This document shows positions 1-64,000 of a DNA stretch of 64,000 nucleotides, in pieces. Source of the DNA: Congeria kusceri (Eukaryota > Mollusca > Bivalvia > Myida > Dreissenidae); NCBI GenBank assembly GCA_027627225.1, contig CM051027.1, forward strand, positions 88,582,451-88,646,450, in the 5' to 3' direction. The first letter of the stretch is position 1, and each line of letters begins with the position of its first letter. The notes under the pieces are model-generated. The model was not told where the DNA came from. It worked only from the letters and a program-made list of their open reading frames with translations, and ran no database searches. A program made the position numbers and the translations under genes.

Positions 1-494
1 AAATATTTATGCTTAAATTTTATTGCAACAAGGTGCCTTTGATATTTTTATAACATATTATGAATTGGTACATTAACTATTTACATTAACGAAGCAATTG
101 TTATTTGTAAGAGGACAACCTTGACAATGTTGAAGTCATGTGAATGAAATTAACTGATTGTACAATTAAACTAAGGATCAAAACAAGTTTTTATGTGACT
201 GTCAACAGTGAGTGCCAGATAATAAGTTGTATTCTAAAATTGTATTTTTAATGAAGCAAACTTAAGAACACCACAAGATGCGAAAGAAAAATGGGGAATT
301 ATTGTTAGCCGTATGTTTGCAACTTTCTGTCAAAAGTGAATGACCGAATTATGGGGAGTTAAAACTTGTGTTATGAACTGCTTATGTTTCAAGAGAATGC
401 AGCAAACCGTGTACAGTGAATGTGTATTGACGTAATATTTGTAATGGGACTTAACTGTATATATGACATTGTCAAATATTATTTACATTGAGGA
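1..494. other. AT-rich sequence, no gene seen
   Basis: I find no coding exon, RNA gene or recognisable repeat here. The sequence is AT-rich and grades into the 40-bp tandem array that follows. Confidence 0.5.
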
Positions 495-1000
495 ATATGC
501 ATTGAATATACATTGCAAGGAACTGTTGAAAACGTTTTGATTGTACATTCATTGCAAGAAACAGTTGAAAAAGGTTTTGATTGTACACTCATTGCAAGAA
601 ACATTTAAAAAGGTTTTACACTCATTGCAAGAAACGTTTTAAAAGGTTTTGGTTGTACATTCATTGCAAGAAACGATTGAAAAAGGTTTTGTTTGTACAT
701 TCATTGCAAGAAACGGTTGAAAAAGGTTTTGTTTGTACATTCATTGCAAGAAATGGTTGAAAAAGGTTTTGTTTGTACATTCATTGCAAGAAACGTTTAA
801 AAAGGTTTTACACTCATTGCAAGAAACGTTTAAAAGGTTTTGTTTGTACATTCATTGCAAGAAACGGTTGGAAAGGTTTCGTTTGTACATTCATTGCAAG
901 AAACGGTTGAAATAGGTTTTGTTTGTACATTCATTGCAAGAAACTGATGAAAAAGGTTTTGATTGAATATGCATTGCAAGAAACTGTTGGTCAGAAAAAG
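495..1000. repeat. 40-bp minisatellite, about 12 units
   Basis: The motif CATTCATTGCAAGAAACGG followed by a TTGAAAAAGGTTTTGTTTGTA-like stretch recurs about every 40 bp, for example at 661 and 701. A few units are shortened to about 31 bp. Reading frames through it encode only repetitive peptides and are not taken as genes. Confidence 0.9.
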
Positions 1001-1490
1001 CATCTGTATTATCATATCTTCTCATCATCTGTCATTGTATATATTTACGTTTATCACTTTTCAATAGTAGATTACCTGATCATTTTATTTCCTGTTAATT
1101 CGTGTATGTCTGAGTTTGGAAAGTGTTCATGTGTTCATTTTAAACCAGAATTGTATACAACATGCAATCCCCATTCCTGCACAGGCGCTATCAGGAAAGT
1201 TACTTATTTGATAAAGTTATTCAGAAATCTTCAATGTTTACATTTTCCTTCAGTCATATTAGTGAAATGGTGGTTAAGGCATTTGGGAAAATGGTTGACT
1301 AATTTTTGCTTTCAAATTATGTTTACTATAATTCGACTGTCTTTCACTTTTGTAGAGAAAATGCTTGTGCACTTGAATGTTTGTGCGTAATAAACATTGG
1401 ATATAAAATGGCAGTTTGTTGTATACATGGCATATGTAATTGATTACGATTACATAAACCATAAAAATCATAACTATCAATTCGAGTGTA

Positions 1491-1965
1491 GTACAAAAGC
1501 CCCTTGCCCTAAAGCCCCTTGATCTAAAAATTCACATTTGTACATAAGCCCCTTGGTGGATTTCTCAGCGTGGGCATAAGCCCCTTGGTAGATTTAACAG
1601 GGTGTACAAAAGCCCCTTGATGATATTGTATATGACGTTCAATAGAAAATTCCATCCTATCAAAGGAAAAATTTTCATTATTGCAATGAACAAATTGATA
1701 ACTGCATTTTAGTACAACTATACTTCGAACAACAACATTTTATTCCATATGTGTATTTGAAGATGCCCTTAAATAAATGTAAACTTAATATTTCAATGAA
1801 AATACATGGGATTTACGCGTAACTTAAAATCATCAAGGGGCTTTTGTCCACCCTGTTATATCTACCAAGGGGCTTTAGTCCACATTGTCAAATTTACCAA
1901 GGGGCTTATGTTCATGTGTGCATTTTTAGACCAAGGGGCTTTTTAGGCAAGGGGCTTTTGTCCGG
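1491..1965. mobile_element. Fold-back element (AAGCCCCTTGG family), copy 1
   Basis: Two inverted arms of about 130 bp each contain several copies of ACAAAAGCCCCTTGG-like motifs. The left arm is about 1491-1625, and the right arm, in reverse complement, about 1830-1965. The AT-rich middle is about 200 bp and non-coding. The same structure recurs at 3187-3705 after the same TTCGAGTGTA flank, so this is a mobile fold-back or MITE-like family rather than a local hairpin. No target duplication could be fixed. Confidence 0.75.
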
Positions 1966-3186
1966 ATACCAATTCAATTCTCGTACAAACACGGTACACG
2001 AGTGCGTCACTGACTGCATTATGGTCCAGTTTTACCCCCCGGTACACTGACAGTAAATTTCGAGGTCACTGACCTCTTAAAGCCACAGCGCACGTGATCG
2101 CCTGTCAATGCCATGCGACCTTGAAATACAGGTAGACGTAACTTGATTTGCGTTAATGAATAGTTTAAATACCATACTATATCACGTCTAAAAATACCTG
2201 GACGTTCGTAACAAAAACTAGTACTGTGCAAATTGCGCGGTTGATGCATACATTTAAGTGGGTTGTGTTATTCTTTCTTGATTTGTATCGTTTTTTATGA
2301 TGCACGTATTGCTTAGGTTCCAGCGGATCGAATATCTACAATGATTAAGCTTTGTATCTATATAATTTATTTTAAAATAAACAAATATTGTTTTGGTCCC
2401 AAATATTGTTTTGGTCCTTTTTTTTACGTGTAAGTTTGAAAAGCATTAAAATTTTGTCGAAACTTACATACGGTTATTACGGTTAAAGTTTTATGGCATC
2501 TCCCGCGATTTATCTGATATGACACCCGGGGTGCCTACTGGTCTTCAAGCTTAGTACCATAATAGTAATGTACATGATGTGATTGGTGACACAGAGACAT
2601 ACTGGAAGTAAAATAACAAAAGTGTGTAGTTATTGTTATACAACCAAGTAATAGTTTGTTGTTGTTTTTAAAGAAAATTAGTATGCGACAGTTGAAATGT
2701 GTTAAATATTTGTTATTTATTGATATGACAAACGACGAATATAACTGGATGATGTCTACGTTATGTTTGACAATTATATAAGCAACATCATTAAATATAT
2801 AATAAATAATTATTCCCCCAAAAATAACGTTAGGAAACGTTAAATACTGTATAAATTATAAGTGCTGTCGCACATACATTCATTGCTATGTTTTGTTAAA
2901 CATAATATAAATTTATATACAATACGTTTAACACTGTCATACAAATTGGCCATTCTGTGGTTGATACTGATTGATAAAACGTTGGTACATTAAAAGTAAT
3001 GGCGTCGCAGATTCATTCTGTGTTTGATACTGATTGATGAAACGTTGGTACATGCAAAGTAATGGCGTCGCGGATTGTCGTGCGCTGTTGATCATGAGTG
3101 CCTGCAAACGTTGTGCTATTAAATTCATATGCGACGTACAGATGCAAAAACTTACCTCATTCGGTGAAACGCTGTTTTTCGAGTGT
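1966..3186. other. Non-coding spacer
   Basis: No exon or RNA gene is supported. A short direct duplication near 2944-3065 repeats a GATACTGATTGAT-AAACGTTGGTACAT stretch. Otherwise the sequence is AT-rich. Confidence 0.45.
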
Positions 3187-3705
3187 AGTACAAAAGCCCC
3201 TTGCCCAAAAGCTCCTTGGTCTAAAAATGCACACATGGACATAAGCCCCTTGGTAGATTTAACAGGGTGGACAAAAGCCCCTTGATGATTATGAAATTGT
3301 GGACATAAGCCCCTTTCTGATATTGTGTTTGCAGTTCAAAATAAAATTCTATCCCATCAAAGGGAAAGTCTTCATTAATTGCAATCAATTTTTCACAAAC
3401 TTATAACTTGTATTAATTGCATTTAAATATAGCTATACTTCAAACAACAACATTTTATTCCATCTTTTTATTTGTAAATGGTCTTAATATTGATAAATAA
3501 ATAAAACAACTTTATATATCGATGAAAACGAGAGATGCAAGCACAACAATACAATCGTCAATGGCTTTTGTCCACTCTGTCATATCTACCAAGGGGCTTT
3601 TGTCCACCCTGTTAAATCTACCAAGGAGCTTATGTCCACTCTGTCAAATGTCCCAAGTGGATTATGTCCATGTGTGCATTTTGAGACCAAGGGGCTTTTG
3701 ACCGG
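3187..3705. mobile_element. Fold-back element (AAGCCCCTTGG family), copy 2
   Basis: This is the second copy of the element at 1491-1965. The left arm (about 3187-3315) and the inverted right arm (about 3560-3705) carry the same AAGCCCCTTGG submotifs, including GTAGATTTAACAGGGTGGAC. It diverges from copy 1 by scattered substitutions, so the two are independent insertions or an old duplication. Confidence 0.75.
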
Positions 3706-3889
3706 AAATCCTGTTTTTCGTGTACGTGTACTACAATTGTCTACTAGATCCTTCACGTAGAATGTTGAGGCGTAGAACCCCCATGCCTATCTTTAGAAGG
3801 CATACTGTTCGTAAAGTGAAAGATCAAAATATACACAATTTTACATCAACAAATTATAAACAATAACACCAACATACAATTTAAACAGA

Positions 3890-4135
3890 AGTACATACAA
3901 AGTCCTAACGACAAAACCGCTCTGTTCATTTTAAATGCACTTGCAATCACGTAAACCTATATTTACTTTGAAAGACAGATATCTCAGCAAAAATAGGCAT
4001 GTTTGAATCATTTGGTGCCATTAAATATTTGTGTTAGATATTGTGAACTGTATGCACTAATTGCGGGGGTTCCGAATCAATTACTTGTGTTCCAGGTCAC
4101 TCGACACTTTTCCTATAGTTTCCTTAAGGGTTTGT
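3890..4135 (-). repeat. Dispersed repeat, inverse of 60355-60590
   Basis: The reverse complement matches 60355-60590 through recognisable blocks: an AGTGACC-GGAACAC block, ATTGATTCGGAAC, GTGCATACAGTTCA, TTTAGGTTTACGTGATTG-like sequence and a GCGGTTTTGTCGTTAG block. It is non-coding and diverged, and is probably part of an old transposon. Confidence 0.7.
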
Positions 4136-4139
4136 TTAA

Positions 4140-4985
4140 AAAGCATATTTAATTTTTAATCCGACTTAATAGTTGTCAAACAACACCACAAGAAAGATAT
4201 ATTCATTTCTTGAACCGGACAACACATAATCACAACATAATAGTAAGGACATATTGATTTTCCCACGTTTGGAACATTATTTATATTTCATGTAGGATGT
4301 GGGTTAACATATGAAAAGGTACAAAGCCATATGACCATTCAGACGTTAGACTGCAACAATAAAACCATCTTATAATGGATCAACGTTTGCGAATGTTTTG
4401 AGGAGTAAATCAAATATAAAAATGCCAGCTAAAAAAATCAAGTCCGCGAAATAAATGAAATCAGTACATTAACCGAAATGCGATGAACAATCCAAAGTGC
4501 ATTTACGTACGCAATGTGGTAATTGTACATAGATTCTAAACATATATGTATCATCAGTAACAACTAGATCAACAATTTGATAACAATCATAAGCATATTG
4601 ATAAAATTAACAACCTAAGAAAATAAGAGTAACAAAACACACAATGATAGAAAAATATAAGATATACCGGTTTCACAATTCTAATGGTAACATCAACACT
4701 CGGAAACATATATACACAATGATGTTGTCCAATGTAAACATAAGCTGAATGGTATCCTAAACTATTATGTGAAGGACACTATAGATCATTGGATAAAAAC
4801 GTATAAACAACATATAAATACGGAACTCCCAGTCCTTGCTTCTATTAAAAAGAATGTTTAACATTTTGACAGCTTTAGAATACATATAATATACACATAT
4901 ACTATATCAAGCTTACATTGATCAACTGTAATAATGATATTTATTAGATGAACTGCCTGAAAACATTAAAACAAACAAGAGTCTT
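4140..4985. other. AT-rich non-coding spacer
   Basis: No supported gene or recognisable repeat. The sequence is dominated by A/T runs. Confidence 0.45.
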
Positions 4986-4988
4986 CTT

Positions 4989-5247
4989 GGTTCGCCCTAT
5001 GGCTGGCACCATTCTTCAATTTGTTGGTTCGCCCTATGGCTGGCACCATTCTTCAAATTGTTGGTTCGCCCTATGGCTGGCACCATTATTCAATTGGTTG
5101 GTTCGCCCTATGGCTGGCACCATTCTTCAAATTGTTGGTTCGCCCTATGGCTGGCACCATTCTTCAATTTGTTGGTTCGCCCTATGGCTGGCACCATTCT
5201 TCAATTTGTTGGTTCGCCCTATGGCTGGCACCGTTCTTCAATTTGAA
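4989..5247. repeat. 37-bp minisatellite, 7 units
   Basis: Seven near-identical 37-bp units begin at 4989, 5026, 5063, 5100, 5137, 5174 and 5211, each with GGTTCGCCCTATGGCTGGCA. Because 37 is not a multiple of 3, all three forward frames stay open. That explains the overlapping reading frames, which are not genes. Confidence 0.95.
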
Positions 5248-5249
5248 AT

Positions 5250-6558
5250 ACCACGAAAGGCTATTATGTTATTTATTACTTATAGAATGGTGAATGAAAC
5301 CTATGAGAAGCATACATATAATATCCCCTTATTTGAGTAACAAAAATACATATTAGTCAATAAATAATTGTCTTACACTGTGCAAGAGTGTACTGACTTA
5401 ACCAGCCCATGGAGAAATTCCATAAAGCATATACATTAGAAATTGCTTAACATATCCCCCATAAACAATGAGGTCCGTTCAAGTGACCCGTAACACCCCG
5501 AAACACATGCGTTGATATTACCGTTGTATTCTGCAGTAATATCGAAAGCATGATTTTCTTATGTATACAGTACAAAGAATATACATCTATTTACCAAATA
5601 ATACCATAACTGTGCCCATTTACCGGGCATTTCCGATGTTTTATCGCGATGAATAAACCGTAACCTAGTTTCTGTAACCGGTGTTCATGTAGATATTTCA
5701 GCTAGTCTAATTCATGAGACGTGCTGCGAATTTAGTGTTACTTTTTATATAGAGCTAAATTCGCTGAAAACATTACCCATATAAAAAGTAGCTCAATGTT
5801 TGCACAGGGCTTACAAGTTCAGTCAATTTTTCAACATGTATTACTCATAAAGCCCCGTTTCGGTTCATTGATCGGCATACAGAGTTGAAACTTTGGTGAT
5901 TTACCTCGAACGTATTGCTGTTCAAACACCATTAATACAAATCGAAATTATTTTCAGAAATATTAATCTTAAAGTGACCCGGAACTACCAGTGATTCGGA
6001 ACTCCTTTAAGGTTTATTTCGTGTACTTCATTGTGTCCACCAGGTGTCGCTTCTCGCAACTAACCTGTGTGATTTCGCGCTTTGCATGATGGGTAAGCAC
6101 TACATTCATAAGGCGCCAACTGGAGCATGAGACGATTCTCTTAACATTAGCAAAATCGTCATATAGTCTTGCAGGACGTAACTTGGTGCAAGTAACTCAA
6201 TCTGCGCATCGTTTAATTCCATTTGAAAATATAAGCCGCAGTTGTTTTCAATAATAAAAAAGTTGTTATCTCTATTTGCTCACTTGTACATAGTGTACGA
6301 AAGTGAAAGTATAAACTGCATGCCAACGCAAGTAAAACGCATTTTATTGCATGAACAGGTATACACACAATACTTTGAGTGTTTGAAATTAATAATGATG
6401 ATATAGTTATCGTGGTTAAACATGTTTTAATAAGAATATACGGAAATTGTCCTTGTTTGGAAATCATTTCATTCATCCGCGGACTATATTTCAGTGTATG
6501 TACCATAGCCAAATGTGGATAGTTATCAGTTCCCAGTATAGAGGTTAGGCGAAAGCAG
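5250..6558. other. Upstream region of the CFAP97D1-like gene
   Basis: No coding exon is supported. AAGTGACCCG motifs at about 5478 and 5972 resemble the edge of the dispersed repeat at 60355-60590. A GTCCACCAGGTGTCGCTT block near 6037 recurs at about 30829, suggesting a further short repeat family. Confidence 0.4.
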
Positions 6559-6652
6559 TGACGTCACACTCTATGTATAGAATGCGTGTACTTACGAATA
6601 CAATTTCTTTGGAGCTTCGACGTCTGCAAACTGGCGTAAAAATATGACGTCA
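6559..6652 (+). promoter_or_regulatory. Two palindromic CRE motifs upstream of the start codon
   Basis: Perfect TGACGTCA octamers lie at 6559-6566 and 6645-6652, about 187 and 101 bp before the start codon at 6746. This is the consensus bound by CREB/CREM/ATF factors. CREM-type factors drive many spermatid genes in mammals, so the motif would fit a flagellar gene. That link, and the placement of the promoter here, are inference; no transcript start is visible. Confidence 0.4.
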
Positions 6653-6745
6653 TATGATCGCTAACAAACATTGACGTCCTGAAATACGGCGGTCGTCAAA
6701 TGCGTTAGAGTTGCCAAAATTTGAAATCCTATAAAAATCGAAAAT

Positions 6746-6857
6746 ATGGCATTGGCAGTACGACCGTATCAACCAGTGCGGCCAGCGAACAACAAATACC
6801 TAGCTAAAAGATGGGACCAAGAAATATTCAACACTCACAGAAAAAAAGTTGCTTGCG
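6746..6857 (+). CDS. CFAP97D1-like exon 1
   Basis: Starts with ATG at 6746 (MALAVRPYQPVRPANN...), includes LAKRWDQEIF and ends at GCG|GTGAGT in phase 1. The leftover G joins CC of exon 2 to make Ala. No earlier in-frame coding was found. Confidence 0.8.
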
Positions 6858-9800
6858 GTGAGTAGTGCATACGTCTGTAGATAGCTAAACAGGTCTACGT
6901 GCACGCCTATTTGAAAAGTTAACAAATTCTGTAATAATATTGTGATTTATACATCACGACACCCAGAATGTTAACAAACCGGTTATGATCATTGACATGT
7001 ATTTGTCTAAAAAACAAAGACATATTCTGGAAAAAAAAATTAGACTGGGTATACCAATTACGGGGAATGTTATTTTCTTCTGCATCATGTAATAAAATGT
7101 TTTGTAATAATTTCTCTATACGTTTATCTGCCGAATATTTTCGAAAGTTAGGGTACCTGTAGACAGATAATGGATCGTTTAATTCATATCTATCGCAAAA
7201 AGAATGCATTGGGTAAGGGAAAATAGACAATTATATATAAACTGACGCACCCCCACTGTCTGCTCCTCCGATGAAGCATGCATTATCTTATGAGCATTCA
7301 TTATCTTCTGAGCCAGCATTAACAGGATACAGACCGTGAGGAATGGAATTTGACAAGATTATGTGAGTGATATTTACATCATTTGGACATTCCGGTAATA
7401 GGGATATCCTGGCAATAGGTATAACGTTACCAGTTTATCGAGTTTGCGCGGATTATCGTTAGGCTTACTCTTACTCCTCATACACGGTAGAAAGAACTTA
7501 CTATCTTTTTTGTTAACACTACAGATAAACTCTGAATTATGCCAAAGACAATTGAGCGAATTACATTCAATGTACCATGTATGTGCCTGTTGTTTCAGCC
7601 CAAGCTGTTATAGACAACAACCCACCACGTGTCCATATGCATCTGCATATCAAACTTAAGAAGTTACAGGTAATAATTGCCTTTTAAGTTAAACTTAATG
7701 ATCACCACGCTCACAAAATGGCGCATTTTCTAAACAAAATGTTACGATCAGTTTCAAATCTTCAAGGAATCGACACTCAATTTCAAATCCAAACATACAG
7801 TTATTATAGCATTAATTATTTAAATGGTATACGTACGTTTGCATGGCTAGAAGCCGCATATTATGTCTAAACTTAAGAATGTATGCTATTGTGTTTGTAG
7901 TTTTAATATTTTTATAAAGTTAATCCACACTTTGTAAGTACTCGTTAAAATATTAACATATTACACGCAATTACCATAGAGTATCAAATGATACTCCAAA
8001 CCAAAATGTTGTATCAATGCTTATTCTATGATAGGCAATATGTTTTTGTTCTTCTTAAAATATAATACCTGCATATGATACCCGCATTTCAAATCGTCCA
8101 AGTCCGTGTAATGTATGTTCACTTACGGTGCGCAGTTCGAGGCGGAACGCTTGGCGACCATAGAGCGCGACAACCGGATCCTGCTCGAGAAGATGGCGCA
8201 CATCATGCGCACCGGCGGCATCGTGGACAACAAGAAGGAGAACTATCACACCAAGAGGTACCATGCAGCCAGTAGCAGTGCCCTTAACTGCTGTGGGAGG
8301 TACCGAGCAGTCGGGGGCAACGCCCTCAACTGGTAGGAGGTACCATGTAATCGGTGGCAACGCCCTTAACTGTTGTAGGAGGTACCGCGCAGTCGGGGGC
8401 AACACCCTTAACTCTTGTAGGAGGTACCGTGCAGTCGGTGGCAACGCACTAAACTATTGTACGACGTACCGTGCAGCCGGTGGCAACGCACTAAACTATT
8501 GTACGACGTACCGTGCAGCCGGTGGCAACGCCCCTCGACTGTTTTACGAATTACCATGCAGTCGGTGGAAACGCCATTTACTGTTGTAGGAGGTAAGATG
8601 CAGTCGATGACAACGCCCTCTACTGTTGTGGGGGGTCACCACGCAGTCGGTTGCAACGTCCTCAACTGCCGTAGGAGGTACCGTGCAGTCGGGGGCAACG
8701 CCCTAAACGGTTGTGGGAAGTACCATGCAATCGGTGGTTACGCCCTCGATTGCTGTTGGATGTGCCAAGCAATCGATGGCAACGCCCTCAACTGTTGTAG
8801 GACGTACCATGCAAACGGTGGCAACGCCCTCGAATGTTGTAGGAGGTACCATACAATCGGTGGCAATGCCCTCAACTACTGTAGGTGGTGCCATGTAGTC
8901 GGTGGCAACGCCCTCAACTGCCATAGGAGGTACCTTGCAGTCGGTGGCAACGCCCTCAACTGTTGTAGGAGGTACCATGCCATCGGTGGCAATGCCCTCG
9001 AATGCTGTAGGAGGTTCTGTGCAGTCGGTAGCAACGCCCCTTAACTGGTGTAGGAGGTACTGTGCGGTCGGGGGCAACGTCCCTCAACTGCTGTAGGCGT
9101 TGCCGTGCAGTCGGTGGCAATGCCCCTCAACTGCCATAGGAGGTACCGTGCAGTCGGTGGCAACGCCCTCAAATGCTGTAGGAGATGTACTGTGCAGTCG
9201 GTGGCAACGCCCGCAACTGCACTAGAAAGTACTGTGCTTTCGGTGGCAACGCCCTCAACTGTTGTAGACGGTGGCAACGCCCTGAACTGCTGAAGGAGGT
9301 GCCTTGCAGTCGGTAGCAACACCCTCAACTGCTGTAGGAGAGGTGCTGTGCAGTCGGTGGCAACGCCAGCAACTGCACTATAAAGTACTGTGCAGTCGGT
9401 GGCAACGCCCTCAACTGTTGTAGACGGTACTGTGTAGTCAATTGCTACGCCATCAACTGCTGTAAAAGTTACTGTGTAGTCGGTGGCAGCGCCCCTCAAC
9501 TGCCAAAGCAGGTACCGTGCAATTGGTGGAAACGTCCTCAACTGCTGTAGGAGAGGTACTGTGTAGTCGGTGGCAACGCCCGCAAACGCTGTAGGAGGTG
9601 CCGTGCAGTCGGTGGCAACGCCCTCAACTGTTTTAGACGATACTGTGCAGTCGACGGCAGAGCCAACAACTGCTGTAGAAGGTACTGTGCAGACAACGCC
9701 CTCAACTGCTGTAGTAGGTGCCGTGCAGTCGGTGGCAACGCCCTCAACTGCTGTAGGAGGTAGTTTGCAGTCGGTGGCAACGTCCTCAACTGCTGTAGGA

Positions 9801-12800
9801 GGTACCGTGCAGTCGGGGCAACTCTTATTCAGTTGCCTTGCGTTACAAAACGCTCGAATAGGCCAAACAATATAACGTTGAGGTTCGTATTACATTCCAA
9901 CGCAAGTAGGTCAGGTATGTCGAACAAAATCATTTTAGGCCTACAAAAACATTTTATGTTTAGAGTATACACATTTGACTACATTGACCGCTGCCTTCAT
10001 TACTTGTATTATACACTTTTGTAATTCTTATATAAAATAAAAGTAAGAAGCTCAAGGTTATCCAGAACCAATAGCAAAGACATACTAAAAACTGAAACGA
10101 AACTTTTTTTCTAGAACAGTGTCAAATCAGCATAAGGCCCTACATTTCATCGATTCGTACTCGGTCATGCTTCGTTACCTGATTTTCCCCGAATGGTTCG
10201 TAAATTGTTGTCGGGTCGTCAGAAAAAATATGGTCGGCTGGTTACCGGAACCACAACAATTTCTTAACATGGTCTTCATCTCATAGTTTTGTCCATGAAA
10301 AATTTATAATTTTTCAACGAAGCATCATTTCCAATACATTTACGTCTCATGCGTGCTATTTCTTTTCCGTAGTTTATTATACAATGTACTTTTCCTTTTG
10401 GTCGGAATCTGCGACAAAATTTACATTTGCCAATCTGTTCAAATGTCCCTTGACAAACTATGAAATCAATGACGTCAAGTTTCACAGACGTGGTCAAGAT
10501 TTGTTGCCACACGTACACAGTGTGTGGGCAGTCCGTGGGTCATACACTCCAAACTGCACATTCAGATATATAATAATTTAATTTTTGTGTTTCCACGCTG
10601 GTTAGATGTTGCATTAAATGGGCAGACGTGAAATGCAGACAACTACACTAATACATTTTCTACGAAATGGAACCGGTATATACCTGTTTTAATTATGATC
10701 AGTTAGATCTATGTACAATTTTCATATAACAAACTGATTATCACAAACTGCACTTGAGTCAAAACTCAACTTGTTAGTCTAACAGTTTGCAATGCTTTCT
10801 GTCTCCCATCACGCGGCCAGTCTGAACAAGATCAAACGTCAGAGGGAGCTGTTGCGAATCACGCACGAGAACCTGGCCATTCTGAAGCGCCTCACGACCA
10901 AGGACCCGCACTACAACCATAAGAAGTGGCTCGTAGAGTGGCAGGTACGTGGCCATTCTGAAGCGCCTCACGACCAAGGACCCGCACTACAACCATACGA
11001 AGTGGCTCGTCGAGTGGCAGGTACGTGCTCATACGGGGTCAGACTGACCATGGACCCGCACTACAACCATACGAAGTGGCTCGTCGAGTGGCAGGTATGT
11101 GCTCATACGGGGTCAGACTGACCATGGACCCGCACTACAACCATAAGAAGTGGCTCGTAGAGTGGCAGGTACGTGCTCATACGGGGTCAGACTGACCATG
11201 GACCCGCACTACAACCACAAGAAGTGGCTCGTATAGTGGCAGGTATGTGGTCATACGGGGTCAGACTGACCAAGGACCCGCACTACAACCATAAGAAGTG
11301 GCTCGTCGAGTGGCAGTTACGTGCTCATACGGGGTCAGACTGACCATGGACCCGCACTACAACCACAAGAAGTGGCTCGTAGAGTGGCAGGTATGTGGTC
11401 ATACGGGGTCAGACTGACCATGGACCCGCACTACAACCACAAGAAGTGGCTCGTCGAGTGGCAGGTATGTGGACATACGGGGTCAGACTGACCATGGACC
11501 CGCACTACAACCACAAGAAGTGGCTCGTCGAGTGGCAGGTATGTGGTCATACGGGGTCAGACTGACCATGGACCCGCACTACAACCACAAGAAGTGGCTC
11601 GTCGAGTGGCAGGTATGTGGACATACGGGGTCAGACTGACCATGGACCCGCACTACAACCACAAGAAGTGGCTCGTCGAGTGGCAGGTATGTGGTCATAC
11701 GGGGTCAGACTGACCATGGACCCGCACTACAACCACAAGAAGTGGCTCGTAGAGTGGCAGGTATGTGGTCATACGGGGTCAGACTGACCATGGACCCGCA
11801 CTACAACCACAAGAAGTGGCTCGTAGAGTGGCAGGTATGTGGACATACGGGGTCAGACTGACCATGGACCCGCACTACAACCACAAGAAGTGGCTCGTCG
11901 AGTGGCAGGTATGTGGTCATACGGGGTCAGACTGACCATGGACCCGCACTACAACCACAAGAAGTGGCTCGTCGAGTGGCAGGTATGTGGTCATACGGGG
12001 TCAGACTGACCATGGACCCGCACTACAACCACAAGAAGTGGCTCGTCGAGTGGCAGGTATGTGGTCATACGGGGTCAACTGACCATGGACCCGCACTACA
12101 ACCACAAGAAGTGGCTCGTCGAGTGGCAGGTATGTGGTCATACGGGGTCAGACTGACCATGGACCCGCACTACAACCACAAGAAGTGGCTCGTCGAGTGA
12201 CAGGTACGTGCTCATACAGGAACCAGCGTTCAGTGTCCGCGAAAGTCACAAATCGTGTCAAATCCATTCCTGATCGCATGGTCTGAAACTGCTCACTATT
12301 ATGCACCTATCAATATGCACCTATCCCACGCGTGTGTGTGGGTGGGTGGGTCGGTTGGGGGGGGGGGGGGGAGCGGTGGGCAATCCAAGGGGAATTTGAC
12401 TAATTGTATTTTAGGGGATCTAATTCCCCATCCTAGAGGCAAGCATTTTTGTCTAAATCCCCTCAATAGGGGATGCTTAATTGCGTAATATTTTACCAGC
12501 CATGAAGGCTAGTGTTAATATGCTTATTTTTCCTAGACCTTAATTGTAGTTTTACTAGTTTTGCCCGAGGTCTGTCAAACTTTCGCGGATATTGATTGTG
12601 TGACGGACTCACTGAATGATGAATGCTGGGCCCCTTTATACTTCATTATCCAGAAATTATAATGTTAAAAAATAAACACACTGGCGGACATTGACTATCA
12701 GTGGACAACTTTCAACATTAATTTTGTTTTTCGTGATGTGAAACGTCGGAAGCACATTTAAATGTCTTGTTTGAACTCTTTCATAAGATTGTGTAAAATT

Positions 12801-15800
12801 ATATGTATATTATAAAACTAGGCCTATCTGTCAGGTTCATGGACTTGGTCGGACCAGTGAAACCGGATATAAGTAACTTTTGCGTAACCCAAACATGTGT
12901 TTTTGCAATGTCTACGTATGGAGGCTTGATATTTAACCACTATTTGTAATCAAACCGTGTAATTGCCACATGTAGATACATACATACACGTTGTACTGGT
13001 TGGGCATAAAATCCGATAAAGCGAATAACGTTACAGTTTCTTGTTCAAAAGGAAAACTAACACCGTTCCAATCTCAGCTCAGTTAAATCCAGTATTTCTG
13101 ACCCAATAAGTGGAAAATGTAGGAATCAATTTATTAGTAAATATTGAACAATGAGCGTCAATTGTGAATACAATAATGTCAAAACATATTTTTGTTTCTG
13201 ATAATACAACATGTATAACAAACGAATTTTCATTGATGAACCCCAAGATTGTAGGGCTGTAACGAATCCAAAAAAAAAATTCGATTCCGAATCCAAATCC
13301 AAATTAGGTTTTTACTTTATTTTCGAATCCGGATCCTCATTAATGAAGAAAAATTGCATTAGTTAAGACATATTGATGAAAATTTGATCTATACACATCA
13401 CAGTTTATTATAGAAATGTCTGATACACCAGGTGTTTCAGAAGTAATTGTTCAAAAAGCACATATAATATGTTAAATCTGCAGAAAATGTCCAATGCAGA
13501 CATGATTGAAGCATGTTTTTGTCCAGTTGTTTGCTTTTCTGTTGCAATTTGACAGGTTGATGACGAGTTTCCAGATGTTTATTTAGGTTAGAGATTGTGC
13601 ATGTTCTGTTGTCCTCGGGGATCTTGCAGATTCTACATACTGCACTCGTTTTGTTAAGCAGCTACTTACCGTTTTCGATTGTCATACAAAAGACACCGAA
13701 ATGATCTCAAACAGGAGCTGTTAACTTTTCCGGAGCGTTATATATTTTTCTACCAGCCATATTGAATCGCGAAATAAACAATAAAACAATCATAATATAG
13801 TAAATAAACTGTCCTACATGCAACAATATTGCTAAAAAGCGTATTTGTATCACAGATTCAAAACTAGTCATCAACCGTCAAAAGTCAATGTGCTGAAACT
13901 GACAGTGAAACTGAGTACACGAACATTTGCAAGTTAAAAAGGTTACAGTCATCAAGATTAGATCCGGATCCGAAATTTTGAAAGATGGATCCGTACCTGC
14001 GAATCTTAAAATGGTTCCGATTTTTCGGATATTTCGTGTATCCGTTACAGCCCTACAAGATTGTAATATCAGTGAAAAATGTGACATTTAGATAATAATA
14101 ATTTTATATAATAAAAATAATAATAATGTATATCATGAATGGGGTTTACGCAATCTAAGAAAAACTCTTTAATATAATTTAGGCCGAACTTGTTTGGCCC
14201 TTTTCTTGTTCACATTTTGACGCAGTGAAAATATAAGATTTTTTATTAGATATTATTGCTTTTCAGTGAAATATCGAATTTTATTCGTGAAATAAAATGT
14301 TATATGTTCACTGTTTGAGCAGTAAAAATATAAGATTTTATATTTTCACTGCAATGAGTATAAAACATAACACGGACTATTTTTCCATAAATTGCATCGA
14401 TCTGCAGGTAGTGGTTTACAACCCTTGGCAAATTTATATATATGTACAGTATGTACATGCATGTCTTTACATAAAACACATTATAAAATTCAACAAAATT
14501 ATAATTTAGCGACAACGACTCACAAAATATGGCACTTTTTTCCCACCATACTAAAGAGTGACAGTTTTGGAATCATTTATGACGTCATTTTTATGACGTC
14601 AGAATACACAAACTTGTGACATTAAAGCTTATCTCGCGCAATTTTATTTATTTATTTTCCAAAAGCATAAAATACAAATAAAATTGTTGATTTCGGTGTA
14701 AGATCGTATTTTATTTCACGAGTGTTCATGTAAAAATGATATTTTCACGAGTTTTCTAAAAAAAAAAAAAATCAACGAGAGGCTAAACACAGTTAATGAT
14801 TTGTTTCTCAGGCAGCGCCGCAACGTTTTTTATGGCCCGCCACGAATTTGATTTAATACCAAAAAAGAGCACAATTGTTTAATATTTTTTGACGATCGCG
14901 CCCGGGTGTACTCCAGAACTATGTTAATAAAAATAAAACTTTGCAGAAAGTGTTTCTAATAGGCATGTTAACGAACAAAATACAAAAACTACGCATTGAA
15001 ATCATGAATTATGAACATTTCGGTAACTTTCTATCGTCTATTTTCTGTATGCGATAACTGGTGAAGACTCTGGAGTAAACCAGCGTGTACATTATAGTAT
15101 ATTCCGTTCGTACCAAGCGCTTTTGAACATTGCCTTTCGTAAATAAGAAACATAGTTCGGACGAATAAACACCATAAACGTTCATAAGAACTCTTTAATA
15201 CAGATGTATATTCGCAAGTATACATAGCGCAGATGGTTTCATGCGTAAATTACCACTAAGACGTCGCGAGTTCGATACGCAATCCAGGTTTTCGTTTTTC
15301 TACGCAGTTTTGTTTATTTGTTTCGTGAAGTCTCACAACGTAGGATATTAATAATACGATATTTAATGTATTTGTCGTTGTATTTCTCATTTATAATACT
15401 ATTTGTATTGCTATTGGAGATCACTTGTTCGTAGACATAGCCCCTTTAAACCCGTTTTACGTTCGTTTCTAATAAAAATAAATAAATTAACGAATACTGG
15501 CAAATGTAATTGTTTGAAAATGGATAAAATGCCAAAGTTTGAAACCACTGTATGAACTTTAAACCCCTACAATGTGTTCATCTACTGCAGCCAGCACTAC
15601 ATTCGCGATTTGCCTGGCTCAGTGCACGAATAGTGTCTTAATTATTACTAGTATAATTATATACAGTATGTAACTTCGATCTACATTATATTCCTTGAAC
15701 AATGTGTCACAGTGACGTCAGTATGGTCTGGTATGGGGTAAGAAATTCATTTTCCGCAGTTGTATAGAGCCGTTGGTCTACGCTTTCGCTGAATGTTTCG

Positions 15801-18800
15801 GGTTTGCAATGGTCAATATGGTTGCCATGGAAACAGGCCACGGCCGCGTTGACAACGTCTGGAAACTAGACCGCACAGGTGATTGTACATTGTACAACTG
15901 TATGTGGTCGACATCCGGGTCAGTCGCTCATTACTGAAACGTTAAATTGCAACAACCCTTTATATCTTTTAAACTATAGGCATGTTGTACAGTTTCCAGA
16001 ACATTCAAATGTGTCATAAAGTGTGATGTTGCTTAAATTTTGATGTTGAACACTCTCGCCATCCACTATTCTTGGCACATATTTTAAGTCCTCCATTTCC
16101 TTGGCGAAAAAGGGACTAATCGTTAAACTTAGCACATCAAGTTGTGAATGTGATCAATATACTTTTTTTTCCCCACTGTCTCCGTGACAATGCGGTGATG
16201 GTGTTTTCATTTCTGGGGTTATTGTTATTGCCAAGAGACAGATATAACCTGTATTGAACCACGGGGTTCGGTTACCTCATATAGTATAACACATTTAATG
16301 TTGTACAGGTTTACGATGTCATAATTATGACATTCAAACCATCGTTACGTAAACAGAATTGAAGAGAGCATTCAAGAGAGTAGTCAGAGCAGCTCTCGTC
16401 GTGAACACTGTTTTCACATTAATCTATATATGCATTACCAATCACAATGTTACCTGTAATTATAGGATAAAAATAATGTTTTCAACTGGAAACATGTGGT
16501 AAACTAGCCTCTGTTGCAGGTGAACCAGCAGTACCTGATGAACATCACCAAGTACCCTCACCCCTGGCGTCAGGAGCAGAGCCCCTACATCACACAGGTG
16601 CAGCGGCAGACGACCGCCAACAAGCGCATCAGCAAAAAGGTACGCACACAGGTCATGCACGCCCGTACACCTCAGGTCCTGCACGCACGTACACCTCAGG
16701 TCCTGCACGCGTGGATACAATAACTCAGGTCCTGCACGCTTGGATACCATACCTCAGGTCCTGCATGCGTGGATACAATACCTCACGTTCTGCAAGCACG
16801 AACACCTCAGGTCCTGAAAGCACGTACACCTCAGGTCCTGCACGCGTGAACACCTCAGGTCCTGCACGCGTGGATACCTCAGGTGCCGCCTGCGTGGATA
16901 CATCAGGTCCTGCACGGAAGTACATCTCAGGTCCTGAAAGCACGTACACCTCAGGTCCTGCACGCGTGAACACCTCAGGTCCTACATGCGTGGATACATC
17001 TGGTCCTGCATGCAAGTACACATCAGGTCCTGCACGCACGTACATCTTAGGCCCTGCACGCGTGGATTCCTCAGGTCCTACACGCACGTACATCTCAGGT
17101 CCTGCAGACGTGAACACCTCAGGTCCTGCTCGCACGTACACATCATGGCCTGCTTGCACGTACACCTCAGGTCCTGCACGCACGAACACATCAGATCCTG
17201 CACGCACGAACACCTCAGGTCCTGCACGTACGAACACCTCAGGTCCTGCACGCACGAAAACATCAGGTCCTGCACGAACGAACACCTCAGGTCCTGCTCG
17301 CACGAACACCTCAGGTCCTGCACGCACGAACACCTCAGGTCCTTCTTGCACGTACACATCAGGTCCTGCTTGCACGTACACCTCAGGTCCTGCACGCGTG
17401 GATACCTTAGGTCCTGCACGCGTGGACACATCAGGTCCTGCAGGCACCTACACATCAGGTCATGCAGGCACCTACATCTCAGGTCCTGCAGGCACATCCA
17501 CATCAGGTCCTGGACATAGGGACTGGATATCTGTGCATGAACATTGAAGTCAATTTATTTGCCGGTATTATACAACATTCATGATATGTTTTCAGAACGT
17601 TCAGCGTACCTGATATTGATAATAACCTGCAGCAATACAATCTTTGACAAGTATACGTTGAACAAAGACTTTGTCTGAATGATTTTTTATGATCATTTCA
17701 TACAATAATCCTGTTAGAGCTACCTTATATTCCTTTAGCATTGTTGTCATTTTAAGTTTATTTAGAAATTAATGCAAACATAGACTATGACATATGCTTA
17801 AAGTTCAGATGTTTTTTTTTTTTTCAAAGTCCAAGCCAACATACCGGTACTTTAAATATACATATTTTTCATATTCTGGTATGCACTGGGAGACTTGGAC
17901 AAGTAGTTATTTTCTATTAATGTAGTTGATGTGAATATGGTTGTAGTATGTAGACGTGAACTTGTTTTCGAAATATACATAATTTATCCGCTCTATGGCA
18001 TTCGTTGGCCACTATAGTTCGCGACTTCTGTTTAAATTGTAGTGGGCGATTAACCGAGAATGACTCCAAACTAACGCGTTGTTGTAACCACGGCGTTATA
18101 ACAACGATTACCACGTACAGTGTAGGAATAGGTTATGTAAGTTAGCACGATTTTGAACTTCTAGTGTTCACCATCGTTCCATTGTGACGTCGTATCACAG
18201 CTACGCATTAGGTTCCTCATGCTTTAATATTATACTCTCGTAATTATTTGTCATGAATTTGTAGATTTTAGTCTTTGTTCGTTTTCTAGACATACAATTT
18301 ATTATTAACACGAAGGCGACAGAGCGATCATTAAGCAACAATTATATACATTGGACATGAACCTATGGAAACAAGAAAGAAAGTACCGAAATATTTCCAT
18401 CATACTTTCACGATATGAAGCACGGTTACAGTACTATACAAGCACGTACCGGAATATGTACGTATTGTCAACAACGTATAATTGAGATATTATACTGGTT
18501 AGCGACCAATTTTCCGCCCGTACCAATTATTTGCCCACTACTGAAAACGAGTCAAAACTACAAAAAGAATACTTTTAACCATACTGGAGTCGATGTGCCT
18601 TGTTGTTTTTTCAAACTTCAGCCGATTATTGCAGGTATCCGTAAGTATTCCGTATTATAATATCCATGTAAACAAACAATGCACTAATGGCCTTGTCGGA
18701 AGCACGCGGGGGATGACGTCATCACACACGCGCTCATTTGTTTGAGGCGCTAACTGAAGGGGATTCTTTTTTCCAAGGCATTTTACTTCCAGACGATTGT

Positions 18801-21800
18801 TTTGTTAGTGAACCATGAATGACTCTAGATTTGTAAACGACCCCTTCCAGTTTTAACTAAATATATTTGAATTATTAAGTGTAAAAATAAAATGATACTT
18901 GTACAAACACTTCAGTACACTTCAGTACCCCTGTTCGGGCCTCAATTGTTGCTATAAATATTTTGTAGGTGTGGCTTACGGATGTAGGTTAGCATATTCT
19001 TCAGAAGTGAAATGTGAACACAAATTATGTGTTTTATAATGGTGTATCATCCTTGAAATAGAAAAATAAGCAGCTTGATAATCAATATATGTTGTTGAGT
19101 ATCAAGATAATTGTACACTGACTCAGTGTTGCGCATGTTCAGGTGTGTTACAAAGTGATTGTTTCGCATTTGAACATGAATGTATCTCACAAAAGCTTTT
19201 CTAAAATGAAATAATACTACGAAAAATATTTTAAAACTCGCCTTTGAAAATAACGCGTTTTTTAATTGGTACAGTTGTTTATAATTATGCGTTGAATTAT
19301 AGGTGTTTTTCGCACGTGATATAATTCTATTAGTGGGAATGAATTTTGAAAAAAAGTTATTGTTTACTGTATTTGGTGCCTAACATTGCTTGTGCCACGT
19401 TTCATAACAAACTGTTTAGGTCACAATATACTAAAAGATTTCCTTAACAAATTCAATGTAAAAGCAATAAATTCAACAAAAAATAAACTCAACATTTTGC
19501 GCGTAGAGACCCTCATAACCATACCTTTTCTTAAAGAGCATTCCGAGCCGAATTGATTTAGACAATAAAAAAGATAGGTCATGTGATATGTAAGAAAGAA
19601 CTCGACGCGAATCAAAGTTCACTGTTTTACGGCCATCTTTTTACCGGCTACTCTCCAGTTGAAGGTATACTGCCAACTGTCAAAGTCTCGTCATGTAGTC
19701 TCCAACCTTCAAGCGAAACAGTGAATTTTTAGTACACAACAATGTTTTTCCTACCACACGTACAAAGAAATATTCAAAAATAAAGTCATGGCAAGTGACT
19801 ATACAGAAAATTGTGTCTTCAAATAAATGGTGTTGATTTATTTAGAGAGTATAGCATTGCACACCTGAAATATTTAGTATACTGTAACCTATAAGAGAAA
19901 TTTGTTCTCATTAAAATTAGTTTTTCTTGCATATAATTATCTTCCCATGCATATTGCACCAATATATTAAGTTTGGCTTGTATATCTGTCCATTTGGCCA
20001 TTTTATTTCATATTTTCAAACACAGGTGATTTTGGTCGGAAGCCGGTGATTTCAAGCGTCTTGAAGCTTAAATGTCCCTCTAACAATTAAAGCTGATATT
20101 TGCAATATTTGTGACAAAATACCCAAACAAACCAAACAAACATGTATGGGGGGCTTATGTGGGGTGAGGAGAGAATGACTTTGTTAGATATTTTTACTCT
20201 AAGCCATTTTGATAATGTATTTTTTGTGTATTTTTTAAAAAAAATCACCCCAAAAATGTAAATTTAATAGAAAAAAAATTCCAATTTCATCCAAGACAAT
20301 TAACAAATTAGTCAAAATGGGAGATCAAAGATACTTTGAAGTGTAGAAATCAATCAGCTTCCAGTAATTGCTTGTTTCAAACCAATAAAGTGTAAAATCT
20401 TTAAAGCACCTTGTTTGTCGCAGCCTCTTTAATTACAGGCCACCAATTATATATTCTAGTATATAATGTCATGAGTGCCTTTAAACTGCAGCAGGTGGTC
20501 AATTTGCATTGCCTGCTCACATTTAGAGGTTTAAGGGAATACAAAATTGCATATTTTGGGCACAAAATAAGTACTTTGACTTTTTTTAAGGTGGCAATCT
20601 GGTCAAAATGGGGTTCATAACCAAGCAAAAGAAAAAGTTGCTCAATGTTGGTTTTAAACGAGGTGGGACTAGTCCGGTGAAGGGGAAAAAACATAATTAT
20701 GAAAGAAGGTCAAATTCCAACACAACCTATGTAAGGTTAGAAAGGTCATCCTTTGAAGCACGGGTAGCTTACAATGACAAGGTTCTTACTTTTCGGGATG
20801 TAGACGGCTCTCAAACCCCAGCTAAGCCCTTGCGTCCGACAGCGAACAAGATTCGCCATGTAGACCTGTTACGGGTTCCTGCTCCATCAAAAGTCCATCC
20901 CGACTTACTTACGAACAAGGTCTATGTCCCCGCCCTACTCCAGTCTATGATGTCCTCTGAAAATAGAAAGCATAGGTTAAGAAGTGATAAATGTAGGGGC
21001 GACTTGGTAATTGACGGCAGTGCTTCCATAAAGTGGTGCTGAGGCTGGGAGGAAAGGTTAAAATGTACAAGATGCAGATATGTAGGCAAGCATTATAAGC
21101 TTTACAATGAGGTTCCATCAAGTACCAGGGGCAGAAAGGCAGCTCAGATCAATGTAGGCTTCCAAATAGGTGTTGCAAGTACTTCTATTGGGAACACAGG
21201 TTCCCGCAGAATTCTCAACACAACCAATATCATTGCTCCCTCTCCACTCGCTATGCAAAAACAAGCAAATAAGGTCAATACTGCCCTTAAATCCCTAAAT
21301 GAGAGAAGCATGTACCAGATTAGAGAAAACTTAGTTGCTGAAAATGCCAAAATTGGTCAAAAAGATCCCTCTAAGGTAAATGTTGAAGGGGACACTTGCT
21401 ACAACAATCCAATTTTTAACTCTGACGCGACACCCTTTCAAGCCGGAACTATTGCCATAAGTACTATGTGTGAAAACAATACCAGAAACAAGCAAATTGT
21501 AGGGGTACAAGTAGCAAATAAACTATGCAGGACTGCATCAATGCTTAGGAATAAGGGTAAACCTGTTCAGTGCCCCAATCATAGGGGGCATTGTTCTGCA
21601 AATGTTTCAGAGAGGGAACCAATAGGTGATGAAGGCAAATGGAATAGGTTGTTAGGTGACCAGATCTCTAAGGACATCAAAATAGCAAATTTCACTTGTG
21701 ATGGGGACAGTAGGGCATTCCAAGGTGTTCGTAACTCTCACGGTCACAATGTGGGTCATCTTAAGGATCTGAGGCACCTAGGCAACTCGCTGAAGCGCGA

Positions 21801-24800
21801 GCTCAACAAAGCGCCTTTCTCAAAGGGCATGCTCAAGGGTCATGCCAAGTCTAATATCAGGAGTCGGTTCGCTCTCTCGGTCAAAGCTAGGGGTATGGCT
21901 GAGCTTAAAGCTGCCCACAATAAACACCAGGGTGACATCAAGGTTCTAAAGAAGGTCATGGTTGATGTAATCGCAACCATTGTTCTATGCTTCAGTGGTT
22001 ACTGCGGTACTCATTGTGCAAAGTACAGTTATGTCTGTGCTGGTACAAATAGGCAAGCTAAGAATTTCATGCCAGACAATGTCAAGGTTAAAATGGTTGA
22101 CAGTGACCAACAAGTCCTTAAAAAATGCATTGAAATGGTTTTAGGTCCAGCTGCTCTTGACGCTACCAAACTTTTAACCACAACCCAAAAAAGTGAAGCA
22201 GTAAACAGGTCGTACCAAGCTGTCAATCCTAAAACTGTGACTTTCTCACGCAACTGTGTAGGTCGAATTCACGGGCAGGTTCACAAATTAAACAATGGCT
22301 ATGCTGACTCTGTAATTGCAAAAACCACTGAACTAAATGCTAACCTTACCCAGGGGTCAAAGATTATTAAGCAGATAGCATATGAGGACCGCAACGACCT
22401 TAACCGAAAGCAAACATCCGCTACCAACAAAGCACGAGCTTTACGTGCCAGGACGCGGAATTATCGATACAAACTGCATGAGGAATTACACTACGGCAAG
22501 GGCATGAGTGACCCCAAACCTGATTATGACAGTCTTCCACACCTTAAGCATCATAAATATGCTTAGTTGATTGTGTACCTGATAATAAATTGTTATTACC
22601 TGTTTTGGCATAAGAGACCTCTAACAAGTGGCCCTCGCGTCAGCATCAGGCGTTCCTCTACCTGAAAAAGGCAAAAATACCTAATAGAAATAGATATAAA
22701 ATGAAAAAAAACATGCATTTATGTATTTTAAGTGTATTTCTATGAATAAAAGGAAGTGATAAAGCTTGTTGTATTCATGTTTCTACCAAATATGCAGGCT
22801 GGCTCAGTTCCATGCCCGCTGCACTGTCCGAACTGTAAACATGTCCGCCGTTCCATGTTGGTGGAATGGGGCTCTATGTTTAAATGTTCAGGCTTAACAC
22901 ACAAGCTAGTGTTGCATAAGTGGCTCACGGAGTCCCTGGCGTTCAATTCTGACTTCATGTAGCACATTAACGCTACACGGTGAACCAAGTATGTCTCTGA
23001 TTTTATGTCCGAAGGCAATTTAGCCCTCATTCGGCCATAATAGGGTAAGGAACTATTTCAAATACAACCATTCCAGATCAAACAATCTGAATTGATGCAT
23101 TTAATGCACTTATTTTCTACTCTTTTGCTCAGAAATGACCAAAAATCTGCTTTCTCATCCATATTTTGCACTTGCAGACGATATTTTATTTTAACCCAAA
23201 GTCAGTTTAGGTCACAATATACTAAAAGATTTCCTTAACAAATTCAATGTAAAAGCAATAAATTCAACAAAAAATAAACTCAACATTTTGCGCGTAGAGA
23301 CCCTCATAACCATACCTTTTCTTAAAGAGCATTCCGAGCCGAATTGATTTAGACAATAAAAAAGATAGGTCATGTGATATGTAAGAAAGAACTCGACGCG
23401 AATCAAAGTTCACTGTTTTACGGCCATCTTTTTACCGGCTACTCTCCAGTTGAAGGTATACTGCCAACTGTCAAAGTCTCGTCATGTAGTCTCCAACCTT
23501 CAAGCGAAACAGTGAATTTTTAGTACACAACAATGTTTTTCCTACCACACGTACAAAGAAATATTCAAAAATAAAGTCATGGCAAGTGACTATACAGAAA
23601 ATTGTGTCTTCAAATAAATGGTGTTGATTTATTTAGAGAGTATAGCATTGCACACCTGAAATATTTAGTATACTGTAACCTATAAGAGAAATTTGTTCTC
23701 ATTAAAATTAGTTTTTCTTGCATATAATTATCTTCCCATGCATATTGCACCAATATATTAAGTTTGGCTTGTATATCTGTCCATTTGGCCATTTTATTTC
23801 ATATTTTCAAACACAGGTGATTTTGGTCGGAAGCCGGTGATTTCAAGCGTCTTGAAGCTTAAATGTCCCTCTAACAATTAAAGCTGATATTTGCAATATT
23901 TGTGACAAAATACCCAAACAAACCAAACAAACATGTATGGGGGGCTTATGTGGGGTGAGGAGAGAATGACTTTGTTAGATATTTTTACTCTAAGCCATTT
24001 TGATAATGTATTTTTTGTGTATTTTTTAAAAAAAATCACCCCAAAAATGTAAATTTAATAGAAAAAAAATTCCAATTTCATCCAAGACAATTAACAAATT
24101 AGTCAAAATGGGAGATCAAAGATACTTTGAAGTGTAGAAATCAATCAGCTTCCAGTAATTGCTTGTTTCAAACCAATAAAGTGTAAAATCTTTAAAGCAC
24201 CTTGTTTGTCGCAGCCTCTTTAATTACAGGCCACCAATTATATATTCTAGTATATAATGTCATGAGTGCCTTTAAACTGCAGCAGGTGGTCAATTTGCAT
24301 TGCCTGCTCACATTTAGAGGTTTAAGGGAATACAAAATTGCATATTTTGGGCACAAAATAAGTACTTTGACTTTTTTTAAGGTGGCAATCTGGTCAAAAT
24401 GGGGTTCATAACCAAGCAAAAGAAAAAGTTGCTCAATGTTGGTTTTAAACGAGGTGGGACTAGTCCGGTGAAGGGGAAAAAACATAATTATGAAAGAAGG
24501 TCAAATTCCAACACAACCTATGTAAGGTTAGAAAGGTCATCCTTTGAAGCACGGGTAGCTTACAATGACAAGGTTCTTACTTTTCGGGATGTAGACGGCT
24601 CTCAAACCCCAGCTAAGCCCTTGCGTCCGACAGCGAACAAGATTCGCCATGTAGACCTGTTACGGGTTCCTGCTCCATCAAAAGTCCATCCCGACTTACT
24701 TACGAACAAGGTCTATGTCCCCGCCCTACTCCAGTCTATGATGTCCTCTGAAAATAGAAAGCATAGGTTAAGAAGTGATAAATGTAGGGGCGACTTGGTA

Positions 24801-27800
24801 ATTGACGGCAGTGCTTCCATAAAGTGGTGCTGAGGCTGGGAGGAAAGGTTAAAATGTACAAGATGCAGATATGTAGGCAAGCATTATAAGCTTTACAATG
24901 AGGTTCCATCAAGTACCAGGGGCAGAAAGGCAGCTCAGATCAATGTAGGCTTCCAAATAGGTGTTGCAAGTACTTCTATTGGGAACACAGGTTCCCGCAG
25001 AATTCTCAACACAACCAATATCATTGCTCCCTCTCCACTCGCTATGCAAAAACAAGCAAATAAGGTCAATACTGCCCTTAAATCCCTAAATGAGAGAAGC
25101 ATGTACCAGATTAGAGAAAACTTAGTTGCTGAAAATGCCAAAATTGGTCAAAAAGATCCCTCTAAGGTAAATGTTGAAGGGGACACTTGCTACAACAATC
25201 CAATTTTTAACTCTGACGCGACACCCTTTCAAGCCGGAACTATTGCCATAAGTACTATGTGTGAAAACAATACCAGAAACAAGCAAATTGTAGGGGTACA
25301 AGTAGCAAATAAACTATGCAGGACTGCATCAATGCTTAGGAATAAGGGTAAACCTGTTCAGTGCCCCAATCATAGGGGGCATTGTTCTGCAAATGTTTCA
25401 GAGAGGGAACCAATAGGTGATGAAGGCAAATGGAATAGGTTGTTAGGTGACCAGATCTCTAAGGACATCAAAATAGCAAATTTCACTTGTGATGGGGACA
25501 GTAGGGCATTCCAAGGTGTTCGTAACTCTCACGGTCACAATGTGGGTCATCTTAAGGATCTGAGGCACCTAGGCAACTCGCTGAAGCGCGAGCTCAACAA
25601 AGCGCCTTTCTCAAAGGGCATGCTCAAGGGTCATGCCAAGTCTAATATCAGGAGTCGGTTCGCTCTCTCGGTCAAAGCTAGGGGTATGGCTGAGCTTAAA
25701 GCTGCCCACAATAAACACCAGGGTGACATCAAGGTTCTAAAGAAGGTCATGGTTGATGTAATCGCAACCATTGTTCTATGCTTCAGTGGTTACTGCGGTA
25801 CTCATTGTGCAAAGTACAGTTATGTCTGTGCTGGTACAAATAGGCAAGCTAAGAATTTCATGCCAGACAATGTCAAGGTTAAAATGGTTGACAGTGACCA
25901 ACAAGTCCTTAAAAAATGCATTGAAATGGTTTTAGGTCCAGCTGCTCTTGACGCTACCAAACTTTTAACCACAACCCAAAAAAGTGAAGCAGTAAACAGG
26001 TCGTACCAAGCTGTCAATCCTAAAACTGTGACTTTCTCACGCAACTGTGTAGGTCGAATTCACGGGCAGGTTCACAAATTAAACAATGGCTATGCTGACT
26101 CTGTAATTGCAAAAACCACTGAACTAAATGCTAACCTTACCCAGGGGTCAAAGATTATTAAGCAGATAGCATATGAGGACCGCAACGACCTTAACCGAAA
26201 GCAAACATCCGCTACCAACAAAGCACGAGCTTTACGTGCCAGGACGCGGAATTATCGATACAAACTGCATGAGGAATTACACTACGGCAAGGGCATGAGT
26301 GACCCCAAACCTGATTATGACAGTCTTCCACACCTTAAGCATCATAAATATGCTTAGTTGATTGTGTACCTGATAATAAATTGTTATTACCTGTTTTGGC
26401 ATAAGAGACCTCTAACAAGTGGCCCTCGCGTCAGCATCAGGCGTTCCTCTACCTGAAAAAGGCAAAAATACCTAATAGAAATAGATATAAAATGAAAAAA
26501 AACATGCATTTATGTATTTTAAGTGTATTTCTATGAATAAAAGGAAGTGATAAAGCTTGTTGTATTCATGTTTCTACCAAATATGCAGGCTGGCTCAGTT
26601 CCATGCCCGCTGCACTGTCCGAACTGTAAACATGTCCGCCGTTCCATGTTGGTGGAATGGGGCTCTATGTTTAAATGTTCAGGCTTAACACACAAGCTAG
26701 TGTTGCATAAGTGGCTCACGGAGTCCCTGGCGTTCAATTCTGACTTCATGTAGCACATTAACGCTACACGGTGAACCAAGTATGTCTCTGATTTTATGTC
26801 CGAAGGCAATTTAGCCCTCATTCGGCCATAATAGGGTAAGGAACTATTTCAAATACAACCATTCCAGATCAAACAATCTGAATTGATGCATTTAATGCAC
26901 TTATTTTCTACTCTTTTGCTCAGAAATGACCAAAAATCTGCTTTCTCATCCATATTTTGCACTTGCAGACGATATTTTATTTTAACCCAAAGTCAGTTTA
27001 GGTCACAATATACTAAAAGATTTCCTTAACAAATTCAATGTAAAAGCAATAAATTCAACAAAAAATAAACTCAACATTTTGCGCGTAGAGACCCTCATAA
27101 CCATACCTTTTCTTAAAGAGCATTCCGAGCCGAATTGATTTAGACAATAAAAAAGATAGGTCATGTGATATGTAAGAAAGAACTCGACGCGAATCAAAGT
27201 TCACTGTTTTACGGCCATCTTTTTACCGGCTACTCTCCAGTTGAAGGTATACTGCCAACTGTCAAAGTCTCGTCATGTAGTCTCCAACCTTCAAGCGAAA
27301 CAGTGAATTTTTAGTACACAACAATGTTTTTCCTACCACACGTACAAAGAAATATTCAAAAATAAAGTCATGGCAAGTGACTATACAGAAAATTGTGTCT
27401 TCAAATAAATGGTGTTGATTTATTTAGAGAGTATAGCAATTGCACACCTGAAATATTTAGTATACTGTAACCTTTAGTAAGACGCGTGTAAGACGCAAAA
27501 CCCCTCCATTTCCGGGCGAAAATGGGTCTCTAACCATTACGGAAAAACCAAGGTCGCGCGAAGTGCGACAGCGGTTTTTCCGCTTATAGATAACACGAGT
27601 ACCTATTTGCTGTTGTTGTTTCATTTCCAATACCTAATAAGTTTAAAATCTATGTTCCGGAAGTGTCAATCGCGATCGGTTCATTCCGGTTCCGGGATTT
27701 TATGCATAGGTTCCGTATTTCAGTAACGATAAACAACGCTAAGCGCACCTGCTAACAGGGAATCAATTCTTGCTGTTTATTGAACCCAAAGAGATTATAA

Positions 27801-30513
27801 CGGCAAGTAAATAGGTGTAAATAAAACGCGAAACAAAACTTTGTCTGTAATCACGTCGATACATCCGTTTATTTCCAATATTTAATACGCAAACTTATTA
27901 ATTTTATTAAATGTTGTTGAAAATAATGTTGCTGTAGTAAATAAGTATATATTTCAATATTTTTACTTGGTAACTTGATGGTAAGCATTTGTAAAATCTT
28001 GAAAAAGTTTACAAATGATACCTATATAGTTAATGCAATATTACATTTAAAAGTGACAAAAGAGCGAAACAGCTATCAACTGTATTGACGAGTAAACAAC
28101 AAGTGGCAGACACTTGACATAAAAGTTTACTTTTATTCATAAATATTTGTTTAAAAAAGACTGGTTCAATCATCCAACCTTTCATGACAAGTTAATATAT
28201 ATTCTTAAATATTTTTAAAAAATGCATAGGCCTACTGTATATTAAAATATTTGTCAGGAATTGGCCCTGAGGTATTAATTAAAAGAGAAAAAAAGAACTG
28301 AGCACCTTGTGTTGGGGATCGAACCTGGGTCTCCGACATGACCGGCGGACGCACTCACCCATGTCGCTAAAGAGACTATTTGAAGTTGCTTCCAGGCCAG
28401 TCACAAGATCTACAAGTCCATTATTAATTTCCTTTCACCAAAATGGAAACTAGTTTAATCTTGGTTCAGTTTTCTGGATCTGGGCCTGTATCGACAAAGC
28501 TCCTTAGTTAAAACTTTAAAGATGTACTAATATAATAAAATTCCATAACCCTAGCTCTGGCTCTACCATGTATAGGGCAATTTGCATTAAGATACTGTAT
28601 TCGAACTTAGTGAACAAGTGTTGTGATTAAGTCAGACAAACATTTTTTCTTGTCTTACTATTATATATATCTAATAACTTTTATTAAAGTGAAATAATAC
28701 AATTTAATAACGGAAAGAAAATAGGTGTAAATGCAACCAGGAACAAAGCGTCGTCTGTAATCACGTCAATCACAATGTTTTATCCTTTTACTGTTAATAT
28801 TTAAATCACAAAAAGTTCTTCAACGTGTATTATTCCTTTCAAATTTAGATATATTATATTTCAATTTACAAAACAATAACACCTAAAAGCCGATATTCTA
28901 TTTTATTTATGTCTACTGACGTTTAATACAAACTTGAAATTAATGCCAACATTTAATTCAGCGACAACAAACTACAATGAAGTTCGAATTTTTTAAACAC
29001 ATGTATCCTAGTTCCATTTACGAAGTTCTTACCTTAAAATAATATCCACATATAAGGCGTAAAAAAAGAGTTGTAGGTTTCCGCTTACCCCCCCCCCCCC
29101 CTTTTATTTTTTTGCGCCGACCCTACATTTTTTTTGGCCTACCAATCATTAACTTTTTTTTTGATTTTCGGGGGAAAAAAAGAGCAGTTTTCAATTATAT
29201 GATAAGTTTCTGACCAGAAATCTCTTTTTCCATTACCTTATTTATAGTTAATGTCCAGTTTCTTTGTTGGGAGGCGTTTAAAAATTTTACATGCAGTCTA
29301 GTGAATACGCGGCGAAGAAAAATAAGGTAAAGAAAAAAAAGTTATATTTTACCTCCCCTCCTAGATTTTTTTGTTAGATGAAAGCGAAAACCAACCATTA
29401 TTTTTGTGGCCTTAATATCCTGTGTTTTAAATCAATAATTATTGTCACCCATATGAATATTTACGTAGTTGTTTCGACAGGGTATTACAAATTAATTAAA
29501 AAATAATACATGTACCTAGTAATAGGTCTACCCTGTTGCAGCTATTCACACAGAATGAAAATGGACATAACGGCACACATGGCGTAATATGAAAACGTCA
29601 TAGCAACGAATACGTCATAAACCATTAAATCAACTTGGTTTGCAATCAGAAGCGTAGCCGAAGTAATACCGATTTTGGTTATTTTTGTGAAACGCATACA
29701 ATTTGCATATAAGGAAACTATTTGCTTAGTTTAATGTACCTATCAATACTTTTTCCTTAGGGGGGAGGGGGGAGGGGGCGGGAGGCATACATGCAATTCC
29801 CGACAGGCGGGACTTTGACATGCCGGATGATTTCGGGTCCAGGGGAAATAGACTGGTCGAATTTAAGACCCCTGTAGTAATGCCCCCCCCCCCCCCCGGG
29901 CCATTTGATACAAATATACGGATTTATACAAAAATGATTAGCTCTAGGATGGGGAATTAGTCCCCCAAAAATAAAATTAGGTGCATAAACAACACTCAAT
30001 GTTTGCAGGTAAAATGACACACACGAGTTGTGTATACTCGCCGTTTGATGTAGAGTTTTTAAGTACTATGAAGTGTCGTGGTTTAAGGATTTCAAATATC
30101 TTAGTCTATTTCAGGATGTGAGCAGTTGTATGCCTAGTTAAGGGGTCTGATAACTTTAATAACCTAGTATTTATTAAATTCTTTATATTTATTGTTTTCC
30201 CGACTTAGGCAGTAATTTTATATTAACTTCTTTAATATATTTTTTTTTGCAAAGGTTACTTCTACCTACCGCCAATACGCCCATTTAATTAGATCTATAA
30301 ACATTCGACAAAACGGAGGAGCAACATTAGTCTGTGTTATATATTTCAAATTTCCCATTACAGGTGAATAATTCGCTGCCTGATTCTGGCGCCAGACGGA
30401 AGTCGGATTCTTCGAGTAAGAGCGAGACCGCCGCGACCTCCCCGCACTCCGCCCCGGACCAGCCGACCCCGTGCCCCGCCACGCCCATCATCACCGTGAC
30501 CGCTCCAGAGTAA
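6746..30513 (+). CDS. CFAP97D1: CFAP97D1/hemingway-like axonemal protein (six exons, 232 codons)
   Basis: The model joins exons 6746-6857, 7599-7669, 8136-8257, 10821-10944, 16520-16639 and 30364-30513. All introns are GT-AG, phases match at every junction, and the total is 699 nt including TAA. The protein has the CFAP97/KIAA1430 signature in order: a basic N-terminus, IKLKKLQ (about residues 55-61), ERLATIERDNRILLEKM (about 64-80), a Lys/Arg-rich SLNKIKRQRELLRIT stretch, DPHYNHKKW, NITKYPHPW, then a Ser/Pro-rich tail. Family members (vertebrate CFAP97D1, fly hemingway) are small proteins needed for axoneme maintenance in sperm or cilia. The central residues (about 40-185) are the conserved part; exon 6 is low-complexity. 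Introns 3-5 hold large minisatellites and intron 5 an 8-kb transposon array. D1 versus D2 paralogy is not resolved. Confidence 0.85.
7599..7669 (+). CDS. CFAP97D1-like exon 2
   Basis: Acceptor TTGTTTCAG at 7590-7598, donor CAG|GTAATA after 7669. Encodes AQAVIDNNPPRVHMHLHIKL followed by KKLQ, the entry to the conserved domain, where family members have a similar VDN...HLHIKLKKLQ segment. Length 71 nt restores phase 0. Confidence 0.85.
8136..8257 (+). CDS. CFAP97D1-like exon 3
   Basis: Acceptor GGTGCGCAG before 8136. Encodes FEAERLATIERDNRILLEKM followed by AHIMRTGGIVDNKKENYHTK, the core of the CFAP97 domain. The donor AAGAG|GTACC after 8257 is also the first base of the 42-bp minisatellite. 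Ends in phase 2. GC is clearly higher than in the flanks. Confidence 0.9.
8258..9820. repeat. 42-bp minisatellite starting at the exon 3 splice donor
   Basis: About 37 units of roughly 42 bp, each near GGTACCGTGCAGTCGGTGGC plus AACGCCCTCAACTGCTGTAG. The first unit (GGTACCATGCAGCCAG) overlaps the exon 3 donor, so each unit begins with a donor-like GAGGTACC. Units vary by substitutions, and some (near 9267 and 9690) are shortened. Open frames on both strands through the array (VGGNALN-type repeats) are by-products of a period divisible by 3 and are not annotated. Confidence 0.95.
9821..10820. other. Remainder of intron 3
   Basis: AT-rich intron. A minus-strand frame at 10276-10518 contains a Cys-x2-Cys...His-Cys cluster (CKFCRRFRPKGKVHC). 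It could be a decayed zinc-ribbon exon of a transposon, but I cannot name a family and there is no supporting splice context. No other feature is seen. Confidence 0.3.
10821..10944 (+). CDS. CFAP97D1-like exon 4
   Basis: Acceptor GCGGCCAG before 10821, donor CAG|GTACGT after 10944. Encodes SLNKIKRQRELLRITHENLA followed by ILKRLTTKDPHYNHKKWLVEWQ. The LN-K-R-RELLRIT-EN and DPHYNHKKW motifs are the most conserved part of the CFAP97 domain. Phase goes from 2 to 0. The last 44 bp of this exon and its donor are amplified in the 74-bp array that follows. Confidence 0.9.
10945..12215. repeat. 74-bp minisatellite made of exon 4 end plus splice donor, 17 extra copies
   Basis: The genuine exon 4 end (GGACCC at 10902) is followed by further copies whose matching point falls at 10977, 11051, 11125, 11199 and then every 74 bp (one 73-bp step) to 12160. 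Each unit carries about 44 bp of exon 4 (DPHYNHKKWLVEWQ coding), an intact CAGGTATGTG or CAGGTACGTG donor and about 30 bp of intron. Coding-identical units imply very recent expansion. The last unit has TGG changed to TGA just before its donor. The 74-bp period is not divisible by 3, so use of a distal donor would usually shift frame. Confidence 0.97.
12298..12490. mobile_element. Partial Harbinger-type MITE (family of 55762-56047)
   Basis: Begins with ATGCACCTATC and shares with 55762-56047 the G-rich run, CAAGGGGAATTTGACTAATT, TAATTCCCCATCCTAGAG-like sequence and AAGCATTTTTGTCTAAAT. The right terminus is missing. The poly-G stretch at about 12357-12371 is part of the family's G-rich terminal region. 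Confidence 0.7.
12500..13243. other. Intron 4 sequence, no feature
   Basis: AT-rich intronic sequence between the MITE fragment and the hAT remnant. I see no exon, RNA gene or clear repeat. Confidence 0.4.
13252..14055. mobile_element. hAT transposon remnant with perfect 8-bp target duplication
   Basis: The ends are inverted repeats: TAGGGCTGTAACGAATCC at 13252 and the reverse complement of ATCCGTTACAGCCCTA at 14055. Both are flanked by the same 8-bp sequence CAAGATTG (13244-13251 and 14056-14063). An 8-bp duplication is the hallmark of hAT elements, and TAGGGCTGTAACGA-type ends are common in hAT MITEs. At 804 bp it is far shorter than an autonomous element and retains only a piece of a BED finger. 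Confidence 0.9.
13510..13690 (-). pseudogene. BED-type zinc finger fragment of a hAT transposase
   Basis: The reverse strand reads AVCRICKIPEDNRTCTIS then NLNKHLETRHQPVK, a Cys-x2-Cys...His-x4-His BED finger. BED fingers are the N-terminal DNA-binding domain of hAT transposases. It lies inside the hAT remnant, lacks a start and ends without a catalytic core, so it is a broken gene. A stop lies upstream in the same frame. Confidence 0.65.
14170..14780. repeat. Inverted-repeat region with CAGTGAAAATATAAGAT motifs
   Basis: GCAGTGAAAATATAAGATTT near 14223 is repeated inverted near 14330-14352 (ATAAGATTTTATATTTTCAC), with related GTGAAATA and TTTCACGAG motifs to 14755. A palindromic pair of TGACGTCA octamers sits at about 14579-14600. 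Similar CAGTGAAAATAT elements are common in bivalve DNA by recollection. The boundaries are approximate and no coding is present. Confidence 0.45.
14781..16519. other. Distal intron 4
   Basis: No exon is supported up to the acceptor at 16519. An RFX X-box-like site lies at 15821-15834 and is listed separately. The rest is ordinary AT-rich intron. Confidence 0.4.
15821..15834 (+). promoter_or_regulatory. X-box-like RFX site in intron 4
   Basis: GTTGCCATGGAAAC fits the RFX X-box consensus (GTNRCC, short spacer, RGNAAC), one mismatch from the ideal GTTGCCATGGCAAC. RFX factors activate ciliary genes and the surrounding gene is ciliary or flagellar. However, the site is 9 kb downstream of the start codon, so it would act as an intronic enhancer or alternative promoter, if at all. 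Confidence 0.35.
16520..16639 (+). CDS. CFAP97D1-like exon 5
   Basis: Acceptor CTGTTGCAG before 16520, donor AAAAAG|GTACGC after 16639. Encodes VNQQYLMNITKYPHPWRQEQ followed by SPYITQVQRQTTANKRISKK. The N-I-T/S-K-YP motif follows the DPHYNH-W block in the family. Exactly 40 codons, phase 0 to 0. Confidence 0.85.
16640..17520. repeat. 24-bp minisatellite starting at the exon 5 splice donor
   Basis: About 36 units of 24 bp near CACGCACGAACACCTCAGGT plus CCTG. The first bases after exon 5 (GTACGCACACAGGTCATG) already resemble the unit, so the array starts at the donor. The 24-bp period keeps long frames open on both strands (TSGPART-type octapeptides). Their strict periodicity and intronic position argue against coding. 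Confidence 0.95.
17530..19414. other. Intron 5 left part, no feature
   Basis: AT-rich intronic sequence with no supported exon, RNA gene or transposon, up to the TTTA target site of the transposon array. Confidence 0.4.
19419..19889. repeat. Terminal direct repeat 1 of the transposon
   Basis: 471 bp, starts GGTCACAATATAC and ends ACTGTAACC, so its own ends are an imperfect inverted repeat. Identical to repeat 2 as far as I could compare by eye. The short minus-strand frames inside it have no recognisable product. Confidence 0.85.
20608..22566 (+). CDS. Mutator-like transposase, copy 1 (one in-frame TGA)
   Basis: A single frame runs from ATG at 20608 (in-frame TAA seven codons upstream) to TAG at 22564-22566, about 652 codons, broken only by TGA at 21040-21042 (codon 145). 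Around the TGA the reading is IKWC-stop-GWEERLKCTRCRYVG, a zinc-type Cys cluster, followed by KAAQINVGFQIGVAS and MQKQANKV, as in animal Mutator-like transposase domain proteins. Further landmarks are CPNHRGHCSAN-PIGDE, TCDGDSRAFQGV (about 363-374), a Cys cluster CFSGYCGTHCAKYSYVC and QKSEAVNR. A possible DDE triad is D262, D365 or D367, and E530; this is inference. The family cuts and pastes DNA. The TGA may be inactivating, read through, or part of an unseen intron; it is present in both copies. Paired with the minus-strand endonuclease 173 bp downstream. Confidence 0.8.
22740..23030 (-). CDS. I-PpoI-like His-Me finger endonuclease, copy 1
   Basis: 96 residues on the strand opposite the transposase, converging with it. 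The motif is VHRVALM (15-22), SHLC (H37, C39), C44, PEHL (H49), E53, N58, R61-R62, C64, C70, H73, C79. In I-PpoI the catalytic His98 and Asn119 and the zinc ligands Cys100, Cys105, His110 and Cys125 have the same spacing: 2, 5, 5, 9 and 6 residues. The second zinc site is slightly re-spaced (6, 3 and 6 instead of 7, 2 and 4). This matches the zinc-binding loop of His-Me homing endonucleases, which nick or cut DNA. The start is the first ATG after an in-frame TGA 10 codons upstream. It is shorter than I-PpoI (163 residues), so an upstream exon is possible. Confidence 0.75.
   Translation of the reverse strand: MRAKLPSDIKSETYLVHRVALMCYMKSELNARDSVSHLCNTSLCVKPEHLNIEPHSTNMERRTCLQFGQCSGHGTEPACIFGRNMNTTSFITSFYS
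23210..23680. repeat. Terminal direct repeat 2 (shared internal copy)
   Basis: 471 bp, identical in layout to 19419-19889. It is preceded by GTTTA and followed by TATAAGAG rather than genomic flank. It separates the two coding segments and appears to serve as the right repeat of unit 1 and the left repeat of unit 2. Confidence 0.85.
24399..26357 (+). CDS. Mutator-like transposase, copy 2 (one in-frame TGA)
   Basis: Exact 3,791-bp shift of the gene at 20608-22566, with the same 652-codon frame, the same TGA at codon 145 (24831-24833) and an identical translation on both sides. The absence of any difference means the duplication is younger than the nonsense change, or that the assembly repeated one unit. 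Motifs and possible catalytic residues are as in copy 1 (D262, D365 or D367, E530, inferred). Confidence 0.8.
26531..26821 (-). CDS. I-PpoI-like His-Me finger endonuclease, copy 2
   Basis: Identical in translation to the frame at 22740-23030, 3,791 bp away. All motif residues (H37, C39, C44, H49, N58, C64, C70, H73, C79) are kept. Convergent with transposase copy 2. Confidence 0.75.
   Translation of the reverse strand: MRAKLPSDIKSETYLVHRVALMCYMKSELNARDSVSHLCNTSLCVKPEHLNIEPHSTNMERRTCLQFGQCSGHGTEPACIFGRNMNTTSFITSFYS
27001..27472. repeat. Terminal direct repeat 3 (right end of array)
   Basis: 472 bp: matches repeats 1 and 2 except for one extra A (GTATAGCAATTGC against GTATAGCATTGC). It ends at ACTGTAACC, immediately followed by TTTA and unrelated genomic sequence, which fixes the true terminus of the element. 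Confidence 0.85.
27480..29735. other. Intron 5 right part with a direct-repeat pair
   Basis: Segments at about 27793-27900 and 28706-28810 are diverged direct repeats sharing AAATAGGTGTAAAT, CTGTAATCACGTC and TTTAAT-rich blocks, probably an old mobile fragment. No host exon is supported. Poly-C and poly-T tracts at about 29089-29160 look like a decayed TE end. Confidence 0.4.
28312..28382 (-). repeat. tRNA-like sequence, probable SINE head or tRNA pseudogene
   Basis: The reverse strand contains TAGCGACATGGGTGAGTGCG (A-box-like) and, about 35 nt on, CCAGGTTCGATCCCCAACAC with a perfect B-box GGTTCGATCC. The acceptor stem does not pair convincingly, so a working tRNA gene is unlikely. Confidence 0.45.
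29737..29995. mobile_element. Diverged Harbinger-type MITE (family of 55762-56047)
   Basis: Starts near GTACCTATCAATACTTTTTCC with a G-rich run and ends near TAGGTGCATAAAC, the family's TGCACCTATCAATA inverted terminus. The interior shares TCTAGGATGGGGAATTAGTC, the inverse of the ATTCCCCATCCTAGA block seen at about 12424. Long G and C runs sit at both ends. Confidence 0.6.
30364..30513 (+). CDS. CFAP97D1-like exon 6 (terminal)
   Basis: Acceptor TTTCCCATTACAG before 30364. Encodes VNNSLPDSGARRKSDSSSKS, then a Thr/Ser/Pro-rich tail ending ITVTAPE and TAA at 30511-30513. GC-rich codon use matches exons 3-5 and contrasts with the AT-rich intron. Phase 0 fits exon 5. The tail is disordered-looking and not conserved enough to prove the assignment alone. 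Confidence 0.75.
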   Translation: MNNSLPDSGARRKSDSSSKSETAATSPHSAPDQPTPCPATPIITVTAPE

Positions 30514-30540
30514 CCCTGCATGATTATGTAACCAGCACGT

Positions 30541-30546
30541 AATAAA
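30541..30546 (+). terminator. Polyadenylation signal AATAAA of the CFAP97D1-like gene
   Basis: AATAAA lies 28 bp after the stop codon, consistent with a very short 3' UTR. The cleavage site is not visible. Confidence 0.5.
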
Positions 30547-30900
30547 TATCAACAACACAAATCATGCGTTTGAAATATGTGTGCGCAAGAATATCTTGTT
30601 TCGACAGTTTTCATGTAAAAGAAGTAGTTCAAACTAGTTTTTCGAACGCACAATTAACCTTAATGTTTATTATTATAGAAAAACCACACGGAAGTACGCA
30701 CGATTTTACAATCAACATTCTTGCAGTTATGTACTCAGTAGAGCATGAGGTTGGACTGAAAAAACAACAACCCAAGATAGAGAGACATTAAAATTGCATG
30801 TAAGCGGATAAATAAACCTGACATTTATGTCCACCAGGTGTCGCTTCGCAACGTTAGACGTCATACTTGATGTAAAATACGGCCACTTGACTATTCTATG

Positions 30901-32041
30901 TTAGGCCAAAAAAACATCAGTTCCGTTTCTGGTCTCCTGCCACCCAAAAATAGGGTCGGTAAGGTAGGGATTTTTTTAATTGTATGATTATTTTTTTATG
31001 ATGGGAGAATGGTGTGTGTGTTCCATATATGTTTCTATTCAGATGAGTACCGTGCATTATGGTACTCCATATATTACGCGCACATTTTTACCCTATAATT
31101 CGGCTATGAAAATTCGGTGCGCGTTGTACACGGAAACAGTTTTTTTAGTCAGTTTTTTTTATATAATTTTAGTGATATTTTATTTCATATTTAAATAATA
31201 TTTTTTTATTAACGAAACATTGCATCATTTTGAACAAACAATAAAATCCGTTAAAATCACAGTCATTGATAATAACACATGTTACAACTGAGAAGAGTGA
31301 AAGCGCAACGTCATCAATTAGCCAGGTCTTTAAAATCTGCAAGCCGTTAGCAACAACCATAGCAACGGTGTCGGTTTGACTTCAAAAAGTCTTTGATGTG
31401 ACTGCTGAGCTGGGGCCATTGTCCAGCAATTTGTAGCACTACGCGTGTAACGCGATTCACACGTGGTCAGTGAAAAAAGCACCAATCAATCTACCTGAAC
31501 AATGCAAACAGGGTCGATAGCGCATTAATGAATTAGCATTCAAGAGGAAATGTAGAGGGTGTGAAAAACATAAGACAGTTGTTTTGTTTTATCGGATAAA
31601 TTGTTGATTTAAATGGGAGTGACGAAATATACATGTATTGGAATTAACATGGAGATTGTGATTGTGCTACGGCATAAAATTTATTGAATAGTAACATGAA
31701 TATTTGCATTCAATCTGGATTAATATGTGTTTCGCGCACAAGGTAATTATGTATATTTATCTGAATATACATTGATTACGTATTTTATGAGAGTAAATTT
31801 AGTTCAATATTCCACAAAATAACAATGAAAAACATGGACGAAATTTGGTAAAATATTTGCCATGTGCAACAGTGAATCATTATCAGGTTTATGAAACGCA
31901 ATTGCTAATTAAAATCTTGTTTGGTAAAATGAATAAGAATATTTATCGGCGGAAATAAATAAATTATTTTGGACCAAAAATATCTAGGGTCGGTCGGAAG
32001 ACCAGAAACGGGACTAATTTTTTTGGGGGGGATTTAGGCTA
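30901..32041. mobile_element. TIR element of about 1.1 kb
   Basis: The left end (TTAGGCC..., then GTTCCGTTTCTGGTCTCCTG and CACCC) is repeated inverted at the right end (GGTCGGAAGACCAGAAACGG, then GACTAA...TTTAGGCTA). The interior has no long reading frame, only AT-rich sequence. Family unassigned; non-autonomous. Confidence 0.6.
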
Positions 32042-32337
32042 AAATACACACAAATCATGTTGCAAATCAAGTCTTTTACATCTAGGTCACAGTCAGTCAC
32101 TGGTACACACGTACTCGTCTTCCCAAAGATCTATAGATAGCGAAATAATACTACGGACATAGAAATATACTGTGAATACCGTTTCATTAATGAGTAATTA
32201 TATCAGTTGAAATAAATAAAATGATACAGCTTTTGTAACGCTTTAATAATTTGAATTGTTTCAGTTGTTTTCGTTAAAATTGTAGACAACACATGGAACA
32301 CGTACATTACGTAAAAAAATGCAGATGAAACCACAGT

Positions 32338-32406
32338 AATGGTAGCGTGGTTAAGGCGTTAGCCTTTTCATCCGGAGGTCCGAGGGTCGAAGCCCGGTTG
32401 GGCAAA
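32338..32406 (+). repeat. tRNA-like sequence, probable SINE head or tRNA pseudogene
   Basis: GGTAGCGTGGTTAAGGCGTT resembles a tRNA A-box arm, and GAGGGTCGAAGCCCGG is a degraded B-box (GGTTCGAATCC) arm 30-odd nt later. The T-loop lacks a base and the acceptor stem does not pair, so this is not called a tRNA gene. Confidence 0.4.
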
Positions 32407-32409
32407 TGT

Positions 32410-34365
32410 TCTCTATTGTTTCGTTATTTATTTATTTATTGTTATTATACTTTAGTTCCGATGCTTAAATCTGTAAAGTTAAGATATCTAATGTCATACT
32501 TCAAAACATACAAAAGTCGGCGAACAAGTCCCTGTATGTTCACCACATTTACACATAATTGAAATAATGCATATCAGATAAACAAATCCAGATATTTCTT
32601 CTTTTCTCTCGTTAGTAACCTTGGTTTGCTGCAGTCGATAACGCCCAGCTGTGTCGTGTGCACGCACACTTACTCTACATTCATTGAATCAGTTGTTTAC
32701 TAACAAACTCTGATGTCACAGTAGCTAAAAATGTTATGTAAATAAGGAAGCAAAATGAACAAGATCTTACGAAAACAGACAACAATTTAAATGTTACATG
32801 AAAATAGGTAAATTTTTTGGACTTGTAAATGGGAAGCATACCATAATTCAAAATTAACACTGGTAAATAACACAAAATTTCTTATATTTATGTAACATGT
32901 TATTACAATGTCTGGTCGAATTTAAATGCGACAGTATGCGTTCACCCTATAAATAAACTCACTGGTTAAACAGGACTGAATTCCAGTTTTGTACAGGGCA
33001 TATTTCTGCTCCAATTGCTATCAATTAGATGTGAATGTTTTAGTACAGCTACCTTATAAACTATAAAGAGCATCGGAGGACCCCCGGCGTCCGTTATCCA
33101 CACTTGACACGCTACATGTCACATGTCACGGACCACAATGAAACTTTGTCAGAATGACATGTCCCGTGTCGGTGAATATACGGTGAAAACGTGAAAATGG
33201 GTCATGTTGCATCAAAAGTATGTCAAATATTATAAAAACCTTGTTTTCACCATGGGACACACACAGTTTTGTATCAGATCAGGTTAAATCATGGTCAAAA
33301 TGTTGTCCTTTATGAAAGCTAGGTTCCGGTAATGGTCTATTGACATACTAACATGTCGTTGTTTTGATTTCGAGTGGCGTTAATACTCAGCGGTTTCATT
33401 TTTTTCTGACCAGGATAAAACGTTGTCAGGTTGTTAAGCAATCTGTAGGTTCTGATATAATATGGGTCTCTACACACTAGAGCTTATTTTTATCAGGCTA
33501 GTCCAGTCCAGTTGATTACCCCATCGACATCTGGAGCAAAATTGAATAACATGGGTTGAAAAACTAGGTCACGAAGTCAAATAATGTAAAATGTTGTTTT
33601 AATGTCTAGGAACCACATTTTTGTCATGTCATGTTAAAACTTCGTCAGATTGTAATCCTCCATGAAACCTATGTGATGGGAAAAAATGGGTCATTTGTGG
33701 CAAAACTATTGTCGTTAAGCGGCGTCTACTCTTTCGAATCACTTCTCATCACAACAAGCTACTGAACTTGGTGAACGATAAAGAGCTATCTTGACCCTCT
33801 TTAAGTGTCTGTGAACTGGCTTTGCATACGTAAGTAAAGGCACTGTAGCTGCTAAAAGACTGCTGTTCTGTTGGTTCGACCTGTATGTTCATCGGAGAGC
33901 CTTCGTACAAGACCAGATTGGCGTTAGCTTTTTGGTTAAGTTTTCGTTCAGCTCCATCTTTCTTGAAAACATAACTATTGACCTACAGCTTTCAAACTTA
34001 GTATACCTTTCCTGCACGATGAGCCGAAGATTAAGAACAAAAAAAAACACTTTAATTTGTTTTGATTTTTCTTTGAATAATAGCCCTTTCTTCGAGTTGA
34101 TATTTTGGTAAAGTTGTTTTGTTTAGGTCCACCTTTCCTGAAACCAGTTGAGCATAGGGCCGTCATACTTGGTATACTTACTAGTATTCAGTTTGATAAA
34201 TTCATACTTGGTATACTTATTCAATGTGATAAGAGGAATGTGTATGAAAAGAATCATAACTGTTATAGAATAAAATTGATGTATAGACTATTTAACTTAA
34301 TTCCATGTACGCGTTTCGTTAAGATGCACTCGTGTTAGAATGTTTTGGAACAATTTGAACAGCCT
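32410..34365. other. Non-coding, includes old repeat sequence
   Basis: No supported exon. Around 33990-34220 the phrase CTTGGTATACTTA recurs, suggesting part of a degraded dispersed repeat that leads into the 165-bp family. Confidence 0.35.
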
Positions 34366-34369
34366 TCAA

Positions 34370-35215
34370 CTTGGTATATGAATGTTCAATGTTGGATGGT
34401 CCTCTACCAAAACACTTCAAATTAATTTGATTCGTTAAAAACATGGCCTCCAGGGGCTGGACCTTTTTCATTATTGAAAACTTTAAAAAAAATCTTCTTG
34501 TCAGAAACCACTGGATGGATTTCGAAATAATTTCACAGAAATGTTCATTGGGTGACCATCTACCAAAACACTGAAAATAATTTTGATAGGTTAAATAATA
34601 TGGCCGTCAGGGGGCGGGGCCTTTTTCCTTAAATGTCTACATTTGAACCTTTAAAAATCGTTTTGTCTGTAACAGTATGTTGGATTTCAAAATAATTTCA
34701 CATAAATGTTCTTGGGTGACCCTCTACCGAAATACATGTACTTAAAATAATTGTGATACGTTAAAAAGCTTGGCCGCAAGGGGGGCGGGGCCTTTTTGCT
34801 TATATGGCTATATTTAAAACTTAAAAAATTGTATTGTCAGTAACTCTGGTTGGATTTCGAAATAATTTCACATTAATGTTCCTTGGGTGACCCTCTACCA
34901 AAATCCTTCAATTTATTATGATAAATAAACACATACACACATCATGGGCACCAGGGTATAGTTTTCCTTATATGGCTTAAATAAAAAATTGAAAATATTG
35001 TATAACCGCTAACTGGATTTAGAAATAATTTCACAAAAATTGTTCATAGGTGGCATACCAAATTCCTTCAAATTATTTGGAAACACTAAAAATATGGCTG
35101 TCAGGTGTCTTTCGTTGATGTCATTTGTCAATTGTTACTTCACCTCCAAACATGCTTTAAAAGTTTTACAAACCAATATGATTTATTAAACTCAGGTGAG
35201 CGACCCATGGTCCTT
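34370..35215. repeat. 165-bp repeat family, copy 1 (about 4-5 units)
   Basis: GGGTGACCCTCTACCAAA-type motifs recur near 34552, 34715 and 34889, each with AATAATTTCACA, GGCGGGGCCTTTTTCCTTA and a TCTTGTC-GAAACCACTGGATGG-like block. The right edge is CTCAGGTGAGCGACC near 35194, the same edge as at 53500, so this is a dispersed element with internal tandem units. Confidence 0.8.
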
Positions 35216-35410
35216 TTGGTATAGTGGGTTTCTGTCATGAGTCATAGACTGCCAGGTGTGGAGGGCGATAGGTAATAGACTCTTTGAGATACGTAAACAA
35301 TTACCGGTATAGTGGATTTCTGCCATGAATGATAAACTGCCAGGTGTGGATGGCGATAGGAAAAAAGACTGCAGCGAGAGAGCAGTGTACCAGTTAGCCT
35401 TGTCCAAACC
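35216..35410. repeat. 88-bp imperfect tandem duplication
   Basis: GGTATAGTGGGTTTCTGTCA...ACTGCCAGGTGTGGAGGGCG at 35218 repeats with a few changes at 35306. Short frames on the minus strand across it are artefacts of the duplication. Confidence 0.8.
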
Positions 35411-35682
35411 AGACGTTGGATCTTGAGATTGCCTTTATGTGTACCGGCACACGGACTATAGGCACTGTGTACAGCGTGGATCTTTATTGATTGCGAAGAC
35501 TGCAATGCACCTGTGTCTGCACGATCTTACAACAAATATAGTAGCATAAATACAATTAACAAAATAAAGTTAATTAACATATATTTCTATTTAAAATATC
35601 ATAAAATAAAAGAAAAAAACATTGCTTTTAAATGCACAATAAAGCCAAGTGTCCGTGAAGCCTATTTTTTACCAGAAATAAC

Positions 35683-35846
35683 ATGATCAACAACAACACG
35701 AGGAAGAACACAAAGAACAACAACACGAACAACAACATGAAGAACAACAAAAACAACAACAACAACATGAACAACAACACGAACAACAACAACATGAACA
35801 ACAATAACAACAACATGAACAACAACAACATAATCAACAATAACTA

Positions 35847-35890
<44 letters not shown>

Positions 35891-35937
35891 TTACTACTAC
35901 AACTACTACTACATTGAGTTGGTTGCCAACAATATAA
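35683..35937. repeat. AAC-type and ACT trinucleotide microsatellites
   Basis: An interrupted (AAC)n tract with ATG and ACG variants runs to about 35843, followed by an (ACT)n tract to about 35915. The apparent Asn- and Thr-rich frame is a microsatellite translation. Confidence 0.95.
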
Positions 35938-36174
35938 ATTAAACTCAAAACTAAGCCTTTACACCGCTACTTGCGCTCGAGGAAATCGGGAGTTATACCA
36001 ACACCTTACTGCTAGTGTGTGGGATTTATACAACACTTTTTCTTGCCTCTGACTGGTCGGCTGGAAGCAACTGTGCAACCTCGGCACTGAGATTTAACTG
36101 GTTCCGAGCATAGCTCATTTAATCCCTGCTGGCATGAAGTTCCAATTGGCGCGAAATAAAATCGTTGACAAGCA

Positions 36175-36990
36175 CATGATTATCAAAACGCTGACAGCGT
36201 AGAAAGACTGTTAGCGACAAAATAAACTAAAAGCAAGTGAATTATGAGTGCAGTTTTGCTAAAAAGGACACATTTGTTTGAATGAAGTTCAATTTCCCAC
36301 CTTTAAACATGATAATTTGGCTTCTTATTCAATACTATAAGACATCATAAATACAAATTTATGCGTAAATAACGAACAAATATTTTTAAGCTAATTATAT
36401 AATGCAAACGGAATTATATACATGTCAATCTGCAACGAGCAATGCAGAAGAACCGATAAAGCGCGGTAGTTAGGAGCATCGATTGTTAGTGACTCGTAGC
36501 CTACTGCGTGCTCTCGATTTTCCATACTACAGTTTAAAATTCCTACATTGCAGTAATTTGCTGTCAAAATATTCAAAGTAAGAATCCGTAACAAGAAATA
36601 CCACTTTTACAACGAGTCACAAATAACCGATGGTGCGCATTACTTTAGTGGTCTTATTCCAGAACACCCAGATGAATATTTCGGCTACATTCAAGTAAAT
36701 AGCGAAAATAGGGGTGTCATTAATTTGACGTAACGTTTTTAATAAACTGACTTGTTTTAGAAACTGTAATAAATCACATGATATACACATTATAATACGT
36801 ATGACAGACCTTATCTTAAATAATTAAAAGGTAAGAAAACATACGCGATTTTTTGCTGTTATGAAGAAGGACCCTTTCAGGTTTCGATTAACTGACTTGT
36901 AGGCCTGCAAAGAAAGGAAGTAGTTTTTCGAGATACGTGTTTTGGAAATCACCCCCTCCAAAGACCGTTGGCTTCCGCCAACAGTCTAAA
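36175..36990. mobile_element. MITE-like element with AGACTGTTGGCG ends, copy 1
   Basis: About 800 bp shared with 52405-54280. It begins around AAAACGCTGACAGCGTAGAA, AGACTGTTAGCG, and ends GGCTTCCGCCAACAGTCT, so AGACTGTTGGCG occurs inverted at both ends. No coding capacity. Unlike copy 2 it is not interrupted. Confidence 0.7.
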
Positions 36991-38107
36991 AACGTAACAA
37001 CAAAAAAATCATTGCGTTGTTATGTTTACTTTTTTATTTATTTTATTTTTTGTTTTCCATTTTAACTTGTACCTGGACCAGTAATGCAACATGTGTGTCA
37101 TTGTTATAAAATAATAATGATAAAATTAAAATTTTGTAGAAAATAAATCTTCAATCTCCTCATAATCGTTTCCCCTGAATACTTCTAAATCTGTAAGTTT
37201 TTAACTCATTGTGGCAGTGGTAACTGAAGAGCACCAATGGGAAAGTAACTACTGCGGGGAGTTTGACAGCTGTGGTCAAATTAATACTTCAAGTATTTAA
37301 CATGTATTTACCGCTTACTATAGCGGTAACATCCAGACTCGTAAAATATCGAATCCGTAACATAGTAGTGTCCCAGTTTTCTGTGGTAAGTCCAGTACTT
37401 ATTAAACCACAGCTCGTAATTCGATTGCTTACAGAACATTAGCCCAACCTGTTTCGTCCTGCAAGGTCCAGTTTTCACATCTCCAGTTCAAGGACTGGCA
37501 GACATAAGGAACTATACTGGTTTTACAGCCGCATCTGAATTGGTATGGTGATAATTCGATGCATACTAATTACTTGCACAAGAGGCCACAGGCATTAACT
37601 GTACAGTTAAAAGCGGACAGGCCGCAAAGTAAGTGGTAGGTAACGCCTTCGGGCAGTCGCAGAGTTACCGCCCTTGGGTGCGCACTGTAAACATATCCGG
37701 GTTGGTGTATGTACGGCTGATATCGGGACACCGGAGCGACTTCTCACGTGGAACTGGAATATCACAAGGATTCCTTTGTGGCTCAGCATGGACTCGTGTA
37801 TGCTGGGAGTGGCACTCTAAATTAATAGGAGAATCGCAAGTGCATTGGTGAAATACATGTTTATTAGTAGATCTACCGGTACAGTGCGCAATATATAAAT
37901 GGTATATAGACACAAATTACCTATCTGCAATTTTTTGTGATTAGATAACTCCCAAATGTAGCTTGAAGTATTAAATAATCCCCGAGCGGCTGAGGACTGG
38001 TAATAATGTCAGGGTTGCCAAGCTGACATTTAAGTATACTACAGAGAAACAATTCTCCAACAGAATCATCTATTAATATTGCTATATAAGTACCTTAAAT
38101 TAATAAC
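36991..38107. other. Non-coding spacer before the LINE
   Basis: No supported gene. A GC-richer stretch at 37600-37850 shows short frames on both strands but no recognisable domain or splice context. Confidence 0.35.
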
Positions 38108-40985
38108 ATGTGGAGCTAGTAGATGTATATACTATAAACACGAAAGCATATGAGCGTCATTTATGGAAACATGACGATGGTAATTACGATATGTTACGTG
38201 AAAGTTTTTCTACATTTGATTGGAATACTATCGCAAGTATTGATGTTAACACATATTGCACTAATATCACCGATACTATTATCGGTAATGCTAAACATTG
38301 TATCCCAAACAGGATAATAAAAATAAAACCGCGTGACGCTCCCTGGCTCAATACACAGATACGCCGTATGATAAGAAAACGAAAACGGGCTTACCGATAT
38401 GCAAAATCGAAAAATTCTGACTATTATTGGTCCAAATTTCGAACAATAAGAAACTAGACCATATTATTAATTAGACAAGCTAAAGAGAATTACTACGAAA
38501 GGTTAAGTGTAAAACTTAAACACAACAATCTTGCACCTAAGGACTGGTGGAGGATTCTTAAGTCATTTATCAATAAGCCTAATAATAACATTATATCTGC
38601 ACTCGTGAATCCTGCCCACAACTCCACTTCAACTGATTGTTGTGAGAAAGCGAACATTCTAAACAACTTTTTTGAAAGTCAGTCAAACATTTACATTAAT
38701 AACAACGACGTACCGGAGCCCATCTATGTACCAATTGCAAACTCGCTAGAGTCGATCATTATCACACCTACTGATGTTCACGATATTCTTAAGTCACTTT
38801 CTGTTGACAAAGCGTCTGGGCCTGATGGTATAAGTAACCGTATTTTAAAAGAGTGTCGGGTTGAACTGTCCACTCCTCTATGTGACTTCTTTAATTTCTC
38901 GCTCAACAAATGTATATTGCCCAGCTGTTGGAAAGAAGCTAATGTCAGTGCAGTTTTTAAAAAGGGTGATCCAAAAGTAGTAAGTAACTATCGACCAATT
39001 TCGCTGCTTAATACAATGGAAAAAGTTTTGGAAAAAATAATATTTAAACATGTTTATAACCATCTCATTAATAATAGAATACTTACCTCATTTCAGTCCG
39101 GGTTCTTGCCGGGTGACTCTACCACAAATCAACTTACCTATATATACGATACGTTCTGCAAAGCCCTTGACAATGGGCTAGAGGTTAAAGCTGTCTTTTT
39201 TGACATCAGTAAGGCCTTTGACAAGGTCTGGCACCAAGGTCTGTTACTCAAACTCCAAGCTATTGGCATTCGCGGAAAGTTACATTCTTGGTTTGTAAAC
39301 TACCTACATGGAAGACGCCAACGCGTAGTGCTCCCAGGCGCATGCTCTAACTGGGCCACACTTGAAGCTGGTGTCCCCCAGGGCTCTATATTAGGGCCCT
39401 TATTATTTTTAATCTTTATAAACGATATTGTTAATGATATCCAAAGTAATATTCGCCTTTTTGCTGACGATACATCCTTATACATAATTATAGATGACCC
39501 TAACACCTCAAATGCAATATTACAAAACGACATCGACAAAATATCTAACTGGGCTCTAAAATGGCATGTTGCATTTAACCCCTCCAAGTCAGAAACATTA
39601 ACTTTCTCAAGAAAACAACAACCGAATCAATATCACTTTACAATGCTCTCCACAAATATACTAGATGTCAGTTCTCATAAACATCTCGGAGTTATTCTTT
39701 CGAACGATTGCAAATGGCACATGCATATTAAATATATAACAGACAAAGCCTGGAGTAGAATTAATATTATGCGCAAATTGAGATTCAAACTTGACTGAAA
39801 ATCGCTCGAAATAATTTATATATCGTTTATACGCCCCTTATTAGAATACTCAGATGTAATATGGGATAATTGTACCCAGGCAGAAAAACACGAATTAGAC
39901 AAAATTCAAAACGAAGCGGCACGAATTGCATGCGGATCATCAAAATTAGTTTCCCTATCAGAATTACATAACGAAATTAAATGGGAACCTTTGCAAGATC
40001 GACGCGATAAACATCAACTTATATTATTTTATAAAATGCAAAATTTACTTACACCTCAGTATTTGATGGATCTGGTACCTCAACATATTGGTTCTGTTTC
40101 TAGGTATAATCTTCGAAACGCTAATGATCTTCGTACATCAGAAACTAGATCTACTCTTTATTATAATTCGTTCTTACCCGCAGTTATTAGAAAATGGAAT
40201 AGTTTACCAGAATTAGTAAAAAATAGCGACTCGTTGAATATCTTTAAATACAATCTTAACCGAAACGTAGTCAAGAACCCTTCGTACTATTATGTCGGTA
40301 AGCGCTATCTACAAATACTTCATACGAGGCTAAGAACCAATTCAAGTTCGCTAAATGAACATCTCTACGTAAAACATGTCGTTGCTTCTCCACTGTGTTC
40401 CTGTGGTGATATTGAATCGAATCATCACTTCTTTTTTATGTGCCCATATTTTAACACTATACGAGCTAAATTAATTAACAATATTTATAGAATAAGTCGC
40501 AACGTAGACCTCAATGTAATATTAATCGGCAATATAAATCTAGACGACAATGTAAATTCCACCATATTTCTTCACGTCCAAGAGTATTTAAGTGAATCCC
40601 GACGATTTTCTTAACAATCCGATTCCGATTCCGTTGTCACTGTTTATTTATTCCGTGCATCACCAGTCCTCCACTCCTTGTTTTGTTTTTTATTCTTTTT
40701 TTTTCTTTTGTTTTTGTTTGTTTGTTTGTTTTTTGTTTTTTTCTCGCCTCACTCGTTTGTCTTTCTGAAAGTTAGAATACCTATACCATATACATCTTTA
40801 TCTGGCTTCAATGCTTGTTGTTTGTTCTATAAAACCTTGCCATCTATATGTGTAAAAACTATTTCAAGGAGAGAAACCATATAAGAATTTAATTCTTTCG
40901 TTTCAATCCTTTTCTTATTCTTATTGCATTGTGCATCTATTTGTATATTTGCTAGTTGTACAAGAGAAATAAATATGTTTAAACT
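38108..40985 (+). mobile_element. 5'-truncated non-LTR retrotransposon (Jockey/CR1-type)
   Basis: The sequence starts inside the linker between endonuclease and reverse transcriptase of ORF2 and runs through the 3' UTR, with AATAAATATG near 40968 and no clear poly-A tail. 5' truncation is the usual outcome of target-primed reverse transcription. No target duplication was identified. Confidence 0.8.
38110..40614 (+). pseudogene. LINE ORF2 reverse transcriptase with two in-frame stops
   Basis: One frame covers 38110-40614 (835 codons), broken by TAG at 38455-38457 and TGA at 39796-39798. Order: linker with PWLNTQIRRMIRKRKRAY and DWWRILKSFI; reverse transcriptase with DKASGPDGISNRIL, WKEANVSAVFKKGD, NYRPISLLN, FDISKAFDKVWHQGL, GVPQGSILGPLLFL and the catalytic FADD; then a C-terminal region with SPLCSCGDIESNHHFF and a Cys, typical of Jockey/CR1-group ORF2. 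The endonuclease is missing, so the copy is dead even without the stops. The TGA sits where relatives usually have Arg before KSLEIIY, consistent with CGA-to-TGA decay (from memory of the family). Two point stops and no frameshift imply a fairly young copy. Confidence 0.9.
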
Positions 40986-40989
40986 ATAC

Positions 40990-42405
40990 TATTATGAATC
41001 ATATTTAGTTTAATTTTATGCCAGGTAATAAATAAGCAGAAGTTAAAACATGTAGTTGAGAACGTCTTGGCCGCATCAACCATTCCGAACGCCCCCAATT
41101 GGCCAAGAGAGACTTCGATTTAAAACACCCCCACTTCACACTAAGCCTGACGTTACCATTACGCAGAGCGTTCCACGGATAAAGACCGAGGAACACCAAA
41201 ATAAACCAAAATGTGCTTTACAATCAGCAGAGTTTAATTAAACAGTAAATTAAGGGGTTAAAATTCATAGCATAAAGCTAATAATCGGCAGAAAATATAC
41301 GCTCACGGACATTTAGTGAGTAAAAGATGTAAAATACATTCGCATGGAATTGCGGTTACAAACCACTGCAAGTGCAATTTGATTTGTGGCGAGATCAACA
41401 AGATCGCAATAGTGCCAAATTTCCTCAATTACAGTAAGTAAATAAATATTTAAACGTCATTTGTATTACTTATAGATCTAATGAGCAAATATTAACATTT
41501 ATACTATAATCAATTAACAAGAATCTACTTAAATATAAGTTAATTGAGTTGACTGATAAACACTGTAATCTATATCAAACATAGAAACATTCAGCAATTT
41601 ACAGCAAAGTTATAGCAAACATACCATATTAATGTCTAAATAATATTAACTTATAACGGTTAAAACGATTTATAACAATATAAAAACCAGCATGAACATA
41701 GTAACTTGTTTTACTCAAGTGTTCACAATTCACGTTTATTTCGCCAACTCAAAATGTAAGGAACGAAAACGAATGAATGCATGTTGGCCTGTGCTTGCTT
41801 GGTGATCACAGAGCAATGTCACCCTCTCCGAAAAAAAACAACAACGAATTTAAAGAAGATAAGTAGCCTAATAAAGGTATTCATTATGTTCGTTTTTTAA
41901 ACTTAAAACAAAAACAATATCTGCATTATACAATTAAAATTGCATGATATTATATCACGAAGTACGGTCTTACTTAAATTAGAGTATTCACGTAATATTA
42001 AGATGAAATAGAACAATAAAAAATACATTATAGTATAAATTATAATATGAAATAAAAACTGACTGCATAATCTATATTAAAAACTGACTGTATAATTTTA
42101 TGAAATATTAATTAAAAGCTGACGGTTTCGATGATAAATTAGTATAAAACGGAAAATGTAAAATGTAAGTTAAACAATAAACATGTCTTTAAATCGTAAC
42201 AGTGTACCGGTAACACAGCTCAACTGTTGTACATGAAACATCGTATAAAAGGTTCACAATATTGGATTTGAAGAGGACAAGTTCACAAAATGTGACATGT
42301 AGATAAGACTGGTGATACGTCCGATCCTCATTCACGTGCGAATGACGCATCGTTGGTGGCAAAAGTAAATAATATTCATACAGATAGTAGATTGTAAATA
42401 CACGG
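40990..42405. other. AT-rich non-coding spacer
   Basis: No supported gene. A short direct repeat of AAAAACTGACTG-TATAAT occurs near 42055-42100. Confidence 0.4.
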
Positions 42406-42409
42406 TATG

Positions 42410-42900
42410 TAATCACTGGCGCCACCTCTTGTTGGAGATGCATTGGAAAAAGAGCCAAATATACTTCCGAGGTGGCGCTAATGACATGAAATAGTAGGAA
42501 AAAGAAAACAATGATAAAATGTGAGTTGGTTTTTGACAACATTTTTGATAACGCAGCAAATAATACATTTCGAAAGGAATTAATTTATGCCATTAATGCT
42601 CTAATTGTGTGTAAATTATGTATTAACACGTTAAAATTCATCAATTAACTAGTTCAATGTTCACCATGTCACGACTTATAAAAGTCCTCACGTTTTGAAA
42701 TGTGTTGTGACTTCATACTTCTCTAAATTGTTGGAAGGTTATATTGATTCCGAATCGCATTACATCGTCCGATTGTTTAAACAGTGTCTCAAATTGTCAT
42801 AAAACATATAAACCTACTACTTCCCGTCATTAGCGCCACCTCGGAAGTATAATTGGCTCGTTTTCCAATGCATCTCCAAAAAGGGGTGCGACAGTGATTA
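42410..42900. mobile_element. Fold-back element with nested palindromic arms
   Basis: Arms of about 80 bp at 42412-42492 and 42823-42899 are inverted copies (GGAGATGCATTGGAAAA, then ATACTTCCGAGGTGGCGCTA). Within each arm GGCGCCACCTC and GAGGTGGCGC are again inverted. The 330-bp spacer is AT-rich and non-coding. Confidence 0.75.
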
Positions 42901-43184
42901 CAGACCGTGAAATAGATTATACATGTATGTTTAAAAATGTGCCAGCTCACTTCGACACTTGTGTAAATGCGGGTAAACATTTAGACACAAAAATATTAAT
43001 TTCTACTTGGGTATATTCACCGACCCTGTGCCACAAACAAGCAGATGCAGTGTTATATAAAATAAATTATAGTTATTTCTAATGTCAAAAGTAAAATAAA
43101 ATAAACAAAATATATATATTTCAGATGTTAGTATTTACGAGTCAAGTTAAATGTTGTACATGTCTGCGGGTATATCTATTTGAG

Positions 43185-43435
43185 GCGAGTCGTGGGAAAA
43201 CCGGGCTTAATGAATGTACGTAAATTGTCGTCCCGGATAAGCTTGTGCAGTCCGCACAGGCTAATCAGGGACGACACTTTCCGATTGCAGTGGATTTATG
43301 TTTAGAAGAGACTTTTTGAAACAGAAAATACCACAAAAGCGGAAAGTGTCGTACTGGATTTAATAGCCTGTGCTATTAAGCCTGTGCGCACGTGCATTAA
43401 GCTCGGTTTTCCAACGACACGCCTCATTTATACTT
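43185..43435. mobile_element. Near-palindromic MITE (GTCGTCCC/GGGACGAC family)
   Basis: The left half (GAGTCGTGGGAAAACCGGGC ... AGGGACGACACTTTCCG) is inverted in the right half (CGGAAAGTGTCGTACTGG ... GCTCGGTTTTCCAACGAC). Each half also contains its own inverted repeat around TGTGCAGTCCGCACAGGCTA. The 250-bp size and lack of coding fit a MITE. A half copy is at 46727-46868. I recall this family as very abundant in zebra mussel-type genomes. Confidence 0.85.
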
Positions 43436-43439
43436 TAGA

Positions 43440-44830
43440 CCCAAATGGTACTCCCGTGCCTTAGTAAACCCTACCACTTCGTGGAACTTATCAATCGTAT
43501 CAGTCAAGGCTTGCACTGGCTCCGAAACGTCCCTGGGAGACCAAATACGACTACCAACGAGGGGATATCAAGCTTTGGATCGAACGTTCATACATAATAA
43601 ACAACATATTGACACATCGACTTGTGTACACGGTTTAATAAATTAGTAAAATATACAGTTATCCAGCATATGGGAATTTACACGATATGGCTAGACCTAA
43701 AGGACTACACTCACAGGTCTGGAATGTCTTGTGTTTACACACTAGGTGTAAACCTATGAGTCTTCTACATTCTGTGATTTTATTGTCCAATAAATATATT
43801 TCAATAAGGCTTATCAACTTCAAATATATGTCAAATTCGCAGTTCTATTAGCCAGTACTTAGGAAAACTTAGTTATTTCTTTTATCTTGTAGTTGCTCTG
43901 AGAGTGTTACATTTCTGAAGTCTTCATTCGGGGAGATATTTTTTTAATTAATTAAAATCCATGTTTGTATATCCCCAATGTATCTACATATTATGTAGTT
44001 AATTCACCAACAGCAGTACAGCACACTAGTAGGCATATCTATCTTATCATGAATGTCTACACCTAGCAGCTAGAACATGCTCAAGCTGAAACTCTGGACC
44101 TACAGTCCTATAGGTCTCAAGACTTTAGGGGTTTGCATGGTAGGTCTTGTCGCATGGTACCTATCGTGTAAATCCCCTTGAAAACGTTCCATTCACAAGA
44201 AACAGAAGCCCATGTATGTCAAGTCATTCATATGTTAAAGTAGGCGTTAAATCAAAGAAAATAAGGGATTCGAACGAAAACATCAAAAAAGTTGTTAGAA
44301 TTGTAATCATATACATGTATTTCAATCAAATTAACACAAAGACCAGAAGAACATTTGATAAAGAATGCGTTTTAATTAAAGTACTGCCTTATATGTACAT
44401 GTATTTAATCCCGAAATCATGTTTCACTATACAGGCGAAATTCAAATACAAATATTTAGCAGACTAAGTTCAAGTTATTGAATCACTTTAGAATGCGCAG
44501 GGATAACTCCGGTAAATAGTTGTACCCCCAAAACGTTCAAAAGTATATCCGGATTAGAAAGGACGGGCCTTTCACATGTATTTGACGCGCTGGTATGCTA
44601 TTTTGGATCAGTAAAAGCATCACGGGCCTTTCGAATAATCAGTTTAATATGTTGGCATAGAATTGCCTTACGATAACTAGTTAAGCGAAAATGTTCGTGT
44701 TGCCACTAACGGTAAGTTTTGTGTTATTTATCGTATATCTCAATAGCGTTTGCGAATTTTTCGACGTAAGATATTTATTTTTATTATTACTTAATGAAAA
44801 ACAGACCTGAACTGAGGTCAGAATTTCAGT
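43440..44830. other. Non-coding spacer
   Basis: No supported exon. A GC-richer stretch near 43430-43560 directly follows the MITE but contains no recognisable motif. Confidence 0.35.
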
Positions 44831-44834
44831 TAAT

Positions 44835-45090
44835 AAAAACGTATGATAATATTCGTGTTAGATAACTGGCAACAAGAAATGGTTTCCGAATACAATTGCG
44901 ATACATGAAAATTACATGGTATCGCGAATTTTAAATAGATAATATTTGCGTTGTAAGATAATTATCATGATAATATTCGTGTTAGATAAATGGCAAAAAT
45001 AATAAGTTTGCGAAGACATTTGCGATACATGAAAATTAAGTGGTAACACGAACATTATATAGTTAAGATTCGCATTCTTAAGATAATTAT
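44835..45090. repeat. Imperfect tandem duplication of about 125 bp
   Basis: GATAATATTCGTGTTAGATA ... TTGCGATACATGAAAATTA occurs at about 44845 and again at about 44970, about 125 bp apart, with scattered changes. Confidence 0.8.
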
Positions 45091-45106
45091 AATTAAAAAC
45101 AAACAT

Positions 45107-45343
45107 TTATTCTTTACTTCTACGCTTGTGGTCCGAACAATCAACTTTAATGTGCGTAAAATACATGTGTTCCGTTTTGACAAGATTCTTGTCATTGAGC
45201 CCTTTGCAGAGGCGTATGGTGAGAGCAACGAACGACAACTCTGCTAAGAGATTGTGAATTTCATACGCTCCATCGGCTATTTCGGGCCGTTCAGGATTAG
45301 TCGACACATTGACTGTTATGCATCTGGTTTCGTTTGCATACAA
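45107..45343 (-). other. Unassigned 78-residue frame
   Basis: A minus-strand frame with higher GC and mixed composition than its surroundings (MYANETRCITVNVS...). I recognise no domain and see no clear splice sites. It may be a decayed exon or chance. Confidence 0.2.
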
Positions 45344-46725
45344 ACTAATATTTTGCTGAAATTATGGAGTATAACAATGAGTAGTTCGATTTGTTTTGTG
45401 TAAAAATGGCATTTCAGAAATTCAATTTCATTCAAACGAATCTGTTCTTTCTGTTAGAATTTGTTTGCACTCTATTTGCCTTAATTTTGAATTCTTTCAT
45501 GTTCTCGCCAAAATCTTTCTACGTTATCAGAGTTTTGATTGGTAAAGGACACCGTATGTCTATAGGCGTTGGACTGGTCGGGACCGTACTGTGTTCATTC
45601 GACATGTCCAAATGAGGCTTTCTCTTCCAGCGATTTCATTTTTCAAATAAATGTATTTTAAGAAAAAATAAGCATCAACGTTTTCGCAGTTAAATTAGCA
45701 AGTACTTAGGACAACTTAATGTTTCTTTCATTTTTTTGTTAATCTGACACTGTCACATTTCTGGAGTCTTAATTTTAGTAATTTGAGGGGATATATTTAA
45801 ATCAATCAGAATGTGTGTTATTGTATATCATAAATTTATGTCATACATTAACATACTAAGCACTTGCGGATCCAGCGGGGGGGGGGGGGGGGGGGGGCGA
45901 ACTTCCGAACTATACAAATATGGGCTGATATAAATCAATCGGTCAAAACTGGAAATATACGCTCACATTTCGCTGGCTTCGCTCGGTCATTTTGGTAAAA
46001 GATACACATCAAATTCAGCAAAATATACCCGACCTTGTTCGACCCCTACGATTTCTTACGTACACCATAGTACCGGCGCAAAAAGTTCATCGAAAACGAT
46101 AACCTATAGACAATGGGTATATATACCTTATTTGTAAATAATATTGTTTTCTTTTTTAATTTTTAAATGTATAAATTATAAATTTTAAATTAAAACATTA
46201 ACAATAATTTTTGAATAAATATGGTTTGAAGTCGAATTCAATTAAAATCAATGACTACAGTTTAGTCCAGTTCCGAAATATCTAAATCGACAAACTTCTT
46301 GTTCATTGTTTAATTCGCAATCATACCAAATTTCGTATTGTTTTATGCATTTATATAGACATAAAGTGATAAAGTAGAGGGGTGTCCACAACATATGCTC
46401 CAATTCCTGGCGATTTCATATTTTTCCGGCACCGTAAGTCAGCGGAATTGAAACAACGTTGGCTTCACTTGCCATGTGTTATTTCACAACGGAATCATAC
46501 GAGTACTTTCACAATACTTCGTGTAAAACATGCTCGTCTGTCTGTCCATTCGTTCAGTTCGATGAAAAAACACAGAGTACATAGCACATTTGAAGACAAT
46601 TGATGAGAATGAATGTGAACGTGTGAGTTATTTAAATGACATCCACTTCGAAAAAAGAGAAAAATGAATAGGTAAATAAATAATACAAATAATTCTCGAT
46701 GCGTGTGTGATTGGTATATCCTTTT
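45110..46725. other. Spacer with a poly-G tract
   Basis: Apart from the unassigned minus-strand frame at 45107-45343, no supported gene. A run of about 20 G occurs near 45878-45898. Plus-strand frames at 45391-45615 and 46382-46603 have no recognisable domain. Confidence 0.35.
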
Positions 46726-46726
46726 C

Positions 46727-46868
46727 TGTTTCAAGGAAGTCTCTTCTAACCATAAATCCACTTGAGGCGGAAAGTGCCGTCCTGGATCGGCCTGTGCGGA
46801 CTGCACAGGCTGATCCGGGACGACACTTTACGCACATGCAATAAGACCAGATTTCTCACGACGCGCCA
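46727..46868. mobile_element. Half copy of the near-palindromic MITE
   Basis: Matches the right half of the family seen at 43185-43435: TTTCAAGGAAGTCTCTTCTA, GGCGGAAAGTGCCGTCCTGG, TGTGCGGACTGCACAGGCTG, GGGACGACACTTTACGCACA, then TTTCTCACGACGCGCC. The left half is missing. Confidence 0.8.
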
Positions 46869-46869
46869 A

Positions 46870-47884
46870 ATTTCAATGTAGTTCCTGTAAAATCTGCTTT
46901 CGATTCCGCCAACAGCTTAAAACTATACAATACGAATATGAAGATGGTGCCATGGATGTTCAAAATATGTAATTACGAGTAATTATGTCGTAATTGAGAC
47001 GTAATTATCTCGATGAATGTAATGTGTATTTATTTACGACTTAGTTACTCGTCATAACGACTATGTAACCTGAATTAATTCGTCGCTATCTATTCTTGTA
47101 ATTAAGACTTATCAACTCGCAATAATTACCAGATAACAATAAAACTCCAACATGGCTCGATGCCGCTTCCTTAGTGATAGACTGGTAGAAGAACAGCATA
47201 ATTAGTGTAACAATGCTACATAATCTACGTCATTCCCTATATATCAGTATCCATGAGCATTGAACACATCACAAGCAGACGATTATTATAAACATGCCAC
47301 TCCAGCTGTATCATCAACTCACGTGATATATGATCATCGATCGATTGTATTCAAGAATGTCTTATTTAACTAACTCTCAGAGCGATCTGGTCCATTCACA
47401 CATCTTGCCTTTCGCGAGTCCGAGAAAACCTACAATAAATTGTATCGACCTGCTTTAATAAGCCAAATACTAGGCCACACTAAACTGTCAATGCAGGTAA
47501 ACCCGACAACCGGTTATTGCACTTATAATGGTGAACCAGTTGAAACCGGTAATCTAAACTTAGCTTGTTGTATGTGGAAACATATGGTCTGTTTACATCC
47601 AGATAAACGTTTACGGTTTTAGCATAGTGTAACATATTACAGATATGAAACAATGAAAGTATGATACATTTTACGTTTTGTGTTATACTTTAAATTGAGG
47701 ATATGCTAAATATTTTGGATATGCTAAATATTTTGTCAATAAAACCTAGTTGACTAATTTGGTGTTATACATACGTCGTGTAATTGAGTTATTGGTGAGC
47801 GGACGTGTTGTTCGCGCGAGGTAAATAATAGGACGGACGCAAAGTTGACTGCAATTGATAACCGGACACTGTCCGCTGACCGCC
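46870..47884. other. Non-coding spacer with CGTAATTA-type motifs
   Basis: From 46970 to 47120 the motif GTAATTA/ACGTAATTA and its inverse recur as a degenerate array. No supported gene. Confidence 0.35.
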
Positions 47885-47885
47885 G

Positions 47886-48091
47886 CAGATTACCCTGGCA
47901 CTAGACTTGTCATCCAAACCGTTTGGGAGAAACGGACACATAGTTTTTCCCGGCGGACGCGATGCTGTTGAAGACACGTCAGTGTTTCCGAGCGATCAGC
48001 TGTGTAGGACCCCAAATAAGGCAGGGGTTATCAATCTTACCATAGCAGCCGACACATTTCTTGATGGAACCATGATGGTATTCAGAGAAGG
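47886..48091 (+). other. Candidate coding exon, function unknown
   Basis: After a possible acceptor GACCGCCGCAG a GC-balanced frame reads LDLSSKPFGRNGHIVFPGGR, then GVINLTIAADTFLDGTMMVF and REG, up to a possible donor GTAATA at 48092. Composition is protein-like and unlike the flanks, but I recognise no domain and found no neighbouring exons. It may belong to a gene extending outside what I could assemble, or to a decayed transposon. Confidence 0.3.
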
Positions 48092-48094
48092 TAA

Positions 48095-49410
48095 TATATG
48101 TAGAATAACTGATACCGAAACGTTCACCAGAATGTGTGCCACAATATACAATTTATTACAGGTAATTGACTAATACACAAAAAGTAATCAATCAATAAAT
48201 TAATTAATTAAAATAATAATTAATAAATACGTGTAAATACATGAACTATATAAATAAATAAGTAAATACGCTTACATACATGAAAAAGATAAGTAAGTAA
48301 ATACCTTATCGAAATTAGTTAGCAATGCCCAAACTTAATAATGTTTTATAAGTATAGTTTGGTTTTCTAAATTTTAATTTCCGTTATTAAATAAGTACAC
48401 TCAGTGGCTAATATTACCCTACACTCAGTGGCTAATATTACCCTAACTGATAGAATGGACACAGTCTAATGGTCAACGAGTTAGGATGGACCTGGACACA
48501 ATCTAATGGTCAACGAGTTAGGATGGACCTGGACACAATCTAGGATGGACCTTCACCTTCGGACAGGAAGGAAATCGGAGACTAGTGTTGTAATTTATGG
48601 ACACCAATGTATGTGATACGTGTATAAATATACTAGTAGTATTAAAACTAGCAGTGGATAACTATCGTATAGTAACTGGTGAGTTCTTTTTATGATCTTT
48701 TTTCTAAACGGGAAGTAATATAACCCATTATTTTAGTGAAACTAAAACACAATGTACCATTACTTTCCAGACAATATGTTGTGCTATACAATCGATTCAA
48801 ATATATAAGTTCCCTTATATATCACCAAACTTGATAATAGCAAACAAACGCGTCTATATTTAACCAGGAAATCGTTTGCTGTCGTAATATCCATATTATC
48901 TTACTGTTTGAAATCGGTCTAAACCAGAGTTTGAGCATAATACACAACTGTAAGAGCTAGTCAAAGCCGACTTTCGTCATTCGTGACCGATTACAATCCA
49001 GATTTAGCTACGTATGTCCTGTCTGAAAAGGCTGTTTAATTTGGAATGTGGAACAATTGGTGGTTTAGAACACTAGAACTAAATGTTGAATTCCTGGTAC
49101 ACGTATTTCTTCCACCAAATAACAATAAAATGTAAATGATTCCTTTATCATTTCAGCAGAAACTTGAATTATAGATAAGGTGTTATTTGTATTAAGTATC
49201 GATTATTCCAAATAAAGATTACTGACGGGTTGTTGAAAGTCATAACATACATTTAATCCAAATACGGATTCAATTTGTTAAATTAAGACAGATATTGTGG
49301 TAAGTAATGTAGCGTATGTCAGTATGAGAAGACATTTTTATCTATAAAACATGTCTTTTAAGACCTTATGTTTTTGAAAGAGTTAGAAACACAACATCGC
49401 CATCTTAAAA
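48095..49410. other. Spacer with short tandem duplications
   Basis: ACACTCAGTGGCTAATATTA is duplicated near 48399 and 48421, and a 43-bp unit with GGTCAACGAGTTAGGATGGA is duplicated near 48471 and 48514. No exon is supported. Confidence 0.5.
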
Positions 49411-49417
49411 GTTGTAC

Positions 49418-49550
49418 CTTTACACAGTACGTGTATCCATCGCTACTGACAAAAAGGCGACCTCCTCGTTTGCTTCCATTTTCGAACACATGGAATGTGG
49501 TTGGACTGTCATCTATAGTCGATGTGGATAGGCTTTCGTCAACCATGGAG
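49418..49550 (-). CDS. FLYWCH-type zinc finger exon
   Basis: Acceptor TTTCTGTCGCAG, donor GTAAAG|GTACAA. Encodes SMVDESLSTSTIDDSPTTFH then VFENGSKRGGRLFVSSDGYT and YCVK. The pattern F-V-ENGSKRGG-LFVSSDGYTY is the start of a FLYWCH finger; the Cys-His half would be in a further exon that I did not find. Confidence 0.55.
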
Positions 49551-51571
49551 CTGCGACAGAAATATATACATTTAATAAGCGATATTGAGAATAAATGTAT
49601 ATATTATCAATATATACCAATACATATGTATACGCGTCAATCCAATAAAAACACAACAGCGTTAACGTATATACGTACTCCTCCTGATTCTCTGCTGGCT
49701 CCAGAATATCCCTGTTGGTAATGTTGAAACTCGGGTAGTCATCGTCAAAATCCTCGACCGACAGTGTATCCGTGACACCATCCATTCGTTTGGGTAGCAT
49801 CGTGCTGTCACTGTCGTATGAAGAACCCGCGCTCAACTCCATGTCCGCCGATATCTCGACGTCATTGATCATTCTTGTGTCCGTGGCCGTGCTGTCGTTC
49901 GGAGCGTCAGTTGTCGTCGTGCCCGTGCTGAAGTTCAGGTCAAACGTTATCCCATGCTGTACGGAAGAGGATCCTGGTGATCCGGGATTTCCGGCGTGAG
50001 TGTCGTTGTCATGAATCTCGAGGTCGGTGATCATTCATGTGTCTGTGGCCGTGCTGTCGTTCGGAGCGTCAGTTGTCGTCGTGCCCGTGCTGATGTTCAG
50101 GTCAAACGTTATGCCATGCGTAACGGAAGAGGATCCTGGTGATCCGGGATTTCCGGCGTCGGTGTCGTTGTCATGGATCTGCGTCCTTGCCGTGCATTTG
50201 CTACAGGTAAACGGAAGAGACTTTATTGTCTGCACTGCCCGCCGGTACATGTCTATGCTTATTCCTAAAGATCACAATAGTTAACATCTTACCAAACATG
50301 TTTTAAATATACTATAACAAACACACAAGAAGAAATTCTTATCTATGAAAAGTATTAAAGCGCACACATATTTACACGCACAGTCATAAATATCTACATA
50401 TTTGTAATTATTTAATCTGTCCATTATTTCATTATCTGAGTTAACGCATTGGAAAATAATATTCCTTTGTAGCTTGTTTTCGTATCAGCAAGAAATCTCT
50501 GAATCTATGTATGTGTTGCTGTGTTGTTGTTTTCTTGTATTTAAATAATATCAAATACCAATCATTATACGTTTATTTTATTGTCATATTACAATCTTAA
50601 TTGTATTATAACTGTCACATTAATTGCCATAATAATAACGTAACTAAATGTCCATCAAAAACACACCGAATATACAAGTATGGTGATAAATGATTGTTAT
50701 CACTTTTATTACCGGACACACACTGCGGGAGTTACTGAAATTTCACCATATTGGTGAATTATAGTTGCGGAACATACTGCTATGATTTATTCAGTTTTTA
50801 GGAAATTGGTAAATGACACCGTGAGAAGATGCCACATTATTATGGTTATCTGGTTATGTGACACTATTGGCAATTTGGAAACACTGTCCCAAAATTGAGC
50901 AGAACAGAACATGTGGTGTTATTAATGACTTACAATGTACATACTAGGTGTTGGTTGATCTTCAACACCTTGACCAATGTTTTTCAAACAACCACTGAGA
51001 CTATCCACACTTTGTAAGAATTTCAGCAACACATTTTTGCTAACAAATTAAGATTAGAATTAATTAAGATGAGCATAAATTAAAAATATTTAATATAATT
51101 CATACGTATATAAACATTGCAGAACAGAAATTTTATTAGCGACTTGTACAAAGTACATCGTTGAAGCAAATGTCACGAGACAGATGGGAAAGTCATATAA
51201 AGGATAAATTATAATTAACAATATAATATATAGCATTATTATGGCAGTTATTGTATGCTGACACAATAGTTATACTCATAAACTTTTTAACACTTTGCAA
51301 ACGTATTTCAGAAAGTAGCTTTAAAAAAGTGCGGTTTATTTCGAATAATTTACAAACACATAATGGCATTAATCGTCTAACTTGTTATAATTAATTTGTA
51401 CAAATTCTTTCATTTAAAGGCGTTTTGTTCCAGTTATCGATAGAAACGTATGGTACATGCTGGTATCACAAGACCTGTGTTGCCATTGTTCGCAAATGTC
51501 ACACAAAACGGCATGCTGTCTTGGTCGAACAATTTTATTACAGTTAGTGCACGGAAAGAAATCAATTTTTA
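49418..51571 (-). CDS. FLYWCH/PHD-finger gene fragment (three exons)
   Basis: In transcription order: exon 51571-51414 with a PHD-like finger, exon 50200-49679 with a duplicated Thr/Asp-rich linker, exon 49550-49418 with a FLYWCH-type finger. The last two join cleanly (GA|GTACGT donor to TCGCAG acceptor, phase 2). The PHD exon ends at a stop before any donor I can see, so its link to the others is inferred. FLYWCH fingers bind DNA and occur in transcription factors and in Mutator-derived proteins; PHD plus FLYWCH combinations are frequent in molluscan transposon-derived genes by recollection. A TGA inside the linker (50035-50037) suggests decay. Further 3' exons were not found. Confidence 0.5.
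49679..50200 (-). CDS. Linker exon with a 54-codon tandem duplication
   Basis: Two 162-bp repeats start at 50178 and 50016. Both read IHDNDT-AGNPGSPGSSSV, GITFDLN and STGTTTTDAPNDSTATDT. In the first repeat the next codon is TGA (50035-50037), where the second has AGA. After the repeats an acidic segment follows (DFDDDYPSFNITNRDILEPA). GC content is high compared with the flanks, supporting coding origin. Confidence 0.6.
50290..51410. other. Probable intron, no feature
   Basis: AT-rich sequence between the PHD-like and linker exons; no exon or repeat recognised. Confidence 0.4.
51414..51571 (-). CDS. PHD-like zinc finger exon
   Basis: Reads PCTNCNKIVRPRQHAVLCDI then CEQWQHRSCDTSM: Cys-x2-Cys-x12-Cys-x2-Cys-x4-His-x2-Cys, with the WQHRSC motif of PHD-like fingers. 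A possible acceptor TGTTGACAG precedes it. The final Cys pair of a complete PHD is absent because the frame ends at TAA, so the finger is truncated or split. Confidence 0.55.
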
Positions 51572-51884
51572 CTGTCAACACAATCACAAAGGGGAAAAAG
51601 AGAGCAAAAAAGCACACTGACATACACATTCAGAAATCACATAAATATTTGAATTTCCACAAGAACCACGCTACCACAAGAAAAAAAAAACAATATTGTA
51701 CACTTAATATAACACCAATCTTATCTAATCAAACGAACTAAAATGTGTACATATAAATGAATTTACTGCTTTAAGTACCATTCGAAACAGCTTTGTTATT
51801 TACACTACTCATTAGTTTTTAACAGTTTGCAATAAGTATCAACATTTTAAAGCAAAATTATAATTGCAATTAATGGTATACGTC

Positions 51885-52050
51885 TTATCAAAGATGTAAC
51901 CGCTACTTTGATGACGCTAATTATTAAAATCAATCGTAATCCGAAAGAGGTCACCGCTACTTCGATGACGCTAATTATTAAAATCAATCGTAATCCGAAA
52001 GAGGTCACCGCTACTTTGATGACGCTAATTATTAAAATCAATCGTAATCT
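51885..52050. repeat. 54-bp tandem repeat, 3 units
   Basis: CGCTACTTTGATGACGCTAA plus TTATTAAAATCAATCGTAAT recurs at 51901, 51955 and 52009 with one or two substitutions. Confidence 0.95.
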
Positions 52051-52404
52051 GAAATGAGGTTTTTTAATGATCCAAATAACCCGCCGTTAATTTTACTCTA
52101 TATAACTCTATATAACTTTTAGGAGGCCAAACTACCAGGTGCGAAACTACCAAGGGCGAAACAGGCTGGGAGCGAAACGACCCGTAATCGTTTAGTCATT
52201 TTATAAGCGTCATTGGAAAGTAAGATTTGTACACTCTATTAGATTCTTTTTAAGGAGTCGCATCCCGCATTTTCACACACAAATAAAATAAAATACTGTT
52301 TTCTTTGGTCTTAATTTTTTTTTCGGTTGCGGCGATTTTGCTGGGTCGGTCGCAGGAGGGGAAACAAACAATATTTTATTTTAGGCCTTGTAGTACAAAT
52401 ATAA

Positions 52405-54280
52405 TCAAAACGCTGACAGTGTAGAAAGACTGTTGGCGACAAAATAATCTAAAAGCATGTGAATTATGAGCGTATTTTTGCTAAAAGGAAACATTCGTTA
52501 GAATGAAGTTCAATTTTCCTACTTTAAACTTTATAGTTTGGCTTCTTATTACCTCACCGGAGCACGAAGTGCTCAAGGGTAAGCTATTTTGTTCAGTCTG
52601 TGTCGGGCGTCCGTCGTCAACATTTTACTTCAAACAACTTCTTCTCTGAAACCATTAGGCTGATTTTAACCAAACTTGGCAGGAATGGCCCCGGGATGGA
52701 CTTTTACCAAATTCCTTCAATTTATTAAAATTATTGAAAACTGGTTGCCATGGCAAGCAAAAGCTTAAAAACTGGAAAAGTTAAAAAAATCTTCTTGTCA
52801 GAAACCACTGGCTGGATTTGAAACTAGTTTTCACAGAAATGCTCCTTGGGTGACCCTCTACCAAATTCCTTAAAATCATTTTGATTTGTTAAAAAAAAGC
52901 ATGGCCGCCAGTGGGTGGGGCAGTTTTCCTTATATAACTATATTGAAAAATCTTCAAGTTTGAAACCACTGGCTGGATTTCAAAATAATTTCACAGAAAT
53001 TTTCATTGGGTGACCCTCTACAGAATTCCTTGAAATAATTTCGATTTGTTAAAAAACATGGCTGCCAGGGGGCGGGGCAATTTTCCTTATATGGCTTTCC
53101 TGAAAACTTAAAATCTTCTTGTCCGAAATCACTGATGGAATTTAAAATAATTTCACAGAAATGTTCCTTGGGTGACCCTCTACCAAATTCCTTGAAATTA
53201 TTTTGATTCGTTAAAAAAGATGACCACGGGGGGGGGGGGGGCATTTTCCTTATATTATTATATTGAAAACTTTAAAAATCTATTAGTCTGAAACCACTGG
53301 CTGGATTTCAAAATATTTTCACAGAATTGTTCCTTGGGTGACCGTCTACCAAATTCCTTGAAATCATTTTGATTTGTTAAATAACATTGCTGCCAAGAGG
53401 CGGGGCAGTTTTCCTTATAGGGCTATATTGAAAACTTAAAAAATCGTCTTGTCTTAAACCACTGGCTGGATTTCAAAATAATTATGATGCTTTACACTCA
53501 GGTGAGCGACCTAGGGCCATCTTGGCCCCCTTGTTCAACAGTACACGACATCATAATGAAAACTAATTTTTAGTAACCAAAAAATATTTTGTTCGAGCTA
53601 ATTATCTTATGCAAACGGACTTGTATACATGCCAGTTAACAAGTCAGTCTGCAAGGGCCAGAATAACCGATGAAGCGTAGTAGTTAGGCGCGCCGATTGT
53701 TAGTGCTTCTAAGCCAAAGATCTATAAATAAACATGTTCATTTATAGATCTTGGTTCGTAGCCACTGAGTCAAAATTGAACATACGTTGCAAGCTCTCGA
53801 TTGTCCATAGTACAGTTTAAAATTAATAAATTGCAGTAATTTATTGTCAAAATATTCAGAATGAGACTTGGAAACAAGCAAAAACACTTTCGCAACGAGT
53901 AAAAAATAACCGATGTAGCGCATTGATTTGGTGGTCTTATTCCAGGACACTCCGTTAAATAGTTCGGTTACATACAAGTAAATGTCAAAAGTAGGGGTAT
54001 CGTTAGTTTAAAGTTATTATTTTATAAATTGACCGTTTTAGAAACTGTACTCGTAATAAATCACTTGATATACACATTATAATACTTATTACATACATTA
54101 TCTTAAATAATTAATATTTAAGAAAAGGGGTGTGAAATGTTGTTGTTTCGAAGAAGTACCCTTTCAGGTTTCGATTTAATGACTTGTAGCCTGCAAAGAA
54201 AAGCAGTAGTTTCCGCGATACCTGTTTTGGAAATTACCCTCACAAAAGACCGTTGGCTTCCGCCAATTGTCTAATTACAA
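52405..54280. mobile_element. MITE-like element copy 2, split by a nested insertion
   Basis: Matches 36175-36990 in two blocks. Block 1 (about 52405-52549) runs from AAAACGCTGACAGTGTAGAA to TTTGGCTTCTTATT. Block 2 (about 53527-54280) resumes at ACACGACATCATAA and ends GGCTTCCGCCAATTGTCT. In copy 1 these blocks are continuous, so the 165-bp repeat element between them inserted later. Confidence 0.75.
52550..53526. mobile_element. 165-bp repeat family, copy 2 (nested insertion)
   Basis: Starts CCTCACCGGAGCACGAAGTG and ends CACTCAGGTGAGCGACCTAG plus GGCCATCTTGGCCCCCTTGTT. Internal units of 160-166 bp carry TGACCCTCTACCAAATTCCT, GGCGGGGCA and GAAACCACTGGCTGGATTT. The terminal ACCTCAC/GGTGAG form a short inverted pair. 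Both ends are present, so this copy defines the element better than 34370-35215. Confidence 0.8.
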
Positions 54281-55761
54281 ATACCATATAATTTTGTCAG
54301 CGCTACAAGTAGCAGAAATAGTCAATGGCTACTCAAATGGACTGGATTTATTTTCAATAATGGAACCCGCCTCAGCGCCAGTATCATAGATCAATGCATG
54401 GATATATATATTATCCACTGATCTCTAATACTGGATTTGACGTCACGTGACTTTCAGTGTGATTTACGTCCGCCATTTTGTTGGGTGCTAGTTGTTTACA
54501 AGATGGCAGCCGAAGTGAACTCTGCGGTTGTCAAAACCAAAACAAAATGCGTTCACTGATTGGCTTGCGGTTCTTTTCACGATATGAATAGTAATACTAT
54601 TCAAGCCAAGGCATTTGCTGCCTCAGGTAAGATTTCTATATGTTTAAATAATAGAAATAATAATAAATGCCATAATGTTAAAATTATGATTATTAATTGA
54701 AGGCCTTTCAGACTCAGTTTCAGTTTCATTGCAAGTTATCGTGTATTTACTACTGACTGTAAACGTGTTATCGATTCCAACGAAAATTCCTTCATTATAT
54801 AATACATATCAGCCTTACCTTTTGGCTTGTTTCCACTGACAATGACTCCTTAGCAATGAAATCTTTAAAAAAAAAACAACATCCAATAACAGTAAACAAG
54901 ACCTTGGGTCATATTCCATAAACATACTATTAGTATTTTATCTTTTACTTTAAATTATGAATTTTACGTAGCTTTTTGTTTTGTGTACTGACTAATGTAC
55001 GTGGTCTTTATGCTTAGTATTTATGAAATATTAAATTTAGTACATTATGTTAACTGTTGTTTGTTTTACTGTAAATTTGTTGGCAGCTTTAAATAAATAA
55101 CATACTATTTTTTACTTTAACAATATTTTTTTCTTTTCATGTTGCAGTGCTTGTTTGGTCATGGATGATATGGCCATCAGATGGAAGATAGAGTTTGACA
55201 CAAGAATCCAGCCAGAGAACATATAAAATTTGATTCCTATGTATCCCCCTACATACTGGTAGTGGGTACTGTTGGAGTATAATGAAGTGTTCATTGTTAT
55301 TATTAGATGTGAAGTTACAGAAGTAGAACAGTATAGTTCTGTGTGTTATTGTTACACTGAAACCAAACTGTTAATGAACATTATAAACTATGAAATCTTT
55401 GTAGAAATGGATTATGCCCTTCGTTACCAGTTGATACGTGTCAATAGTAAAAATCTATTGTCATTTTTACACTTTGACCAGATTAAAAGTTCCCATATAT
55501 AAACATTAGTCCCAGCTCTACTGCTCGCCTGTTAATCGGCATAATGCTCTGCTTAAGGTTTGCGTGCAACAAGTACATATCTCTATAACTACTACAGATA
55601 CTCAGTTCAAACTTCACACAGGTCTTTGGGCTCATTATGTAAGATCACTGACCCGGGCCCATAACTGTTACCAATATTTTAGCATTAAGTCCCTTTATGT
55701 ACTTAACAAATCAGGTTAAGGTAAGCATGCAAACGAAATTCTGGTAAAGGTTTGCAAGTAA

Positions 55762-56047
55762 TGCACCTATCAATATTTTCCCCCAAGGGGGGAGTGGCGG
55801 GGCAATCCCAGGGGAATTTGACTAATTGTATTTTTGGGGATATGATTCCCCTTCCTAGAGCCAAGCATTTTTGTCTAAATACCCTCAATGGGGATGCTTA
55901 ATTGGTGTATCAATTGGTAAGGGGGCCAATATTAACCGGGAATCATTTGGCGTGTCAAATTCCCACCTGTCAGTAATTGCTTTCAGTCTAAAGTCCCATA
56001 TATGCCCACTGCTCCCCCCCTCCTGGGGGAAAATATTGATAGGTGCA
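55762..56047. mobile_element. Complete Harbinger-type MITE with TAA target duplication
   Basis: Ends are inverted: TGCACCTATCAATATTTTCC, CCCAAGG on the left and the reverse complement of CCTGGGGGAAAATATTGATA, GGTGCA on the right. TAA precedes the left end (55759-55761) and follows the right end (56048-56050). A 3-bp TAA/TTA duplication is typical of PIF/Harbinger elements. 286 bp, non-coding. Partial copies lie at 12298-12490 and 29737-29995. Confidence 0.85.
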
Positions 56048-56049
56048 TA

Positions 56050-57345
56050 AGTGACCTGTCTATGTATATAAAAGCAGAATTAATATTTGAACACACTGTC
56101 CTGAAACAGCTTTTGTTTTGTTTCATAACAAAAAAATAAGGAATTTCAAACTGTTTTGGGATTGAAGCATTTACACCACATTTCACAGTTCTTGCATTTG
56201 ATATTAAATGTTTTATTTAAATGTCCTTCTTAATGGAATGTGTGCTGTTTCAGGAGTGAATTTTATGATACTTATGTTAGTTGGTTTAATTGTTAGTTGA
56301 TTTTATGTTTTTTAATTCAGAACATGTACACAAACAATTTTTAACTAAATGATAAGCATTTATTTTGTATTGATCTATTGAACTCAACGTATATCATGTA
56401 ATAAGTAATAAATGACTGAAAGAAATTCCTTATTATAACAATAACACCATCCTGTCCCTAGTATATTGCCAACCTTTAATGTTTTTCTTATGAATAGTAA
56501 GGTACTATATTTTGCTTTTCTAAAACATACACTTGAAACTTTTAAAGGACAGTACATATTATTATTAAGTTTGTCTTTTAACTACCTGTATGAAACAATA
56601 AACTAATATAGAAAACTAAGAGTCTGTCATTTCTTGTGCACCAAGTCTTTTTAATGTAAAACATGGAACAAGCTTGGCTGCACTGCTGTTGTGGAATGGC
56701 TGCAGACTGTTTTTATTAAAATGTTGAACGAATCTTCCACACAAACGAGGTGATTGTGGAATGGTAGCTGCGTTTCCAATGCACTGTTGGCAGATTCCCT
56801 CACTCAAACAAGAATATGGACTGTAAAATAATAGAAAAAGAAGTTGATGGCCTTTTATTCTAATAAATCCAAAATACAATCATTTCCTAAACTACTGATT
56901 ATTAAACTTTATATGGTCATTCCACTATCAGAAAATGGACTTCTTAGTGTCAATGGTATTGTCTTCATAAAAATCACATTTTTTATCAATGTTATTTGTG
57001 ATATTTCTAATTAAAGGGACTGTGTCAATAAAAATGGTTATCTATTGAACTATAGATGGTATTGGATGATAAAAATGTGCTAAATATGCATTTAAATAGA
57101 ATGAATAATATAATAATGACATATTTGATAAAACAAATCTGCAAACAATGCAAAACCTATCACAATTGTCTAACAAAAAATAGTGGTGTTTGACAAAATT
57201 TATAATACATCTTATACCTATGTTATGCTAAATTTGCTTGATAAATAATGGAGTTATAATATGACAGCTGATTTAAATGGTTCGAGTAGTACGACATTAA
57301 ATCCCCAAGCAGTTATCGCACTTAAGTCTTATTTTATAAATAGTC
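56050..57345. other. Interior of the 4-kb element, no gene
   Basis: AT-rich. The minus frame at 56616-56879 contains several Cys but no recognisable motif. Confidence 0.35.
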
Positions 57346-57348
57346 GGG

Positions 57349-57650
57349 CCTGGCTAGCTCAGTTGGTAGAGCACTGGACTGGCAATCCGGGGATCGTGAG
57401 TTTGAACCCCAGCCCGGCCACACAACTTGTGTGAGGATTGGTAATGAAATTATTTCTACGGCCATTCTCGCCCTACCTCTGATTCAAGAAGGGCAGTTGT
57501 CAGTTACTGGCATTGGTATGTGCACTTATTACTGGTAAACCGCTTAGATCGGCTAAGCTTGCCCAGGAAAAGTGTGAGTAGGTTAACTGACAGCCGTGAT
57601 ATGACTGAAATACTGTTAAAAACGGCGACAAATCCAAACGAACAAACATA
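57349..57650 (+). mobile_element. tRNA-derived SINE
   Basis: The head (57349-57420) is tRNA-like: GGCCTGG and CCCGGCC pair as an acceptor stem, D-arm GCTCAGTTGGTAGAGC, anticodon loop CTGGCAA (GGC, Ala-like), B-box GTTTGAACCCC. One extra base before the D-arm and poor T-stem pairing show it is not a working tRNA. The body runs about 230 bp to GATATGACTGAAATACTGTT, AAAAACGGCG, a 3' tail I recall from molluscan SINEs of the Rudi/Meta type; that family name is tentative. Confidence 0.75.
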
Positions 57651-58404
57651 TTTTATAAAGACCTTATTTTAACCATTAATATATCACGGGTCAGCGCAAA
57701 ACTTTTCTAAGTATATGCTAAATATTTGTTATGAAGCATAGATTTGCACCGAGCCATAGAAATGTCATTAATGACATTATTCATATCTTCATAAACTGAG
57801 TATTGTTTAAACTTTAAACACATGCCATTGAGCCTTGAGACCCTTTTCGTTGACATAGTCCCTATAAGCTGTACAAACCACAACCCTCTAACTTGATTCA
57901 GACTCGGAGTAAGAATGTCTGAAAAGGGAAAATCACTGAATTCAATGACAATAATGTCAACATGGTATTGACGCGTAATCAAGTTATTGGCGAAGAAAAT
58001 CATATTTTCAATTTAAAGTCATCCGAAGAAAGAAGCATCGTATGAATGTAGCATAGTTTGCACGACCATTATTGTAAAGGATGTCAGAAACACCAGAAAA
58101 AGGTTTACAAATAACACTCGAATTTCGGACATGTCCGAAAACGACACTTTTGGAACAACTTTTATCGGAGAAAAACTTGACAGAAATGTTGACAACACCG
58201 AAAATATACGAACAAAGTGCCTACCGTTAGTAAACATGGTGGTCATCGGCTCCTCTTCTACTCTATTTACATCTATCTACAACTATTCCACCCATCAAAA
58301 TGGCGGCGGTATTTACACGTCATCGCCTGTATCGGCCAATGGGGACGTCCAATCCAGTAATATAGATCAATGATATTATCTGTGGATCAATGGCCAGTGT
58401 CATA

Positions 58405-58590
58405 TTGTAGTCTCCAATCTTCAAACATATCAGTGATTTATGAGTGCATACCAATGCTTACTCTACCTACATCTCCAAAAAAGAATTGCAAAGCAAGTGT
58501 CTTAACCTAAAAACATGTCTTCGAGGTAAGCTTGTTGATTTGTTTAGAGAGTATAGCGCAACATGACCTATTTATTTGTGTAATGTGACC
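58405..58590 (+). mobile_element. Relic right end of the intron-5 transposon family, next to TTAA
   Basis: Aligns with the right half of the 471-bp direct repeat: GTAGTCTCCAATCTTCAAAC (GTAGTCTCCAACCTTCAAGC there), GTGTCTT, GTTGATTTGTTTAGAGAGTA, TAGC, and ends AATGTGACC at 58590. The next four bases are TTAA (58591-58594). The terminal GGTCAC matches the left end of the array. No left end was located. Confidence 0.65.
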
Positions 58591-58599
58591 TTAAAAGTG

Positions 58600-60354
58600 A
58601 ATCAAGCGAATGACTACTACTACTTTGCCAAGTAAATGTTATGTTTTGATAGACCTACACTAAGGCTACAGATTATTGTCTACATTCAATTTATTCCATT
58701 TGCCAATATTATACTGTTCATCTGTATTCTCACGGTACTTAACCTTTAAGTAAATATTTGGAGCAAAAAACAACTAACAAAACATTTCCTTTGAATAACA
58801 TGCTATAAATTGAACATTTTCACGAAAATAACAACTAGAAATTGTGTTTAAAAGTAAAGTATTCGTCCTTAAATTATTCTGTTTTTCAATGCACCATGCA
58901 GCCATCTTGAAAAATTACGTCATCGGTAATCTCACGGTAAAACTTTTGTTTTGAAATAAGTTTGCTGTTAGTGTATAAACAAACACAAATACACTTTAAA
59001 TTGTTGAATTGTAACCTTAAACAAATATAACAAAACTATAATTTGAGTCTTCATTTATATTTACTCATGCAGACGAAAGTGTAGACATTGACCCCTAATG
59101 TCTACCTATAGCCGCAAGCTGATACGAAAGTTATTTATATTTATGGTTTCAAATCGTATTACTTGTTTAAATTCGAATGAATTAATTTTTAATTTATTAT
59201 TTTCTTAAAGAAAACCAAAAATATGTTAGATGTTGACAATTAAAAGCATGAAAATCCGAAGATAAACAATTACCGCGAAAATACAGATACCGCGAGAATA
59301 CCTATGCCGAGTATATTGTGTTCATATATAACAAGTACATAAAATACTCTTGTGATATTGTATAAAAAATGAAAATACCCTTTAAATTTCTCAAATACCC
59401 TTTAAAGCTGACAGACTGGGGGTAAAATACCCTTTAACCAAAACATCAGGGGGTAAAATACCCTTTAGGCTAAAACCTTATCTGGAGCTCTTTAATATCA
59501 TTATTACAGTCGATTGAGATAAGCAAGTATAGTATACATGTATGTTATATGTCTTGTATGTATTCAAAAGCTGTCAGATTGTTAAATAAGTTGTCTTTAA
59601 TAGCAGCAGAGACTGTGAGTTCCATATTTATGTTTTTTTTATACTTTATATACAATGATCTATAGTGTCCTCCACATAATAGTCTAGAGTACCATTCAGC
59701 TTTATGTTTACAGATCACATATCATCATTTTGCTGTAGTATGTACACATGTGTTTCAGAGTGTTGAAATTACCATTGGAATGGTGCTACCAGTGTATCTT
59801 GTGCTATCATTATGTGTTTTGTTACTATTATATGCTTCAGTTGTTAATTTTATCAATATGCTTATGATTGTTATCAAGTTGATCTGGTTATTACTGGTGA
59901 TACATGTATGTTTGGAAACTATGTACAATTAACACATAGCGTACGTGAATGAATTTTGGATTGTTTATCGCATTCCGGTTAATGTACAGATTTCATTTAT
60001 TTCGCGGATTATTTTAATTCTTTTAGCTGGTATTTGTATATATAATTTTACCAGTCAAAGACATTGACAAATTTTGATAAATTATAAGGTGATTTTATTG
60101 TTGAAGTCTTACATATCTGATTTACCATCTAAGCTATATGACTTTGTACCTGTTCATATATTGACCCCAATCCTACATGAAATATAAATAAGATGACAAA
60201 CGTGGGAAATCATCAATATGCCCTAACTATTATTTTGTGATTATTTGACAAATAATATTTGTTGTGAAGTTTCCAGAAATGAATATATGTTCCTATTGGT
60301 GTTGTTTTACAACTACTAGACAGTTAAAAATGCTTTTAAAACAAATCTTACAGG
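58600..60354. other. Non-coding spacer
   Basis: No supported gene. ATACCCTTTAAA-type phrases recur near 59385-59475. The plus frame at 59750-59932 is hydrophobic but isolated. Confidence 0.35.
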
Positions 60355-60590
60355 AAACTATAGCAGAAGTGTCAAGTGACCCGGTAAACACGTAATTGAT
60401 TCGGAACACCCGCAATCAGTGCATACAGTTCAACAAAATATTTAACAACAATACTAAGTAATACCAAATGTTTCAAACACGCATATTGAAGCTGAGATAT
60501 TTGTCTTCCGAAGTATATTTAGGTTTGCGTGATTGAAAGTACATTTAAAAGAGAGCGGTTTTGTCGTTAGTGACATGGAACTACCCAATT
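60355..60590 (+). repeat. Dispersed repeat, inverse of 3890-4135
   Basis: Shares ordered blocks with the reverse complement of 3890-4135: GGAAACTATAG, AAGTGACCCGG, GTAATTGATTCGGAACACCC, GTGCATACAGTTCAACAAAA, AGATATTTGTCTTC and GCGGTTTTGTCGTTAG. Non-coding. Confidence 0.7.
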
Positions 60591-60841
60591 GATAGTAAGT
60601 GATTGGTGGAAATCTGCATGGTGCGGTTGAAACTGTAAGATCATGCGATGGACTCTTTGTTCAAGGTGTTAGAATATAATGTAATAACACTCAAAATACA
60701 ATATATAAACACCCGAAACCTTTCTTTAAATGTAGTTTCAGCATGGCACAACCTTGTAGCTCAATGCGCCGTACCATATTTGTTATTCTAGGATAAAATA
60801 AGAAAAATGAAGGCATACACTTAATATGATCATTCGATTGT

Positions 60842-61132
60842 TTATGTAGAAATAAGCACAAGTTCTAACATTAATTCAGCCAAATATGTGTTCAGCGGCC
60901 ATTTTGTAACCCAGGAAGGTATCATTGGTTTACTAAGAATGTGTGTCGTGGTTTCACGCAGTTTAACTCTTGCCTGCATCGCACGCTTCATCTTGTTGAT
61001 AGATAGACCAATCAAAAGGTACCACAATATGGCGGCGTTGATACGAGTAAATACCGGTATATACGGTTCTTCTGCGTGAAAAATATTTGACTTTATTAAT
61101 GTACTATTTTCTAGTTTTAGACAGGTTGACAT
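60842..61132 (-). other. Unassigned minus-strand frame with promoter-like 5' side
   Basis: The frame includes MKRAMQARVKLRETTTHILS and is preceded on the minus strand by CGCCATATTGTGG (YY1-like, CCGCCAT core) and GATTGGT (CCAAT box). It may be a first exon of an unrecognised gene, but no domain or downstream exon was identified. Confidence 0.2.
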
Positions 61133-61760
61133 AACACATCACAGCTACAATACATTTTTTTATGTGTGATAATATTACGCGAGCTGTTCGATTAATTGCA
61201 AATCTTGGATATGGTAATCGAAAGAATTTATGCGTGCATGGATCCAAAGATGGAAAGGATGGCTTTTGAAATAACAAAAGCTGTATAATAATATTGTTTT
61301 TCAACATGTGCATGCTGCGATGGAGTTGAATAACTTAATATTAAAAAGAGACCAAGTTTTTTTTCACTCTTCAACAGGCCTTTCCCCAGGTAGGGGTTGG
61401 GTGTGAAGGGGTGTACTCCTTCCACGTTCCGATTTTAAAAATACTTTTCATGTGTACTAAATCAAAATCTATAGTACTTCAGAGCTAACACAAACATAAA
61501 AATAAACAGCCTTTGAATAGTTTTTTCTCTTTGGTTTCCAAATGACATAACATAATCATAAACACACACACTATTTAAAAATTTATCAAAGAAAGACAAA
61601 AACACAAGTGGCAAAAGTAATTTAACCTGGAAATAGATAATGTGACCTGGAAATATATAATGACACTGTTTACCTAAATGTATACCTCTTTCAATGATGT
61701 AATTGGCATATTTATTACAAAATTATTAGAAATTACCTTAAACATAGCTTTATTTATACT

Positions 61761-62071
61761 TCATTTCATGTTTGAAATGTTCAGGTCTTGCAATATCAAA
61801 CACTTATATCCAACAAAAAAATTCCATGTTAGTGCAAGCCCTGTACACAGATTTTGAAAGCTGTTCTTCATGGTTTCTGCTGGTGCCATGTGTCCATCAA
61901 CATGCTGAAGATACATAGTGTTCACTTCCAATATCTGGTACTCAAAAGTTGTTGTTCTGAGAAGAGGTCCTTGGGTGGAGGTTGCCAACAAAGCATTCAG
62001 AACTTTGTTGGAGGGACATGATCTGTGTGTAGTTTTCACCTTGTTCATGGTTGAGAATCCCCTGTCACAAT
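61761..62071 (-). CDS. hAT-type C-terminal dimerisation domain exon
   Basis: After the acceptor TGTTTTTGCAG the exon reads DCDRGFSTMNKVKTTHRSCP then SNKVLNALLATSTQGPLL. The pattern E/D-RGFS-MN-VKT-R and later L-LL...GP is the hAT family dimerisation domain, as in ZNF862/KIAA1586-like domesticated proteins. The frame ends at a stop at 61761. The catalytic part would lie upstream on the minus strand but was not found in the window, so this is a terminal exon of a transposon or a transposon-derived gene. Confidence 0.65.
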
Positions 62072-62119
62072 CTGCAAAAACATGTATTAAAATGTTTTTG
62101 TGTGCTGCACACATTTAAT

Positions 62120-62955
62120 TAGGGTACACTGTACAAATGAAAGGTTTAAATTAGATGACTAGACTTAAACTCTATGCTACATGTTTCTGTACATGCTGGT
62201 GAAACGGACTGCAGTGACAGTGCCACAGACTCAGTTGCTGCATTTGTCTTTCCACCTAAGTTGGACTAGATCTAGATCTATTGTTATTATTTCATTATAA
62301 AACTAGTAATACACACTTTGTCTGTAAGCAAATTCAATGTAGTAGCTCTAAAGTCAAAATTCCATGATATAAGACTGTCTTATATACTAAGACTGATGGA
62401 CTCTACATTTCAAACACATTGCCTCAACATTGCATCATGCTAATTTACTTAATCAACAACATTCCAGTGGGGAACATTTTCCATGTCAGTGGTCATCTCC
62501 AAAGATCCTCTGTAGCACCTTTGAGTGGTTGAGCATTTATTAACAGTTAATTCCAACTCAATAGCTAAATGAACTTGAAGCCATTAATCTGCTGTTGACT
62601 AGGGCCATAAGTCAAAACACACAGAAGCCGAAAATTACCACATGGTGTTCATCACCTCTTAGCTCTAACACTCTGACACTTAGGTCACAACACTGTGTAA
62701 CTCGATAGCTGCTTTCATAAGATCTAAAAATAGCACGCTGTATACACCTTACTGTACTGAGAACTACCTGGCTGAAATGTTGTCTGCTGTTATTGATTTT
62801 TGAGTGAGCCACTGTTAGATGCTTATTGAAATTGTACTGTGCTGCAGTAGACTGATTTTGGGATTTTAAGCGTTGCGGTGACAAAGATTTGGAAATTAAG
62901 GCACAGTGGTGCCGCTGTTCTTAAAGCGCCTGGGGAAAGGCCTGTTCAATTTTTA
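62120..62955. other. Spacer, no feature recognised
   Basis: AT-balanced sequence; the minus frame at 62612-62884 has no recognisable domain. Upstream hAT exons were sought here without success. Confidence 0.35.
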
Positions 62956-62959
62956 TGCT

Positions 62960-63900
62960 ACCGAAGGAGGGCATATAGTAGTTGCACCGTCCGTCCGTGG
63001 GTGGGTGCGTGGGTGGGTCCGTCCATCCAGACCTCGTTTCCGCTCTGTTACTTTTTAATGCCTGGATGGATTTTAATATAACTTCAGATTATTATTCCCC
63101 ATGACTAGACGATGTGTCGCGTACAACTCCCATGCTTGTCGGTCAAAGGTCTAGGTCACAATTCAAGGTCAAAGGTCATGAATTTTCGTTCCCGCTCCAT
63201 GACTTCTAAATGCCGTGATGGATTTTAATATAACTTCAGATTATTCTTCAACATAACCAGATGATGTGTCGCATACAACTCCCATGCTCGTCGGTCAAAG
63301 TCAAGGTCACAATTCAAGGTCAAAGGTCATGATTTTTCGTTTCCGCTCCATAACTTATAAATGCCTGAATGGATTTTAATATAACTTCAGATTATTATTC
63401 TCCATGACCAGACGATGTGTCGCGTACAACAACCATGCTCGTCGGTCAAAGGTCAAGGTCACAGTTAAAGGTCAAAGGTCATGAATTTTTGTTTCCTCTC
63501 AGTTACTTTTGAACGCCTTGAAGGATTTTAATATAACTTAAGATTATTATTCCCCATGACTAGACAATGTGTCGCATACAACTCCCATGATCGTCGGTCA
63601 AAGGTCAAGGTAACAATTCAAGGTCAAAGGTCATGATTTTTTGTTTCCACTTCATAGCTTCTAATTGTCTGGAGGGATTTAAATGTTACTTCAGAGTATT
63701 ATTCTCTATGACCAGACAATGTGTCGCATACAACTCCCATGCTCGTCTGTCAAAGGTCAAGGTCACAATTCAAGGTTAAAGGTCAAGGATTTCTGTTTCT
63801 CCACTATAACTTCTAAACGTCTGGAAGGATTTAGTATTACTTCAGATTATTATTTTCCTTGACCAGGCGATGTGTCCTGTACAACTCCCAGGGTCTGGCT
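62960..63900. repeat. 152-bp tandem repeat with nuclear-receptor-like motifs, about 6 units
   Basis: ATGTGTCGC recurs near 63112, 63264, 63415, 63567, 63719 and 63870, a period of 151-152 bp. Each unit has GGATTTTAATATAACTTCAG, CATGACCAGACGATGTGTCG and GTCAAGGTCACAATTCAAGG, TCAAAGGTCATG. It is introduced by GTCCGTCCGTGGGTGGGTGC at about 62990. The last units are more diverged. Confidence 0.9.
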
Positions 63901-64000
63901 AGATAAAAACACTGGAAGAGTTGGTTTTTATTGAAGCGTTATTTCAAGAAAACGACCTTAATAGCATTATAGCAATGTACATGTAGCATGATTCGTTAAA

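Follow-up and report, generated by a model that had tools for sequence, protein, structure and literature searches.

The window, a 64,000-nucleotide stretch of the Congeria kusceri genome, contains at positions 19415..27476 a tandem element in which three long direct repeats (LTDRs) alternate with two copies of an internal region (INT). From left to right, a 4-bp target-site duplication (TTTA, 19415..19418) is followed by LTDR 1 (471 bp, 19419..19889, + strand), INT 1 (3,320 bp, 19890..23209, +), LTDR 2 (471 bp, 23210..23680, +), INT 2 (3,320 bp, 23681..27000, +), LTDR 3 (472 bp, 27001..27472, +) and the right target-site duplication (TTTA, 27473..27476). INT 1 starts with TATA and ends with TTTA. 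LTDR 2 is identical to LTDR 1 and INT 2 to INT 1, giving 0 differences between the two 3,791-bp periods, and the third LTDR departs from the others by a single extra A at LTDR position 439. An earlier note on this DNA had claimed this layout of repeats and coding segments, with TTTA on both flanks, and both are confirmed to the base. Absent from that note, a 17-bp imperfect TIR delimits every LTDR (GGTCACAATATACTAAA versus GGTTACAGTATACTAAA, 2 mismatches), and the LTDR ends are GG..CC, that is, of the RR..YY type.

Two convergent genes occupy each INT. The forward strand encodes a Kolobok-type DDE transposase of 652 codons (20608..22566 in unit 1 and 24399..26357 in unit 2), and the reverse strand an I-PpoI-like His-Cys-box nuclease of 140 codons, related to I-PpoI by profile (22740..23162 and 26531..26953); the genes of unit 2 are assigned from the identity of the units. 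Pfam agrees with the Mutator-like transposase and His-Me finger nuclease proposed earlier, matching the former to PF20700 (Mutator-like transposase, 7.1e-40, with the stop read through) and the latter to PF05551 (zf-His_Me_endon, 8.7e-11). What had been overlooked is that each gene is interrupted by one in-frame TGA, at codon 145 of 652 in the transposase (21040-21042 and 24831-24833) and at codon 35 of 140 in the nuclease (23058-23060 and 26849-26851). The same two stops are present in both units of the window, and there is no frameshift.

The transposase matches a Dreissena polymorpha protein at 87%, which suggests a host of the Dreissena type. The acidic residues and DxxH motif (D262, D365, D367, D387 and H390) are kept in 38/38 alignment rows, and E530 in 34 of the 35 rows having a residue at that column. 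A CCHC zinc finger is formed by C307 and C322 (38/38 rows) with H325 and C329 (37/38), while C461, C466, C470 and C477 are kept in all rows having a residue there. The N-terminal part, with C-x2-C-type residues before codon 216, is also kept in relatives. When the RNase H-like transposase model is compared with solved structures using Foldseek, ISCth4 is nearest, and the P element and Hermes transposases are also among the nearest. A shortened transposase begun at a downstream start would retain the acidic residues.

The nuclease resembles I-PpoI and other His-Cys-box homing endonucleases in its catalytic and zinc residues. In a profile comparison, I-PpoI S97, H98, C100, C105, H110, E114, N119 and C125 align with the same residues of the nuclease; the match covers profile residues 71-108 and is weak (E 0.003-0.005) and residue-exact. 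The predicted structure has a pLDDT of 33, too low for use, and the single sequence found no match among solved structures. Three homologous proteins were found, a profile search returned the same 3, and no relatives were confirmed in viral and prokaryote collections. Unlike I-PpoI, which belongs to a group I intron, this nuclease is hosted by a DNA transposon, and the LTDR contains no I-PpoI site beyond chance: the best match has 5/15 mismatches, the level expected from 300 shuffles. Within the family, the ratio of nonsynonymous to synonymous changes in the nuclease is 9:2 for private and 3:1 for shared variants against 946:248 possible changes, and in the transposase 27:10 and 5:2 against 4,343:1,293. 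These family SNPs gave no sign of purifying selection on the nuclease, being near the neutral expectation at a divergence too small to reveal it.

Transposons in which a DDE transposase and an I-PpoI-like nuclease occur together have already been described as KolobokP (Kojima and Bao 2022, PMC9587614), so a reading of the pairing as unrecorded is not supported. That paper, which covers 228 families, describes two LTDRs of ~450 or 660 bp around an internal region, LTDR TIRs of 11-18 bp with RR..YY ends, a transposase with a DxxH motif and two zinc fingers, and a His-Cys-box nuclease located downstream on the other strand. It further reports duplications of 3-5 bp, multimers of the form (LTDR-INT)n-LTDR and INT-INT junctions marked by short deletions, and its Table 1 places D. 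polymorpha and D. rostriformis among the hosts. The features found here correspond throughout, from LTDRs of 471/472 bp (the ~450-bp kind) with short 17-bp TIRs and GG..CC ends, the DxxH motif and two zinc fingers, to the downstream nuclease on the opposite strand (with one TGA here), the 4-bp duplications, the multimers and the INT-INT junctions. By all features compared, which are characters of the sequence rather than placement in a Kolobok tree, the locus is a KolobokP member. It differs from KolobokP as published in the spread of a doubly nonsense branch and in lineage variants common to both LTDRs, and the family may be among the 228 of the paper. In the literature searched, the name KolobokP occurs in no further paper besides PMC9587614, and one other paper mentions both Dreissena and Kolobok.

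To place the locus in its genome, we counted exact matches to sequence tags in the 1.549-Gb assembly, where the window lies on contig C4 (further contigs are numbered likewise). A 33-bp transposase tag covering both the sense and the nonsense allele occurs 2,466 times, far above the copy numbers given for other species in the main-text tables of PMC9587614, and a tag for the LTDR left end occurs 2,404 times. One nuclease tag, which differs from the intact type and so provides no total, has 218 matches. At six sampled loci (five single, one in an array), the longest transposase ORFs are 652, 647, 393, 652, 394 and 652 aa, and the full-length ORFs among them indicate that intact copies exist; units with a sense codon at both stop sites lie on C1, on C2 and within an array on C8. 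A nuclease ORF of 140-144 aa is present at 6/6 loci picked from the first 100 transposase tags, and a tag for the nuclease in 53/53 complete units compared. Both the co-occurrence of the two genes and the 4-bp duplications, anticipated in the earlier note, thus hold in this one genome, the duplications matching at 10/12 loci with both ends read. The two loci lacking a matching duplication are a nonsense locus on C14 and an intact-type locus, L047. An earlier protein-level search (68 of 7,537 candidates scored, all with TGA) was biased by its read-through query, and a genome search with LTDR DNA was uninformative, returning 0 matches although the window has three copies. Separately, the LTDR and an LTDR remnant at 58.4 kb have in common a 25-bp block agreeing in 24/25 columns, a level reached by 2.9% of column permutations (16% for the longest run), on which we do not rely.

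The doubly interrupted units are widespread. Nonsense insertions on six contigs are flanked by six different duplications, namely TTAA (C1), TGTA (C3), TTTA (the window), TACA (C6), TTAT (C11) and TGGA (C16), and both stops are present in all seven nonsense loci read at both ends, C14 included; the branch has therefore transposed with the stops in place. Among the 53 complete units, 35 have both stops, 10 have neither, 7 have the transposase stop only and 1 has the nuclease stop only, in a sample that is not random because 30 loci came from a search biased by its read-through query. Incomplete units were left out, including the internally deleted L047 and L049 as well as a unit split between L034 and L037, whose transposase has the sense codon and whose nuclease has the stop. 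Transposase supplied in trans by intact copies is the likeliest mover of the nonsense branch. Alternatively, the branch could be autonomous, with downstream starts or TGA read-through yielding working proteins. Each gene in the window has just one stop and no frameshift, the branch is found in many places, and shortened ORFs are open both for a 437-aa transposase from 21253, with D262, D365, D367 and E530, and for a 96-aa nuclease from 23030 that includes the catalytic residues. A shortened transposase is thus possible, which makes activity in cis conceivable. However, such a transposase would lose the N-terminal part with its C-x2-C-type residues, other copies with a sense codon at both sites provide intact helpers, and the nonsense allele is scarce (1 of the first 100 listed transposase tags and 140 of 2,466 overall), so we regard autonomy as unlikely.

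The tandem form of the element is not peculiar to the window. Units elsewhere are spaced at 3,791-3,794 bp or at about 3,316-3,322 bp, and the array on C8 carries the nuclease tag on 62 units over 226 kb (14,099,065-14,325,273). All four stop combinations are present in this array, from intact through half-broken to doubly broken, and near units are slightly more similar than far ones (20 units, Spearman 0.22, 41/2,000 permutations as high), a pattern that fits local duplication with exchange between units. INT-INT junctions without an LTDR, read as scars of LTDR excision, number 663 genome-wide. In the first 100 listed, the residue of the expected TTTA+TATA is TATA in 52, TTTA in 20, TTTATA in 15, TTATA in 5, TTT in 4, all eight bases in 3 and TTTTATA in 1; arrays copy their scars, and these 100 junctions are accordingly not 100 events. 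One-sided loss of a few bases is likewise reported for KolobokP (PMC9587614).

Exact identity of the kind seen in the window, with 0 differences over 3,791 bp, could arise if the assembler had duplicated a single unit. We consider an assembly artefact very unlikely, since many contigs carry tandem units, whose neighbours differ in several arrays, the third LTDR differs from the other two, and the same multimers are known in other species (PMC9587614).

MULEs resemble the element in that PF20700, which covers its transposase, is named for Mutator-like transposases, and ISCth4 provides the nearest solved fold. Target-site duplications of MULEs are 8-11 bp, whereas the duplication here is 4 bp. 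A standard MULE is ruled out by duplication length, by the LTDRs and by the Kolobok-type zinc fingers, in keeping with the remark of the earlier note that a 4-bp target and long terminal direct repeats are unlike that class. The half-proposal of the same note that a Mutator-like element acquired its nuclease by chance has the Pfam name in its favour and is left with almost no probability, being refuted at the level of family features by the 4-bp duplications, the TIR-bounded LTDRs, the zinc fingers and the presence of the nuclease in every complete unit compared, and by a transposase-nuclease pairing that is fixed in the published lineage (PMC9587614).

We therefore read the locus as a KolobokP dimer, (LTDR-INT)2-LTDR, from a doubly nonsense branch, which probably inserted with the help of transposase from intact copies and probably became a dimer when its long repeats recombined unequally (probability roughly 0.78). 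In this scheme, intact transposase would act in trans at the LTDR ends and insert the element with a 4-bp duplication, and multimers would result when LTDRs, or INTs that have lost their LTDRs, recombine unequally. A nuclease cut within the repeat unit may trigger such recombination and thereby the expansion and homogenisation of units; that the nuclease acts in this way is the model of the KolobokP authors (PMC9587614). At position 439, the middle LTDR of the dimer matches the left one, as both crossover and circle integration would allow, so this site does not tell the two origins apart.

We then compared the LTDRs of individual elements. At 5 of 12 loci compared, both LTDRs carry the same variant or variants (at site 264; 297; 142 with 266; 266; and 396), 2 have a one-sided variant (the third LTDR of the window and a locus on C16) and 5 have none. 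Beyond these 12 loci, the C430 and C8 arrays each include one LTDR with a variant that is missing from the neighbouring LTDRs. Genome-wide, the variant at site 297 is found in 56 LTDRs at 21 loci, with at least two variant LTDRs at 18/21. The paired variants are 3,779-3,782 bp apart at 16 loci, ~7,090 bp apart on C310 and ~7,579 bp apart on C526, where the spacing fits an intervening non-variant LTDR. Because insertions within a lineage descend from a common ancestor, independent cases are to be counted by variant (about five) and not by locus. The 5/12 loci with shared variants and the 18/21 at site 297 suggest, at the level of sequence, that a single template serves to regenerate both members of an LTDR pair. 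A variant arising in one LTDR must reach its partner ahead of the spread of the lineage. This points to gene conversion, to unequal exchange or to an intermediate with one LTDR, such as a circle, through which both LTDRs would be remade beforehand. This sharing bears on a question that the KolobokP paper leaves open alongside the role of the nuclease, that is, how the paired-repeat layout survives despite single-LTDR excision (PMC9587614). With thousands of nearly identical copies and traceable variants, LTDR homogenisation, the remains of excision at the 663 junctions and movement in trans become testable.

More tentatively, and with the odds against it, KolobokP may be a DNA-only counterpart of LTR elements joined to a homing gene. 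The LTDRs would be re-made from one template, either because the nuclease induces INT and an adjoining LTDR to be copied into an LTDR already present or by way of a circle with one LTDR. INT would then be a homing passenger invading transposase-mobile LTDRs, and doubly broken copies would depend for their movement on intact ones that large arrays maintain. Similar elements in having solo and tandem forms are LTR retrotransposons and bacterial composite transposons, and the LTDR is likewise a unit with its own TIRs, but here there is no reverse transcriptase and the transposase lies in the middle region. Solo LTDRs look rare in this genome at the exact-tag level: among the first 100 listed LTDR places, 3 candidates (C1:58.50, C1:91.33 and C2:12.07 Mb) lie more than 8 kb from any listed transposase tag and from any other listed LTDR. 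At C1:101.82 Mb, a pair of LTDRs lies 458 bp apart with no listed transposase tag.

The KolobokP array at G000:C8:14099065-14325273 in the host genome spans 226 kb and comprises 62 units as counted by the nuclease tag, with parts of it represented in the extracted loci L034-L044. Along this array, internal regions (INT, carrying transposase and nuclease) follow one another as INT-INT in long runs, and the combinations of in-frame TGA stops in the two genes differ from block to block. At the right end of a four-unit array (L010, G000:C14:580243-585198), TATAATTGA follows, and the left flank terminates in TTGA; a piece of INT may therefore precede the true duplication. Elsewhere, two neighbouring nuclease tags lie 1.5 kb apart at G000:C5:83506565-83508132 and the array orientation switches between them, so this site is either two arrays meeting head to head or one array with an inverted part. 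Among the matches listed, left ends of the long direct repeat (LTDR) are paired at G000:C1:101822486-101822976 with a spacing of 458 bp, less than one LTDR length.

The window also holds a remnant of a different LTDR family (58406-58590), 68-76% identical to LTDR positions 276-471 of the 19415-27476 element and terminating in GTGACC followed by TTAA; its left end was not found. A reverse-transcriptase ORF at 38605-39798 (PF00078, 1.2e-33) likely belongs to a non-LTR retrotransposon. Minisatellites occupy 8255-9822 (period 42 bp), 10896-12217 (74 bp) and 16649-17512 (24 bp), and inverted repeat copies at 4044-4799 and 59645-60432, with blocks 85-90% complementary, are separated by about 55-56 kb.
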